Source: Vanrija pseudolonga | Lineage: Eukaryota; Basidiomycota; Tremellomycetes; Trichosporonales; Trichosporonaceae | Direction: 5' to 3' | Assembly (NCBI RefSeq): GCF_020906515.1 | Contig: NC_085849.1 | Span: forward strand, 434,001 to 498,000 | Length of the DNA: 64,000 nucleotides | Shown here: positions 1 through 64,000 of the stretch, piece by piece | Position numbering within the stretch: the stretch's first letter is position 1 | Layout: each line of letters begins with the position of its first letter | The notes under the pieces: model-generated | Told to the model about the DNA's origin: nothing | Databases searched by the model: none | The model's input: the letters and a program-made list of their open reading frames with translations, nothing else | Made by a program: the position numbers and the translations under genes

Positions 1-199
1 GGACCTATCAGGCGTCGTACCGCGCGGTCCACCTCGGTGACCTCGGGTCGGTCGTCGTCACAAGCAGCACCTGCATACATACTCTGTACACCTAATCGCG
101 ATGCCCAATGCACTAGTAGAACAATTGAATAGCTTTGTTGAAGGTTTTGGTTTTCTGGATAATGGTCGTCGTGAGTAGGTCGTGAACAAGTGTCGTCAA
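1..199 (+). other. Window edge; possible tail of an upstream gene
   Basis: Frame 3 is open from the window edge to a TAA at 93-95 and would encode about 30 residues, so this could be the 3' end of a plus-strand gene lying mostly outside the window. The piece is too short to recognise any family. The rest, to 199, is AT-richer than its surroundings and lies just past the stop of the minus-strand gene that follows, so it probably holds that gene's 3' untranslated region. Confidence 0.2.
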
Positions 200-3100
200 T
201 CACAGCGCGAGGCCGACCTGCGACGCCCGCGCGGCTGGCGCGGCTGGCTGGGGTGGGGGGGAGCGGGGAGCGCCCGCGCCCATGCGCGCCTGCTTGGCCG
301 CGAGGGCCTGCTCGTGGGCCATTGCCTCCTCGAAGCGGCGGTTGAGCTCGTGCTCGTTCTCCTCGGTCTCGGTCTCGGCGTCTGACTCGTCGTCGTCGTC
401 GAGGTCGGGCATCGCGCAGCTCGTGCGACTGTCCTCGTCGCGCTCGGCCTCGATTCTGAGGGGCTTGGTTAGAGACTGCGGCAAGCACGGACACCGGCCA
501 CTTCTACTCACTGCTCGAGCGCGCGATCGAGCGTGCTCGCCCCCATGCTGGCGGTCGTGGACGCCATGCTCGGAATACGCGCAGGCATGATCGCCGCCTT
601 GGCCGCTGCTTCAAACGCCTGATCGGGGATCCCGGCATGCCGAAGGACGTCGATAAACTCCATGTGGTCTGGGCGTGGCGTCAGCAGGGGGTAGGGGTCG
701 TGGGGACGAGTCGGATTGCACAACATCTGACTCACTCGCAGGCGTGCTCATCCGGTGCGTAAACTCGGCCTTGTATCCCGGTACAAGCACAAACTCGCCG
801 CCGAGCTGCACAAAGTCGCCTGGGACATGGCGCATGTGCTTGAAGCCGCGCTTGAGGCCGGTCGTGGCCTGGGTCCACACGGTCTGGTTGTATGCGCCAC
901 GCGTCTTGGGTGCGTTGTCCTTGCGTTTGGGCATTTTGAGGCTGCAACAGTCAGCACCCACTCACCATCCCTCCTTGTGTCGTACTCACCCCATCAGCTT
1001 GTAGATCTTTCTCGACCGGTCAGTGTACATCTCGTACTGGCAGTTGAACAGGGCCTTGTACGCCTTGATCGCCTTCCAGCTGCCACACCCGATCAAGACG
1101 ACGCGGATGTTGTGCTGGCGCACAATCTCGGGGTCGACGTTTGCGAGCGAGAACTCCATGTAGTTCTGGCACGCACCGCACCAGAAGTGGCGGACGAAGA
1201 CCATGACCGTCTTCTGCGCGCCGCCGTCGTACGAAGGGAACAGGTCGCCAAAGGCGACCTTTTTGCCCTCGTCGTCCGTCACGGTGCGCTGCGACGCCTC
1301 CCACAGGGTACGTGCCGACGGTGCGCGGAACACGCTGAACGGCAGCGACTTGGACTTGCCCGACTGCTTTGGCTCGACGCTGTCGTCGGACGGGTACTCG
1401 TCCTCAAACGCCTCGTAGTCCAGCCCGTGGGTCGTCGTCGGCGCGCGGCGCCCCGCGCTGCGCGAGCTCACCGACCCCTTCATCTTGGCGCCCTTGCTGC
1501 TTGTCGGCGTCAGGTTGTTGTTGGCGAGGGACACCTTGCGCGCGGGCAGCGACCCAGGGTGCAGGGTGCCTGCTGCTCCGACTGCAGAGTCCTCCAGCGA
1601 CCGCGGTTTGGGTACGCCGGCGCCGACAGCACGCACGTGTTCGCCCACCGGCTCCGAGCGCACCGTCGCAGGCGATGCGAGCGGGCGCGGCACAGGCATC
1701 TCGACGCGCGCGACCGGCGCTTGGAGGTGGTCCTCAGCGGAAGCGTACTCTTCGTCGTCGTCGTCATCTCGCTCCTCGTCGCTTGTGGACGGCTCCGTCT
1801 CGACCCGGCTCACGCGGTACGCGCGGCGAACGGTACTGGGCTCCTCGTCGACCGTGCCCGAGTGGAACGTCGCGCCGGTCGGCGTGCGGATCTCGCTGTC
1901 GAGTGCGGACACGGTCGACCCAGGTGCCGGGACGGCGGGCGCAGGCTTCTCCGACACCTCGGAGAAGTACTCCGAGTCGGTGTGCTCCCCGTCCAGCGAG
2001 GACCCGGAGAGGCGCTTCGCGCCGTGCGGCAGCCCCGTGACGCGGAGTGGCGAGCGCGGGCCGCGCGTCGGGGCTGCCGCCGGCATGGGCACGGGCATCG
2101 GCTCGGGCTCAGGCACTGTGACTGTTCCGAACGTGGGCGACGCCGGCGCGACGGGCGTAGTGGCCGGCGACGCCTCGCGAGGGGAAGTGATCATGCTTGG
2201 TGCAGCGGGCATCGGCTCCTCCTCCGGCACGGAGGGCACCACGATCGCGAGCTTGGAGCTGATGCTCGCGCTGCGCGGGAGGTGGGAGCGCGGCGCGCCG
2301 TCGCCGCTGCTGGAGCGGACGGGCTTGGCGGCGAGCCACTCGGGCAGGCTCTTGATGCTGTTTGAGCTGTCTGCGGAGCTGAGCGGGGGGCGGGCGGGCA
2401 TGGTTTCCGAGCGGGGGAGGGTAGGTTCGGCGCGGGGCGGCGCTGCTGCTGCTGCCTCTGGGAGCACAGCGACGGGCTCTGGCGGCGGTGTAGGCGGGAC
2501 AGTGACGCGCGCGTCGACCTCGTGGACCGCCTCCATGGCGTTACGCTGCTGCTGTTGCTGCTGGCCTCGACGCGCGATGGTCGCCGGCGCCGACTTGGGC
2601 GCTGCTGGCGCCGATCCGTCGTCGTACTCGCCAAACAAGGTGCGCGACGGGCGCTGCCACGAGGCCGGGCGCACCGTGATGGGCGAGTATGGCGCGTCTG
2701 GCTCGTCGGCGGGCGGCGGGGGCGGGGAGAAGGCTGCGAACGGCGCGGGTCGGGGGCGCTTGAGCTGCCCCGCGCCTGCGGGGAGCGCGATGGCCGGCAT
2801 CCCCGGGCCTGGGACGGAGAGGAGCACGGGCGGCGTGTGGGTCGGTGATCGCGGCGGCGGGGTCGCGCTCGCGCGCTCCGCCTCGACTGCGAGCGCTGCG
2901 TCGAGCAGCGGCGTGGGCTTGCGCCGGATCATGCTCGCGCGCTTGGGCGACACGGGCGGCGAGGTGGCCTCGGCACCGGGCCACACGCCAGAGTTGCGGC
3001 TGCTCGCCGAGCTCGGCGGCGACGGCGAGTCGTCCCGCTCGTACGGGAGCAGCTCGCGCGGGCTCGGCGGCGCGGGCGAGGGGGAGGGCGAGGGTATTGA

Positions 3101-3394
3101 GCGGCGCGGAGAGCCGGGCACCTTCTTGCGCCGGATACGGATCTCGCGCTGCGTCACGCCGGCGTCGCGGAGGAGCGCCTCCATCTCGTCGTCGATGCTG
3201 TGGGCTGTTGGGAGTTGGTGCGAGGTCGACTGAGAAACGACGATGGGCGGCGGCGGGGTGGGGGTGCGGCGGCGCGCCATGAGGGACGAGGCGCTTAAGT
3301 CGACCCCAAGCAGGTGTTTGCTCGCGCCTGGCACCGGCGGCTGGGGCGCCGCTGTTCCGCCGCCGCTGTAGCTCGTCGTAGCTCCGAGGGACAT
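200..3394 (-). CDS. AhpC/TSA-like (PRXL2/AAED1 type) protein with long disordered N-terminus
   Basis: Four exons (3394-990, 941-736, 668-512, 455-200) join in frame to about 1007 residues. The C-terminal third (about 700-890) matches the fungal AhpC-TSA_2 thioredoxin-fold family. It has a CGAC motif at about 741-744 where peroxiredoxin-like proteins carry the active cysteines, a 'RKIYKLMG' helix, then 'GDFVQLGGEFVLVPG' and an 'FTHRM' strand, all typical of the family. The preceding ~640 residues are Ser/Pro/Arg-rich and look disordered, with one short helical stretch (IDDEMEALLRDAG). The last exon is acidic, then Ala/Pro-rich. The start at 3394 was chosen because it is the first ATG after which composition settles; the frame stays open upstream to 3709, so an earlier start is possible. 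The fold is secure from motifs; redox activity and substrate are inference. No neighbour suggests a pathway. Confidence 0.8.
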
Positions 3395-4458
3395 GGTTCG
3401 CGGGCTGAGCTTGCTGGGTGTAAACGAACGGGGGGCAGGCAGCACCTCGCGCTGACGAGAAAAGAAACAGCAGTTTACAGCAATAGTTATCAAAGTCGTC
3501 TCGCCGGACAAGCACGATCGTGCGTGCTGTCCTGGGCTGAGTGAGCAGGAGCATCCTGCATGTCCTGCAAGCTGTTCGCAACGCGCCAAGTGCCGCACTC
3601 TGCAGTGCGGCAGCACAAGCACCATCGCGTACGCATTACGGGATAGCAGGTGGGTGGCGCCGCCTCGGCGGGCGATCAGAGGCGGCGCCAGAATGAGACC
3701 TGCAGGCACAAGCGCGGGAGTGCCTCTGGTGATCTGAGGTTGTTTGCGCGCCGCCGCTGCTAGCAGGGCTGGCGGATGCAGATACGCAGAGTAGTATGCA
3801 GCCTGTCTGTCCTGTCTGCAATGGCCGCTAGCGCGCCGGCGTCCGAGTCGGCGATGAAGAAGCGTCGTGCGCTGGCTGCTGTTTGCTCCACGGCACGGCC
3901 AGCAGAGTTCGGCGACGAGGCGAGATTAGCACAAGTTACAGGTCAGCTGGTTCCCTCGGTGTTCTGTGCCTGCATCTCGACGTCTCGCCGTGCAGGCCAT
4001 GGCGTGCTTCGTGCAGTCAGTCAGTCAGTCAGTCAGCTGCCTGTGACCGTCCACCCACAGAACCCTGCATGCAGGATGCAGGATGCCAGACAGCGGCTGT
4101 CCAGACCCACCGCCCGCTGCCGCCGCCGCACACCCACCACGCCACCCTTAATGAATTTCTCCCCGCCAAACAGTTCCGGGTCACATTACGGGGGTGACGG
4201 TGACGGTGGCTGCAGCACCGTGACGAGCACCTACACGCGCTTGGCATCCGCCAAAGCTAAAAGGTGAACCGAGACAATGACCGACGCGACTGACAAAACT
4301 ATGTTTAAGTGCAAGATGCAATGCAATGACGCGCGGGCGAGTTGCCCACGACGAAATCAAGTATGGCTATGGCTCTATGAATGGTCTACAATGGCGCCGC
4401 CGCGACATAACGCGGCAGGCAGCATGCTCATGATGATGCTACAAATCAATCATCCCTC
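3395..4458. other. Intergenic, no gene seen
   Basis: No frame with splice sites and credible composition was found. It lies between the start of the AhpC-like gene and the end of the glycosyltransferase gene, so it should hold the promoter of the former. A short tetranucleotide repeat (TCAG, about six copies) sits at 4014-4036, followed by repeated GCAGGAT words near 4070. Confidence 0.5.
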
Positions 4459-6945
4459 TCACTCCCTCTCACTGCTGCTAATGATGTGATCCTCAAGCCC
4501 CCGATACCCGTGCTCGACCTTGCACCATGGCCTGCAAGAGTGGTTAGTACCCCCGCCAAATGCCCGCCACGATCAAGCCACCATGACGACGACTCACGGT
4601 CTCTGCGCGTCGTTCCCGCTCCAGTAGGCTCTGCACCGCGACGAAAACCCAAAGGCATCTGGGGGTGGTAGTCAGCACTAGCGCTCGCCCCGCCATCCCG
4701 CCGCCGTGACTCACGATCATAGCCCCGCGCTCCGGCCCGGTACGAGTCGGCCATTGCGAGGACACTGGAAATCTTGCTAGTGGTCGTTAAATGCTGACGG
4801 GCGTACGCGAACGCGTCCAGCGCCATCTGGTGCAAGCGAGCCGGGTCGTCGAGGTAGCGCTGCACCTGGCCCTCAATCTGCTCAATGTCCCACGACGGCT
4901 CGAGCGGGATCGTAAACTTGGACAGGGCCTCTTCGTGCTCGGTCGGTAGATCGGTCGCGAGTACACAGCCGCTGAGCATGGCCTGAGCGTACTTGCGGAT
5001 CAACTTGCGTTCCAGGCTCGAGTCAAACACGCAGATTTGCGCCTCGCGCATACCGCGTCCAAAGTCGGCACGGAGCGCCCGATGCGTCTTGTACGTCTCG
5101 TGGCCAACCTCATACGTCTCGAGCGGGGTCGTCCGTGCCGACTCGGGAATCTCGACCGTGTACCCCGGGTGCTCGTGGCGCCCGACCAGCGCGTCGCTGT
5201 CCGACAGGTGCGGGTCGTCTCTCAGCCGGTTCAAGTTGTCGGTGATCGTCGTCCGAATAGGGTAGAAGCTGCCGTCGTACCCAAAGATCATGGCCTTGTT
5301 CCGCTTGGCGGCCCACGGCGCGGGGTAAAAGTCCCACTCGTTGCCAGTGTCGGGCGAGTGGCCAAACAGTCCCATTGTGAAGTCGGGGTAGTGTTTGCGC
5401 ACGTTCTCGTAGTTGAAGATCTCCTCAAGCTCAAACGCATACTTGGTAAGCGTGATGTTGTTGGCTTGGGGGTACCACTCCTTCATACACCGGTGCTCGT
5501 GGCAGTCGCCCAGCTGCTGGACTAACAAGGCATCGCAGTCCAGCGCGTCGACATGCGGCATGTCGTCGGCCTTGTAGATGTCGCTAAACGTCCACACAAT
5601 GTCGTACCGGACAAACGGGTTACACTCGTCGTCAAAGTGGTCCCACTTGGGCGCCTGGAACGGCACCTGGTAGTCGGAGGCCTCTGGCGCGCGTGTGACA
5701 TCCAGGAAGCGACGTGCCCACTCCTTCCGGTTGTTCGCCCACTGGTCGCGGAGGTACTCCTTCCTTGCCGCTTCGGCATTCTTGCCGTGCACCTCCTTGT
5801 GCAGCTCGATATCAGCAAGGCGGTTGGCGCGCCGCTTGACATTGACGCTGAGGGTGACATTCCAGTCGTACCCGGACCAGCCAGGGCCCCAGACGTCGAC
5901 AATGACATTTGGGTGGCGAATGGCAGCTGTTGCGTCAGCGACATGCAGCACACGACAACAGGGGCCCGCGCAGACGACCACTGCGGCGGCCAATCGAGCG
6001 CCGCGCATTTAATAGCGCCGACGGGCCAAACACCGGTGAGCAAACGACTTGTGCCACATTGGCCCGTCGCCAGCCGCAGCAGCCACACCCTGCCAAGCGG
6101 CGCCCAGAGCGCCCCGCACCGATCGCCCGCGCGCCACAAGACTCACCATCGACAATCTCGTATGTGTGCGTGTTCATGCGCTCGAGGTAGTCGTCGTAGG
6201 AGGTGAGGAAGAGGATGCGTCGAGGTTCTTGCGGGGACGGGACATGGTCAAAGGGCGAGCGGCCCGCGTCGTCGACGCTGCCCCACCAGCTGGGCCAGGT
6301 ATCGGCTGCGGCGTCGGCGAGCTGGCGCTCCTCGTCGGGATGGAGTTCGTCGTACTCGAGCGCTGCGCGCGCGCCGTCCCGCTTCTCACGGAACTTGCCC
6401 TCGCGGAACGTTGCGAGGTCGAGGCGGCCGCGCGCGTCGGGCATGTGGGACGCCACGCGCGCCGTGTGTTCTGCTGCCCACGCCCGCCGCAGGTTGTGCT
6501 GCGAGCGCAGCTCGAACGCGAGGAGTAATCCGAGGATGGGGATGAGGAGCGCGAGCGCCAGCTGCGGTGTCCGGCGTCCAGTCGAAGCAGGCAGCCACGA
6601 GAAGGAAGGTGGCGACGGCAGTAGCCATGATGATGTCGCCTGTCGTCGTCTTCTCCGTGATGGTGATGGCGGGGGCGATGCGCTCGACGACGAAGACCAC
6701 GAGGACGACTCGCTAGACGGAGGGGACGGGCTGCGCCGTGACCTGCGCTGCTGGGTGTGCAGCGGGATAAAGTCGTACGCAGTCGCGGAATGCGCAGGCG
6801 GCGTGATGCTGAACCACGAGGTGGGGGAGAGGACCGAGGTGCGGCCGCGCTGCTGCTTTCGTTGCGGTGCCAGCGCCGACGAGCTCGAGCTCGACGACGC
6901 AAAGCTAGAGCTCGAGCCCGAGTCGCTACTATCGCTGTCGTTCAT
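4459..6945 (-). CDS. Membrane-anchored GT-B type glycosyltransferase
   Basis: Exon 1 (6945-6147) and exon 2 (5926-4715) carry nearly all of the protein; small exons at 4658-4598 and 4531-4459 complete about 714 residues in frame. The N-terminus is a Ser/Arg-rich cytosolic tail, then one membrane segment near residue 135-155 (LALALLIPILGLLLAFEL), giving a type II Golgi or ER topology. The lumenal part starts with 'RILFLTSYDDYLERM' and ends with a Rossmann-like half: 'AQICVFDSSLERKLIRKYAQ', 'AMLSGCVLATDLP' and a following 'DIEQIEGQVQRYLDDPARL'. This resembles the CgeB / Glyco_trans_1_2 group of fungal glycosyltransferases. The donor sugar and acceptor cannot be read from sequence; a role in wall or capsule glycan synthesis is a guess. 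The two terminal microexons are the weakest part of the model. Confidence 0.68.
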
Positions 6946-8315
6946 GGTGTGTTGTGGGGGGTTGGCATGTCGAGGGGGAAGGTCGGGTGGGTATTAAAGG
7001 TGCTGTCTGCCTGCCTGTCGGTCAGTCGTCCGCAGCAGTTCGGGAGGCGGGGCGGGGCGGGGCTTATCGCGCGGCTGGCTACGGCGTGGTCGTGTGCGGA
7101 GTCGCTGCGGTGGCGTGGGGGCTTGGCTGGACTGGACTCGGCGGGAGGTCGGTATGCACACTGCGGTCGGCGCAGACTAATAGAGGTAGAGTATGAGTAA
7201 GAGTAGAATGCGTGGGGTTGCGTGGGTTGTCCAGAGTTGTTGCTGCTGCGGACGACAACGAGGCGACGATGAAACCTGCCCGCCCGACAAGGAGACCGAG
7301 CAACAAAGGCACAAGTCGCGACTGCCGTGTCTGACCAACGGGCTGCCGCGTGATGCTACGGCTACGGCGTAGTGCAGTAGCATGGACGCGCGCAGCAGCA
7401 GCAGCACTACCTGCCTGTCCTAATGCATGCGTATCCAGCTAGGCCAGGGAGTCGCAGTGACTGTTACCTATCAGCTACTACGCGCAGGGCAGTAAAAACT
7501 TTGGCACCCCTCCCCTTGTTTTTGCCGCAGCAGCGCGTCATGGAGAGACGGAGTGCCAAGACTTTGTAACCTGCAAGGTAACCTCGGCGCGCTACAACCT
7601 ACTAAACTGTCACGGCGAGCAAGTCAGCCAGCGCAGCACAACATGCACAGCAGCACACCCAGCACGCCCTAGCACTCGTTGCCCGCACCATGCAGCAGCT
7701 ACAGTAGCATGTCCGCTGGCTGGTCGCACCACCACACCACCACTCAGCAGTCCGCAGCAACAAATGGTCTTGGCAAGCCCCCTGCCCCTGCCGCAGTCAG
7801 ACAAGTCCTCGGCGCGACTGCCGACCTGCCGAGTTGGCCGACGTAGGCGGCGGTCACTTGTCGCCAGGGCGGAACCCTGACTCCCTACGTTTTATCGGCC
7901 ACCTGAAGCCTCTTCACCGCGCCGGCGGCCGCATACAACGCGTGCATGCACACGACCGCAGCAGGCGCAGTGGGGGGGAGGCGGAGCCCGGAGGAGGGGT
8001 GGGTGGTGGCATACATTCTCGCGCGCAGCGCGTAGGGGTGGGTGGGCGGGCACAGTATCGCTCGCGCCAGCAGGGTGGGTGGGTGGGCCAGATGTCTGCG
8101 AGTGCAGCTCGAGGGTGGGTGGGCGTAGTATCGCAGCAGAGAGGTGGGTGAGGTGGAAGACAAGGCAACTGCGAGCAAAGCTGGAGGCCGACTTGCCAGC
8201 CAAGGCCAAAGTCCCTGGCATGGCAGACATGATGCATATGATGAAGATTATGAATGGTGTGTGTGTGGCCGCGCCACAGACGGCTGCGGCACAAACGTGT
8301 ACGCCCGCCCGCGCA
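6946..8315. other. Intergenic with a G-rich dispersed repeat
   Basis: No convincing gene. The left part should be the glycosyltransferase promoter, the right part the 3' flank of BCS1. From about 7970 to 8160 the sequence is a G-rich block built on GGGTGGGTGGG words. Part of it also occurs inside the first intron of SFC1 and is listed separately. Confidence 0.5.
7970..8051. repeat. Dispersed G-rich repeat, copy 1
   Basis: About 82 bases that match 11860-11939 with only some five differences, including the words GGCGGAG, GGAGGAGGGGTGGGTGG and GCGCGCAGCGC. The two copies have the same orientation and lie 3.9 kb apart. No target-site duplication or terminal inverted repeat is obvious. Further GGGTGGGTGGG runs follow to about 8155 but do not match the second copy closely. 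Confidence 0.75.
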
Positions 8316-10066
8316 CTACGCGCGCACGCGGCACAGCGCGTCGACGCCCGTGACACTCTCGCGCGCGCCGTGGCGGATGAAATGGCCCTGCAGACTCGCC
8401 ATGCTGACTGTGCGTCCCTCTGCGCGCGCAGCCTCTACCGCAGCGGCGACGTCGCGGCCGAGCGCCTCGACGTCGTCGCTGGTCAACTTCTCGTCGCGCA
8501 GCAGTGGGTCGCGGTCGCCCGCGTCGACTGCCGCCTTGTCGGCCGCCGCCTCCTCGGCGCCCGCGCCACCCGCAGCGTAGAACTTGACGAACAGCCTGTA
8601 CGCCTGTTCGCCCGCCGCGTCGTCGAGCAGCTCGTGCAGGTCGACGCGGCCGGGGCGGATGAGCGCCGGATCCAGCCGCTCATAGTGGTTGGTCGTCATG
8701 AAGATGATGCGTTCCTCCGAGGACGTGACGCCGTCCAGCGCGTTCAGGAGGCCACTGAACGTCACGCTCGACTTGAAGCCGTCCTCTGACGTCTGCACGC
8801 GGCGCGTGAACGCCGAGTCAATGTCCTCGAGGAGCACAAAGCTGCGGTCCGGTACCAGCCCCAGCAGGTGGTTGAGCTTGTCGTCCGTCAGGCCGCGCTC
8901 GGCGAGGTTGAGCAGGCAGATGTTGTAGTGCATTGCGCCGGCGAGGGCCTGGATGAACGACGTCTTGCCCGAGCCTGGCGGGCCGTGGAGGAGGTAGCCT
9001 CGTCGGTATGGGATGCCTGGGGGTTGGTTAGCGAGACGCCACACCCAGCTCAGACCTGACGCCCCACTCACCTCGATCAGCATACCACTTATTCCTAGCC
9101 AAGAATGCCCTCAAGTCCGCCTCGGTCCGCTCGGCAATCCCTTTCCCAAGCACGACCGAGCCCATCTCGCGCCGGCGGCGGGGCTTGCCGAACGGCCGCC
9201 ACTCGGTGCCCCACGCCGTGTACACGACCGTCTTGCCCTCTGTGCTCTGCTCTGCGAGCTCGCGCGCCTCGGCGAGCAGGTCGGGGAGGAGGGTGCGCGA
9301 CGACGAGAGGCCGGTGAGGGTTAGCGTCTCCCATGGGGAGCCGGAGTGGAGGTCCATGAGTTTGGCGTCGCGCTCGCGTTTGACCTGGGGAGTGTCAGAG
9401 TGTAGACTTGACGAAGTCGAACGCGCGGCTCAGACCTCTAGCCTGAGCCTCGCTGCCTCTCTCACCTGGAACCAGTGCCCCCGATACCGGAAATAATGCG
9501 TCCCCGGCCCCGGCACGAGGTTGAACAGCGCCTCGGACGCGCCATTCTCATGCTGCTTGTACGTCGTCTCGACGGCGAGCTCGTGGCTGGGCAGCTGGTT
9601 CATCCGTCCGCTCAGGATGCCCCGGATGCCGCGGTGCTCGACGGGCACTTGCTTGGCCGCGTTGGCCTGCGCCGCCATCCATTCCAGGAACCAAGGGTAC
9701 GCGCGGTCCTTGGACGGGATCTCGAGCGTGATGAGCATGCGGCGGCGCGCGGCCGTGCTCGCTAGCTTGACGCCGCGCCGGAGGCCGGTGAGGACGACGC
9801 CGAGGCCCATCAGGCCTGCACCGGCGGAGAAGTACGGGCTGGGGTTAGAGTTGGCTGCGCGGACGAGCTTACTTGTCCGCCATGATCTTCTGGATTAGTG
9901 ATGGCTCTGCGTCGGGGAGGGCAGGTGCTGCTGGTGTCGTCGCGGGCAGAGAGCTCGGCCCAGCTTCGAGCGAGGGGAGGGCCGCTGCGTCGCCCGTTGC
10001 TGATGGCGCGGCTGGCGTCGCCGCCGCCGCCTTGCCCTTGCCTGCTGCGAGGCCGCCAAAGTTCAT
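8316..10066 (-). CDS. BCS1: Mitochondrial chaperone BCS1 (AAA ATPase)
   Basis: BCS1 sits in the mitochondrial inner membrane and inserts the folded Rieske iron-sulfur protein into complex III. Four exons (10066-9873, 9838-9466, 9384-9072, 9016-8316) join to 526 residues. After an Ala-rich N-terminus comes the BCS1 membrane segment ([14 protein letters not shown]), then the BCS1-specific region ([12 protein letters not shown]). The AAA core has Walker A GPPGSGKT near residue 305, Walker B 'FVLLEDID', and 'RPGRVDLH' of the second region of homology. The C-terminus carries the family's 'LQGHFIRHG' helix. The usual short presequence is replaced by an Ala/Pro-rich stretch of about 60 residues, longer than yeast. 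All catalytic motifs look intact. Identity is very likely; an AAA paralogue of BCS1 is the only real alternative, since fungi often have several. Confidence 0.92.
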
Positions 10067-11705
10067 CGTGTCGTGTGATGTGCCGATGCCGATGCGATGG
10101 TCGCTGGTATCGTCTTCGTCGTGCCGAAAAACAAAAGTCGGCGGACGATGACGGCGGGGAGGCGGGGTTGCTGCGATGTCCACGTCACGTGGTTCACGTG
10201 GATGTCGCGTGGCGTTGGCCCTGAGACCAAACTTTGCCGGCTGTCCGGTTTCTCCGGTTCAGATGTTTGTCGTCTGTCGCGACCATTCGCCGCGCCGAGA
10301 CGACCAGCAGGGCTCTCGCGGCGCTTGATCCCTCTAGCCAAGCATGCCAGGTCGACCAACGGCCGCTGACAAGAACGACGGCGCGTCATGCATGCTCCTG
10401 CCGGCTGGCTGGTCGCTGCCCATCGCCGCGAATGCCCAACCCCGGGATTCGTGGAATCTGAGGGGACGCGCGATCGACGGGCGGTCGTCGCTCAATCGCG
10501 CGTCGAGGATGCATAGGAACACTCATGATGCACGCCCACGGGGGCCCTGGCCGCCCCGCGCGGCCGAAAGTAAGTCACTGCATCACTGACGACAAGCACA
10601 CGAGCGTCAACGGTGGCCGTGTACCGAACGCCGGCCGTGCCAGTGCCGACGATACCGGCGGCAGCGAGGGGGTGTGTGGGTGGGTGCACCGGACGCGCCG
10701 GACGGCGTATACCCGGCCAGCCAAGCAACAGCGCGTACCAATGACCTTTGCTGCCTGGTCGCGTGAGTTGAGCGCTGCTGCTCCCGGCGCCTCCAAAGCC
10801 GGAACGAGACGCGCCTGGCGAGCTGGCGCGCGGCGCAGCTCATGTGCTGATCGGCCCGGCGGTGCGCCTCTCTCGGCCGCATCGATGGCGAGGAGCGCGA
10901 GCACGGCACGGGGCGGGGCGGGGCGGTACGGGGCACCCGCTGCCTCGCTGCTGCATTGGGCAGAGATTGTCTTGTCCCTGCGGCCTGCGACATAGTCCCG
11001 ACGACACGACAAGGTTACACCATAGCTTTGCTCTGGCTAATACAAATTACTCGCGTCGGTTTCGTGACTAGAGGCAGCAGCAAAAGCAGCGGCGGGGACA
11101 CGGGCCGTCGCGTTGAGCGGAGGCGCGGAGGGGAGCGGAGTGAAGGACGTGAGGGCCCGGTGGGCGCGGTGGGGCAGTAGTAGGCGGGCGGGGTGCCATG
11201 CATGGTGGTGGTGGACCCGAGGCGTGAAGCCATGCCCCCCCCTACGCCAGCGAGCCAGCGAGCCAGTCGAGTCGAGCAATGCATTCGTTGTGCCAGTCGT
11301 GTCCTATACTGCCATGATTACCGCCGCATAGTTCCGATGAACTCACAGTGGTGGTTTGGCTCGGACAATAGGGATTTGGTGAAGTTGCCGGTTATGGGGG
11401 CCACCCGAGGACGAGCCACCTACTGCCCAGGCTAACATCTCACCCGACACGTCGGTCGGCCTGGGTGGGACGGGCTCGACTCCCGGCAATGCACCTGCTG
11501 CACCTGCTACGACACCATCCACGGTCACGTAGTAAAAACCCAGCCCGTAAACACCCATCGACGCACTTCTTCCTTCCTCCTTAGCAACACCACTCTTGCA
11601 CAACAGCACGACAGCTCGACGGCACCGCACAGGCCCTAGACCCGACTCAGCCAGCGCCACACTCATTCCCACCACCACTACCAACAACTCAGCTAGCTAA
11701 CGAAA
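10067..11705. other. Intergenic between divergent BCS1 and SFC1
   Basis: Both neighbouring genes are transcribed away from this 1.6 kb, so it should contain two promoters. I found no frame with credible composition or splice sites. The last ~130 bases before SFC1 are pyrimidine- and CA-rich, as is common just upstream of fungal start codons. Confidence 0.5.
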
Positions 11706-13316
11706 ATGGCCAAGAAGGAGAAGGTCCCTCTCAGCACCCACCTGCTCGCGGGTGGTACCGCGGGTCTGGCGGAAGCGCTTGTCTGGTGAGTCAAGGTGGG
11801 GGGAAGGAGCAGGAGGAGGGGTGGGTGCAGCACAAGGGGAGGCGGAGCCGGGTGGACAGGTGGGGGGAGGCGGAGTCCGGAGGAGGGGTGGGTGGTGGCA
11901 TACTTCTTGCGCGCAGCGCATAGGGGTGGGTGGGCGGGCGACCTTCCTCGCGAGCTTGCTCGAGGGCGGGTGGGTGGACCCACCTTCCCTCCGAGCGAAA
12001 CCAGCATACTGGAGAGAAGGCGAGGAAGGCGTGGCCGCGGCACTCGTCGCTGCGCCCGCCCTCGTCGCCAAGGCCGCACGTGCCGCTGCCGCCGCCATCA
12101 CCAGCCCGCACCGAGCTCCGGCCGGGCGTAGAGCAGCCCGTACTGGCGTGTGCATGCCCCCGAGACCGCGCTAACCACCCCCCGCAGCCACCCCCTTGAC
12201 ACGATCAAGGTCCGCATGCAGCTCTCCAAGTCGCGCAAGGCCAAGGGCGTGAGTACTCGGAACCCCTCGACGCCTCATTTTCGGAACAAGTTGCTGACCA
12301 TCGGAACAGCTCAAGCCCCTCGGCTTCTTCGCGACCGGTCGCCAGATTGTCGCTCGCGAGACCCCGCTCGGCCTGTACAAGGGTCTCGGCGCCGTCGTCA
12401 CGGGTATCGTGCCCAAGATGGCCATCCGTTTCGCTTCGTTTGAGCGTGAGTGCGGCCAGCTCCGGCCTTAGAGAGAACGCAGCCCTAACCACCCGCAGTG
12501 TACAAGGGATGGCTTGCCGATGCCGAGGGCAAGATCTCGCCTGGTGCCACCTTTGTGGCTGGTCTTGGTGCCGGTGCGACCGAGGCCGTGCTCGTCGTCA
12601 ACCCCATGGAGGTGGTCAAGATCCGTCTCCAGGCCCAGCAGCACTCGCTCGCTGACCCCGACGCCGTGCCCCGTTACCGCAACGCCGCGCACGCCGCCTA
12701 CAAGATTGTCGCCGAGGAGGGTTTCGGCACCCTGTACCGTGGTGTCGCCCTCACTGCTCTTCGCCAGGCCACCAACCAGGGTGTCAACTTCACCGCGTAC
12801 CAGTACTTCCGCAAGTGGGCCCTCCAGTTCCAGCCCGAGTACGCCGCCAAGGGTGACCTCCCCTCGTACCAGACCATGGTCCTCGGTCTTGTTTCTGGTG
12901 CCATGGGTCCCTTCTCCAACGCGCCGATCGACACGATCAAGACGTGAGTGAAAGCTATTGGGGGAGCGAGGAGCTCCGTGCTTGCCGGGCGGGGGGACCA
13001 ATTACCCCGAACGCCGAGACGCCACACCACGCTCCCCCACACCCCCACCCTGGCTGGACTTTCCGCTAACCACCCCCGCAGCCGTATCCAGCGTGCCTCA
13101 AAGGTCCCTGGCGAGACTGCCTTCTCGCGCTTCATGAAGGTCGCCACTGAGATGTTCAAGAACGAGGGCCCGTCGGCCTTCTACAAGGGTATCACCCCCC
13201 GTGTCCTCCGTGTCGCTCCCGGTCAGGCCATCGTCTTCACCGTCTACGAGCGCGTCAAGCGCATCATTGACAAGGCCAAGACGCAAGCCACCATCAAGGA
13301 CGACTACGACTCGTAG
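11706..13316 (+). CDS. SFC1: Mitochondrial succinate/fumarate carrier
   Basis: A mitochondrial carrier of 318 residues that exchanges cytosolic succinate for matrix fumarate, linking the glyoxylate cycle to gluconeogenesis. Five exons: 11706-11785, 12188-12248, 12310-12445, 12499-12943 and 13082-13316. Three repeats each hold the carrier signature: CHPLDTIK, VNPMEVVK and NAPIDTIK. The succinate/fumarate (ACR1) subtype is suggested by 'MQLSKSRKAKG', 'GLGAVVTGIVPKMAIRF', 'ALRQATNQGVNFTAY' and 'GPFSNAPIDTIKTRIQ'. The start ATG follows an AACGAAA context. Intron 1 is about 400 bases, far longer than the others, and contains a G-rich repeat also found near 8 kb. In other fungi the gene is induced on acetate or ethanol; no regulatory site was identified here. 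Confidence 0.93.
11860..11939. repeat. Dispersed G-rich repeat, copy 2, inside SFC1 intron 1
   Basis: About 80 bases matching 7970-8051 in the same orientation with around five differences. It lies entirely inside the long first intron (11786-12187) of the carrier gene. A shorter echo of its start (GAGGCGGAGCCGG) lies just upstream near 11840. The position suggests the intron grew by insertion of a mobile or duplicated unit. Confidence 0.75.
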
Positions 13317-13603
13317 TGTGCGCGGCAGTAGCAGCAGCAGCAGCACACAGTTGTAGAGGGTTTCGCCCCGGTGCGAGCGAGCATCAGCATTGTCAGCACG
13401 GAGCAGAGCGCAGCGGCTGGCGCAGGCGAGGAGAAAAAAGTACCGAGCCATAGTACAGGGCCTAGCATGCATGTTGTACAACAGAGTCGGAGTGGGACTG
13501 AGTTTGTGCAATGATAGGCGGATAGCCGAGAGGAGTTTGTGAAGCGATATCTGATAATGTTTGCTACACGTCAGCGAGTTCGAGTCATGGCAACGTACAG
13601 TGG

Positions 13604-15016
13604 CTAGCTCCGCCCAACCTCGTCCCATCGGCGCTGCTTCCCGCGCTGTCGCCAATCACCGTGGGCCGCATCTCCGGTGTCGGCTAGCTGTCCGCGCGCG
13701 CCAAGACCAGCCCGCTCGGTGCGGAGGACGGGCACGATCGCGTCGGCCCGGCCAGACAGGTCACGGCCGAGTCCGCGTCCCTCGCTCCAGCCCTGGCGAG
13801 CGAGCATGGCACGCGCAGTGGTCGACGGGCCGGGCGCGGGTGCCGGCGCAGGCGCAGCCTCTACAGCCTTCACCCCAGCCCGTGGCGGCGACCTCGGATG
13901 CAGCCTGCGCCGCTGTGCCGACCTGTCGACGTACGCGGCACTCGGGGCCTCCCGCGCCCCGTCGCCGAGCAACGTGCCCCTCAACGCGTCGAGCTCGAGC
14001 TTGCGCTTGAACTGGCGATTTCCCCTGCGCTGGGCGGCGTCGAACGCCACGGGCTCCGAGTCGGGCTGATACGTGGGCGTCGAGACCCCCGAGTCATCCG
14101 CTTTGCCCTCGTCGAGCGCGATCTGCTCGTTGCCGCCCATCTGGCACTCGACGCACGGCCAGTCGGCGTGGATGTGCGCGACGAACGTCGTCGTGCCGAC
14201 TGTCAGGCGCGAGAGGTGGCGCAGCGGGTATGGCTGCGAGCTTGCCTTGGCCTCGGACAAGCGCGTCGCGTCCCGCTCGCCAGGGTGCGCGACGTACGTC
14301 CCCAGCGTAGAGCCGAGGTCGACGACGTGCCACGCGTCGGGGTCCGCGCCGCCGCTCGCCCCGCTGCCCCAGTACACGAGCGCATGCGTCTTGCTGACCT
14401 CCATCTCGCGCACGCGCACGCGGGCGGCTGCGCCGCGCTCGCACCGGTCCCGGCCTAGTTGGATACCGCCTTCGCGTGCGTCGAGCACCGCGACGGCGCC
14501 GGGCTGTAGCGCGCGCGAGCGCTTCACCACCAGGCGGAGGATGTGCGGTGGTATTGGTGGCGGCGAGGCGGAGGCGTGCCGATCTGGTGTGTTGTCGCTG
14601 CTCGCGTCGCGGCCGTAGGGATCCCCCTTACGCCCGTACGGATCGTACCCGTTCTTCGTAGCCGGTTCAGGTCGCTTCTTCTCCTCGCCCTTGCCGCCGC
14701 TCTTGTCGCCCACGGCGCGGGCGAGGTCTTCGGGCGCCATGAGCCCGCCCCAGCCCACATCGTCGAGTACTTCGCCTTCTTCGCGCTCGTGTCTTGAGGG
14801 CCCGGCCGCAGCGTTCGACGACGTGGTGTGTTTGCCCTCTGCGAGCTCGGCTGGCGTGAGGTAGGTCCACTCGCCTGACGCCGAGGCCAGCGCGTACGTG
14901 TCGCTCGCGGCCTGGTAGTACACGCCCAGCGCGGCGTTCCACACCCACGCTTCGGCGCGTGCGTCGGTGGTGCTGGCCGGCATTGGGCGAGACGAGGTGG
15001 GAGAGAGTGAATGCAT
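13604..15016 (-). CDS. OCRE-FHA-G-patch protein, AGGF1-like
   Basis: A single exon of 470 residues with three recognisable modules. Residues about 22-60 resemble an OCRE motif of aromatic repeats (WVWNAALGVYYQAASDTY, then EWTYLTP). Residues about 185-310 form an FHA domain: 'IQLGRDRC', 'SKTHALVYW' and 'VVDLGSTLGTYV' with the conserved Gly, Arg, Ser and His. The C-terminus has a G-patch (MLARQGWSEGRGLGRD ... LG). This order is that of human AGGF1 and related plant and fungal proteins, linked to pre-mRNA splicing. An acidic linker and Asp/Tyr/Gly/Arg-rich section lie between OCRE and FHA. A second possible start is at 14983. It diverges from the DRS1 gene with 182 bases between start codons. 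Nuclear RNA-processing role is inferred from the domains. Confidence 0.85.
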   Translation of the reverse strand: MHSLSPTSSRPMPASTTDARAEAWVWNAALGVYYQAASDTYALASASGEWTYLTPAELAEGKHTTSSNAAAGPSRHEREEGEVLDDVGWGGLMAPEDLARAVGDKSGGKGEEKKRPEPATKNGYDPYGRKGDPYGRDASSDNTPDRHASASPPPIPPHILRLVVKRSRALQPGAVAVLDAREGGIQLGRDRCERGAAARVRVREMEVSKTHALVYWGSGASGGADPDAWHVVDLGSTLGTYVAHPGERDATRLSEAKASSQPYPLRHLSRLTVGTTTFVAHIHADWPCVECQMGGNEQIALDEGKADDSGVSTPTYQPDSEPVAFDAAQRRGNRQFKRKLELDALRGTLLGDGAREAPSAAYVDRSAQRRRLHPRSPPRAGVKAVEAAPAPAPAPGPSTTARAMLARQGWSEGRGLGRDLSGRADAIVPVLRTERAGLGARGQLADTGDAAHGDWRQRGKQRRWDEVGRS

Positions 15017-15198
15017 GGGACTGAGGTCAGCGTCGAGAACAACAAGTGTCCATTGGATGAGACACACGGAGTTTGGGCCAACTCCGCGTTGCACGTGACC
15101 GCCGTCCCAGAATTTCCAGGCTGCGGCAAGTCCAAGAGCTTGAGCAATATTTGTTGTGTCTCGCCGACCACCATCTCACACACCACCACACCCACACC
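15017..15198. promoter_or_regulatory. Shared divergent promoter region
   Basis: Only 182 bases separate the start codons of the FHA/G-patch gene (minus) and DRS1 (plus), so both promoters must lie here or within their 5' leaders. Both products act on RNA, so joint regulation is plausible but not shown. CACACC repeats precede the DRS1 ATG. No TATA box was seen. Confidence 0.5.
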
Positions 15199-17552
15199 AT
15201 GGTCCTCGACTTTATCGGCACGATCGACTCGGACGACGAGGAGCAGATCCTCGAAACTCCCCGCGCCGAGAGCAGCAAGCGGGCGTCGGCGGCGGGCGAG
15301 AAGACGGACGACCTCGACGCGGATTTCAACTTTGACCTCGGCGCGAACAATACCGAGGGTGTGCTCGACCTGTGGGGCGGCGACGAGGTCGAGGGCAAGG
15401 ACGCGCCCATTACCGTCGACGACATTATCGCCCGGAGGACGGGCAAGCCGCTCCAGAGCTACCGCGAGCGCAAGCGGAGAAGGGACGAGGGGGAGAGTGA
15501 TGAGGAGGAGAGCGGGAGTGAGGGAGATGAGGAGGGGAGCGATGGGGAGGATGATGAGGAGGAGGAGGGTGATGAGGAGGAGGGCGACGAGGAGGGTATG
15601 GACGTTGACGGCGACGAGGAGGAGGGCGACGACGACGACGACGAGGAAATCGAGGCCGACTCTGACGCCGACGCCGACTCCGACTCTGACGCCTCCGAAG
15701 TCGACGCCGCTGAAGAAGCCCGCAAAGACGCCTTCTTCTCCGCCGACCCAACAGCGACCCAGACCGACCTCCCCAGCACCTTTGCCTCGATGAACCTGTC
15801 GCGACCGCTCCTGCGCGCGCTCACCTCTCTCGGCTTTGCGGCACCCACGCCGATTCAGTCGCGCGCCGTCCCGCTCGCCCTCCTCGGCCGCGATATCCTC
15901 GGTTCCGCCGTGACGGGTTCCGGAAAGACCGGCGCGTTCATGATCCCCATCCTGGAGCGTCTGTCGTACCGCGACCGCGGGCGCGGTGGCCAGGCCTGCC
16001 GTGTGCTCGTGCTCTGCCCCACTCGTGAACTCGCAGTCCAGGTCGAGCAGGTCGGCAAGGCCCTCGCTGAGCGCGGCGGCCTCGACGTGCGCTTTGCGCT
16101 CCTTGTCGGTGGTCTCTCCCTCAACGCACAAGCCCACGCCCTCCGCACCCTCCCCGATATCCTTATCGCCACGCCCGGTCGTCTGATCGACCACTTGACC
16201 AACACCCCCTCGTTCACCCTCTCAGCCCTCGACATTCTCGTTATCGACGAAGCCGACCGCATGCTCGAGGCCGGTTTCACCGACGAACTCAACGAGATTG
16301 TCCGCCAGTGCCCGCGTAACCGCCAGACTATGCTGTTCTCGGCTACCATGTCCGACTCGGTCGACGAGCTGGTCAAGCTCTCGCTTGACAAGCCCGTCCG
16401 CGTGTTTGTCGATGCCAAGCGCCACACCGCTGCGGGTCTTACGCAGGAGTTTGTTCGCATCCGTGAGGACGACCTGCGATCACCGTCCCTCCTCACCCTC
16501 TGCCAGCGTACCGTTCGCGAACGCTGCATCATCTTCTTCCGATCCAAGGCGCTTGCACACCAGATGCGTGTCGTGTTTGGCCTCTTTGGCCTCAAGGCCG
16601 CCGAGCTGCACGGAAACCTCACCCAGGAGCAGCGTCTCGTCGCCCTCAACGACTTTAAGGCCGGCAAGGTCGACTACCTCCTTGCTACCGACCTCGCGTC
16701 GCGTGGTCTCGACATTAAGGGTGTCGAAACGGTTATCAACTATGACATGCCGGGTCAGCTGGCCCAGTACACCCACCGTGTTGGTCGTACTGCCCGTGCT
16801 GGACGCAAGGGTCGTTCGATCACCCTCGTGGGCGAAGTCGACCGCAAGATGCTCAAGGCTGTGATCAAGCAGTCCCAGGCCGACCAGATCCGCCACCGCA
16901 TCATCCCTGGCGAGGCAGTCTCTGCCATGGCTGAGAAGCTCGACGACCTCAAGGATGAAATCACCGACATTCTCAAGGAGGAGCGTGAAGAAAAGGCCAT
17001 GCGCCAGGCCGACATGGAGATCCGCAAGGGTCAGAACATGGTTGAGCACGAGGATGAGATCTTCTCGCGTCCTGCACGAACATGGTTCCAGTCGGAGAAG
17101 GAGAAGCAGACGGCCAAGGGTGAGTGAAACCGGCGGGTGGTGTACTGACGATTACAGAAGCTGGCAAGGCGGCCCACGCAGGCACCTCCAAGCAGGCCAA
17201 GGACGAACCCGCAAAGAAGAAGGAGAAGCACGGCAAGTACGACGGCATGTCGCGTAGGCAGAAGCGCCGCAAGATGGCCGCGGAGGAGGACGCAGCCGAC
17301 CAGGCGGCCTCGCAGCGTGTGTCGGCGGCTATCCGCAATGCAAAGAAGAAGGCGCGTCCGGGCAAGATCACCGAGCCGGTCAAGCCCGCTGGCAAGGCCA
17401 AGGCCAAGAGCGGCAAGAAGCCGGGCCCCAAGCGCAGCGCGTTTGACGACCACGAGGGGATGCGCGCCAAGCCGACAAAGGTCAACCTGAGCAAGAAGGG
17501 CAAGGGCGGCGGCAAGGGGGGTAAGGCGGGTAAGGGCAAGGGGAAGAAGTAG
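15199..17552 (+). CDS. DRS1: DEAD-box RNA helicase DRS1 (DDX27 family)
   Basis: A nucleolar ATP-dependent RNA helicase needed for 27S pre-rRNA processing and 60S subunit assembly. Exon 1 (15199-17119) and exon 2 (17158-17552) give 771 residues. An acidic N-terminal region (to about 190) is followed by the Q-motif region (GFAAPTPIQ), Walker A GSGKT near 240, PTREL, TPGR, DEAD as VIDEADRM near 349, SAT near 381, and HRVGRTARAGR near 525. The C-terminus is Lys-rich and ends in KGKGKK, a likely nucleolar signal. 'NLSRPLLRALTSLGF' and 'AALSAD/..DEAD.. MLEAGF' style signatures fit DRS1 better than other DEAD-box proteins such as RRP3 or DBP8. All helicase motifs are intact. It shares a short promoter region with the FHA/G-patch gene. 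Confidence 0.9.
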
Positions 17553-17789
17553 GCGGGGTGCATTTGCATAGAGTTTGGGCATGTATTCGGTATGCGTGAG
17601 GCGGGGACTGGGGCGAGGTGGAGCAGCAGTAGGGGTTGGTGGTCGGCACGATCGAATCGCAATCGGCAGACATGTGTCAAACATGCTGGCTAGGTCGGTC
17701 TCGCCACGACCTTGCGCTGCGACTTCCCGCAAGATGAGTCATCCTATCCATCGTCTATACAATCTACGGTGCAGCCCCCACGCCCACCC

Positions 17790-18765
17790 CTACCACTTGC
17801 GCGCGCCATGCTGGTACTGATAAATCCACGTCGCGTTCCACCCCCGCGTCCACCCGAGCCCCTCCCAAAGCTTCGCGCTGACCTCGTTGCCATTCTCGAC
17901 ATTGCAGTAGACTGGCACGCCGCGGGCCTCGAGGTCGCCGAGGTGTTTCGCGATCAGCACCTTGGCGAGCCCGCGGCGGCGGTACGCCGGCATGGTGTGC
18001 AGCGCGCCGACTGACCCGTCGCCGTGCGTCATGAACCATGCGACGGGGAGCGGGGTGGGCTCGCCGGGGGCGACGGTGGGCCGGAGGACGGTGGTGTGCG
18101 CTGCGCGCGAGGCGTAGTACTCTAGGCTGCGGTACTTGTTCTCTGCGAAGATCTGGAGAGCGTGAGCTACGCTTGTCGAGTCTGTGGCCGCCGGCCGCAC
18201 TCACCAACGCCGCGTCCTCTTCCCGCGCAAGCCCGAGCTCCAACCCATCAGTGTTCACCCCGCTCAGGTCCACCTTGGTGCCCCCCGGAGGAGCAAAGTA
18301 CGTCCAGTTGCGTCCGTGATCCGGGCCGCCGACATGCGCCTGCACGAACGGGCGGAAGACCTCTGGCACCTGCCCGACGACCCGCTGCGCGGGGTACAGC
18401 TTTGCCATTTCGTCGATAACCGCGTTGATCTCTGCGCCGGCGCGCGCGATGGTCTCGGGGGTTTGGCGGGCCGGGTAGTGCTGGAGCGAGTGGTAGACGC
18501 GGATCTGCTCCGAGGGCCGGGGGAGCGCGTACGCGATGACCCATGACTCGCCGGGTTGCAACGCTTCCCCGTTCTGGGCCGGCGGGAACGTCGCGTGGAT
18601 GGTCGACAGCACACCTGGCACCGGCAGCCCCTCGACCGGCCCCGCCTCGTCCTCGCTCGTCCGGTTGCACATGATTGACCCGACGGCCACGACCGTGTCC
18701 GGCAGGTCTTGTCGTAGGAACGGCAGGATCGCGTGCGGCTTGTGCGCGTACAGTGCGATTGTCAT
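17790..18765 (-). CDS. GNAT-family N-acetyltransferase
   Basis: Two exons (18765-18205 and 18152-17790) encode 307 residues. The C-terminal half is a GNAT fold: 'VAWFMTHGDGSVGALHTMP' forms the central strands, 'YRRRGLAKVLIAKHL' is the acetyl-CoA motif A, and 'VYCNVENGNEVSAKLWEGLGW' is motif B. The N-terminal half has no motif I can name, but two-part architecture resembles FR47-like and glycine N-acyltransferase-like members. Substrate unknown. The introns and start agree with the neighbours in style; the ATG at 18765 precedes a plausible hydrophobic strand. It is convergent with DRS1, with 237 bases between stops. Confidence 0.82.
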
Positions 18766-19468
18766 GGCGTAGTGTTGAGGGGTTGGGCAAAAGAAAGAGA
18801 GTTGAACCGCGCCGTTGTTGTTGATATAGTCGTTGTCGAGTGGAGAGTTGTGATGACGACCGACGAGCACCCGACTTGCCCGCCGAGTCGAACTTTTGCC
18901 GCGCGCTACGCACTGCCCGATCGCACAAACCCGATGTGAAGCGCCGGTGACTCGGCTCTAGCGATGGGTCCTGGTTTGGGCCGCTGCGTGTGACTCGAAC
19001 GTTCACCGTGGCTTGCATGCATTGAGACACTCCGATTCCCTCCAGTCGATGCGCTGCATGTGCAGCATGCATCTGTCAGTTGCCCGCGTTCGCAAGGATG
19101 AGAGGTTATCACACCATCCAGGATACCCGGTGCGGGCGTGGCACTTCGGGCCAGGCCGACTCGGTGCCGAGGTCGGCCTCTGGACGTCCTCTACACTCCC
19201 AGTCGTCCAGGCCGTCGACCCGAAACTATTAGCACTTCTGCTCATCAGCAGCAAAACGATGCATGGAGGCACGTGATGCTTTGGTGCATGCTGTTGCGAG
19301 TCGGGGTACCGTCTTGTGGTGCTGTGGTAGTAGAGTTTTCCGTATGGTGGTGAGAATAATCCGGCGTGGTACGTTATTTTTTCAGATAAACGATTGCATT
19401 CCGGTGAGCGAGGCGCCTAAGTTATCGTTCCTCTGTCGTTACATATGTACAAGATGTGAAAGTGGCGC
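18766..19468. other. Intergenic, no gene seen
   Basis: About 700 bases upstream of the GNAT gene. Base composition is less GC-rich toward 19370-19450. No open frame with splice sites or motifs was found. Several TGCATGCA-type words lie at 19015-19070. Confidence 0.45.
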
Positions 19469-20154
19469 CTATTCGGCATGGTCGCCAACAACCTCGCCAT
19501 GCTCGTCGAGTGACGCGAGAATCTCAGCTGGGTCGACGTCAGTTGGCTCAGGCAACAACGACCCACGCGTCAGACCCGGCACCTGCCAGCCATTGTCGAG
19601 GAGGTATCGCGCCAGGCGGTGGGGCTGAAACTGTTGCCTGTGTCGTCAGTGAAGGAAGGGTGAGACACTCACATGAAGGGGTCACCGCGCTTGCCAGCGT
19701 CATCCATTGCAAGACCCAGTGTCTTGGTGGAAAGGTGGTCGCACAACTGGTACCCAGCGTTGCCCCAGAGTGCGCCGGCAAGCATTGCGTTGAGCTGGAT
19801 CTTGCCGTCCTCATAGACGAGGAGGAGACGGGCGACCGAGTGGACCATGGTGACGACAGTCTTGCGCTGCCTGGCGATCGCATACAGGGCGTCGTTGTCC
19901 GCGTTGACGACTGCAAACAGGACAGCACGCTCGCCCGAGGCGCGGTAGGAGACGAGGTAGATGAGATCGGTGTCCACAAGGCTCCTCCAAACGGCGCGGT
20001 GCTCGTTCAGGTTGACGGGGTTACCCCAGCGAGCGGCCCTGTACACCGGCATGGGGCAAGGGGGGTGCGTGTCGAATGGGGGTGCGTCGGGATAAAGGTT
20101 TCCCTTCTCTGCCCACTCGTGCTGCTCGGCCAACTCGGCCTCGGTGGCTGGCAT
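19469..20154 (-). CDS. Tandem-array family protein A (unknown family)
   Basis: First of four related minus-strand genes. Exons 20154-19673 and 19637-19469 join to 216 residues. It shares with the other three an N-terminal 'PPCPMPVYRA' segment, a central 'VHSVARLLLVYEDGKIQLN' hydrophobic strand, 'ALWGNAGYQL', and after the conserved splice site 'FQPHRLARYLLDNGW' plus 'VPGLTRG'. Unlike B and D it shows no third coding exon. The first ATG follows a likely splice acceptor (CCTCAG then A-ATG), so a 5'-leader intron is probable. No signal peptide, membrane helix or known domain was recognised. Function unknown; the conserved Trp-Gly and N-G-W residues suggest a compact folded domain rather than disorder. 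Confidence 0.82.
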
Positions 20155-20428
20155 TCTGAGGCGTGTCAGCTCCACATGGTAGTGCGTTTACACGCGGTGT
20201 CTTTGGGGTGGATGGGCTGACCTGTTGTGTTGAGATAGTGTTGAATGACAAGACAGTTGATGTGCAGCGCCCTTCCTTTGCAGCTCACTCCTGGCGACGC
20301 ACTGCGACCGCCTAACCCGGCGTGCCAATCTCAACTCACTCACGACCACCCAACGCCAGGTTATCACCACTACATGCATGTCCGTATACCTCTCCATGGT
20401 CTTGCCGCCCGGAGCTTTCTTTGCCCCC

Positions 20429-21153
20429 TCACTCATCGGGGTCAGCCCACAGGTACCTCCGGATCGAGCGACCTTCGAGGTGGGCGGCGATGCGGTCGAA
20501 TCGGGTGAAGGAGCCATACACTCCCGCTTCAGTGTCAGAATGAACGCACATCAGACTTACGGGTCATACCCGGCACCTTCCAGCCATTGTTCTTGAGGTA
20601 GCGTGCGATGCGGTAGAGGCGGAAATGCTCGCTGTGGCGCGTCAGACTCGGACTTTAACGTGACCTACAGGAAAGAGTCGGCATACCGGGTCCTCGCGTC
20701 GACCTCGTTGAAGCCGAGCACAGAGGGCAAGAGCCTCATGCACAGCTCCACCCCGCCCTCGCCCCACAGCTTGCTCGCCAGCTCTTGGTTGAGTGAGAGC
20801 TCGCCCGCGCGAACAACGAGCAGAACGCGTGCGACAGAGTAGACACAGTTGAGCACCTTGCAGCGTTCGGCGTAGACCTGGTCCACGGCAGCCTGGTCCT
20901 CGGCCCGCAGGGCAGATACCATGACCTCGTACGACGTGCGGTAGCCGATGAGCTCAAGCGCCTCGTAGTCCATCAGTTCTTCCCAGGTCCAGTAACAGTG
21001 GCGGAAGTTGGACGGTATGCCGCTGGCTTCCCCGGCGTATGTCGGCATGGGGGCCGGGAGAAGAGACCCAAAGGACGGCAGGGGTGGGTTGAAGTGGTTC
21101 CGCTGGGTCCTCGGGACTTGCGTCGGCCTCATGCACTCGTCAGGAATCGTCAT
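20429..21153 (-). CDS. Tandem-array family protein B (unknown family)
   Basis: Exons 21153-20669, 20631-20561 and 20526-20429 join to 217 residues. Diagnostic shared parts are 'PAPMPTYAGE', 'NFRHCYWTWEELMDYEAL', 'NCVYSVARVLLVVRAGELSLN', 'KLWGEGGVELC', 'LGFNEVDA', then 'FRLYRIARYLKNNGWKVPGM' in the 71-base exon. The third exon (GVYGSFTRFD) aligns with that of gene D. The second intron is only about 34 bases, so its acceptor may be misplaced by a few bases. The first ATG lies two bases after a CTGCAG acceptor, again suggesting a leader intron. No known domain was recognised and no function is assigned. It sits 274 bases upstream of gene A. Confidence 0.82.
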
Positions 21154-21408
21154 ATCTGCAGTGTGTGTGAGTGTAGGTAGGGTGGGTGCGGCGATAGGAC
21201 TGACTCGAGACGTGGTGAAGAGATGGATTGGACAGAAGCAGAACTGGTGGCGCCCCTTCCTTTATTCGTTGGCACTGCTTGACCTTCAAACGCAGCGACC
21301 AACATGGGTGCCCCCTTATCTCGCAGCACACACCCCGTGTGTACTCCAGTCTACGAGCTCAATGCTCTCATTCCAATCCACCCCAGATGCATGCCACAAA
21401 GAAACCCC

Positions 21409-22231
21409 TCAACCCGAGACCCCAAACATAGAAGTCACGAAGCCTCGCAGCCTCGTCCACGCCTTCTGCCACCCACCAGTGCTCCCAGAATAGAAGGAAT
21501 CGATGTTATGCAAATGGCGGGTGTCGGGTGTTACGATCCAACCTTTAACGAAAGGCTTGCGAGGGCGGTGGCCAAACTTGGTGAGCGAGGCGTAGACGGC
21601 GATTGTGTCGTCATGTGGTTAGAGAACTACCACATGCCACAACGAACAAATAACCCACGAGGCATACCCGGCACCGACCACCCGCACACCTTGTAGTATC
21701 GCGCCAGCTTATGGAGGCGCGACTGCTCGCTTCCGTTAGACTGCACCAGCCGTGACGTACTTACAAGAAGGGGTCTTCAAACTCCATCGCCGCATCGACG
21801 GCTGGAAAGCCGAGCGCCTCAGGCGTGAGACTGGCGCACAGCTCGGCGCCCGCAGCGCCCCAGAGCTCGGTAGCGAGGGGAGTGTTGAGTGCGAGCTCTC
21901 CGTCTCTCACAACGAGAAGAATTCGGGCGATGGAGTAGACAAACTGCGTCACCTTGGTCACGTCGGCGTAGACTTGGTCGAGCCTCGCCTGGTCGCGGTC
22001 CACCATGGCGTCTACCGCCAGGTCCCGCCCGACGGCGCCACCGACAACAAGCGCCGCGGCGCTGTAGTCCATCAAGGCTGTCCATGCCGCGCGATACTCG
22101 CACAGGTTAGATGGGCAGCCCCAAGTCTCGCCGGCGTACACTGGCACGGGGCAGGGTGGAAGAGAGGTGAAGTCTGGCGGTAAGGCGACAAAGGGGTTCG
22201 GCTGCCAAGGCTCCGCCTGTGTCGGTGTCAT
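21409..22231 (-). CDS. Tandem-array family protein C (unknown family), 3' splice site odd
   Basis: Exon 1 (22231-21765) and the 71-base exon 2 (21729-21659) match paralogues B and D: 'PPCPVPVYAGE', 'NLCEYRAAWTALMDYSA', 'QFVYSIARILLVVRDGELALN', 'ELWGAAGAELC', 'LHKLARYYKVCGW'. A frame homologous to exon 3 of B and D (VYASLTKFGHRPRK) is open down to a TGA at 21409, but no AG acceptor lies just before it. If intron 2 is kept, translation stops at 21627-21629. Exon 1 may extend upstream of 22231, because the bases before that ATG still encode residues similar to the start of D (TDFDPEV against SIDFN). Function unknown. The gene may be decaying or may use an unseen splice site. Confidence 0.68.
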
Positions 22232-22571
22232 GCAGACCTCCGGGTCGAAATCGGTGCAAGCTGGGGAGTATCAGTGTTCGTGTTGGAGCACCTCCAGGCT
22301 ACCCACCGCGTAACCATGTCGCGAAGCCAGGTGTGTATAATAATGGTGCTGATGTGAGAAGTTGGTGTGGAGACGTATCGGTTTCCAAGGTCCCTCCCTC
22401 ACATACTGCTCACGCCCGACCTGGAACCAGAGTGGCCGTAGCAGGTGCCCCCGCCACCCAGTTCAAACACTGCTGCGAGAATACCGTCACACGCCTATCA
22501 TTGCATGTCCATCTGTAGCATGTCACTCTGCCCTTGGACCCATGCCCCTTACATACACATGAACTACATTC
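22232..22571. other. Spacer between array genes D and C
   Basis: About 340 bases that should hold the promoter and 5' leader of gene C. A CCCCAG acceptor at about 22261 followed by in-frame coding-like sequence hints that a short first exon of C lies here, but its donor could not be fixed. Confidence 0.4.
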
Positions 22572-23311
22572 CTACTCCCGAGGACTGATCTCGAAAACCT
22601 TGCGCGGCGCGTGGTCGAACTGGGAGAACGACGCGAACACTACAGCTGGGTTACTCAGAACGGCGCAGCTGCCGGGGGTACATCGATGCACTTACGCGTC
22701 ATGCCCGGCACCGACCAGCCATTGGACTCGAGATGGCGCGCAATCGTGTGGAGGCGGAGCTCCTCGCTGTGGTGTCAGAGGCAGACCGAAGAGTCAACAT
22801 ACAAGAAGCGGTCCTCCAATTGCTCCGCGGCGTCGACAGCGGGGCAGCCGAGGATGTCAGGGTCGAGCCTGCCTAACAGCTCGTTGCCTTTGACACCCCA
22901 GAGCTCGTAGGCGAGCTCCGAGTTAAGCTGAAGCTTGTCGTTGTCGTTCACAAAGAGGAGGATGCGAGCGACCGAGTAGACAAAGGTGAGAACCTTGCGG
23001 CGGTCGTCGTAGATCTTGTCAATCGTCGTCACGTCGGCAGAAGCCAGGGGGATTTGGATGGCCATGTCGGACACTCCGACGCCGATGAGTGGGAGGACGT
23101 CCGTATCCATTCGGAGCATCCACTCGGTGTGGAACATCTCGAGGTTGGACGGCAGGCGGCGCGGCTTGCTGTCGTACGCGGGCATCGTGCACGGCGGGAG
23201 CGTGACGACGTTGGGCCTGGCAGGCACCATGGGGTCGTCCGGGTTGTCGGAGTGCGTTGGGACGATGTACTGCGCTGGCAGCTCCATATTAAAGTCGATG
23301 GACGGATACAT
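22572..23311 (-). CDS. Tandem-array family protein D (unknown family)
   Basis: Exons 23311-22803, 22766-22696 and 22645-22572 join to 217 residues, the same length as B. The family pattern is clear: 'PPCTMPAYDSK', 'TFVYSVARILLFVNDNDKLQ', 'YELWGVKGNELLGRLDPDI', 'LGCPAVDA', 'LRLHTIARHLESNGWSVPGM', and third-exon 'VFASFSQFDHAPRK'. A leader intron (GTGAGC donor, CGTCAG acceptor) ends one base before the ATG. It is the first gene of the array in the direction of transcription. Divergence between members is high in the N-terminal half and low around the VYSVAR strand and the ARYL..NGW motif, pointing to old duplications under selection. No function assigned. Confidence 0.85.
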
Positions 23312-24180
23312 TCTGACGGTCAGCAGAGTCTGGGGCAGGGAAGTGGGTGTGCTCACTTGGGTTTGGGGAGAGTTGATAGACGACAAAAGGGACAACCACC
23401 ATTCAGTCGTCTTATGAGCTTTCGCCGGCGCCAGTAGCACAGCTGCTTGGGGCGTGAGAGGAGACGACGAGCAAGATGACACCCTTCATCTTCCTCGTCC
23501 ATGCACGTCTGTTGGATGCGTGGAGGACGCCCCGCGCCCCGAATGAGTGTGCAGTGTGTGAGTGTGTGCCATCCACCATGTCTCGACAACACGAGGTCTC
23601 AACCGTGACGTCATTTATCATTACGTAAGTCGTCTGCTCGTGGCACTATCTCCCTTCCCCTCTCGCCTTTATCTCCATTCAGCGATTATTATCTCTTGGT
23701 ATCGCCGAGATAAGACTTGACCATCGACGTCCGCTCGCATGCGCCGCAGAGCCAGATAAACGGCTTGCAGTGCGGCGCAGACCTGAATCGTACAGGGACA
23801 GGCCGATAGTCAGCCGATCAGTCAGTTGCCGCGCCGTCAGTAGGCTGGAAGCTTACCACCAATGCCACCACTGCTCGAGAGACCAAGCACTGCGCTCGCA
23901 CGCGAGGGAGGCGGCCGCGAAGCGGCCGCCGACCCCCTCCGCGCCCGTAAGGGCGCGGGCCTCCCCAAACGTCCCCAGATCGCTAACAGAGCATAGCCCG
24001 GCATCCAACATCGACCCTACCGCGTTCGGCGCTCATTATTTCTTCGGCAGACCGATTGCATCACAGGGGAATGAAGACGGGGGCCTTGTGATAGCGAGCC
24101 CACTTCCCTACTAATGCCACGCGCGCCCCCCCGCACCAGAGTGTTCCTACATACACAATACCATGTTACACAGTGCGAAT
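23312..24180. other. Intergenic with hairpins and an inverted gene fragment
   Basis: Between the array and glutamine synthetase. It holds the array promoter side, a perfect palindrome-like hairpin at 23909-23930 (GGCGGCCGC, GAA, GCGGCCGCC), a second short hairpin at 23941-23956, and the inverted copy of the glutamine synthetase last-exon junction at 23960-24031. No independent gene was found. Confidence 0.55.
23960..24031 (+). repeat. Inverted partial copy of glutamine synthetase last intron/exon junction
   Basis: These 72 bases are the reverse complement of 24214-24287, with about 58 consecutive identical bases and two one-base indels. The copied part covers the end of the last glutamine synthetase intron, its acceptor, and about 36 coding bases. 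The 180-odd bases between the arms include the gene's final codons and 3' flank. The arms could pair in a read-through transcript. Confidence 0.88.
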
Positions 24181-25702
24181 TTAGGCGTTGAGGATCGTAG
24201 TCTCCACCAGGATCGCCGTAACGCGGTATGGGTCGATGTTGGATGCCGGGCTATGCTCTGTTAGCGATCTGGGGACGTTTGGGGAGGTGTAGGAAGAGAA
24301 AGAGGAGGTAGAGGAGGGTTGTGGAAGGAGCTGTGGACGAGTGTGGAAGTGCCACACCGCCACAACCTCCACCACGGAACCAAATGCGGAACCAAATGGG
24401 GAACCCAAGCGGAACCAAATTGGTTCTCGTGATAATGGGGTGATAGTAGAGGGTTATGATTGTGATAAGATACTCACCGACGGTCCTCGAGGTAACCGTA
24501 GCCCTGGGCACCGACGTGACGGGGGATACGGATGGAGGCACCACGGTTGGCGACACCAGCCGAGAAGGTGTTGAGCGAGGCAGTCTCGTGGCGGCCGGTA
24601 AGACGCTGGTCGTTGTCCTCGCCGTAGACGGCAATGTGCTCGAGGTGGCGCTTCTCAAGCTTCTTGATGGCGTCCTCGATGGCGGCAAGGCCCTTGCCGG
24701 GGGTACGCATGGCCTTGGTCGAGTAGTTGGAGTGGCAGCCGGCACCGTTCCAGTCGCCCTTGAGGGGCTTGGGGTGGAACGAGGGGCGGATGCCCCACTC
24801 CTCACCGATGCGGAGGAGGAGGAAGCGGGCGATCCAGAGGTGGTCACCGAGCTCGATGCCCTCACAAGGGCCGACCTGGAACTCCCACTGCGAGGGCATG
24901 ACCTCGGCGTTGATGCCCGAGATCTTGACACCGGCGTAGAGACAGGCGCGGTAGTGGGCCTCGATGAAGTCACGGGCAAAGACCTTGCCGGCGCCGACAC
25001 CGCAGTAGTAGGGGCCCTGGGGACCGGGGAAACCGTTCTTGGGCCAGCCAAAGACCTGTCCGTCGGCGTCGAAGAGGGTGTACTCCTGCTCAAGGCCGAA
25101 CCAGGGCTCGACGTCCTTGGCGGCGTCCATCACCTTCTTGGCGTGGGCACGGTGGTTGGACGAGTTGGGGGTGCCGTCGTTGTCGTAGGTCTCACAGAGG
25201 ACAAGGATGTTGGCACCGCCACGGAAAGGATCCCTGAAGATGGCAACGGGGCGCTGTTGTGTGTGTGAGCGGTGGGCGTGGCAGGCCGTTGCGGGCGTGG
25301 CGGGATTGACACGGGTGCAAACCCTAAGCTGTACTCACGAGGTAGACATCAGAGTTGTCGCCGGGGGCCTGGTTGGTCGACGAGCCGTCAAAGTTCCACT
25401 CGCGGAGGTCGGCAACCGACTTGGGGGCCTCGTCGAGGGTCATGGTCTTGCAACGGAGGCCTCCGTCACCGTCGATCCAGATGTCTGTGGCATCGCGTCA
25501 GCCTTGCTCCACGAACTACGCGACGGCTCCACTAAAAAGCACCCGTCGCCATGACGTGGTAGTTTTCGGGTGTGCCAAGGCAACCTTGGCCCCGCAGCAG
25601 CCAAACAGCTTACTCACACTCAGCCTGAACGCTGGAGCCCTGGTCGAGGGCCATGTAAGGCGCGAGGAGGTCGACGCGCTTGGTGGCGATGATGTTCGAC
25701 AT
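24181..25702 (-). CDS. GLN1: Glutamine synthetase
   Basis: Catalyses ATP-dependent joining of ammonia to glutamate, the entry point of nitrogen assimilation. Four exons (25702-25618, 25484-25339, 25253-24478, 24250-24181) join to 358 residues, the usual eukaryotic type II length. Visible signatures: '[14 protein letters not shown]', '[19 protein letters not shown]', '[12 protein letters not shown]' with metal-binding Glu, '[17 protein letters not shown]', ATP-binding '[18 protein letters not shown]', '[19 protein letters not shown]', and C-terminal '[20 protein letters not shown]'. Active-site residues are complete. The last intron is 227 bases, long for this window, with repeated GGTTCC words. 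Its 3' junction is duplicated in inverted orientation 180 bases downstream of the gene. Confidence 0.96.
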
Positions 25703-28631
25703 GGTGATTAACTACCTGGGGGAGTCTGATTTCGGACGCGAGGTAGAAAGTGGCACGAGTGGCGATCGTAGCGAGGGGGTGGGAGAGTGGTGAGGTTCGA
25801 CAATCAACGACGCGACAGAACAGGGAATATATACGACGGTGCGAGAAAGGATGCCGAGTCGTAGCGAAAGAGTCGGCCAATAGTAGCACAGGGTGGAGAG
25901 GCAGTGTGGGGAGGCGGGCGGTACAGGGATGAGTGTCGGGCGAGTCACAGGAATGGGGCCGATGCGTCGATGTGCAAGGGACGTGTGTGTGGAGATGCGA
26001 GTGATGCACACGACAGGAGGGGCAGTGTCGTCAAGCACAGTTTAATCGTCGTCACAAAGGAGTAGCAACAGCAGTAGGCGTGGACGTGGTCGTGTGATGA
26101 TGATAAAAATGAGGCGAGGCAAGGGAGGGCAGAGGCGGGGCAGGCAATTACAAGGCGAAGGCGCGCGAAAATGAGCGATTTGTCCCTCTTGTTCTGGGCG
26201 TGGGAGTCACTTACAGGTTGGTCGGGAGGGGACTGAAATGAATGTGTGCTTGGGAAAAGCAGACGAAGCCACAAGAAAGGGCGATTTGGGGGGGAGGAGA
26301 TTGGGGAGGGAGATGAGGAGGAGGTGAAGGACGAGGTAGGTGGTTTTGTACTTGCTAGCACAAAGGAGATGCGATGAGTAGTGGTGAGTGCTCGGGGGGA
26401 AGGGGTACGGAGTTGGGGGGGCACGCAGCAAGGCAAGGCAGGAGGAGGGAGGTCGTAGCACCCCGTAGGCCAGGCATCTCACCAGAGGATCCACGGGCTA
26501 CGAGGCATCTCACCCGAGGAGCCTTGGGAGCCTCGCCACAACGGACCGCCTTCAGCTTATCGGGGCAACCGCGCATCCGGCAGTTGGCGGTGAAAAAGCT
26601 CCGTTTGCCACAAGACGTGATTGGTCAAACTGCAAGTGTGTTCGAATTTCATTCAGGGCATGGAATTGGGGATTGGAGAGAGTAGGAGAGGCGTAGGAGC
26701 AGCAGCACCACCAAGGCAAGGGGGTGTGGGCGGTGAGCGACTCGTTCACTGCCCGTCCGCCCACGCAAATGCCCAGATTCCAGGCTGAGGGCGTGGTCGC
26801 CCGCCCTGCGTCACCACCAAACAAACGCCAGCCTGACAGCCTGCCGCGCTTGTGCTGCTCGTTTGCTGGTCAGTCGGTCGAGTCGGGCCGGCTACTACGC
26901 GCCGGGTAGTCTGACTCGCTCGCACCACTTGCATGACGGCGCTTGGCCGACGCCCCGCCCCGACCGACGACTGACGCGCGCGACGACGACGACGCCGAAT
27001 CCGGCGCCGCGGAGTGTACAACCCCGCCGCATGCAGCAGGCAAGACCCGCGCCGAAGCCGCTGTTGGTGACTGCCTCGACTCGACACCGTCCCCACCCCG
27101 GGGCGACACGTATCATCCTTGCGCAGATTCTCCCGGTACTCACGCGACGCTCATTGGCGGTAGGGGGCGAGGCACCCCCGTGACGCACGCACAGTCGCAC
27201 ACACCCAGCTACAGTACCGACTGACGCTTCCGAGGCCCCAGAGTTGTCTGTCGTGGCTGGGGGGCACGCGCGCGCGGGGATTCCGACACGCGCCAGCCAG
27301 CGGGCCAGCGTACAGGAGCAGAGCGCAGAATGCCGGGGAAGGTCGGAAATCGCGGCAACGGTGTACTGCAACCAGCACCAATCCCCGCCTGCGCCCTATC
27401 TGGGGAAGGGGGTTGTGGGGGTGCCTTGTGCGCTTCGTAGCGCTGCGTGCGCTGCGCTCAGACCAGATACGCAAATCGCCACGACGAGGCGAAGGCGAGG
27501 ATGAAGCGAGCGAGACAGACGAGCAAGGCAAGATGGCGGCGATCATTGGGGCCAGCGCGCAGCAGGCGCGGCGCGTGCCGCTCGCCCACTTCTTGCCCCA
27601 CCCCCCGGCCAAGAGCAGCGACGATATCTCCTGCCAATGAACAAGGCATGGCACGACTGCGACTAGATAACCCTTGCGTGCGTGTAGTCACTCTCGCATA
27701 GCCGGGTAGACACGGCTGGGCAGGCTAGCGCGTAGCGAACATGACTGTTTCACGACGAAGGCATCTGAGATGGCAGTCACAGCCCCACACGGGCCAATCA
27801 CGTCGCGCCAATCTCACGACGCCGGCGAGATCTAATGATAGCTACAGCATGATAGTCTGCTCCGGCAGTGAACTGGCCGCGCGCTGATTCGTGGAATCGC
27901 ATCGGGTGTGCGACCGGGTATATGCTCGTATAGCCTAGTTCAGCCTGCTCGCGGCGTACTGGGACAATGGGCGCCGTGTGGGGCCTGCCAGCGCTGGACA
28001 ATAGCTCGTGGGGGTGGCGTTTGGCGGGGTGGCCGTTGTTGGTCGGTGCGTGCGGTGTGCGAGGTAGCGGGGCGGAGATGTAGCGGTGAGTCAGTTGGGA
28101 GCTTGAAGGAGGGCGTCGACAGATCGTTCGTTGCCGTGCAGTGCAGAGAGAGCGCTGCAGAGCGCGGAGCGATCCTATTCATCTCATCTCACTTGTCAGA
28201 TCATGGCAGATCGCCACCGCCTCGCCTCGCCTCGCCTCGCCGGCAGCGCCTTACGACTATGCCACAATGTCTCGATCAGCAGCTAGCGCGACGGCAACCG
28301 CGAGAATCTCGGCACGGCGCGCTACGAGCTAGCTAGTGGCCTGGCGGTGACAGACATGGCCGGTGGCAAGCGGTCTGGCGCTTGGTGGGTGTGTGGTGAC
28401 CGCGCGCGAGTGTTCTGGCGACGACATGGCCTCGGTGACATGCTCGGTGGCAAGTTCTCTCATGCTCGCCCACGACCCCCTCTCCCAACCTCACGGCTCA
28501 ACATGTTCATCTGATATGGAGCAAATATGGATTTCAAGAGTTTTCTTCTTACAAACTGCGCGAACAAGTCACGCTCAGAACTGCCTCGCCTCGCAAGCAC
28601 CAGCCTGCGGCTGGTGCTGGCTCGCCTCGGC
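25703..28631. other. Long gene-poor stretch
   Basis: Nearly 3 kb without a gene I can support. Many short frames on both strands are open, but none has convincing composition plus splice sites. The first few hundred bases are purine/pyrimidine-skewed and hold the glutamine synthetase promoter. A CGCCT pentamer repeat lies at about 28218-28242. Near 26470-26515 the word GGCATCTCACC occurs twice. Confidence 0.45.
25826..25833 (-). promoter_or_regulatory. Candidate TATA box of glutamine synthetase
   Basis: ATATATA about 125 bases upstream of the start codon on the minus strand, the only such word in this GC-rich promoter. Position fits a fungal TATA element. Use is inferred. Confidence 0.4.
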
Positions 28632-30434
28632 TTAGAGAATAAGAACGACATCGCCCACCTCGGTGAACGCAATCGCGCCCGAGACGCCCGGAGGCGGGCG
28701 GCGGTGGCGAGGGTGGTCGGGCTCGTCGTCGTCGCCGACGAAGCGGTGGTGCCACGCCGCAATGCGGTCGAAGCGGTGGAGACGGTCACCAACAAACTTG
28801 GCGACAAAGCCGCGGCCGTGCTCGTGCTTGTGGTGGTGCTTGTCGCCGTGCTTGCTGCCGTGCTTGTGGTGGTGCTTGTCACCGTGGTGGTGGAGGGCCT
28901 TGAGCTCGTCGTGGTCGTGGTCACCGTGGTCGGGGTGCTTGGGGTGGTCAGGGTGGTCAGGGTGCTTGGGGTGGTCGGGGTGGTCGGGGTGGTCGTGGTG
29001 CGTGTGGTTGCCGAGCTTCACAATACCGTCGACAAACTTGCCCGTCTCAGACTCCTTCTCGTGGAAGTACTTGATCTCCTTGGGGCCAGCCTTGACCTTG
29101 ACAGTGCCGACACGGGCAGCGGCACGGAAGTAGCCGTGGAACGAGGGCAGACCAAGGAGCTTGACGTTGCCGGTAGCCGAACGAGCCACAGTGTGGGTCG
29201 AGACAAAGTGAGGCTTGCGGACACGAACCTCGACGTGGCCCGAAACCGACGTCGCGCGGATGAAGACGGGGAGACGGAACGGCGGGCGCTTGGGGTGGTC
29301 GGGGTGGTCACCGCGGATCCAGGCAAAGAGACCGAGGCCGCGTTTCTTCTGGCCGCCACAAGGCATGCGGCCCATGACAGCGCGCTCCTCCTCGCCGTGC
29401 TTGTGGTGGTGGTCGTCGCCGTGGTGAGGGCCGTGCTTGTCGTGGTGTCCGTCGTCATCCTTGTCGTGGTCGTGGTCCTTGTGGCCGTCGTGGTCGTGGT
29501 CCTTGTGGTGGTGAGGAGGGCGGACGTGCACAGTGGCGTTGATGTTGCCCGTCACAGTGCGGAGCGCGAGGTGGCGCGAGACATTGAAGTGGCCCTCAAT
29601 GTCACCAGTGGGCGACTCGATCTCAACAGCCTTGGCGATCACCTCGGGGAGGTGGACGCTGCCAGTGGCGTGGACGGCAAGGTGCTTGAAGCGCACACCA
29701 GCGGCCGTCGAGTGGAGCTCGAGGCGGACGTTGGCACCGGACACGCTCAGGTCCTTGATGCCCTTGGACTCGGAAGGCAGGACAATGTGCACGACGTGCT
29801 CGCCCTGGCTGCCGTTGACGAAGAGGAAGTCGCTCGCGCCGAGGGCGAGCTCGACGCCCGAGGCGGGGCCCTTGCCCTCCCACGTGGACTCGACAAACAC
29901 GGCGCCCTTGTCGGCGTCGCCGCGAGACACGACGACGCGCGCGTCAGCAGCGTCGGCAAACTGGACGCTGAGAGGACGGCGGCGGAGCGGCAGGCTCGCG
30001 TTGGCCGTCTGCCACACCTGCCCGTCATTGGTCATGTCCCAGATGGATGAGGGCGCGTACGTGGCCGGGACGCGGACGAAGGGCTCGGCACCCTCGCTGC
30101 CGTCAAACGTGTGGAACTCGAGGCCGGGGGCGGGCGGGCGGCCGTGGGCGAAGCCGGGGTGGAACTGCTCGCCAAACGACTCGTCGAGGAACCCATGGTG
30201 CCCGTGCATCATGTGACGCTTTGCGCAGCCCTTGAGCGCGAAAAAGGTGGTGATGGCCACGGCGCCGAGGATAAACTTCTTGCGGCGGGTCATGGTGCAG
30301 CGCTTGCGCTCGCCGCCACCGACCTGGAGCTCGGTGTCGTCCTCAATGGGACCCTTGGTGTTGTCGACGACGACGCCGGCCTCGACATCAGCGGCGAGGG
30401 GCACCTTCTCGTCGGTGTACGGTGGGAGGGACAT
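28632..30434 (-). CDS. Type II membrane protein with adhesin-like beta domain and His/Asp-rich repeats
   Basis: A single exon of 600 residues. A short acidic cytosolic tail carries basic residues (KRCTMTRRKK) before one membrane helix at about 53-70 (FILGAVAITTFFAL), so the rest should face the lumen or outside. The extracytoplasmic part has repeating short strands such as 'VRLELHSTAAGV', 'LAVHATGSVHLPEV' and 'GDIEGHFNVSRHLALRTVTG', in the style of DUF4097 'toastrack' adhesin domains. Two His/Asp/Lys-rich inserts interrupt it: about 303-345 (HHHKDHDHDGHKDHDHD) and about 470-540 (repeated DHPDHPKHP and HHHKHG). Such runs usually bind zinc, nickel or copper. Metal binding and wall association are inferences. 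The antisense strand is also open for over 500 codons, a by-product of the repeat composition. Confidence 0.82.
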   Translation of the reverse strand: MSLPPYTDEKVPLAADVEAGVVVDNTKGPIEDDTELQVGGGERKRCTMTRRKKFILGAVAITTFFALKGCAKRHMMHGHHGFLDESFGEQFHPGFAHGRPPAPGLEFHTFDGSEGAEPFVRVPATYAPSSIWDMTNDGQVWQTANASLPLRRRPLSVQFADAADARVVVSRGDADKGAVFVESTWEGKGPASGVELALGASDFLFVNGSQGEHVVHIVLPSESKGIKDLSVSGANVRLELHSTAAGVRFKHLAVHATGSVHLPEVIAKAVEIESPTGDIEGHFNVSRHLALRTVTGNINATVHVRPPHHHKDHDHDGHKDHDHDKDDDGHHDKHGPHHGDDHHHKHGEEERAVMGRMPCGGQKKRGLGLFAWIRGDHPDHPKRPPFRLPVFIRATSVSGHVEVRVRKPHFVSTHTVARSATGNVKLLGLPSFHGYFRAAARVGTVKVKAGPKEIKYFHEKESETGKFVDGIVKLGNHTHHDHPDHPDHPKHPDHPDHPKHPDHGDHDHDELKALHHHGDKHHHKHGSKHGDKHHHKHEHGRGFVAKFVGDRLHRFDRIAAWHHRFVGDDDEPDHPRHRRPPPGVSGAIAFTEVGDVVLIL

Positions 30435-31446
30435 GGTGAGAGAGAGGCCCTTCGTTGGGGGGGTAAGAGAAGAAGAGAATTGCAGGCAGGCGGTGGCGGC
30501 CTTTGTTTTGTATTCACGGTTTCGCGGCTACGGCACAGCAACAGTTGTGCGCAGTTGCTGCTGCGGCGTGGGTGGGTTGGGGGTTAAGTAGTGGTTGAAA
30601 GTGAGTGTGAGCGTCGTGGCCCGCTGCTTCGCCAGTGTAGAGGCCGATGGCGAATCGTGAGCCAAAGTGTTAGTTGTCCAGCAGCATGAAAGACGACGCT
30701 GATGTGGCCCTCGGCATCGGGCAGAAGAAGTGTTGTTGGTACAGTGGGAAAAGGTCAAATCGATCTGGCTGCGGGCGGGGCGGGAAGGCGCAGCGGGAGC
30801 CAAAAAGGACCCACGGTCGAGACCCGCCGCCCCTAATGCCCCTAATCCGCTCATAATAGACAGTGTCGAAGTGTCGCCACTCCTAACCTTTTTATTACAC
30901 CTGCCCCATTAGGACCACAGGTTACGTCATTCCACCACCAGTTCCTAGCCTTGGCCAGCAGGATGGATGGACATGGAGATGGGCAGCGAGGCCGTGTCAA
31001 AGCATGCCGTCCCCGAGCACTTGGCAGACTGCTGTGGCAGGTTGTACTCCAGCCACAGCCGCCAGTATCGCAGTTCGCAGTGGTGGCAGCGGCGCAGAGC
31101 TGCCTCGCACATCGCAGCAACCAGGCGCCGCTGCGAGCCCAGTCGGCTGATGCGCCCCAGCTCAGTGTGGCGTCGGGTGTAGATTGCTGCGCGCTGGACA
31201 CGAGCCACTTTGTCGGCCGTCAACTCTTGCCAAGTCAATGAGCCATTCGTCTCGTTGCAGAACAGGCCGAGTCGCCTCACTGCGGAGGATCCTGCCGAGC
31301 CCGAGCCAGCTCGGCAACTTCAGCCACGCCGTCGCCGACACCGCGGCGTTCCTCGCCGCTACCCTCCACCCTGCTCGGCATCGGCCATGCATGTCATGTA
31401 CAGTCGTAACTCTATCCCTCCTCTCATTCACACACACCCGCAGCGC
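30435..31446. other. Intergenic, no gene seen
   Basis: Upstream of the His-rich gene and downstream of the NECAP gene. Short frames exist on both strands around 30950-31250 but lack supporting splice sites or recognisable motifs. Confidence 0.45.
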
Positions 31447-32376
31447 TCACTTCCTCCGTCCAGGCGGCGGAGGGGGCGGCAGCGCAAACAGTCCCCCGCC
31501 AGCGCCGTTGTTTGCCGGCGCGGGCGCGGGCGACTTGCGCGGCTCGCGCCCGGGCAGCTTGATGCTGAACGTCTGCCCCTCCTTGAGCGAGTAGTCCTTG
31601 GGCGGGGCGGCGGGCTTGGCGGGCTTGTCGTCGTCTGTCTCGGGGGGCGCCGACACGCGCTTGGTCACTGACTGGAGCGCGACCTGGGGAGTGTGAGTGG
31701 GAAGGAAGGGTGTGACGGAGGAAGGGGACGGAGGAAGGTGAGGAAAGAGGATAATGTTGGGGATGTGCCAGGAAGGCGCCGAGGGAAGGCATCGAGGAAA
31801 ACGCCAAGGAGAAGATGTTCCAAGAATGCACTTGATGCAGTCGGAACGCACCACTGCCAACTTCTTGACAGCATCCCCAGCCAACATGCCCACCACCAGA
31901 CCACCACACACCCGCACCCCTCGCCGCACTCACCTGGAAGTCGAACGACTCGCTCCGCTCCAGGAATCCCATGCCAATGTACGCGCGCTTTCCTCCGTCA
32001 CCCTCGACACGGAGGACAAAGTAGCGCGACGAGTCGAGCACGGGCTCGACCTGGGTCCAGGGCGCGGCGTACATGGTCTGGGCGAAGAGCTCGCCAGTGG
32101 TCGCGTCCTGCGTAGTGTCAGCGGCATGTCTCCCCCCTCTAGCACCACTCACCTCCAACCGAATGTCACACCTGCTCCCCACCTCAATCACTCGCAGCCG
32201 CCCCTTCCACAGAAACTCCTCGACGTTCCAGTCGGCAGCCTTGTACCCCGACGCGCTGGTACGCGGGGGCACGCGGTAGACTGGGCTTGTTAGCGGGCAC
32301 TAGACACCCCAAACGCACCCATCACCTCGCGGGCGATAAAGAGGATTGACTCGATGTCGTCGGTGAGCGAGTCCAT
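31447..32376 (-). CDS. NECAP-like adaptin-ear-binding endocytic protein
   Basis: NECAP proteins bind AP-2 and help clathrin-coat assembly in endocytosis. Four exons (32376-32319, 32280-32153, 32107-31934, 31683-31447) join to 198 residues. The N-terminal PH-like NECAP domain is clear: 'SILFIAREVMVYRVPPRT', 'ADWNVEEFLWKGRLRV', 'CDIRLED..TGELFAQ', 'VEPVLDSSRYFVLRVEG' and 'AYIGMGFLERSESFDFQ'. The tail has 'LKEGQTFSIKLPGREP', which is conserved in the family, then a Pro-rich end. Intron 3 is 250 bases, longer than the rest. The second junction adds two residues (VM) relative to animal proteins. Loss of the C-terminal WxxF adaptin-ear motif is apparent: the protein ends PPPPPPGRRK. Confidence 0.92.
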
Positions 32377-32999
32377 GATGGTGTTGGTGTGGGTGTAGGC
32401 GGTCGTCGTCGCAGTTCAATGTTGTTGCTTCAGACGTCGCTGGCGAGCCTCACAGACGACCTACACCGCACCTCACCTCGCCTCCACGTGTCAGGAACAT
32501 TTACGTAACTTGGCACGTACCGCCAAGTGGGCCAAGTGGAGGGTGGCCTGCTCGGCGCGTCGTCCTGGGTGCAGGGGTGCCGGCAATTGTTTTGCTGCTG
32601 CCCTGGGCAGGCTGTAGTGACTTTGAAGGCCTCCTCTCGTACCCGCCGCCGCCGGCAACTTGGCTTGCATTCACAGTCATCTCCTTGCGTCTCACAACGA
32701 CAAGCAGAAACACGACGACAACAAAGGAAACCTCGGAACAGCACTCATGACCCTCCTCCTCTTGCACTTGTAACTCGCTCCTTTCACGACACGCCGCTAT
32801 CCCCTCGGCAGCCCGAGCGCCCCACCTCCGCTCATCCCTCCCCCGCCTCCACCGGCCCCAACTGTGTATAGAGATCGTCGGGGCTGGCTTCCGACGGCGG
32901 CGACGACAGCAACGACAAGACGGCAGAGGTTATAGATAACTAGACTTGAGCTCCGGCTCCCCAGCTCTCCAGCTCCAACATCCCAACACCACCCCCGCC
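32377..32999. other. Intergenic between divergent NECAP and amylase genes
   Basis: Should carry two promoters. A TTATAGATAA word at about 32930-32939 lies 60-70 bases before the amylase ATG and is a possible TATA-like element. No gene found. Confidence 0.45.
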
Positions 33000-35005
33000 A
33001 TGCCCAACCCCCTCCTCCTTCTCGCCCTCGCGCCCCTCGCGGCGGCGCTCACCACCGCCGAGCTCCGCCAGCGCTCAATCTACCAGGTCATCACCGACCG
33101 CTTCGCCCGCAGCGACGGCCGCTTTGACTCGTACTGCAACCCCGCAGAACACAGGTACTGCGGTGGAACATGGAAGGGCATCGAGCAGCAACTCAGCTAC
33201 ATCCAGGGCATGGGCTTTGACACTGGTGGGTGAACGTGGCGCCGCAGCGCGCAGCGTGCACATGTATTTGCAGCTGACAATTTACCAGTTTGGATTAGTC
33301 CAATCGTCGCCAACATCCCGGGCTTTGCGACCGCCAGCGGAGGCTTCCATGAAAGCTATCATGGTGAGGACGGCGGGACGAACGGGGACTGACCTTGGCA
33401 GGGTACTGGGCGTCTAATATCTTTGGTGGGTGTCCCTTGAGGCTGGACAGGATAGTGCACACCACTAACGGTGACGGCAGACCTCAACTCTCATTTTGGC
33501 GGGCAGCAGGATCTCAAGGATCTGTCGGCGGCGCTGCATGCCCGCGGCATGTATCTGATGGTGGACGTGGTCGCCAACCATGTCGGCGCAGATGACCAGT
33601 CGGGGCTCGGGCCAGAGTTCCAGCCGTCAGAGGATGTGTACGGCGTATTGAGCAACCCCAGCCACTACCACCGGTACTGCAAGGCCGGTGAGCACGGTAG
33701 CCAGCTGCAGAGCGAGATCTGTGAGTGTGCGTAATGGGGCAGCAACACTGACCGCAGGCTGGATCGACGACTACATGCCCGACCTCGACACTGAGAATCC
33801 TGTCGTGATCAAGACTCTGAACGACTGGATCCATCACTTGGTCAAAATCTTTGGCATAGACGCTATCCGTGTCGACACGGTCAAGCACGTCCGCAAAGAC
33901 TTTTGGCCCCCCTTTGTCGTTGCCTCGGGTGTGGCTGCCATCGGCGAGGTGTGGCACGGAGGTGGGTGGATTTGAGGCTGCGTGAAGTTGATCCATTCCC
34001 CAGACCCAGCCTACCTTCGCCCGTATCAGGAGAGAAGCATCGACAGTCTTCTCGACTACGCAACTTTCTACCACCTGAGGTATGAGCAAGCACACACACC
34101 CAGTACTCACGCCACAGACGAACATTCGAAAAGCCTCACGAGTATGGAATCGACGAACTCACGTCGATGATCACGCGTGTGCACAGGGACATGCCTGACC
34201 CGACACTTTTGGGATCGTTTGTCGAGTGCGTCCTGGCTGCACTTTGTGTGTGTGTACAGTGGCTGACAACACAGGAACCACGACACGTATCGTGTCGCGT
34301 CAGTCTCGCCCAACCCTGACCGAGCTGTATGTCACACGCATATGCGCGACAACTAACGCCCCACAGCTGCTCAAGAACGCGGCCATCTACCCGTTCATCA
34401 ACGATGGCTTCCCCATCATCTACCAAGGCCAGGAGCACGGCCTCCGTGGCGGCAGCGACCCCTTCAACCGTGAAGCCATCTGGTTGTTCGGTTACGCCCC
34501 CAACAAGCCAATGTACCTCGTCTTCCAGCGCCTCAACCTTGCTCGCCGGCGAGCAATGGAGACGTCTGGCTTCCACACTCTCCTCAAGCACCACAAGCTC
34601 GACCCCAAGACGGCCGTGCTTGTCAAGGGCCCGATGGTTTCAATGCTCACAAACTCGGGCTCTCTCGTCCTCCCGCGAGTCTACTACCTTCCGTCAGCCA
34701 TCACCGGCTATGCGCCGAAGATGCCAGTTGTCGATGTCCTCACGGGCCAGATCTTCGCCACGGACCCGTCTGGTGGCCTCGCGGCTACGATTGTCGCTGG
34801 CGAGCCGCGTGTCTTCCTTCCCTTCAGCGTGTTTGAGGGCAGGAAGGAAGTGCAGTGGCAGATGTCGGCGGCGGATCGCATTGCTGCTGCTCCTGCCATC
34901 GGACACAAGCGCGGAGCCGGCAGCATTTCGAGTGGCAAAACGCACAGCCGGTCGTCGAGTAAGGGCTCATCAATGTTTGGCTGGTTGAGAGGAGGGAGCA
35001 AGTGA
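33000..35005 (+). CDS. Secreted GH13 alpha-amylase
   Basis: Hydrolyses alpha-1,4 bonds in starch or glycogen. Nine exons (33000-33225, 33289-33363, 33402-33425, 33481-33720, 33758-33961, 34004-34079, 34118-34225, 34275-34326, 34367-35005) join to 547 residues; exon 3 is only 24 bases. A signal peptide is evident ([16 protein letters not shown]). GH13 regions: 'DVVANHV', '[12 protein letters not shown]' with nucleophile Asp near 227, 'AIGEVWHG' with acid/base Glu near 252, and 'ENHD' with the third Asp near 320; the spacing matches Taka-amylase. '[17 protein letters not shown]' and '[11 protein letters not shown]' are fungal alpha-amylase hallmarks. There is no starch-binding domain; the C-terminus ends in a Ser/Lys-rich tail ([13 protein letters not shown]) unusual for a secreted enzyme. 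No GPI signal seen. Confidence 0.93.
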
Positions 35006-35438
35006 AGTGGCGAGGTGGCTGACTGCCTTTGTGCAGTGGACATTCTGTAGCATCTAGAAGCAAGTTTTTTATGCATTGATCCTCATTTGGCAGTGGTGTA
35101 TTGTTTGTGTGGTGGCGCGGGTGATGGTGGTGATGGGCGGTGGCCTATGCGTTTCAGGCACGGCCGCCGCCCCGTTGACTCACCCTGCTAAAACAATCCA
35201 CAAATGTAGACGCGTTGTTGATTTCTCTTCTCTCTCTCTATCACTTCTTCTTCTCTTCACTCTTCCACTCTTCTTCACCTCTTGCACCTCTTGCGACCCC
35301 CTAGACACCTCCTCCTCTCTCCACAGGACACCTTCTAGACACCTCTAGATACATAGAACCACCCCTACCCCTCTTGACAGCGATTCCCTCCCGCAACGTC
35401 CCTTTCTTATCAGTGACACCTTCCTTCCCTCCCGCGCA
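35006..35438. other. Intergenic, pyrimidine-rich promoter
   Basis: From about 35220 to 35430 the plus strand is strongly CT-rich (runs of CTCTTC and CACCTCTT), a common fungal promoter feature just upstream of the RING-SNF2 gene. No gene seen. Confidence 0.5.
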
Positions 35439-38400
35439 ATGGTCAAGTACACCAACGCGCCGGGACAGGCCCCTTCCGCGGAGTGGGTGCTGGAGGTCGC
35501 GCGCGCCGCGACGGGCGAGGACGAGTCGGGCGCAGACGAGGTGAGTGATGCAACATGGCGCGCGAGGTCCACTCATCCGTGATGATCCGCGCTCACACCC
35601 CAGCCCTTCCCCGATGAGCTCGCCCCCCTCCTCCCAGCCATAACGAAGTTCCTCACCACGAACCCGGGCGACACGCACTTCTTATTCGAACGCGCGGTGG
35701 CCGGAAAGCCCAAGGTCGGAGGCAACGGCTTCGGGTCGGTGACGTGCATGGAGGACTTATGTTGGAACGACCACGTCCTGACCGCCGACCCCGAGCTGCC
35801 TGATGGCGGCCGCGCCGCCGGCATTGGCAGCTTCTACGAGTACTCCCTGCACTGCCAGGAGGAAAAGCATGTCAGATACCGCGATGAGCGCTTGGCCAAG
35901 ATGGTGAGTGGCGTCAGCCGGCGCTGAACTGACGGATAGGGTGTTGTCATTCCGAGCGGCCAGGTGGCCATCTTGCCACAGGACATTGTTGGCGAGACTG
36001 AAGGCAACGCTGTTGCGGGTCCGAGCCGCGCTGTTGCGCCAACGTCGGCGCAGCAGGACGCTGCCAGGTATGACAGTGATGACGACATCCTGCCCACTGC
36101 CGCGCCGTCGAGCAGCACCTTCAAGGCCACCGCGTCGAGCCCGACGCGCGCGACCTCTTCTGCGTGGCCATCACAGTCGTCGTCCAGCGGTTTGCGCGAC
36201 CACAGCATCAACACGCTCGACTCGCTCCCTTCCCCGCGCGCGAGCATAGACAAGGGCAAGTACAGAGCCCAGCCGGCAGTTGTCGACAGTGACTCGGACG
36301 ACGAGATCTTGTTCATGGGCGGCAGCGGCCCGACCAAGAAGCGCCCTACCGCCACCCTTACGGTCTTGTCCGACGACGAGGACGAGGTAAAGCCAGCCCC
36401 TAGATCGTCACAGAGCACCCCCTCCCAGCGCAAGTTCAAGACGGACCCTTCGCAGCCTTGGATTCAAGTCTGGAACTCGTTGACGATGAGCGAGAAGATG
36501 AAGACGGTGTCGATGGAGCGTTCAGATCTCAAGAAGCGTACCGCGACTCTGTGGGTAGCTAGGCGCTACAGTGTTGTCAGCTAACACTTCCAGTACCAAG
36601 AACAAGGGATTGAGAGCTCTCACCAGCGGCCAGAGGATGGAGCTCAGTGACCGCTTGACCCACCTGAATGCCATTCTCCAGTCGGGAGGCGTCAAGTCGT
36701 GGACACCGCCAAGCGTCCAGGTGATGGAGCTCGTTCACGTCTACATCATGAACCAGCGCCTCCGCGAGACCATTCCCAACCTTGTTAGTCGAGCTGTCAT
36801 GGGAAAGGGCGTACAAGGTGGCTGACGAATCAGACTTGGCCTGGAAAGGGCTCTACTGCGCCCAGCTTAGGCGACCTCGCGATCCAGGCTACAGTCAAGC
36901 CCGATCCTGCGACGAGGATCCCAGGGATCCCTACCCAGCCGGAGGCGGGGCCGTCGACAGCTGCATTTGCAGTGCCTGTCGTTAGACGTGGGTTGTCGGA
37001 GCACCACTGATGTACTAACCCCTCAGCTGATGGAGTTGTGCCCCCTCCCCCGGAGCTTCAGGCGGCCTGGAACGCGATGGACCGCCCAAGCCAAGTGCAG
37101 CAGTGTGAGGCTGAGCACAGATCGCTCTCCGCCTACTACGCCACCTTGATGTAAGTCAGCGCACGACCTTGATGCCATGAGCAGCTCTGACACAGATAGG
37201 AACCCTATTGTCCATGGTCCCCTCCGTCAGTTCGTGGGAGACCGCATGCTCAAGCTCCGCGAATGGATCCACTACATCCAAAGTGGTCGCCCTGCCCAGT
37301 GGGAACCTACTCCCAACATCCTCCTCAGGACCTTCCCCAACCTCCCGAGGATCTTCCAGCCCCAGATTCGTCAGGCATTGCTTGGCCTCCCTGGCGCATT
37401 AGGCCTTGCCGGTTTGGCAGGTATTGCTCCAGGTGGCGAGGGTGCAGGTGCCATCGACCCCGAAGAGTACATGCCCGAGCGACCACTTGGCCAAGAGTAA
37501 GTCGGTGGTGCCGGGGCGGAGACTGAACTCATAGCCTGAACACGTTCCTCCAAGACTCGTTTTCAGACTTTAACGAAGACACCACCATCGAGGAGGGTAT
37601 GAAGACCCTAGGGCTGGCCACACTACAGGACAAGCTTCCTGGGGCGCTGTTCTCCTTGATGCCACACCAAGTTCTAGGGGTCGCTTTCATGGTCAAGCGC
37701 GAGGAGAGCAGCAAGGCACCCTTCGGCGGTTTGCTCTGTGATGCCATGGGTAAGTCATTGCTCCTTCCTTTTCCACCCCATTCGGACTGACACGCTACAG
37801 GTCTGGGCAAGACTGTCCAGTGCATCGCTCTCATGCTTGTTCGTGACAAGCGTCCGTCAGACTTTAAAAGGTCTCCTCAGCTGGTGGTGGCTCCCGTCGC
37901 TGTCCTCGCTCAATGGAAGCAGGAGATTGAGGACAAGACGACCAAGAACATCAAGGTGTTCATTCACCACGGTGGAAGCCGCGCCAAGACGCCTGCTCAG
38001 TTGAAGCAGTACGACGTTGTGATCACGACGTACGGTGTCGTCAAGTCTGAGGCCAAGCTCAAGGTGAGTCTTGTGGCCAATTGTTCCCTTGCAACACGCG
38101 CTAACGTTGCAGAACAAGAAGCAGCGTAAGGAGGCCCGTGAGGCGGCACGCCAGCGCGACCGCGACTCGTTTGACGAGTCGGACGACGATGACATTAGGC
38201 CGCTACAAAAGGGCCCATTGTTCCGCACCAAGTGGTTCCGGGTGTTCCTTGACGAGGCTCACGAGGTCAGTTCGCAACTACGGTTATCTGCTCATAGTAT
38301 GCTGACCCCCCCAGGTGAGGAACAAGAACACGATTGGCGCCAAGGCGATTATGGACCTCGACCTCCTGCACCCGTGGTACCTGACTGGAACCCCAATTGT

Positions 38401-40080
38401 AAACACTCTTTCGGACATTGGCCCAGCCCTTCGATTCATCGGTGCGATGGACGACGAGGAGTTCAGGAACCGCGTGGCCAGGATTGAGAAGAAGAAGCCT
38501 CGTCTTGCGGCCAAACGTACCCAGGCTATCCTGAAGCCTTTGATGGTGAGGCGCAACAAGGACACCGAGATCAACGGCGTTCGTATCCTCAACCTCCCGC
38601 CAAAGACAACCGTGATGGACCCGCTGGGCTTCACAGCCGAGGAGCGCGCGATTTACTCGGCCCTTGAGCGACGTGCTCAAATCAGAGTGAACAAGTTCAT
38701 CAAGCAAGGCACCTTGATGAAGAACTACTCGGTTGTCCTCGTCCTCCTCACTCGCCTGAGGCAATGTGTCAACCACCCGTGGCTGCTCCGCCGAGCACCT
38801 GGCGACGAGCGAGAGGACGACATGATGGTGTCTGACGACGTTTTCGGAGGCATGGACCAATACCGTTCTCAGGATGCCGACGAGTATGGTCGAGCCGTCG
38901 CCCTTCTCGGCGCGCCTGCCGTGGAGGCGCTGCGCCAAAAGCTCGAGGACCGCTACAAGGCGATGACTTCAGATGCCGACGGCCAGCCTCAAGACTTAGA
39001 GTGCAGCATCTGTTATGAGCCTTTCGACGGCAAGGAGGTCATTTCAAGTTGTGGCCACATGTACTGCCCTTCGTGCATTACGGGCCTGTACGAGCAGCCA
39101 CTCCGCGACGCCGCTGGCCTCACCGACGAACAAGCTGAGCGTGGCTCCCGCAACTGCCCAATGTGCCGTGAGGTCCTTGAGAAGGGCCGGTTCTTCCGTG
39201 CGTGCGCCATCTACAATCCGCCGCCTCCGGAGAAGGACGAGGCGGAGGAAGAGGAGGAAGAGGATGTCAAGCCCGCCGACCGCAAGCCTGTCGACCGCAA
39301 GGGCAAGGGCAAGAAGCGAGCCGTGAGTGAGATTACCTGTGACCCGTCTGACGTTTCGAAGAGCGACACCAAAGACTTCTTTGAGAAGAAGCCGAAGCTC
39401 GAGAAGGGCAAGGGCAAGGCTGAGGATGTTGACAGCGACCAAGACGAGTTGATTGAGGAAGTGATCACTCCGTCGACCAAGATGGTCAAGCTTCTCGAGC
39501 TGGTCAAGAGCTACCTCGCCGAGGATCCAAACGTCAAGATCCTCATCTTCTCCCAGTTTGTCCAGTTCATTGACATTCTCGGCGACTTCCTGTACCAGCA
39601 CAACATTCGCAAGCTCGACTACACCGGCCGCATGTCACAAGGCGAGCGCGAGGAGGCGATCCGCCGATTCAAGATGCCGCCCCAGGTCAACAGATCCGTT
39701 CCTGTCCTGCTGCTCTCCACGAAGGCGGGAGGCGTTGGCTTGAACTTGACGGTGGCGTCCAAGGTCATCTGCTGCGACTTGGCTGTGAGTGTGGCGACAC
39801 ATCATGATATCAGTGCTAATGAGCTCAGTGGAACCCGGCTACAGAGCAGCAGGCAGTGGACCGCTGCCACCGTATCGGCCAGAGCCTCCCTGTGCACGTT
39901 GAGCGCCTTGTGATTGAAGAGACGGTGGAGGACCGCCTTCTGGAGATCCAGAAGCACAAGGGCCTGCTTGCCGATGGTGCCATGGGCGAGGGTGACATTG
40001 GCAAGCTGGGCAGGTTGTCGGTCGAGGACATTCGCCGCCTGTTCGCTATCGACCGTGACCACGCCCAGGAGGATGACTAG
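35439..40080 (+). CDS. SNF2-family helicase with embedded RING finger (Rad5/Uls1 class)
   Basis: Twelve exons join to about 1376 residues (35439-35540, 35604-35903, 35940-36550, 36594-36783, 36834-36987, 37027-37150, 37200-37496, 37535-37749, 37801-38063, 38113-38265, 38315-39784, 39829-40080). The N-terminal ~600 residues are acidic and Ser-rich with little recognisable structure. The ATPase starts at 'LMPHQVLGVAFMVKRE'. Walker A reads DAMGLGKT, motif II LDEAHE, motif III 'WYLTGTPIVN'. A C3HC4 RING lies between the lobes (CSICYEPF, SCGHMYCPSC, CPMC), then lobe 2 with 'STKAGGVGLNLT' and 'DRCHRIGQ'. RING inside SNF2 marks translocases such as Rad5, HLTF and Uls1, which ubiquitylate or strip SUMO-/DNA-bound proteins. 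No HIRAN domain is visible, favouring Uls1/Rrp-like over Rad5. Nuclear, DNA-repair-related role is inferred. Confidence 0.9.
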
Positions 40081-40668
40081 GGTGCCGTCATCGGCGTTGT
40101 TTCGGTCTTCATGTTCCTTGCAATTAATTCAATTGAGTACTGTAGTCGCTCGGTAGACTGTAGAAAAGCGCCGTTGAGGGCGTATGTGTATGTGAGCAGT
40201 TGTCATGTGTGAAAACGTTGCAGTGACTGCTGTTGCCCTCAACCCCAATACGGCTTGAATGCTCTCAGCTTCGTGTATCCGCGACCGTCTCACCCTCTCC
40301 TCGAACTCATCTGATCGTCACCATCCCAGCGACCCCCCCCCCCCCCCCCGACGACGAGTCCGCCGCGGTTGGGGTGGAAACAGCCAATGGCGTGGTAACG
40401 CGGGGCTCTGTTGCTGGTCGGTGGACATGGTGTGTGCGAGTGAGCAAGGTGGTGTCCCCGTGGGCGAGGTGGGTCAGTTATCATCGCGCGCACACACGGA
40501 GCGGAGCATCTGACCCATCGTTGACGAGTGCTCCAACCGCCATGTGACAGACATGTGATCAGTGGCCGCGAGCACGCCGCATCGACTCTGCAGCCGAGCG
40601 AGCCTTCCTGTTCCCCCGCAAGCCTTCCTTCCTTGTTCACGGCCATTCATAGGGAAGTACAAGAGCAA
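40081..40668. other. Intergenic with poly-C tract
   Basis: Between two genes that both end here. Contains an uninterrupted run of 17 C at about 40333-40349 and otherwise nothing I can interpret. Confidence 0.5.
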
Positions 40669-40994
40669 TTACTGGTTGAGCTTCTTGAACTCCTCCTGAA
40701 GCTGGCAACGTCAGCATGGCTCTGGCCCCATCCACTCGCGGGTCACCCACCTGCTCGCGCGTCTTGGGCTGCTCGAGCGCCGCGGCGGCCTGGCTGCCAA
40801 TCTGCTGGATGCCGGGCGTGTTGAACGCCTGCGCGGCGTCGCTGACGAGCCCGGGCGTCTTGCCAGCCACTAGGTCGGCGGGGTTGTTGGTCGTGGCCGG
40901 GTGGGGCTGGGTCGTGAACTCTGCGGGGGGTGTTAGCTGGGTGGCCTTGCTGGGGAGAGAGGCGGAGTCACGCACGCTGCTCCTTGTCGGACAT
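40669..40994 (-). CDS. Small conserved-looking protein, unknown
   Basis: Three exons (40994-40976, 40920-40751, 40701-40669) with good GTGCGT/GTGGGT donors and CAG acceptors join in frame to 73 residues. It starts MSDKEQQFTTQ and ends LQEEFKKLNQ. The middle is helical and Ala/Gln-rich ('IQQIGSQAAAALEQPKTREQ'). There is no signal peptide or membrane segment. It could be a small soluble stress or mitochondrial protein, but I recognise no family. The precise splicing across three exons is the main evidence that it is real. Confidence 0.62.
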
Positions 40995-41288
40995 GGTGTG
41001 ATGCTGATGTGGGTGGTTGAGACAGTGTTGGGTTTAAGTACCCGCGTGTGTGTCGTCGGCTGGCTCAGTGGCGAGTGGCGGGCACCAAGCGACAGCCCAG
41101 ACGATGACGTTTGTGGCCCACCCCACCCTGCAACCCACCCCACAATGCACCCCTTATCCAGTCCCCCCACTAACAACCTCGCTCCGAGCCGGCCGGTGGA
41201 CACTGCGGTGGACACTGCCGGCAAGCACTCAAGTTCTGGAAACGCGCGTCATGTCGCCGATACAACAACAACAACAATACCACCACCA

Positions 41289-42788
41289 ATGCTCAGCCTA
41301 CGGCTCGCGCTGCGGCGCGCCAGGCCACCACCGACACTATTGCGGGGCATAGCCAGCAGCTCAATATCCCGCTCGTCGCGGCCCCCGCGCCCAGACATGG
41401 CCGCGCCGTCCGCTACCCCTGCCGCGGGCGAGACGTTCGCGTCGGCGAGCTCCAGCTCTACCTCGAGCTCGCAGCACCCGTTCTCGCTGCCGGACGAGAA
41501 GCGCGCCGGGCCGCACTCCCGCACCGGCGCGGACGATGCGGACGCTCACGCAAATACACGGCCGGTGCCGCGCGTGCGGGATCCCGTGCGCGGCCCGAGC
41601 GGGCCCGTCGACCTCGGCGAGGGGGCGTCGTCAGCTGGTGCTGGCAGCAGCGGCAGCGAGACGGTGCCCCCTACGACAAGTGCAGCGAACACTGGCGCGA
41701 GTGTGCCGGAGACTGGGCCATTCAGCCGGCCGCATTTCGAGGACGCGCCCGGGCTGTCGACGCCTACGCCGACGCCGAGCGCGCAGGACACCAGCGACGC
41801 CGCGGCAGATTTCGCGGCGGCAGCCAAGGCCGAAGCCGCGACGATGGAGTCCGCCGAAGCGTCCGCAGCGGCCGCAGCTGACACGGTCGCTGCGGCTGCC
41901 GACCTGCTCCCCGCGGTCCCAGACGCGCAGTACCACCACCGCGTGCCGCAGCACCCGTTCAACACGCACCTGTTCGTCAACACCCTCGAGCGCGCCGCTG
42001 TGCCCGCCCCAAATGCGCGCGTGCTGATGGAGGGCGTGCGCGGCCTGATCACGGCGCGCACGCAGCGCGCAGTCGACACGCAGCTGTCCGTCGAGGAGAT
42101 GGACAACAACGCGTACCTCTTCAAAGCGGCGCTCAGCGAGCTGCGTACCGAGATGAGCACGCGCGCGAGGAACGACGGGCTCAAGCTGCGCGCGGTGGCC
42201 AACGCCATCCGCCGCGAGGTCGACGGGCTGGACCAGACGATCAAGGAGAGCGTGCTGCAGATGAAGCACGAGTGAGTGCTCTCTGGGGAGTGGCAGTGAT
42301 CGGTGTTAACCCGCGCCCGCAGCATCGAAATCGACATGAACAACCGCAAGGCCGAGACGACGGCCGAGCTCAAGCGCTTCGACATCGCAGTCGAGGAGAT
42401 CAACAACAAGTTCACCATCTCGCTCGGCGAGCTCCGCACCGACATTGAAAGCAGTAAATGGGACGCGACGCGGCGTGCCATCGCGGTGATTATCACGCTG
42501 GTCATGTTCGGCGTCGTCATGTCGACGGTCACGATGGGCGCTGCGAAGGAGGAGAAGGAGAAGGCGGAGAAGGAGGAGAAGGAGAAGGCGGCGATGAAGG
42601 ACGCCGCGGTGGGCCCGGACGAGCACCTCGACGACCACGCGTACGAGCACGCGGCGCACCATGTCGACCCGGCCCTCAACTCGCGCGTCGACCAGCTGCT
42701 CGTGGACCGTGCGGTTCTCGACCGGGATATCTTGGCTGGCAAGGCTTTGGCCAAGAAGGAGAAGGAGAAGGAGGCGGGCAGGATATAA
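41289..42788 (+). CDS. MCUR1/Fmp32-like (DUF1640) mitochondrial coiled-coil protein
   Basis: Two exons (41289-42271, 42323-42788) encode 482 residues. The start is followed by a mitochondrial presequence rich in Arg and Ser (LRLALRRARPPPTLLRG). A Ser/Ala/Pro-rich low-complexity linker runs to about 215. The conserved DUF1640 part begins 'FNTHLFVNTLERAAV', continues through long heptads ('SALSELRTEM', 'LDQTIKESVLQMKHD', 'FDIAVEEINNKFTISLGELRTDIES') and ends in a membrane helix (AVIITLVMFGVVMSTV). The homologues, yeast Fmp32 and human MCUR1/CCDC90, are inner-membrane proteins linked to cytochrome oxidase assembly, proline metabolism or calcium uniporter regulation. The extra acidic/His C-terminal tail of about 75 residues is not typical. 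Family assignment is firm; exact role is not. Confidence 0.87.
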
Positions 42789-42953
42789 TGGGCTTTGGTT
42801 GGCATTGTACTCTACACATCACTCATCTGCATACATCTCACACTGGGCCTGTGGTTGTGACCGAGCAGCGAGTGCCTGTTGCTTATCAAAACAAGCAAAT
42901 AGGAATCAAAAATAAATAGGATTGCAAACCAAATCTCAGCCCCAGAGCCAATC

Positions 42954-42978
42954 AAAAACCGAGGATCCAAAGATCCTC
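42954..42978 (-). terminator. Candidate Pol III terminator after the tRNA
   Basis: Downstream of the tRNA on the minus strand lies a perfect 7-bp hairpin (GAGGATC, loop, GATCCTC at 42961-42978) followed by five T residues (42954-42958). A run of four or more T is the normal Pol III stop signal. The hairpin may be incidental. Confidence 0.5.
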
Positions 42979-42982
42979 AAGA

Positions 42983-43071
42983 TACACCGTAAGGGAGTCG
43001 AACCCCTGCCGCGTCGATTCAAATTAATTTCTAAATGGCAACGACGCATGATACCGTTTCACCAACGGTGT
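42983..43071 (-). tRNA. tRNA, probably Gly(GCC), with an intron
   Basis: A full cloverleaf of 71 bases plus an 18-base intron can be folded. Acceptor stem ACACCGT pairs with ACGGTGT, with discriminator A. The D arm is GTGA/TCAT with a GG-containing loop. Anticodon stem CGTCG/CGACG encloses TTGCCA, the intron (TTTAGAAATTAATTTGAA), then T, placing the intron after position 37 as in eukaryotic nuclear tRNAs. The T arm is AGGGG TTCGACT CCCTT. The anticodon reads GCC. A1:U72 is unusual for tRNA-Gly, which normally starts G1:C72, so the isotype is less sure than the gene itself. The internal B box (GGTTCGACTCC) is near consensus. Confidence 0.82.
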
Positions 43072-43698
43072 AATGATTGATTAGGAAACCAATTGTATTT
43101 GCGGTTCGTACGGCGCGGTTATGAGCGAACCCTGCCCAATCTCAGGCTCCAACCCCGCAGTTCCTGTGCCCGCTTCATGCGGCGTTGTCTTTGTCTTTAT
43201 GCGGGTGTCGGCGGGGCGATTTCGGCTGTGCAGAGCGTGGGGTCTTACGTGGAGGACGCTCCGTTTCAGTCATATCCCGAGGCCGCGGTCGCTCCCCATA
43301 GTGTCAGCCGGAGTGGTCGAAGTGTTTGTACTTATCGGCGTTGACGCGCCAAGGGATCTCCGTGCGCGTTCAAGTAAGTTTGGGTAGGGGTGGTGGTGGA
43401 GCTTTGGAGCTAGGCCTCCCGAGACTGAGGAGGGGTCGGCAGCACCTCTGGGGCCTAGTCCCCGTCGCGTGACATTGTTGAAACCCGGAAAACAATAGTG
43501 TATTCCTATATTCCTAAAGCCACACCTTACCTCGAAAGTGGAGGTCAGTCTTGCCGATCATGATCTTGTCTTCTCGACGATCCACTCGACGCGCCTCGTC
43601 CGCCCCCTTCCCACGACTTATGGCGCAAACCACCCACTTCCAACTGTACTCTGCCGCATCTGGCAACGGCACACGCAGAGGGAACAACCACCGCCGCC
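43072..43698. other. Intergenic upstream of RdRP
   Basis: Holds the tRNA 5' flank and the RdRP promoter. No additional gene recognised. Confidence 0.45.
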
Positions 43699-46600
43699 AT
43701 GCCAGTCTACCGGCTCCCCCCCAAGCCCACCCTCGGGCCCCCATCCGACGAGCCGCAGGCGCACTATCTCGACCGCACGCACCTGGCGTACCAGTACCGC
43801 AGAGTGAGTAGCGTGCAACTACCCCGCTGACGGTGACCAGGGCGAAGGCCTCGACGACGATACCGACCTGAGCCAGTCGTTCCCGGTCCACACCTATGCC
43901 CTCGGCTCTACGCGCTCCGAGTCTGGCGCGCTCAAATTTATGAAGGTGCGTTGTCGTGTGACGCGCTCCGCTGACGCCAGGGCTTCGGACTCCCGACCGA
44001 CACGGCGAACTCGCGCCTCAACTTCAACATGGACAAGATGTGGATCTACGTGTACGCCATCCCGACCAAGTCCGTCACTACACCGCCAGTCTTCATCCCG
44101 CTCGAGGTCGAGATTCCCTTCGAGGTGCGTTGCAGGCGGGGCGGGGCACAGCTGACGCCAGGATATTGTGACGAGCGGTGTCAGCGTCATCCGTGCGCCG
44201 CGAAAAGACGACGATCAATCCCTCGTCACCTTGACCGTCACCACTCGGCGCCCAGCGCGCTTTTACCTGCCGATCAATAATCGGATCGCGCGGCGCGCCA
44301 CAGAACGCGACTTTGTCTTCAGCCTCGGGCCGCAAGAGTCTATCCCAGTATGTGTCTGTGTATGTGGCTTGACTGACGGACACCAGGGGCGCTCCGTACC
44401 GGAGATGAAAGCGAAGGGTGGGTCGGACCGGGGGCGGTGCTGACGCCGTTCAGGATACATCATCCACGAGGGGCACGCGGGCCCAATCGAAGCCGTCGCG
44501 GAGGACCCGCTCACGGTGCAGGTGAACGCATGGCTCACGTGGCAGTTCGAGTTCATGCTCGGCCCGCGCGAGCGGCAGGAGTTTCGCCAGAAGATCATCG
44601 ACCTCGGTATCGTCGGCCGCGAGGAGGGCATGGACTGGCTCGCGCACGCCGGCGAGAAGAAGATCAAGGTCGTGCCGCCGGAGAACATGGCCCACGTCAA
44701 TCCCAATGCCGTCCTCCAGGGGATGGACTTTCGTCTGCGGTACCTTGTTGAAGGGCTCGTGACACATGGCATCGTGGTGCAGACGGAAATCCCGCAGCTG
44801 GTGCACGCTCTCGACAAGATGTGCGACTCGGCCAAGCTCAAGGAGCGGGTGGTGACGGCACTATTCAACGAAGAGCGCATCCGCGACATCAAGGGGATTA
44901 TAACGGGTCAGTAGTGCGCCGGGCCTGCGGTCGTCCCTCCTGACACAAAACAGTCCGAGCACGGCAGCTGCGCAAGCGCCGCCTCAAGGTCGACTCGCAC
45001 CTCGTCGAGGTGTACAAGTGCCGCGTGACGCCGACGAGGATTTGCCTGTCCCCGCCCGAGCTCGACACCTCGAACGACGCGCTGCGCAAGCACAACGCGA
45101 ACTCGGATCGATTTCTGCGCGTGCACTTTGCCGACGAGGACGACCGGATCCAGATCAACCTCGCCGTGCTCGAGGCCGACACCGAGAAGCCGTACACCGG
45201 CCCAATTGCCCGTGTCCGATGAGCCCTCGCCTCTGGTATTGTCATTGCTGGCCGCCACTACGTGTTCCTCGTGTACGGCGCGTCCTCGGCCCGCGAGCAC
45301 ACATGCTGGTTTGTGGCCGAGGACGAGAGCAAAAACTTCACTGCAGAGGCCATCCGCGCGCGCCTCGGCTTTGACCAGATCACGCACAAAATTGTCGCCA
45401 AACACGCCGCGTACATGGGTCTGGTGCGTGCGCTGCGTGAGTTGTGCTGATACCTAGCCCTTCTCCGCCACACGTCCTGTCAGCATCGTGCTCGATATCC
45501 GATTAAAGATCCCAGACGTCAAGGAGAGGGCAACTGGAGTGTAGGTGTAAGCCGTAGGGCGCTGCTCACCTGCACAGCCTCTACACTGATGGTGTTGGCC
45601 GGTGCGGCTACAAGGTCGCCCGGCAGGCCGCTCGCGAGTTCGGCATCCTCACGGGTGTCGACGCCCAGCCGTCGGCGATCCAATTCCACTGCGGCGGAAT
45701 CAAGGGCGTCCTCTGCGTCTGCCCGCCGGAGATGTGCCGGCCGTCCGACGTCGTCTTCAGGCCATCGCAGATCAAGTTCGACTCCCACTCGTCCAAGCAG
45801 AAGTACGGTCTGAGTGTTGTGCAGGTGAGTGGTGCTGTCAGACTTGGGCAGGAATCACACCTGAACTCCTCAGATTGCACAGTTCCGCCGAGCGTTCCTC
45901 GACCGACAGTTCACCCTGCTTCTGTCTCACCTAGGCGTCGACGACAAGGTTTTCCGTAACCTCTACAACGAGGCCATTGAGGCAACACGTGGACTTTTGA
46001 CTCGGTTCGTGGAGGGACGTCCCACTGAGCACGACCTCCAAGCTGCGGTCGGCCTGTGCGCAGTGCGCATTAAGGAGCTCGGTGCCGCTGGCTTCAACCG
46101 CAACCCGTTCTTGATCGACGTGTGCAAGGTCCTAGAGACGCGCCTTCTCTCCGACGTCAAATGGAAGGCGCGCATAGAGCTGAAGAAGGGAGTATATCTC
46201 ATGGGTAAGGACAGGTCGGTGTTGCAGTAGTTGCTCACACCCAGGCGTGGCCGACGAGTTTGGCGTCCTGGAGGAAGGCGAAGTCTTTTGCCAGTACGAG
46301 AACCCAGCCGACCCGACCGAAGGCCCGGTCGTCGTCAAGGGCCCGTGTGCCATCATGCGTGCGCCGGCGCACAACCCAGGTGACATTCAGGTCGTCAACG
46401 CCGTCGACCACGAGAAGCTCCGTGACTTGAAGAATGTCATCGTCTTCGCCGTTCGTGGCAAGCCGCTGCCCCATATGTGAGCATTGAACTGGTCTGACGC
46501 AGAGCTGACTGTCAGGCTGTCTGGTGGCGACCTCGACGGTGACGACTACTCGCTCATCTGGGATCCACGCCTCCTGCCCAAGCTCCAGGAAGAGCCCGCC

Positions 46601-47686
46601 GCCTACGACGCAGTCAAGCCGTTCACTGTGAACAAGGTCACCATTGAGCACATCAAGTCTTTCTTCATAGACTTCCTCAAGAACGACATCCTTGGTCAGG
46701 TGTCAAGTGCCCATCTCGCCCATGCCGACCGCGTCGGCCCCCACACCGAGGTCTGCCGCACGCTGGCCAACCAGGCCAGTATTGCCGTCGACTTTCCCGA
46801 GACTGGCATGCCGGCCAAGATGGAGCCGCAATGGCAACCTCGCCGTTGGCCGCACTTCATGGGCAAGGAGTTGCAGGGCTCCAGTAAGAACAACTATGTC
46901 AGCCGGCGGATCCTGGGCCAGCTGTTCGATCTAGTCAGCCCCGACCCATCGTTCCAGCAAGTCGATATCGGGCAGCTGTCTGACGAGGATATTGCCGATG
47001 AGCGCATTGCACGGTACGAAGTCCCGCCATCCGTGCTCGACGATGCGTATCAGCTCAAGCAGTGGGTTTGACGAGCTTACTGCGAACTAACCCAGCAGGG
47101 ACTACGACTCCAAGGTCATTGGGCTCATGAAGCGGTACCGCATCACCGAAGCCGAGACTGTCGGCGGCATCGTCCTTCTCAACCCCCGGCGCCGAGGACA
47201 CCGGGAGGACGACCTCCGCGACCCAGTCGAGCAGAACTACCGCGCGCTCGCCAACAACGTCCTCGACGTCGCGGACAAGTTCCTCTCCAAGCGCCGGTTC
47301 AAGGCCGCGGTGACTGCGCGACAGGTCTACGCTATTGCCGCTTACCAGATCACCTATGTCAAGCCCGTCATCAAGGCTGTCGAGGAGCGGCTGGGCGTCA
47401 AGAACCCGCTTGCCGAGATGCTGGACGCCACGTCGCTCTCGAGCGGGACGAGCGTGGCGCCGACCCCCGCGACTGTAACCCCAGCCGAGTCGGTCAAGGG
47501 CGACAACGCAAGCGTGATTGGCGATGCCGCACCGATTATCCCGCTTCGGCCCGTTCTGGTCCCTGCGTGAGTCGCGCTGCGTTGACACCACTAACCCCCA
47601 GACCCATGATCTCGTTCCCCTGGGTGTTCTGGGAGGCCTTGTGCGACCTGCCAACTGTGAAGCAGGGCAACGGCCCCCCCACCTAG
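43699..47686 (+). CDS. RDP1: RNA-dependent RNA polymerase (RNAi), with one in-frame TGA
   Basis: Eukaryotic cell-encoded RdRPs copy single-stranded RNA to dsRNA that Dicer cuts into small RNAs. The gene has at least a dozen exons starting at ATG 43699 (exon 1 to 43803), most with clear GT/AG sites. Conserved parts include 'GIVIAGRHYVFLVYGASS', 'HTCWFVAEDE', 'LYTDGVGRCG' and the catalytic 'LSGGDLDGDDYSLIWD' with the Asp triad of the double-psi beta-barrel near 46520-46560. The C-terminus is complete ('PWVFWEALCDLPTVKQG'). The oddity is a TGA at 45220-45222, in frame between 'GPIARVR' and 'ALASGIVIAG', in a segment that is continuous in relatives; no intron I can draw removes it. Everything after it stays open. 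The splice pattern around 45424-45545 is uncertain. It may be a recent null allele, a sequence error, or read through. Confidence 0.87.
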
Positions 47687-48222
47687 CAAGATCCCACCCA
47701 ACCACACTGTGTAACAACAATCGCATACAATGTCATCCGTACCGCCACACTCACCCACCCACTCGTGGGCTCGTAGCATCCCGCATCATGCTGCATACAA
47801 TATCATCCATACCGCCCACATCGCCCACCCACTCGTGGGCTCGTACTCGTGGGCTCGTACTCGTGGGCTCGTACATAGCATCCCGCATCATGCATAACAT
47901 TGTGACTTCTGACGCGCGCGCGTTCCAGTGCCGTGGCGCAGTCACGCGACCGCGGCAAATTACTCCGGTTAGTACCCACTGTCTGTGCACCTGAGCACCG
48001 CGTTCGTCAGCCCCACAAAACGTCTAATGGCCAGGAGTGCATGGCATGGCATTTGATTCTACACGGTGATGCAGGTTGAGAGATGCGACAGTCTCGTAGT
48101 ATCTCGGGTTGTGGTGGCCGAGTGCGATCGGCTTTCGAGGAGAGAGACGAGGGTATACAGATTGTTGACAACTAAAGGGGTGTAGGCCGGGCACGGGCTC
48201 GGGCTCGGCTCGGGCTCGGCGA
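47687..48222. other. Intergenic with nested tandem repeat
   Basis: Lies between RdRP and PP4c, which converge here. The tandem repeat at 47723-47898 fills about a third of it; nothing else was recognised. Confidence 0.55.
47723..47898. repeat. Two-copy repeat with a nested 14-bp triplication
   Basis: A unit of about 70 bases starting GCATACAA and containing CACCCACTCGTGGGCTCGTA, then AGCATCCCGCATCATG, is present at 47723-47792 and again from 47793. In the second copy the 14-base word ACTCGTGGGCTCGT is repeated three times in a row (47831-47872). The copies differ at a few positions. Confidence 0.85.
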
Positions 48223-49378
48223 CTAGAGGAAGTACTCGAGCATGTGGGGCCGCTTCTGGGGCACGCTCTTGACGTCGGGCTGGGCGGCCTCGAACACCTT
48301 GTACTCTTGCCGCAGGTCCTCGTTGAGTTCGAGGATGGACGCGACGTTTCCGCATCTGCGGGGCGTTAGTTAGCCAATGCGCCGAGTGACGGTGAACGCC
48401 GCCGGCGCCACTACTACCCACCTATAACAGTAGTTTGGCGCACTCCACACCGTGACAATCTTCTGCCCAAACATGAGCTTGTAGCCCTCCATGACTAGCT
48501 GGTGTGCGCGCGCAATGAGCTCAATGTCGTTGTTGTGGCAGAAGCCCTCGACGACGTCGCCGCCAAACAGGAAGCCGGCGCCTCTTGGCGACATGCCCCA
48601 GCCGCTGATGTCGTCGGGGTCCGACCACAGCAGGTCGCAGAAGACGCCCTCGTGGGGCACTTCCTGTTTCCTGTCGATTGCGCGGATCTGGCGTCAGCGG
48701 GTGACAAGGTGGAGTTCACCCACCTGGTCTAATCGCACAAGCTGGGGCGACAGCCCTCCGTGCACACACAATATCCGGCCGTCGACAACGGCCGCGAGGG
48801 AGAGGAAGTCGAACACGTCGGTGCAGTATCTCCACACATTGCTGCTGCCGTATCTGCGTGTGTCAGCCGACTGCCCCACGCCCTCTCCTCGAGCCACTCA
48901 CTTCCTCTGGCACTCGTCGTAGAACCCGTACACCTGGGTAATCTGTCTCGACTCGTGGTTGCCGCGGATGAGGGTGATGCGGTCGGGATACCGGACTTTA
49001 AGAATCAGGAGCAGGAGGAACGTCTCGACAGAGTAGAAGCCGCGGTCGACAAAGTCGCCCATGAAGATGTAGTTTGTCTCGGGACACTGGCCGCCGATCT
49101 TGAACAGCTCCATGAGGTCGAAGAACTGGCCGTGGATGTCACCGCAGATCTGGTCGATGAGCATTGCGCCCTACACAGCCTTCCTTCCTTGACTTACAGT
49201 GACTGGGCTGTCGACATACTGGATGTTGCCCTCGTCCATGAGGATCTCCTTGGCCTTGAGGCAGAGCTCCTTGACTGCCGCCTCGGGGATGATCTCACAT
49301 CGCTTCAGCTGCTCGATTTGCCTGCCATCAGCTCGGCCCATACACACTCGCGACCCACTTGTCGAGGTCGGACGCCAT
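48223..49378 (-). CDS. PPH3: Protein phosphatase 4 catalytic subunit
   Basis: A PPP-family Ser/Thr phosphatase; PP4 dephosphorylates gamma-H2AX and Rad53 during checkpoint recovery and acts in nutrient signalling. Six exons (49378-49359, 49321-49198, 49149-48902, 48853-48724, 48687-48422, 48355-48223) join to 306 residues, matching human PP4c at 307. Metal-site motifs GDIHG, GDFVDRG and GNHE are present, as are '[19 protein letters not shown]' and '[13 protein letters not shown]'. '[18 protein letters not shown]' and N-terminal '[14 protein letters not shown]' favour PP4 over PP2A and PP6. It ends in YFL, the C-terminal Leu that is carboxymethylated in PP2A-like enzymes. No defects seen. Confidence 0.94.
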
Positions 49379-49850
49379 CGTGTCTACTTCGTCTATCTCG
49401 GATGCTGAGTGATCGGCAGCGCCTTCCCGTGTGCCAGCGCGCGCCGGTCGACTGACTGCCAGTTGCTGGTCGCTGGCCTGTCCGCACTCGTCACTACGCC
49501 AGAGGCTGGGCGAGCGTTTCGGGGAGTGTCGAGGCGGGGCACGGGAGACGATGGCCCGTGGAGAGTAGCGCGATTAATAAAAGTGAAGAGAAGGGTCACT
49601 GGCGGGGAAGTTGAAGTAATCAAGGTTTGGCCATTCGAATCGACGAAAACAACGACGAGACGACGGGGTGACGGCCGATGAGAGGAGTTGGGTGGCGTGC
49701 GCACGCCTAAAAGTTTAGCAGGCCTATTTTTAATCCGCGCCTAACTCCACCTGCCTGTGTTTTCGACCTCGATGAACGCACACTTCGAAGCACAAGCATC
49801 ACCGATCCCATTGTTGTCTCCCGCTCATCTCTTCACACAACAACGCAGCA
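49379..49850. other. Intergenic between divergent PPH3 and NUP49
   Basis: About 470 bases containing both promoters. TTTAGCAGG and TTTTTAATCC words near 49713-49735 are AT-rich for this genome. No gene seen. Confidence 0.45.
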
Positions 49851-51429
49851 ATGTCGTTCGGGTAAGTCGACAGCAGTCACAACAGCCTATCCGTCAGCAT
49901 GCTGATCTGCGCAGCTTTGGAAAGCCCGCGGCGCCGGCAGCGACATCCGTGCCCTCCTTCTCCATCTCCGCGCCGAGCAACGGCTCGCCCGCGCCCGCGA
50001 CCAGCGCCTTTGGCTCGTTCGGCGCCAAGCCAGCGGCTTCAGGCGGGCTGTTCGGCAGCACTCCCGCTGCCCCGGCCGCCGCCGCGCCGGCCGGCTCGTC
50101 GCTCTTCGGCTCGGCCAACGCCAACGCCGCCGCTGCTCCCGCGACGGGCGGCCTGTTTGGTGCGCCCAAGCCGGCGGCGACTGGATTCGGCGGCTTCGGA
50201 CAGCAGTCGACGGCCACGCCTGCGGCTCCTGCAGCCGGCGGCCTCTTTGGACAGCAGTCGACGACGGCGGCTGCGCCGGCGGCCACGGGCAGCCTGTTCT
50301 CGCGGATGGGCAACCCGCCTGCCCAGCAGCCAGCGGCGACTGGCGGTCTGTTTGGCCAGCAGCAACAGCAGCAGCAGCCAGCAGCCGGTGGACTGTTTGG
50401 CCAGCAGCAGCAGCAACAGCAACAGCCTGCCGCCACTGGCGGCCTCTTTGGCCAGGCGTCGACGACCCAGCCCGCGACGGGCCTGTTTGGAGCGCCCAAG
50501 CCGGCAACAACAGGACTCTTTGGCGGCGCGTCGACATCGCAGCCGGTCCAACAGGGATCCATGTTCGGTCAGCCTCAGGCGGCGCAGCAGCCTCCTGCTG
50601 GGCCAGCCATCCCCAAGCTGACGAGGTTCGCCGACCTTCCGGAACAGTACCAGAAGGAGATTGAGAGGATAGAGTGAGCTTGACAGAGATTGCTGAGCTG
50701 ACAGTGCAGAAACTTCATCAATGACAGGAAGCAGATCAGTGCTAGCATCGCGACGGAGAACATTGGCCGGGCGATCTGGCAGACGTCGAGCGACGTCAAG
50801 GCCGCAAGTGATGTGAGCTAGACGAGCTGCGGAAACGAGCTCACACCCGCAGGAATCAGCAGCGATCGCACAGGGCCTCCAGTCGCTCAAGCACTCGCTC
50901 GAGCAGCTCGCCACCAAGGTCTCCTCGGAAGCGCAGGACCTGCAGAAGCTCCTCGAGACGTGGGAGGCGGCCAAACCCGTCGACGCACGGTACTCTGAGA
51001 TCCGACCCCTCGCGCACCGCGACTTCCCGCAGGAGTAAGTTCACCCCCATGCCCACGGACGTCACTCACACACGCAAAGGTACTTTTACCGCGTGGCGCA
51101 GAGCGAGCAGGAGCGCGTCACGAGATACAAGCGCACGATCACGATGCTCACGCGCGCCGTCACCTCGCTTGCCAACGACCACGACAGCCTCAGCCCGCAG
51201 GTTGTCGCGCAGACCATCCAGAACAACCAGCAGGCCATCCTGTCGCTTGCTGGCCAGCTCGAGGGGCTGCAGCTCCGCATGAACGACCTGCGGACCCAGT
51301 ACACGTGGGTACAGTGTGTCTGGCTCCAGCTAACCCACCAGGGACAAGTACATCGAGGTGACGGGCTCGATGAGAAACCCGTTCGAGGTCGCGCGCGAGG
51401 AGAAGGGCGTGTCGCTGCTGCGCGCGTAG
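49851..51429 (+). CDS. NUP49: FG nucleoporin NUP49 (Nup58/45 type)
   Basis: Central-channel nucleoporin of the Nsp1-Nup57-Nup49 complex. Six exons (49851-49861, 49915-50673, 50710-50812, 50853-51034, 51080-51304, 51342-51429) join to 455 residues; the first exon holds only 11 coding bases. Residues to about 240 are Ala/Pro/Gln-rich with repeated GLFG and GFGG units, including two CAG-rich poly-Gln runs, and form the permeability barrier. From 'LPEQYQKEIERIENFINDRK' onward the protein is coiled-coil ('SLKHSLEQLATKV', 'LAGQLEGLQLRMNDLRTQY'), the part that trimerises with Nsp1 and Nup57. 'LPEQYQKEIE' near the start of the coil marks the Nup49/Nup58 family. The end 'GSMRNPFEVAREEKGVSLLRA' has no known motif. 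Confidence 0.9.
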
Positions 51430-51788
51430 TTGTGGCCGTAGGGTAGTGCCCGCATCATACTGCTTATACCCTTTGCATAATGTACATCGATGACATGACG
51501 GTGGAGCTAGTTGAACCGAGCGCAGTGGAAGTCACCGGCTCTCACCGCCACCGTCACAGTCACCATCCCCCTCCCGTCCCCTTTCCATCTCTCCGCCGTG
51601 CAAGTGAGAAGTGGTGCTGCATGCAATGGATGCTGTGATACAGGATATGCCAGTGGCCTACACATGACGCTTGCTGTCTGCTCTGTGGTCCGTCTGTCTC
51701 TGTCTGTGTCTCTCGTCTCTTCCGAACCTCCCTCCCTCCGCCGGCTCTATTAACCTCCCTTCGAGCCCTACCATCACCCAAACCCCGC
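51430..51788. other. Intergenic between convergent NUP49 and MGE1
   Basis: 3' flanks of both genes; CT-rich stretches near 51550-51740. Nothing else recognised. Confidence 0.45.
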
Positions 51789-52480
51789 TTACTCCATCTG
51801 GACGACGCCGACCTGCGCAGGGCGGAGGACACGGTCCTTGATGAGCCATCCGTCCTTGGCGACGTCGATGACCTCGCCCTTGTCGCGCACGCTGCCGTCT
51901 GCCCGCTTGGGCGCGACCTCCTGGGGCACCTGGAACGTCGCGTCGTGGTGGTTGGGGTCGAACTGCTTGCCGACGGGGTGCTCCATCGGCTTGACGCCGT
52001 TGAGCTCAAACGTCTGGAACAGGCCCTTGCGGGTGAGCTCGACGCCCGTGTAGAAGCTCTCGAGGGGGGTGCCCTTCTCGATCGGCTGGGGGACGTGCTT
52101 GAGCGCCGTGGAGAGCACGTCGGCGGTCGACAGCAGCGCCTTGGCAAAGCTCTGGATGGCAAAGTCCTGGGCCTTGACCTTTTCGTCGGCCGACCGCCTC
52201 GTGAGCGTCTGGTAGTCGGCGCGGAGGTACTGGATGTCCTTCTGCGGGAGGGGTCAGCTAACGACGGTCTACTCAGCTCCTCAGCAACACCCACGGTCAG
52301 CTCCTTGACCTTGGCCTCGAGCTCGGCAATCTTCTTCTCGTCGGCGCTCTGCTCGCCCTCGGCGGCGGGCTTGGCGGCGTCCGCCTCGGCAGAGTACGCG
52401 CGCACAGCGACGGCGCGGTACGCGACGGCGGGGCGGGCGACGGCCTGGCGGAGCGAGGTCGAGACGGAGCGGGCGAACAT
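51789..52480 (-). CDS. MGE1: Mitochondrial GrpE, nucleotide exchange factor for mtHsp70
   Basis: MGE1 releases ADP from Ssc1 during protein import and folding in the matrix. Two exons (52480-52295 and 52241-51789) give 212 residues. A typical presequence (FARSVSTSLRQAVARPAVA) is followed by a charged coiled coil ('DEKKIAELEAKVKELTKDIQYLRADYQTLTRRS') and the GrpE head: 'FAIQSFAKALLSTADVLSTAL', 'GVELTRKGLFQTFELNGV', 'KQFDPNHHDATFQVP', 'GWLIKDRVLRPAQVGV'. The last motif is the family signature. The GTGGGT donor was preferred because it makes the coiled coil continuous. All core residues look intact. Confidence 0.94.
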
Positions 52481-52875
52481 CGTGCTGGGTTGGGGTGGGT
52501 TGTGGGGTGTTGTGAGATGCGATGAGGAGTCGAAGGAGACGGTGTTCGCTGGAAAAGTTGGCCATTTCGTCCGAACCCGCCGAGATGGAGTTGTTGCAGT
52601 AAATGGGGGGAACGGATACATTCGGGTATCTTTGCTCCGCTCCGGCGGCGCCGAGCCGCGAGCCGCGGAGACGGATGCGCGACATTCGGCGGCATCCATC
52701 AAGCAGCAGCGACCATGTAATGCTTTGCGGCTTCTTCACCCCTCCTTGCATAGCCCACTTGCCCACACGCACACTCGTATCATGATACATGTCGTATACA
52801 ACAGTCGTGAACACATCTTCGTCTCGTTCTTCTCGCTCCTTCCATCACCTCTGTTCTCTCTCGGCCCATCGGCCT
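52481..52875. other. Intergenic, no gene seen
   Basis: MGE1 promoter and the 3' flank of the Pro-rich gene. No further feature recognised. Confidence 0.45.
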
Positions 52876-53669
52876 CTATCCTGACTTTAACAGGGCAAAG
52901 TGCGCGCCAAGCCCCCAGTCGTCCTCGTCAACAGGCCGGGGCGCATCGGGCTCGTCGAGCGGCGGCGGCCGGAACCAGAGGTTGGGCAGCGTCGGCGTCG
53001 GCGGTGTCTGCGGGCTGCCGTCCGAGCTTGCTGGGGAACTCGTTCGTGGCGGCGTGTCGTCGTGCACGAGCGGCGGCGGCGTGTACCGTTCCGCGTCGGC
53101 GTGGGGGTCTACGGCCAGCGCAGGAGGCTTGGGCAGTGGCCGGTGTGGCGGCTCGCGGTCGCGCCGCTTGAGCGTGACGAGCCGCGGGCGCGGGTGGCCC
53201 ACGACGTGCGATGGTCGTACTGATGGGGGTGTTGCCGGTGGGAGCTGCTGCTGCTGCTGCTGCTGCTGCTGCACCGCCGGCGGTGCTGGTGGTGGCCTTC
53301 GTCGCTCGAGCCGAGGTGGCCGGGGCGGTGGTGTTGGCGGGCGCACGACCTCCTCCTCAATGATCGACAGCCTCGGTGTTCTACATTGTCAGCTGGTTCC
53401 GATACGTGGCCGGCGCGACTCACCGCACGATCGGAGGTCGTGTAGGTCGCCGTGGCGGGGCGGGGACGACGCGCTGTCGGAGCACCGGCGGCGGTGGAGG
53501 GGGCGGAGGCGGCGCCTGGCGGACTGGCTCTGTCTGCCTGTTGCGAGTCAGCAATGCACGCGTCCACTCTGCTTGCAAGGACCCACCATGTCAACTCGCC
53601 CCAGATGCCAGTCTTCGTCACGCGCTTGAGTGGGGGTGGTGGTGCAATGTGCGTTGCTGTAGCTGCCAT
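52876..53669 (-). CDS. Pro-rich disordered protein, unknown
   Basis: Probably three exons: a start exon (53669 ATG, 'AATATHIAPPPPLKRVTKTG'), a middle exon to about 53425, and a last exon 53380-52876 ending 'WGLGAHFALLKSG'. The protein is about 220 residues, very rich in Pro, Arg and Ser, with a poly-Gln run of nine encoded by CAG repeats near 53250-53275. A conserved-looking acidic C-terminus (DEPDAPRPVDEDDWGLG) might be a binding motif. The first junction is ambiguous: two donors and two acceptors keep different frames in the middle exon. No domain is recognised. It could be an adaptor with SH3-binding PxxP motifs, but that is only a guess. Confidence 0.55.
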
Positions 53670-54619
53670 GGTGCGTGTCTAGTTCTGTCTATGCTTGCAC
53701 TTTGTGGCTTTTATTGTGGTTGCCCCTTGACTTCCGGCGGCGGTGGTAGCTGTGGGTGTGTGCGACGTCGTCGTCGTCGTGGTCGAGGTCGACGTCGCCG
53801 ACGCGTCCGTTTCGTGTGTCGTCGTGAGAGTGTGTGATGTGACGAGTGGGTGGGTGGGTGGGGTGTGGGTTCGCTCCACCTCGACGACCGGCGAGACCAG
53901 CTCTGTGTGTTGTGTGTCTCTGCTCACAACGTCTAGCTCCGAGCTCTGTTTGTCCGACGGTGCGACTTGACTTGTGCGACCTGCGCGGCTGTGGGGGTTG
54001 TCGTCGTGACGAGAGCAACAGCAACGATCTTCATATGCTAGCTACTAGATTTGCATCTGTCCATGTCGAGAAAACGGTAACCAGGCGACGGCGAGGATCA
54101 ACACAGAGTAGCAAAAAGTGGTGCGCGAGCAGAGGAGCTGCAGGAGCTGTAGGAGCAAGTCGATGGAGCCTCGGCATCGACTGGACCTCGGATTTCTACA
54201 ACTCGAGCTTGTTCAGTGGGCATACTGCCATTGCATGCCTCGGATGCAGCGCGAGCAAGGTTGGTTGTCGCTGCCCTCGATCCCCCCCTCGAACACTCAC
54301 CCCTCCCCTCTTCTCTCCTCTGCTGCTCCTCCTCTGCTCCCCGACAACCCCCTCGCTTGCATCCCCGTCACAACGTTTAATTGTGACGCAGTTCTTGTGC
54401 CTCTTTTGCCCTCTTTTGCCTGCTTCAGAATGGTGCCTCGCGACAACCCACCCACCCCGAGGCAGAGAGCAGAGACTGAGCCACCTGACCCGGCCCTCCT
54501 CGACAACGACGTCATGGCCTTGTCTTAGCGCAAGATCCCACATTGGAGACCATCTGGACGTCATCGACGGCAGCGACAACCATCACTACACTCACTACAT
54601 TGTACACACAACACACACA
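53670..54619. other. Intergenic between divergent genes
   Basis: 950 bases upstream of both the Pro-rich gene and the beta-glucosidase. Contains a GTGGGTGGGTGGGT block near 53846-53865. Frames open here do not show motifs. Confidence 0.5.
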
Positions 54620-57395
54620 ATGGTCGCCGTGTCCCTACTCGACGCCGCAACATGGCTCCTGGGCATCATCGCGACCGCGCCGGAGCCCCACTTCGCCCCA
54701 GAGTCGGCGGCGACGACCGCCCCCGCCCGCGTCCCCTGGCCCGAGGCGCGCGCGCGCGCCGAGGCTCTAGTGGCCAACATGACCGTCGTCGAAAAGGTCA
54801 ACATCACCTCGGGCGTCGTGGGACCATGCCAGGCCAACTCGGGCAGCGTGCCGCGCCTCGGCGTCCCGAGCCTGTGCTACAATGACGGACGTGAGTGTCA
54901 CAGCCGAGGCCGAGCTGACGCCGATAGCCGCGGGGCTGCGGTACACCGACTTCGTGACGCAGTTCCCGAGCCAGTTCACCACGGCCATGTCGTTTGATCG
55001 CGAGCTCGTGCGCGGCGTCGTCGAGCGCTACTCGGCCGAGTTTGCAGGCAAGGGTGTGAATGTGCAGCTTGGTCCGGTGGGTCAGGCGGGCTTCGGATGG
55101 AGCTGACGGGCAGCTGACTGGCGGTCCCCTCGGCCGGAGGTGAGGAAGGAAGGGGAGGAAGGCGCGAGGCATCGCTGATCTGACCAACAGCCCATTCACA
55201 GGCCGTAACTTCGAGGCATCCTCGCCGGACCCATACCTCTCCTCTACGCTCTCCTACGTGTCCATCCGCGGCGCGCAGAGCTCCGGCCTCATCTCGTGCG
55301 CCAAGCACTACTTCCTGTACGAGCAGGACCCGGTGTGCTCTGGCCCCGTGACGGATGACGGGCACAGGACAGACTGCCAGCAGGTCCACTCGCTCGTCGA
55401 TGGTGAGTTGGAGTGCCTGGGAGTACGCGTCAGCTCACGCCGCAGACAAAACTGTCAAGGAGCTCTACCTTCCTTCCTTTGCCGAAGCCGTCCGCGCGGG
55501 CGTCGGCGCAGTCATGTGCTCGTACAACCAGATCAACGACACGCCAGCATGCCAGAGCGACGACGCGATGAACCGCATCCTCAAGAAGGAACTCAACTTC
55601 CAGGGCTTGTGAGGTGACTCAGTTTCGATGAGCTAACCTCGACAGCGTGCTGAGCGACTTTGGCGCGACACACTCGACGGTCGAGTCCATCAACGCCGGC
55701 ATGGACCAGGAGCTGCCGGGCACATGGTTCTGTGGGTGTATATATACATCAGTTCATGCTAACCCGCCAGTTGGCCAGCGCCTCATCAAGGCCCTCAAGG
55801 ACGGCAAGGTCAAGGAGAAGCGCCTCGACGACATGGTTGTGCGGTAGGTGTGAACCCCATGTAGTAGCTGACCTACCCAGCATCCTCACCCCGTGGATCG
55901 CATTCGGTCAGGCCGACAAGTGGAACGAGGTCAACTACCAGATGTACAACCTCGGCGACGAGGTCAAAGTCTGGGGCCACACCTTCAGAAACCAGCATGT
56001 CGATCCAAGGAGGGAAGACAGCGCCGAGTTTGCGAGGAAGGCTGCCGAGCAGTCGCATGTGTAGGTTGCGAGAGTTCTCCCTTACCTAACCCCGCAGCCT
56101 TCTGAAGAACGACGGCGTCCTCCCCCTCAGGAAGAGCGTGCGCCGGATCGCCCTCTTCGGCTCCGACGCAGACTACCCCATCACTGTGAGCGGCTGCGGG
56201 CCCGACATGTGGTGCACGACCGAGACAAAGCGGATGCACTGGAACGGAACTGTGACGATCGGCGGCGGGTCTGGCGCGACTTACCCCAACTATGTGGTAA
56301 GTGCCAGACGTGGCATGACTGCTCACTCCAGGTGCCGCCCGTTGAGGCCATCTCCCGACGTGGACGTGAGACCGGCATGCGTGTTGATCACGTCCTGCGC
56401 GACGAGAAGGCGTTCTATGAGACTATCGCCAACGTCGCGATCGCGTCCGAGGTCTGCCTCGTGTTCGTCAGTGTGTTCCAGTACGAGAGCTGGGACCGGT
56501 CGACGCTGCGCCTCGATCGTGATGGCGAGGACCTCATCAAGCATGTTGAGAAGAAGTGTGCCGGCGACGTCGTAGTCGTCATCCATGCTGGTGGCCAGGT
56601 TCTGGTTGAGGACTGGGTGGGTTTGAAGTCTTTGACGGCGCTAACCCGCCAGATTGACCTACCAAAGGTCAAAGGCGTCATCTTTGCTGGCTACCCCGGC
56701 CAGGAGACGGGCAATGCCCTCGCCAACGTCCTCTGGGGCGACGTGAACCCGTCTGCCAAGCTGGCTTTCACGATGGGCCGCAAGGAGTCTGACTGGCCGC
56801 CGAACAACATCCTGCGCAAGGTCAAGAAGGGCCATGAACCGCGACTGCACTTTGCGGAGGGCCTCGCGATCGACTACAAGTGGTTTGACAAGCACAACAT
56901 TGACCCTCGATTCGAGTTTGGCTTCGGGCTGAGCTACACCAAGTTCAAGCTCGAGGATCTCCAGGTCGAGGCCAAGCACTCGCCGGTGCAGGACACGATT
57001 CAGCAGACCAACGAGCAGCACGAGGGCCAGTACGACCTGTACGATGTGCTCCTTGAGGCTTCCGTCAGCGTCACCAACGCGGGTGACGTGTTTGGCGGCG
57101 AAGCACCGCAGCTCTACATGGCCTTCCCGGACACGGAGAAGGGCCAGCCACCTCGCCACCTGCGTGGCTACACCAAGGTGTGGCTCCAGCCGGGCGAGAC
57201 GAAGCGTGTGACGTTCCCTCTGGTAAGTAGACGCGCGTCGGTCGGCCCATCTGACGCCCCCAGCGCAAGAAGGACCTCTCGGTGTGGGACGTCAAACGCC
57301 AGCTGTGGTACATTCCCAAGGGATTGTTTACCTTTTCCGCGGGCCACAGTTCCCGCCAGCTCGTGCTCGAGACGCGGACGGGCGTCGAAATGTAA
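54620..57395 (+). CDS. GH3 beta-glucosidase, secreted
   Basis: Family 3 glycosidase that removes terminal glucose from beta-glucans or cellobiose. Twelve exons (54620-54890, 54928-55076, 55114-55139, 55191-55402, 55446-55608, 55646-55731, 55771-55843, 55881-56060, 56098-56296, 56332-56616, 56653-57222, 57264-57395) join to 781 residues. The N-terminus has a hydrophobic leader (LLDAATWLLGIIATA). Domain 1 shows 'GPLTGGPLGRSPFTGRNFEA', 'GLISCAKHYFLYEQD' and 'MCSYNQINDTPACQSD', with nucleophile Asp near 278 in 'VLSDFGATHS', where most relatives have SDW. Domain 2 shows 'QSHVLLKNDGVLPL' and 'GYPGQETGNALANVLWGDVNP'; the fibronectin-III-like C-terminus is present ('LYMAFPD..', 'GYTKVWLQPGETKRV'). 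The acid/base residue could not be placed with certainty. Secretion is inferred from the leader. Confidence 0.93.
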
Positions 57396-57515
57396 CCGCC
57401 TGTGCGCGTTCCTTCCTTCTCAATGCAATGCAATGCATGTGCGCGGCTACTCGCGCTGTTGTACCCGATGTCTATGCGAGCGGCTGTATGTTGTTTTCCC
57501 CTCTCTGCCGCAGGC

Positions 57516-58396
57516 CTATGCCCACACCTCTTCTGGGGAGACGAGCGTCTCGCGCCCGTTGGCGCGGACGTACGACCCGTCCTGAGCGTCAGCGCGACCT
57601 AGACGTGCAATGCACCCACCTTGTCCTTGGGCATCGACTTGCGCATGTCGAACCCGTCGAGCTCGTCGCGTGTGCTCCCGACGCCCTCCATGCCGTTGTA
57701 GTAGCTGGGGCGTGGCGTGAGCTCTCCTTCCTGCCTTCCTTCTGTGATGTCCCAGCCCACTTACTCCACAACTCGCCGGTACACGCTGTACCCGAGCTTC
57801 TCGTACATGTCAATCGCGCGGTGGTTGTTGCACCGCACGAAGAGGTCGACGAAGAACGCGTCGACGCAGTCGGTCGCGTCGGGCGGTGGGTGCTCGCCGT
57901 CACCGTCGCCGTTTGCTGGCGATGGTGGTGGTGGTAACCGCGGCCACCCGGCGCTCCCGTCCGAGCTCAGCCGTTCCAGCATCGCCATGAACACGCGCGC
58001 CAGCCCGAGGCCACGGTACGGCGGCGAGATGGACAGCGCGGTCAGGTGCCCGTGGTGCTGTGGGTCTGGGGGGGCCGGCTCGTCCTTTGCGATCACTGGG
58101 GTGGGTGAGCGGGTGAGCGAGTGGGCCCGTAGCGGCACACAGAGGCGACGACGAGCTCCGAGTAGCCGACACCGCCTCGCCTTGCCTCGCCTCGCCGCTG
58201 CGCAGCTCAGCTCGGAGCACTCACTGTACGCCCGCACCTCGTCGTCAAACGCCCCTTCCACGCTGTAACACAGATCAGGCCACTGCGCGACATAGCTCGC
58301 ATAGTACCCGTTGTGGTAGGTCGCGGTCCACGGGTCGGCGTTGACGGCGTGGAAGCGGAGGATGTCGGTCGCCTCAAACGGGCGGATGAGGGACAT
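57516..58396 (-). CDS. NAA20: N-terminal acetyltransferase NatB catalytic subunit
   Basis: Naa20 acetylates nascent chains starting Met-Asp, Met-Glu, Met-Asn or Met-Gln at the ribosome. Four exons (58396-58225, 58095-57765, 57704-57620, 57581-57516) join to 217 residues. Signatures: start 'SLIRPFEATDILRFHAVNAD', 'YYASYVAQWPDLCY', 'HGHLTALSISPPYRGLGLA' with the acetyl-CoA loop, 'FFVDLFVRCNNHRAIDMYEK', 'LGYSVYRRVVDYY', 'GFDMRKSM', and C-terminal 'VRANGRETLVSPEEVW', which matches fungal Naa20 tails. Compared with other Naa20 proteins there is an insertion of about 35 Pro/Gly/Asp-rich residues between the acetyl-CoA helix and 'FFVDLFVR', and a Pro-rich break 'KDEPAPPDPQH' before the central strand. 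Core motifs are intact. It converges with the beta-glucosidase. Confidence 0.93.
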
Positions 58397-60184
58397 GGGG
58401 ACCGTCGACGCCGAGAGGTGCTGAGGTTGAGTGGGGTTGTTGTTGTCAGAGTTTTCGGGTGGAGTTGGTGGAGGCGACGACGACGACGTGTTGCGGAGTG
58501 AAATCTCTGCCTGCACGCGACGAACCCAGTCAACGAGTAGAGAGGAAGTGCAACAACATCAATGCATGCATACACCCTACCATGCATCACTTGATCCCCA
58601 CCACCACCCCAGCTCCACGCCATCACGTGCCCCTTGCTCCCCGTCGGAATGGGAACGCCGCGCGTGTCGGCTTTGGTGGGCCGCAGTGACTGGTCGGGTC
58701 GGCGTCGCTGCTTGTTCACGTGAGCAAAGTGGTCGTCGTCGCTGGGCACATGATGCGCCAAAACCGCCTGAATCAATTCACATGCCGCTTAGCGTTGATG
58801 CTTGTGGCGGCTCTCTGGTCTGCTCAGAAGCGAGGGGGAAGGGGGAACAAGTGCATTAGCCACTGATGCTGCAGAGTACTTGGACAGATGCGCGCGGCTT
58901 GCTTTGACCAAGCCAACCTCGGCCTCCACGTCGACCCGGCCCCCGCTTATCGCACGCTACAAACCTCGCGAGCATCTAATCGACTCGCCCGACCCGACAA
59001 TCCGCCCGAGGCGAGGGCTGGAATCCTGCTTGCTGCGGGCGACGTGTGCAGGGCATGGAGGGAGGGAGGAAGAAGCGGGTTGGAATCTCCCACCTCTCCC
59101 ACCTGAGAGCGAGGCATGCAGCGAAGGCAACAGCGCTCTACTCCCGCACTCAACTGCCCCCTCTTTGCCAAGGATCACATGTCACGCTGGGAAGGGGTGT
59201 GATCGGGAGAAACGGGGCCTGGCCTCGAGTACCAGTGACGTCTGGGTCTGGTCGGTCCTGAAAAGCCCGATGGAATGCTCACGGCATCCTCTATTGCTTT
59301 TGTTTGCCTGCTCCGCCGTGATAACGCCCATCGGCGATTCGGGCAAGAGAAAAGCCTGCCTTGCTGGGACGTACGTCGGACGCCATCTAGCATCCATCTA
59401 GGGAGTAGACAGGGCGAGGATAGCCCTGGCGATCTGTTGTCAAGAGCCAGCTTCTGTTGTCTGGCCCGAGACACACATCGAGGCCTATGCCGCAATCGCC
59501 ACTCGCCACTGACCGCTCGCCACTCCCAATCCTGACCCACCGACAACCCACGCACAATCAGCGGCTGGCGGGCCGGGGTCCGATCTCCACCTCGTCGCCT
59601 CGCTCAGTGGCGATAACACGAGCGAGATGCGGCGGGATCGTGCGCGGATGTGCACGCGCGCCCACGCGCACAGGCGCGAGAACTTCGTGTCGCGTGAGAT
59701 GACACTACCGGGGGCCGGTATGAGCGGTGAGGGCTGAGCGCGTCCGCGCCCGCGTCCGCCTCACTTGACTACCTACCCTTCTCGAGGTGGAGGATGATGG
59801 GAGCATGAGTAATGCACTCTCCCTGCGTCGAGATCTCCATGACCAGACCAGACCAGACGGACGACGGGAGGAAGAACGTGGCACAGAGTACATCGCCAGA
59901 GGAAGAAGAGAGAGGACAATGACGGGTAGGATCTTGTCGCTCGCTCGCCCAAACACCCCCCTTCTCCTCCCCCTTCGCACCCTCATTCCTGCTGAGCGGT
60001 GCAGAGGAGCAGCCCGAGTCGACGCTTTGGCCACTCACTCCGGGAAAAGGTGATCCGGACGAGGAGTACATAAAAGGCGAGAGGTGTCTTCCAAGGATCG
60101 TCGCCTAATCGTACCACTCCCTCCCCTTTACCTCTGCAACAACCACAAGCCACATTGCCACTGTGCGTCCATCAACAAACAACC
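58397..60184. other. Gene-poor intergenic
   Basis: 1.8 kb with no supported gene. Several frames of 70-200 codons are open on both strands but none shows splice signals or motifs. The right end is the promoter of the coiled-coil gene. Confidence 0.45.
60070..60076 (+). promoter_or_regulatory. Candidate TATA-like element
   Basis: ATAAAAG, about 110-160 bases before the possible start codons of the coiled-coil gene and one of few AT words in the region. Role inferred from position only. Confidence 0.35.
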
Positions 60185-60238
60185 ATGTGCTGGGGCTGCA
60201 TTGACGATACGAGACTTTGCCACATCGGCACCAACGAC

Positions 60239-60979
60239 ATGTCCACCTCCACCGACGCCAAGCCCGCGCGCACCGCAACGCCCGACCTCGAGGACACGGG
60301 CGACGCCAAGACCAACATTGCTGCCCTGTCTGCCGCGCTTGAGGCCGCCGCGCTCGAAGACAACAAGGAGGAAGAAGAGGACACGACTGAGCTCGTCGAC
60401 CCCGACGCGCCCGAGGCGCAGGGCGACGTGCAGTCGCTCGCCGACATGCTGCGCCTGCAGCTCGCCGACCTGAAGGACGAGACGCTCAGCACCAAGGTGT
60501 CCGAGTGGACCAAGGTGCTGCTTACGTCCACGACGCAGTGGGCGCGCGCGGCCGAGGAGACGGGTGCCGCCGAGGCGGTCGAGTGGGACAAGTTCCTCGT
60601 CGAGCACACGCGCGACCTCGAGCACGAGCAGGAGTTTATCGCCAAGGCCGCCGAGCTGCTCGCCGCCACAAAGCCCAAGCTGCACTTGGCTCCTGCGGCG
60701 CCCGAGGTCGCAGTCGAGGCCGCGACGCTGATCGACGCATCCGCCACGCCGATCGAGACAAAGGTCGACCGCATCGAGGCGACGCTGGCCGAGCGCAAGA
60801 AGAAGCTCCAGAAGGACCAGGTCCACGCCCACCGCATGCGCTCGAGCCTGAGCATGCAGCTGAGCGAGCTCGAGGAGGTCAAGGGCCTCCGGACCGCCGT
60901 CGAGGCCGAGATGGATCGCCTCGAGATTGCAAAGAAGGCCGCACCGCCGCCCGTGTCCGTCGTCACCCTGTCGGCGTAG
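60239..60979 (+). CDS. Acidic coiled-coil protein, unknown
   Basis: A single exon of 246 residues from ATG 60239; the frame is open from an earlier ATG at 60185 (264 residues, starting with a Cys-rich stretch that looks less coding). The N-terminus is Thr/Asp-rich, then 'NKEEEEDTTELVD', then long heptad-like helices ('LADMLRLQLADLKDETL', 'EFIAKAAELLAATKPKL', 'RIEATLAERKKKLQK', 'MQLSELEEVKGLRTAVEAEM'). The C-terminus is short and hydrophobic (PPVSVVTLSA). No known domain recognised. It may be a structural or adaptor protein; the clear heptads and stable frame argue it is expressed. Confidence 0.72.
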   Translation: MSTSTDAKPARTATPDLEDTGDAKTNIAALSAALEAAALEDNKEEEEDTTELVDPDAPEAQGDVQSLADMLRLQLADLKDETLSTKVSEWTKVLLTSTTQWARAAEETGAAEAVEWDKFLVEHTRDLEHEQEFIAKAAELLAATKPKLHLAPAAPEVAVEAATLIDASATPIETKVDRIEATLAERKKKLQKDQVHAHRMRSSLSMQLSELEEVKGLRTAVEAEMDRLEIAKKAAPPPVSVVTLSA

Positions 60980-61723
60980 AGCAACCCCAGTCCAAGTATA
61001 ATAGCTGCCTGTGTATAGTGTGTAATGTATCCAATTCACGAGTATGGCGCGAGCGTAGCGAGCGGCGGCGCGGGGTTGTTACTTAGGCGAGGTGGTCATA
61101 GGCTTGGCGCAAAAGGCAGATGCGTCACTGGCGGGAGGCAACCGTTGCGTCAAGCAAGCACCAAGCAACTGATGTCAACGAGCCATGCATGCAGCAGCAC
61201 CTGTACTTGCACTGTATGCATGTATGCACGCAAGCAGCAGCAGCTCCCCCGCACCTTCCGCCCACCACCCCACCACCGCCTGCGTCACCACCGCGCAATA
61301 CCAATCCGCTGAGAAAGTCAGGAGCGAACCGAATCCGGCGACGTGAGCCTTCGTCTTCCTCCTCCCACCACCGCCGCCGCCGTCTCGTTTCCGGCGCGTG
61401 CTGCTGCTTGCTCCCCCAACACGCACTGGGAAAATGGCAGCTTGGGTACGGATGTGACGGTGGCGGTTGCCGCTGTGGTCTGGACTCGACTGTCTGTGCA
61501 TCCTCTTGCGTCAAGTGCTGCGGAGGATGTGGGGAAATCGTCATGGTGACTTGGGACGACTTGTGTACTTAAGAACGGTGGGTGCTCAGTCTTGTCCTCC
61601 CAGCATTCTTCGGCATCTCTCAGCATTGCGAGCATTGAACGGCGCACCGTCACCACCACCGCGGTACCACGCTCCAGTTCAAGCGCCATCCAAGCCAAAC
61701 CCAACCCCACCAACACAAACACC
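60980..61723. other. Intergenic, no gene seen
   Basis: About 740 bases between two plus-strand genes. A CAAGCAGCAGCAGC run lies near 61222-61236. The last 100 bases are CA-rich, as expected before a start codon. Confidence 0.45.
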
Positions 61724-62020
61724 ATGCCCGCCCTCCGCATCTGCCTCTCCCCCGGCCCATTCTCCACGCCAACATGGAGCCCAACACACCGCGACTCGCT
61801 GAAGCCAGTCCACCAGCACTGGTTCACCACCCCGCTGCGTGAGTGCCCTCCCCTGACTGTCGCTGACCAGCAAGACTCGCCGACATCCCACTCGCGCTCA
61901 GCGTCCGTCTCGTCCGCCTCATCGAGCCCATCACCGTCGCCCAGCCCACCGCCGGCCGACCGCTGGACCTCGACACCAGACTGGACGTCGCTCACGCGCT
62001 CCGTCTCCTCCCCGCTGTAG
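61724..62020 (+). CDS. Possible small Ser/Pro-rich protein
   Basis: ATG in a good context (AACACCATGCCC) opens a frame of 98 codons ending TAG/TAA-proximal at 62020. A 36-base intron with GTGAGT donor and CAAG acceptor at about 61840-61875 can be removed without changing frame, leaving 'HWFTTPL' joined to 'SPTSHSRSASVSSASSSP'. The start 'PALRICLSPGPFSTPTW' is fairly hydrophobic. No family recognised. The opposite strand is open for over 300 codons across the same region, so strand assignment is not secure. Confidence 0.38.
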   Translation: MPALRICLSPGPFSTPTWSPTHRDSLKPVHQHWFTTPLRECPPLTVADQQDSPTSHSRSASVSSASSSPSPSPSPPPADRWTSTPDWTSLTRSVSSPL

Positions 62021-63775
62021 TAACTTGGCCTGTGCTGTACCACCATATCACTACTACTGTATAATGCACGTTGTATAATTCGGGACAGAGGCGTCGATCT
62101 CGTGCCTGCAGGTGTGGGAGGCGATGGTGGTATCTTGGGCACCGGCAGCATCCCGCCCACGTCGTCGCCGTCATCGCAGCTCTCCGAGTCATCTGGCGTC
62201 GTCTCGTCGCAGACTCGCTCGCTCGCCCGCATCGAATCATGAACGCAAACATGACGGTGTGGCAGCGGAATGATACAAACGCCAGCAATCACGGCTCACA
62301 CTCGCACCTACCAATAGCCGCCTCCTGTATCTCGCGGCGCGTCGCGTGCCCGCGTAGCCGTCTCCCACCAACTCGTCCGTGCCTGAGGCCCTACGGATCT
62401 GACTGCTCCTCCACTCTCCCATGACGCTACGGCCCACGCGTGCCGACGGCGCTGAGACTGATCACGAGACAGACAGACAGCAGGTAGGGGTGGTTACTAC
62501 CGGCATGTGAAGTAGGTGGAGACGGCTGATGGATGCGCCCACACAAGGTTTGTTGGTCATCAACGAGTGTGGCGGAAGTCCAAAAACCACCTCGCACCAC
62601 TTGCCTGGCCACATGATTCCATGTTTGGCCTTAGATCACTCTTCAAGGAGCAGCCCCGTATCGCGCCTCCGCCCTGGCAGTAGCCTGTCCACTCACAATC
62701 GAGGTGGTACGCGTGCTGGGTCCATGTGCTGCGGCGCCCTTGCTCTGTGCTGCTCCATTCCGCCCGTTTCATGTGCCGTGAGTGTGTCCTCATGACATGC
62801 CACACTCTATCACCGGATGTGGTCGCGGGTAGAGGCGACTGTGCTACCAGCAGCGTGGTACATGTGTATGTGTGGGCGGAGAAGCGCACCATCTCCCTTG
62901 CAATCCCTCATCCCCTCTATCTTGTGCCGCCACCGCCCCCACACGAACGAACCCCTACAGCAGTTGGCCTCGGGATGGACGACGTCGAGGCCGCCCAGCC
63001 TGGCGAGGATGTCATGGCCAGTTTTGTGTTGACGGCCGACGGCCTCGACAAAGTAGATAGATACGTATGGCGGTTTGCGGTTGCGGTGACTTGCACGTGG
63101 GCGTGGACCGGTCCCAGGACGAGGACATGTGCATGGTGTGCAAGGGGTGCTGCTGGCTGGGTGGGTCGTCATTGCCCCGGACCACCAGGTATGTCACCAC
63201 TAGCGCAATGCCTCAGACGCTCCCGCCGAGGGACGGCCCAAGTAGTGTATGTGAATGAATGCCGGAGGATGCGCTTCCGCCCCGGAGCTACTGCCCAAGC
63301 TTTACGCTACCGTAAACAAGGTTTGTGTGTCGTCATTCCCCCAGTCTCGATCAGACCAGCTGATGCTGGCCACATGATAGCTAGCTGACCCGTGCGTCTG
63401 TACGTCCTGGCAGTCGCTGCATACAGACAGATCTTGCAACTTGCCAGCGATCGGCCCACAACGTTTTATTCCATTCTTCTGTCGCGGCCCTGCTACAGGA
63501 AGGATTGCCAAGCGGTGGTCCCTCCTTCCACGGACGACGGTGGGTTGGCGTTGGCCCCCACATGCGGCTATGGAGTAGCACCGAGACTACCACTCAATGT
63601 CGTGCCCTGCTCGACCCATCACATTCCGTACTCGCAAGTGTCGTCGCCGCACATGACGTGCCCGAGCCCTGGGAGCTAGCTACCTTCCCTCGACCTTATA
63701 TAGCGGCGTTGTGGCGCTGCCCCTCCCCGGCATCTCCATCCACCCATCCACCCACTCCTACACAACAAACCAACA
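62021..63775. other. Gene-poor intergenic
   Basis: 1.75 kb with no supported gene. A frame of about 220 codons on the plus strand (62726-63388) lacks motifs and has codon use unlike the real genes. The right end is a promoter with a TATA box. Confidence 0.45.
63696..63702 (+). promoter_or_regulatory. TATA box of the terminal gene
   Basis: TTATATA lies about 75 bases before the ATG at 63776 and is followed by a CA/CT-rich leader. It is the clearest TATA element in the window, which would suit a strongly or inducibly expressed small gene. Confidence 0.55.
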
Positions 63776-64000
63776 ATGTCTTCGAACGCTCCCACCAGCA
63801 CCTCTGTCGTGAGCCGTCGCCGTCACTGTCCGGTGACCCGCTGATCGCTAACGAGATCCAGCCTACTGGGGAGACCGCCAAAGCCGGCCAGGTAGGCCCC
63901 CCTCCCAGCGGCGCCACTGACTTGCGAGCAGACGAAGGGCGAGGCTACCGTTACGTCCGGTGTTCCTACCCAGGGTGATTGGACGCTCCCGCCTCGTGCG
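63776..64000 (+). CDS. Small protein, cut by window end
   Basis: Three exons are visible (63776-63808, 63862-63891, 63932 to the edge) with consistent GT/AG junctions, encoding SSNAPTSTSV, PTGETAKAGQ and TKGEATVTSGVPTQ, then on out of the window. The protein begins with a Ser/Thr-rich hydrophilic stretch; the family cannot be judged from 46 residues. Tiny exons plus a strong TATA box are typical of small, highly expressed fungal genes. Confidence 0.6.

Follow-up and report, generated by a model that had tools for sequence, protein, structure and literature searches.

The Gene Array and Its Neighborhood

Vanrija pseudolonga is a soil yeast belonging to the Trichosporonales of the Basidiomycota, and its assembly consists of 24.87 Mb in 9 contigs. 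The window, namely the whole 64,000-nucleotide stretch of DNA analyzed here, corresponds to contig bases 434001–498000. Four head-to-tail genes, A, B, C and D, fill the interval 23311–19469 on the minus strand of the window, exactly where the original prediction had placed four paralogues in a row. The second exon lies in an 83-nt repeat whose successive occurrences are 994, 1098 and 1037 bases apart, corresponding to an array spacing of about 1.0–1.1 kb. With four homologous, adjacent and regularly spaced genes on one strand, the locus is a tandem paralogous array. The genes flanking it are ordinary: a glutamine synthetase borders one end, and a DEAD-box helicase and a mitochondrial carrier lie past the opposite end. 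No Pfam match is found within 17764–18762 in the frame tried. The features of the locus are as follows.

22572..23311, minus strand, gene A: exons 23311-22803 (509 bases), 22766-22696 (71) and 22645-22572 (74); 217 aa
21627..22231, minus strand, gene B: exons 22231-21765 (467 bases) and 21729-21659 (71), read-through to a stop at 21627; 189 aa
21409..21618, minus strand, exon-3-like frame 3' of gene B: IAVYASLTKFGHRPRK, compared with PVVFASFSQFDHAPRK of gene A exon 3; homology judged by eye
20429..21153, minus strand, gene C: exons 21153-20669 (485 bases), 20631-20561 (71) and 20526-20429 (98); 217 aa
19469..20154, minus strand, gene D: exons 20154-19673 (482 bases), 19637-19567 (71) and 19527-19469 (59); 203 aa
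12501-12944, mitochondrial carrier exon (Pfam), on one flank of the array
15199-17118, DEAD-box helicase (Pfam), on the same flank as the mitochondrial carrier exon
24474-25334, glutamine synthetase (Pfam), on the opposite flank

Exon Structure

The second exon, predicted to be 71 bases long in B, C and D, has this length in A as well (four of four copies). The seven fitted introns are 34–50 nt long (36 and 50 nt in gene A) and all have GT–AG ends. A YTRAY motif resembling a branch point lies 6–11 nt from the acceptor in six of them, the exception being intron 2 of gene A; in intron 1 of gene B, CTAAC stands 6 nt ahead of the AAG acceptor. Neither a stop codon nor a frameshift interrupts exons 1 and 2 in any of the four copies. 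Every unit has its own ATG, and A, C and D each have their own third exon.

The register of the third exons of A, C and D was set by the public model of D together with the V. albida protein Q8F55_001427, which reads PGLTPEILASLD, matching D. Both carry TPEILASLD at the third-exon junction, and models with acceptors further downstream in A and C (215 aa each) or with read-through in D (216 aa) were accordingly dropped. The lengths of 216, 217 and 217 residues given earlier for A, B and D are thereby replaced by 217, 189 and 203, with 217 for C, and the claimed agreement in length is weaker than it appeared, D being shorter and B perhaps decaying at its 3' end. The first gene models served as queries for the gene C protein search and for the Toprim_4 score and entered the first alignment, and the revised models entered alignment A3, which has five members and in which B is represented by its first 179 residues, up to the end of exon 2.

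In the exon-3-like frame 3' of gene B, the AG acceptor is absent at the homologous start, and the tail is longer than that of A. Since the acceptor is missing there, gene B probably ends early or decays at its 3' end, as far as the genomic sequence tells. Just upstream of the ATG of B and in frame with it, positions 22231–22270 of the minus strand read FDPEVCMTPTQ, which is similar to the start of C, IPDECMRPTQ. On this resemblance, gene B may start in an upstream exon.

The public annotation departs from these models. When gene C was used as the protein query, the match was LOC62_01G000210 (P0001; 351 residues), which is 100% identical over 70% of the query and fuses C with D, starting at residue 36 of C and skipping the third exon of C. 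LOC62_01G000212 (P0002) corresponds to gene A with a 49-residue N-terminal extension. The protein searches returned no public record of B, which may be deposited with a length that the search range did not include. The corrected models are thus supplied for a family that is fused and truncated in the public annotation.

Conservation, Selection and Phylogeny

The pairwise protein identity among A–D is 33–50%. In the alignment of A–D with the V. albida protein, 29 of the 170 ungapped columns are invariant, compared with a mean of 0.009 and a maximum of 1 in 1000 residue shuffles. The conserved motifs reported earlier are present but vary among the copies, and PPCPMPVY is exact only in D, the other copies reading PPCTMPAY (A), PPCPVPVY (B) and LPAPMPTY (C). 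Nei–Gojobori dN/dS values are 0.40–0.66 over the six pairs, with 95% bootstrap upper limits of 0.61–0.96, below 1 in every pair, and another alignment gives 0.44–0.62. Codon-position identity is lowest at the third position in all six pairs. Since dS is near saturation (0.94–1.51 by the simple method), the dN/dS values are rough. The invariant columns and the upper limits bear out the view that the family is real, and it is under moderate purifying selection, with dN/dS known only roughly.

The only V. albida protein returned by the searches, Q8F55_001427 (P0003; 188 aa), shares 47% of 188 aligned residues with D and shows 30–38% identity to A–C. D is its closest copy, and the two have motifs in common, including the TPEILASLD junction. 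It is therefore a candidate orthologue of D, judged by similarity. In the tree, a branch with 99.8/100 support separates D and the V. albida protein from A, B and C. The tree has no outgroup and was rooted at the longest internal branch. If this root is correct, the divergence of the D line from the A/B/C line predates the split between the two species; given a tree of this kind, the root could also lie on the V. albida branch.

Distribution and Detectability

A five-member profile was searched against 5.8 billion proteins, and among 6960 candidates scored, only P0001, P0002 and P0003 were found at E values up to 10. Viral contigs (2 patterns, 30 stretches) and prokaryotic contigs (6 patterns derived from P0003 alone, 24 stretches) yielded no confirmed relative. 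No description of the A–D family was found in those parts of the literature that were searched, including PMC12820176 and the abstract of PMC7660931.

Searches of the V. pseudolonga genome gave 9 matches with A (as P0002), 6 with B, 4 with exon 1 of C, 6 with D and 5 with the V. albida protein, all inside the cluster except for two weak ones (E 0.047 and E 0.03). The former, at C7:302440, covers only the N-terminal extension of P0002 and was judged to be a chance match. The latter, at C3:1482913, matches B with 32% identity over residues 15–90. In tblastn, A (25 residues, E 0.72) and the V. albida protein (60 columns, E 0.75) match the same site too, C does so over a shorter stretch (12 residues, E 2.2), and D gives no match. 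The family profile scores this site at 6.3 bits, and an unrelated frame of the window also reaches 6.3 bits, compared with 222–239 bits for the four core frames of the array and 37–45 bits for four further array frames. As its profile score is no better than that of an unrelated frame, C3:1482913 was rejected as a family member and is probably a chance match. Within the surrounding locus (L030; C3:1481400-1484900), positions 1514–1789 show 31% identity over 93 positions to the N-terminal half of B and do not contain the family core.

The bit score of D falls from 468 against itself to 174 against the V. albida protein, a ratio of 0.37. With such a ratio within one genus, loss of detectability is expected at little over twice that distance: by our own arithmetic, relatives so far away would score about 45 bits at the same decay, near the limit of a search of 5.8 billion sequences, and the protein search relies on shared 5-residue words. 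This loss with distance agrees with the null model as outlined in PMC7660931. Fast divergence would thus largely predict the orphan status of the family, and its absence beyond Vanrija is weak evidence of novelty. Because the orphan status is predicted in this way, the family is not evidence for a new kind of system.

Domain Searches, Predicted Structure and Protein Properties

In agreement with the earlier statement that no domain is recognizable, searches of the members against Pfam and NCBIfam found no known family, giving only weak single-member matches, and the best hit of a PDB sequence search was not under E 0.47. Toprim_4 (PF13662) was rejected, matching one of five members at 17.9 bits against a curated cut-off of 25. 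The label 'PAS domain-containing' of P0002 is automatic, and its precomputed Pfam entry is '-'. No PAS family occurs among Pfam matches up to E 10, with HMMER filters on, for the five A3 members that the scan covered, the 49-residue extension of P0002 being covered by the precomputed '-' alone. The label was therefore set aside for lack of Pfam support. A loose resemblance to the BTB/POZ domain, in the pattern of hydrophobic helix, G-x-L turn and helix, was tested, and no Pfam BTB match occurs in the family members. A profile comparison of the family with three BTB stretches from the same genome gave probabilities of 0.1–0.2, but the positive control of BTB against BTB was likewise not recognized (6.4), so that this comparison speaks neither for nor against BTB, although the same method joined the two halves of the family itself at 99.9.

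AlphaFold models of the V. albida protein (5 alignment rows) and the public A protein (8 rows, overlapping with the former) have mean pLDDT values of 58.3 and 57.5, rising in the central parts to about 70–76 and 69–83, respectively. In both of these low-confidence models, the N-terminus is mostly disordered or of low confidence. The best-scored part consists of a long helix, a beta-hairpin at LLVV..G.L.LN and one or two helices with LWGxxGxEL, and exons 2 and 3 encode short C-terminal helices. The core prediction thus yields the same order of helices and hairpin in both models, at low overall confidence, and fold searches with these two models gave no reliable match.

Consistently with the earlier remark that no secretion signal is visible, the first 20 residues lack hydrophobic character in all four copies, with a mean hydropathy of −0.04 to −1.31, which argues against a signal peptide, the true start of B being uncertain. 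The net charge is negative in all four (−2 to −13). The best 19-residue hydropathy of gene A is 1.64, a value at the conventional limit for a membrane-spanning segment. By eye, most of the invariant positions carry structural residues (P, G, W, L, A, V), and no obvious catalytic set is among them; some are polar (D, N, S, R), and given these an enzymatic role is possible.

Origin and Possible Role of the Array

The reading we favor, with somewhat better than even confidence, is a four-copy tandem array of a gene for a small soluble protein, restricted to Vanrija as far as can be detected, held under moderate purifying selection and shaped by duplication and decay, its products probably binding partners. 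Tandem duplication would have made a lineage-restricted family of four copies, and the array would change by further duplication and decay, B being the copy with a degenerate third exon. Each protein is predicted to be an intracellular, soluble helical domain with a disordered, proline-containing N-terminal tail. Partner binding, as an adaptor or regulatory module, would be the most likely mode of action, over that of an enzyme or a secreted factor. The surface, defense or niche role put forward in the original prediction is unsupported, as tandem duplication alone shows no role. The array looks like an ordinary fungal tandem family restricted to one lineage. Fast-changing small-gene families of this kind are common in fungi.

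Compatible with the tandem array is a distinct, though lesser, possibility that A–D are fast-evolving members of a known and widespread fungal family whose homology is too weak for sequence searches. The drop in the score of D within a single genus and the dependence of the protein search on short shared words argue for it, but there is no Pfam or NCBIfam match repeated across members, no PDB sequence match below E 0.47 and no fold match at E 0.001, although models of this quality do not settle the last point. A genus-restricted family of undescribed fold, forming an old tandem set in which the split between the D type and the A/B/C type predates that of V. pseudolonga and V. albida, is unlikely. 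An origin de novo in Vanrija with a new fold is very improbable: only three proteins, all from Vanrija, were recovered at E up to 10, but detection failure accounts for an identical absence.

Two further explanations concern the genes themselves. The lack of a usable third-exon acceptor in B and the fairly high dN/dS would fit an array made mostly of pseudogenes or unexpressed remnants; this is quite improbable, as the first two exons are intact in all four copies and the dN/dS limits stay below 1 in all six pairs. No more credible than this is the annotation of C and D as a single two-domain gene of 351 residues, as in LOC62_01G000210, because that model loses the first 35 residues and the third exon of C, because C and D each have their own ATG and third exon, and because the V. 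albida relative, at 188 residues, comprises only one unit. On the favored reading of a tandem array subject to duplication and decay, the A–D family names no new mechanism, and it offers a modest case in which to ask whether tandem genes confined to one genus are new or have diverged past detection.

Other Features of the Window

The interval separating gene A from the glutamine synthetase gene contains an inverted repeat with arms at 23960–24017 and 24230–24287, which is perfect over 58 nt and 96% identical over about 77 nt, with the arms 212 nt apart. A genome search matched it at one locus at least, its own site, and a repeated mobile element is not indicated in the assembly. Long antisense frames, open from stop to stop, run opposite two of the genes, at 19408–20220 of the plus strand (270 aa) opposite D and at 22877–23437 of the plus strand (186 aa) opposite A. 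They are probably a by-product of the high third-position G+C, which is 0.77 in D and 0.84 in A.
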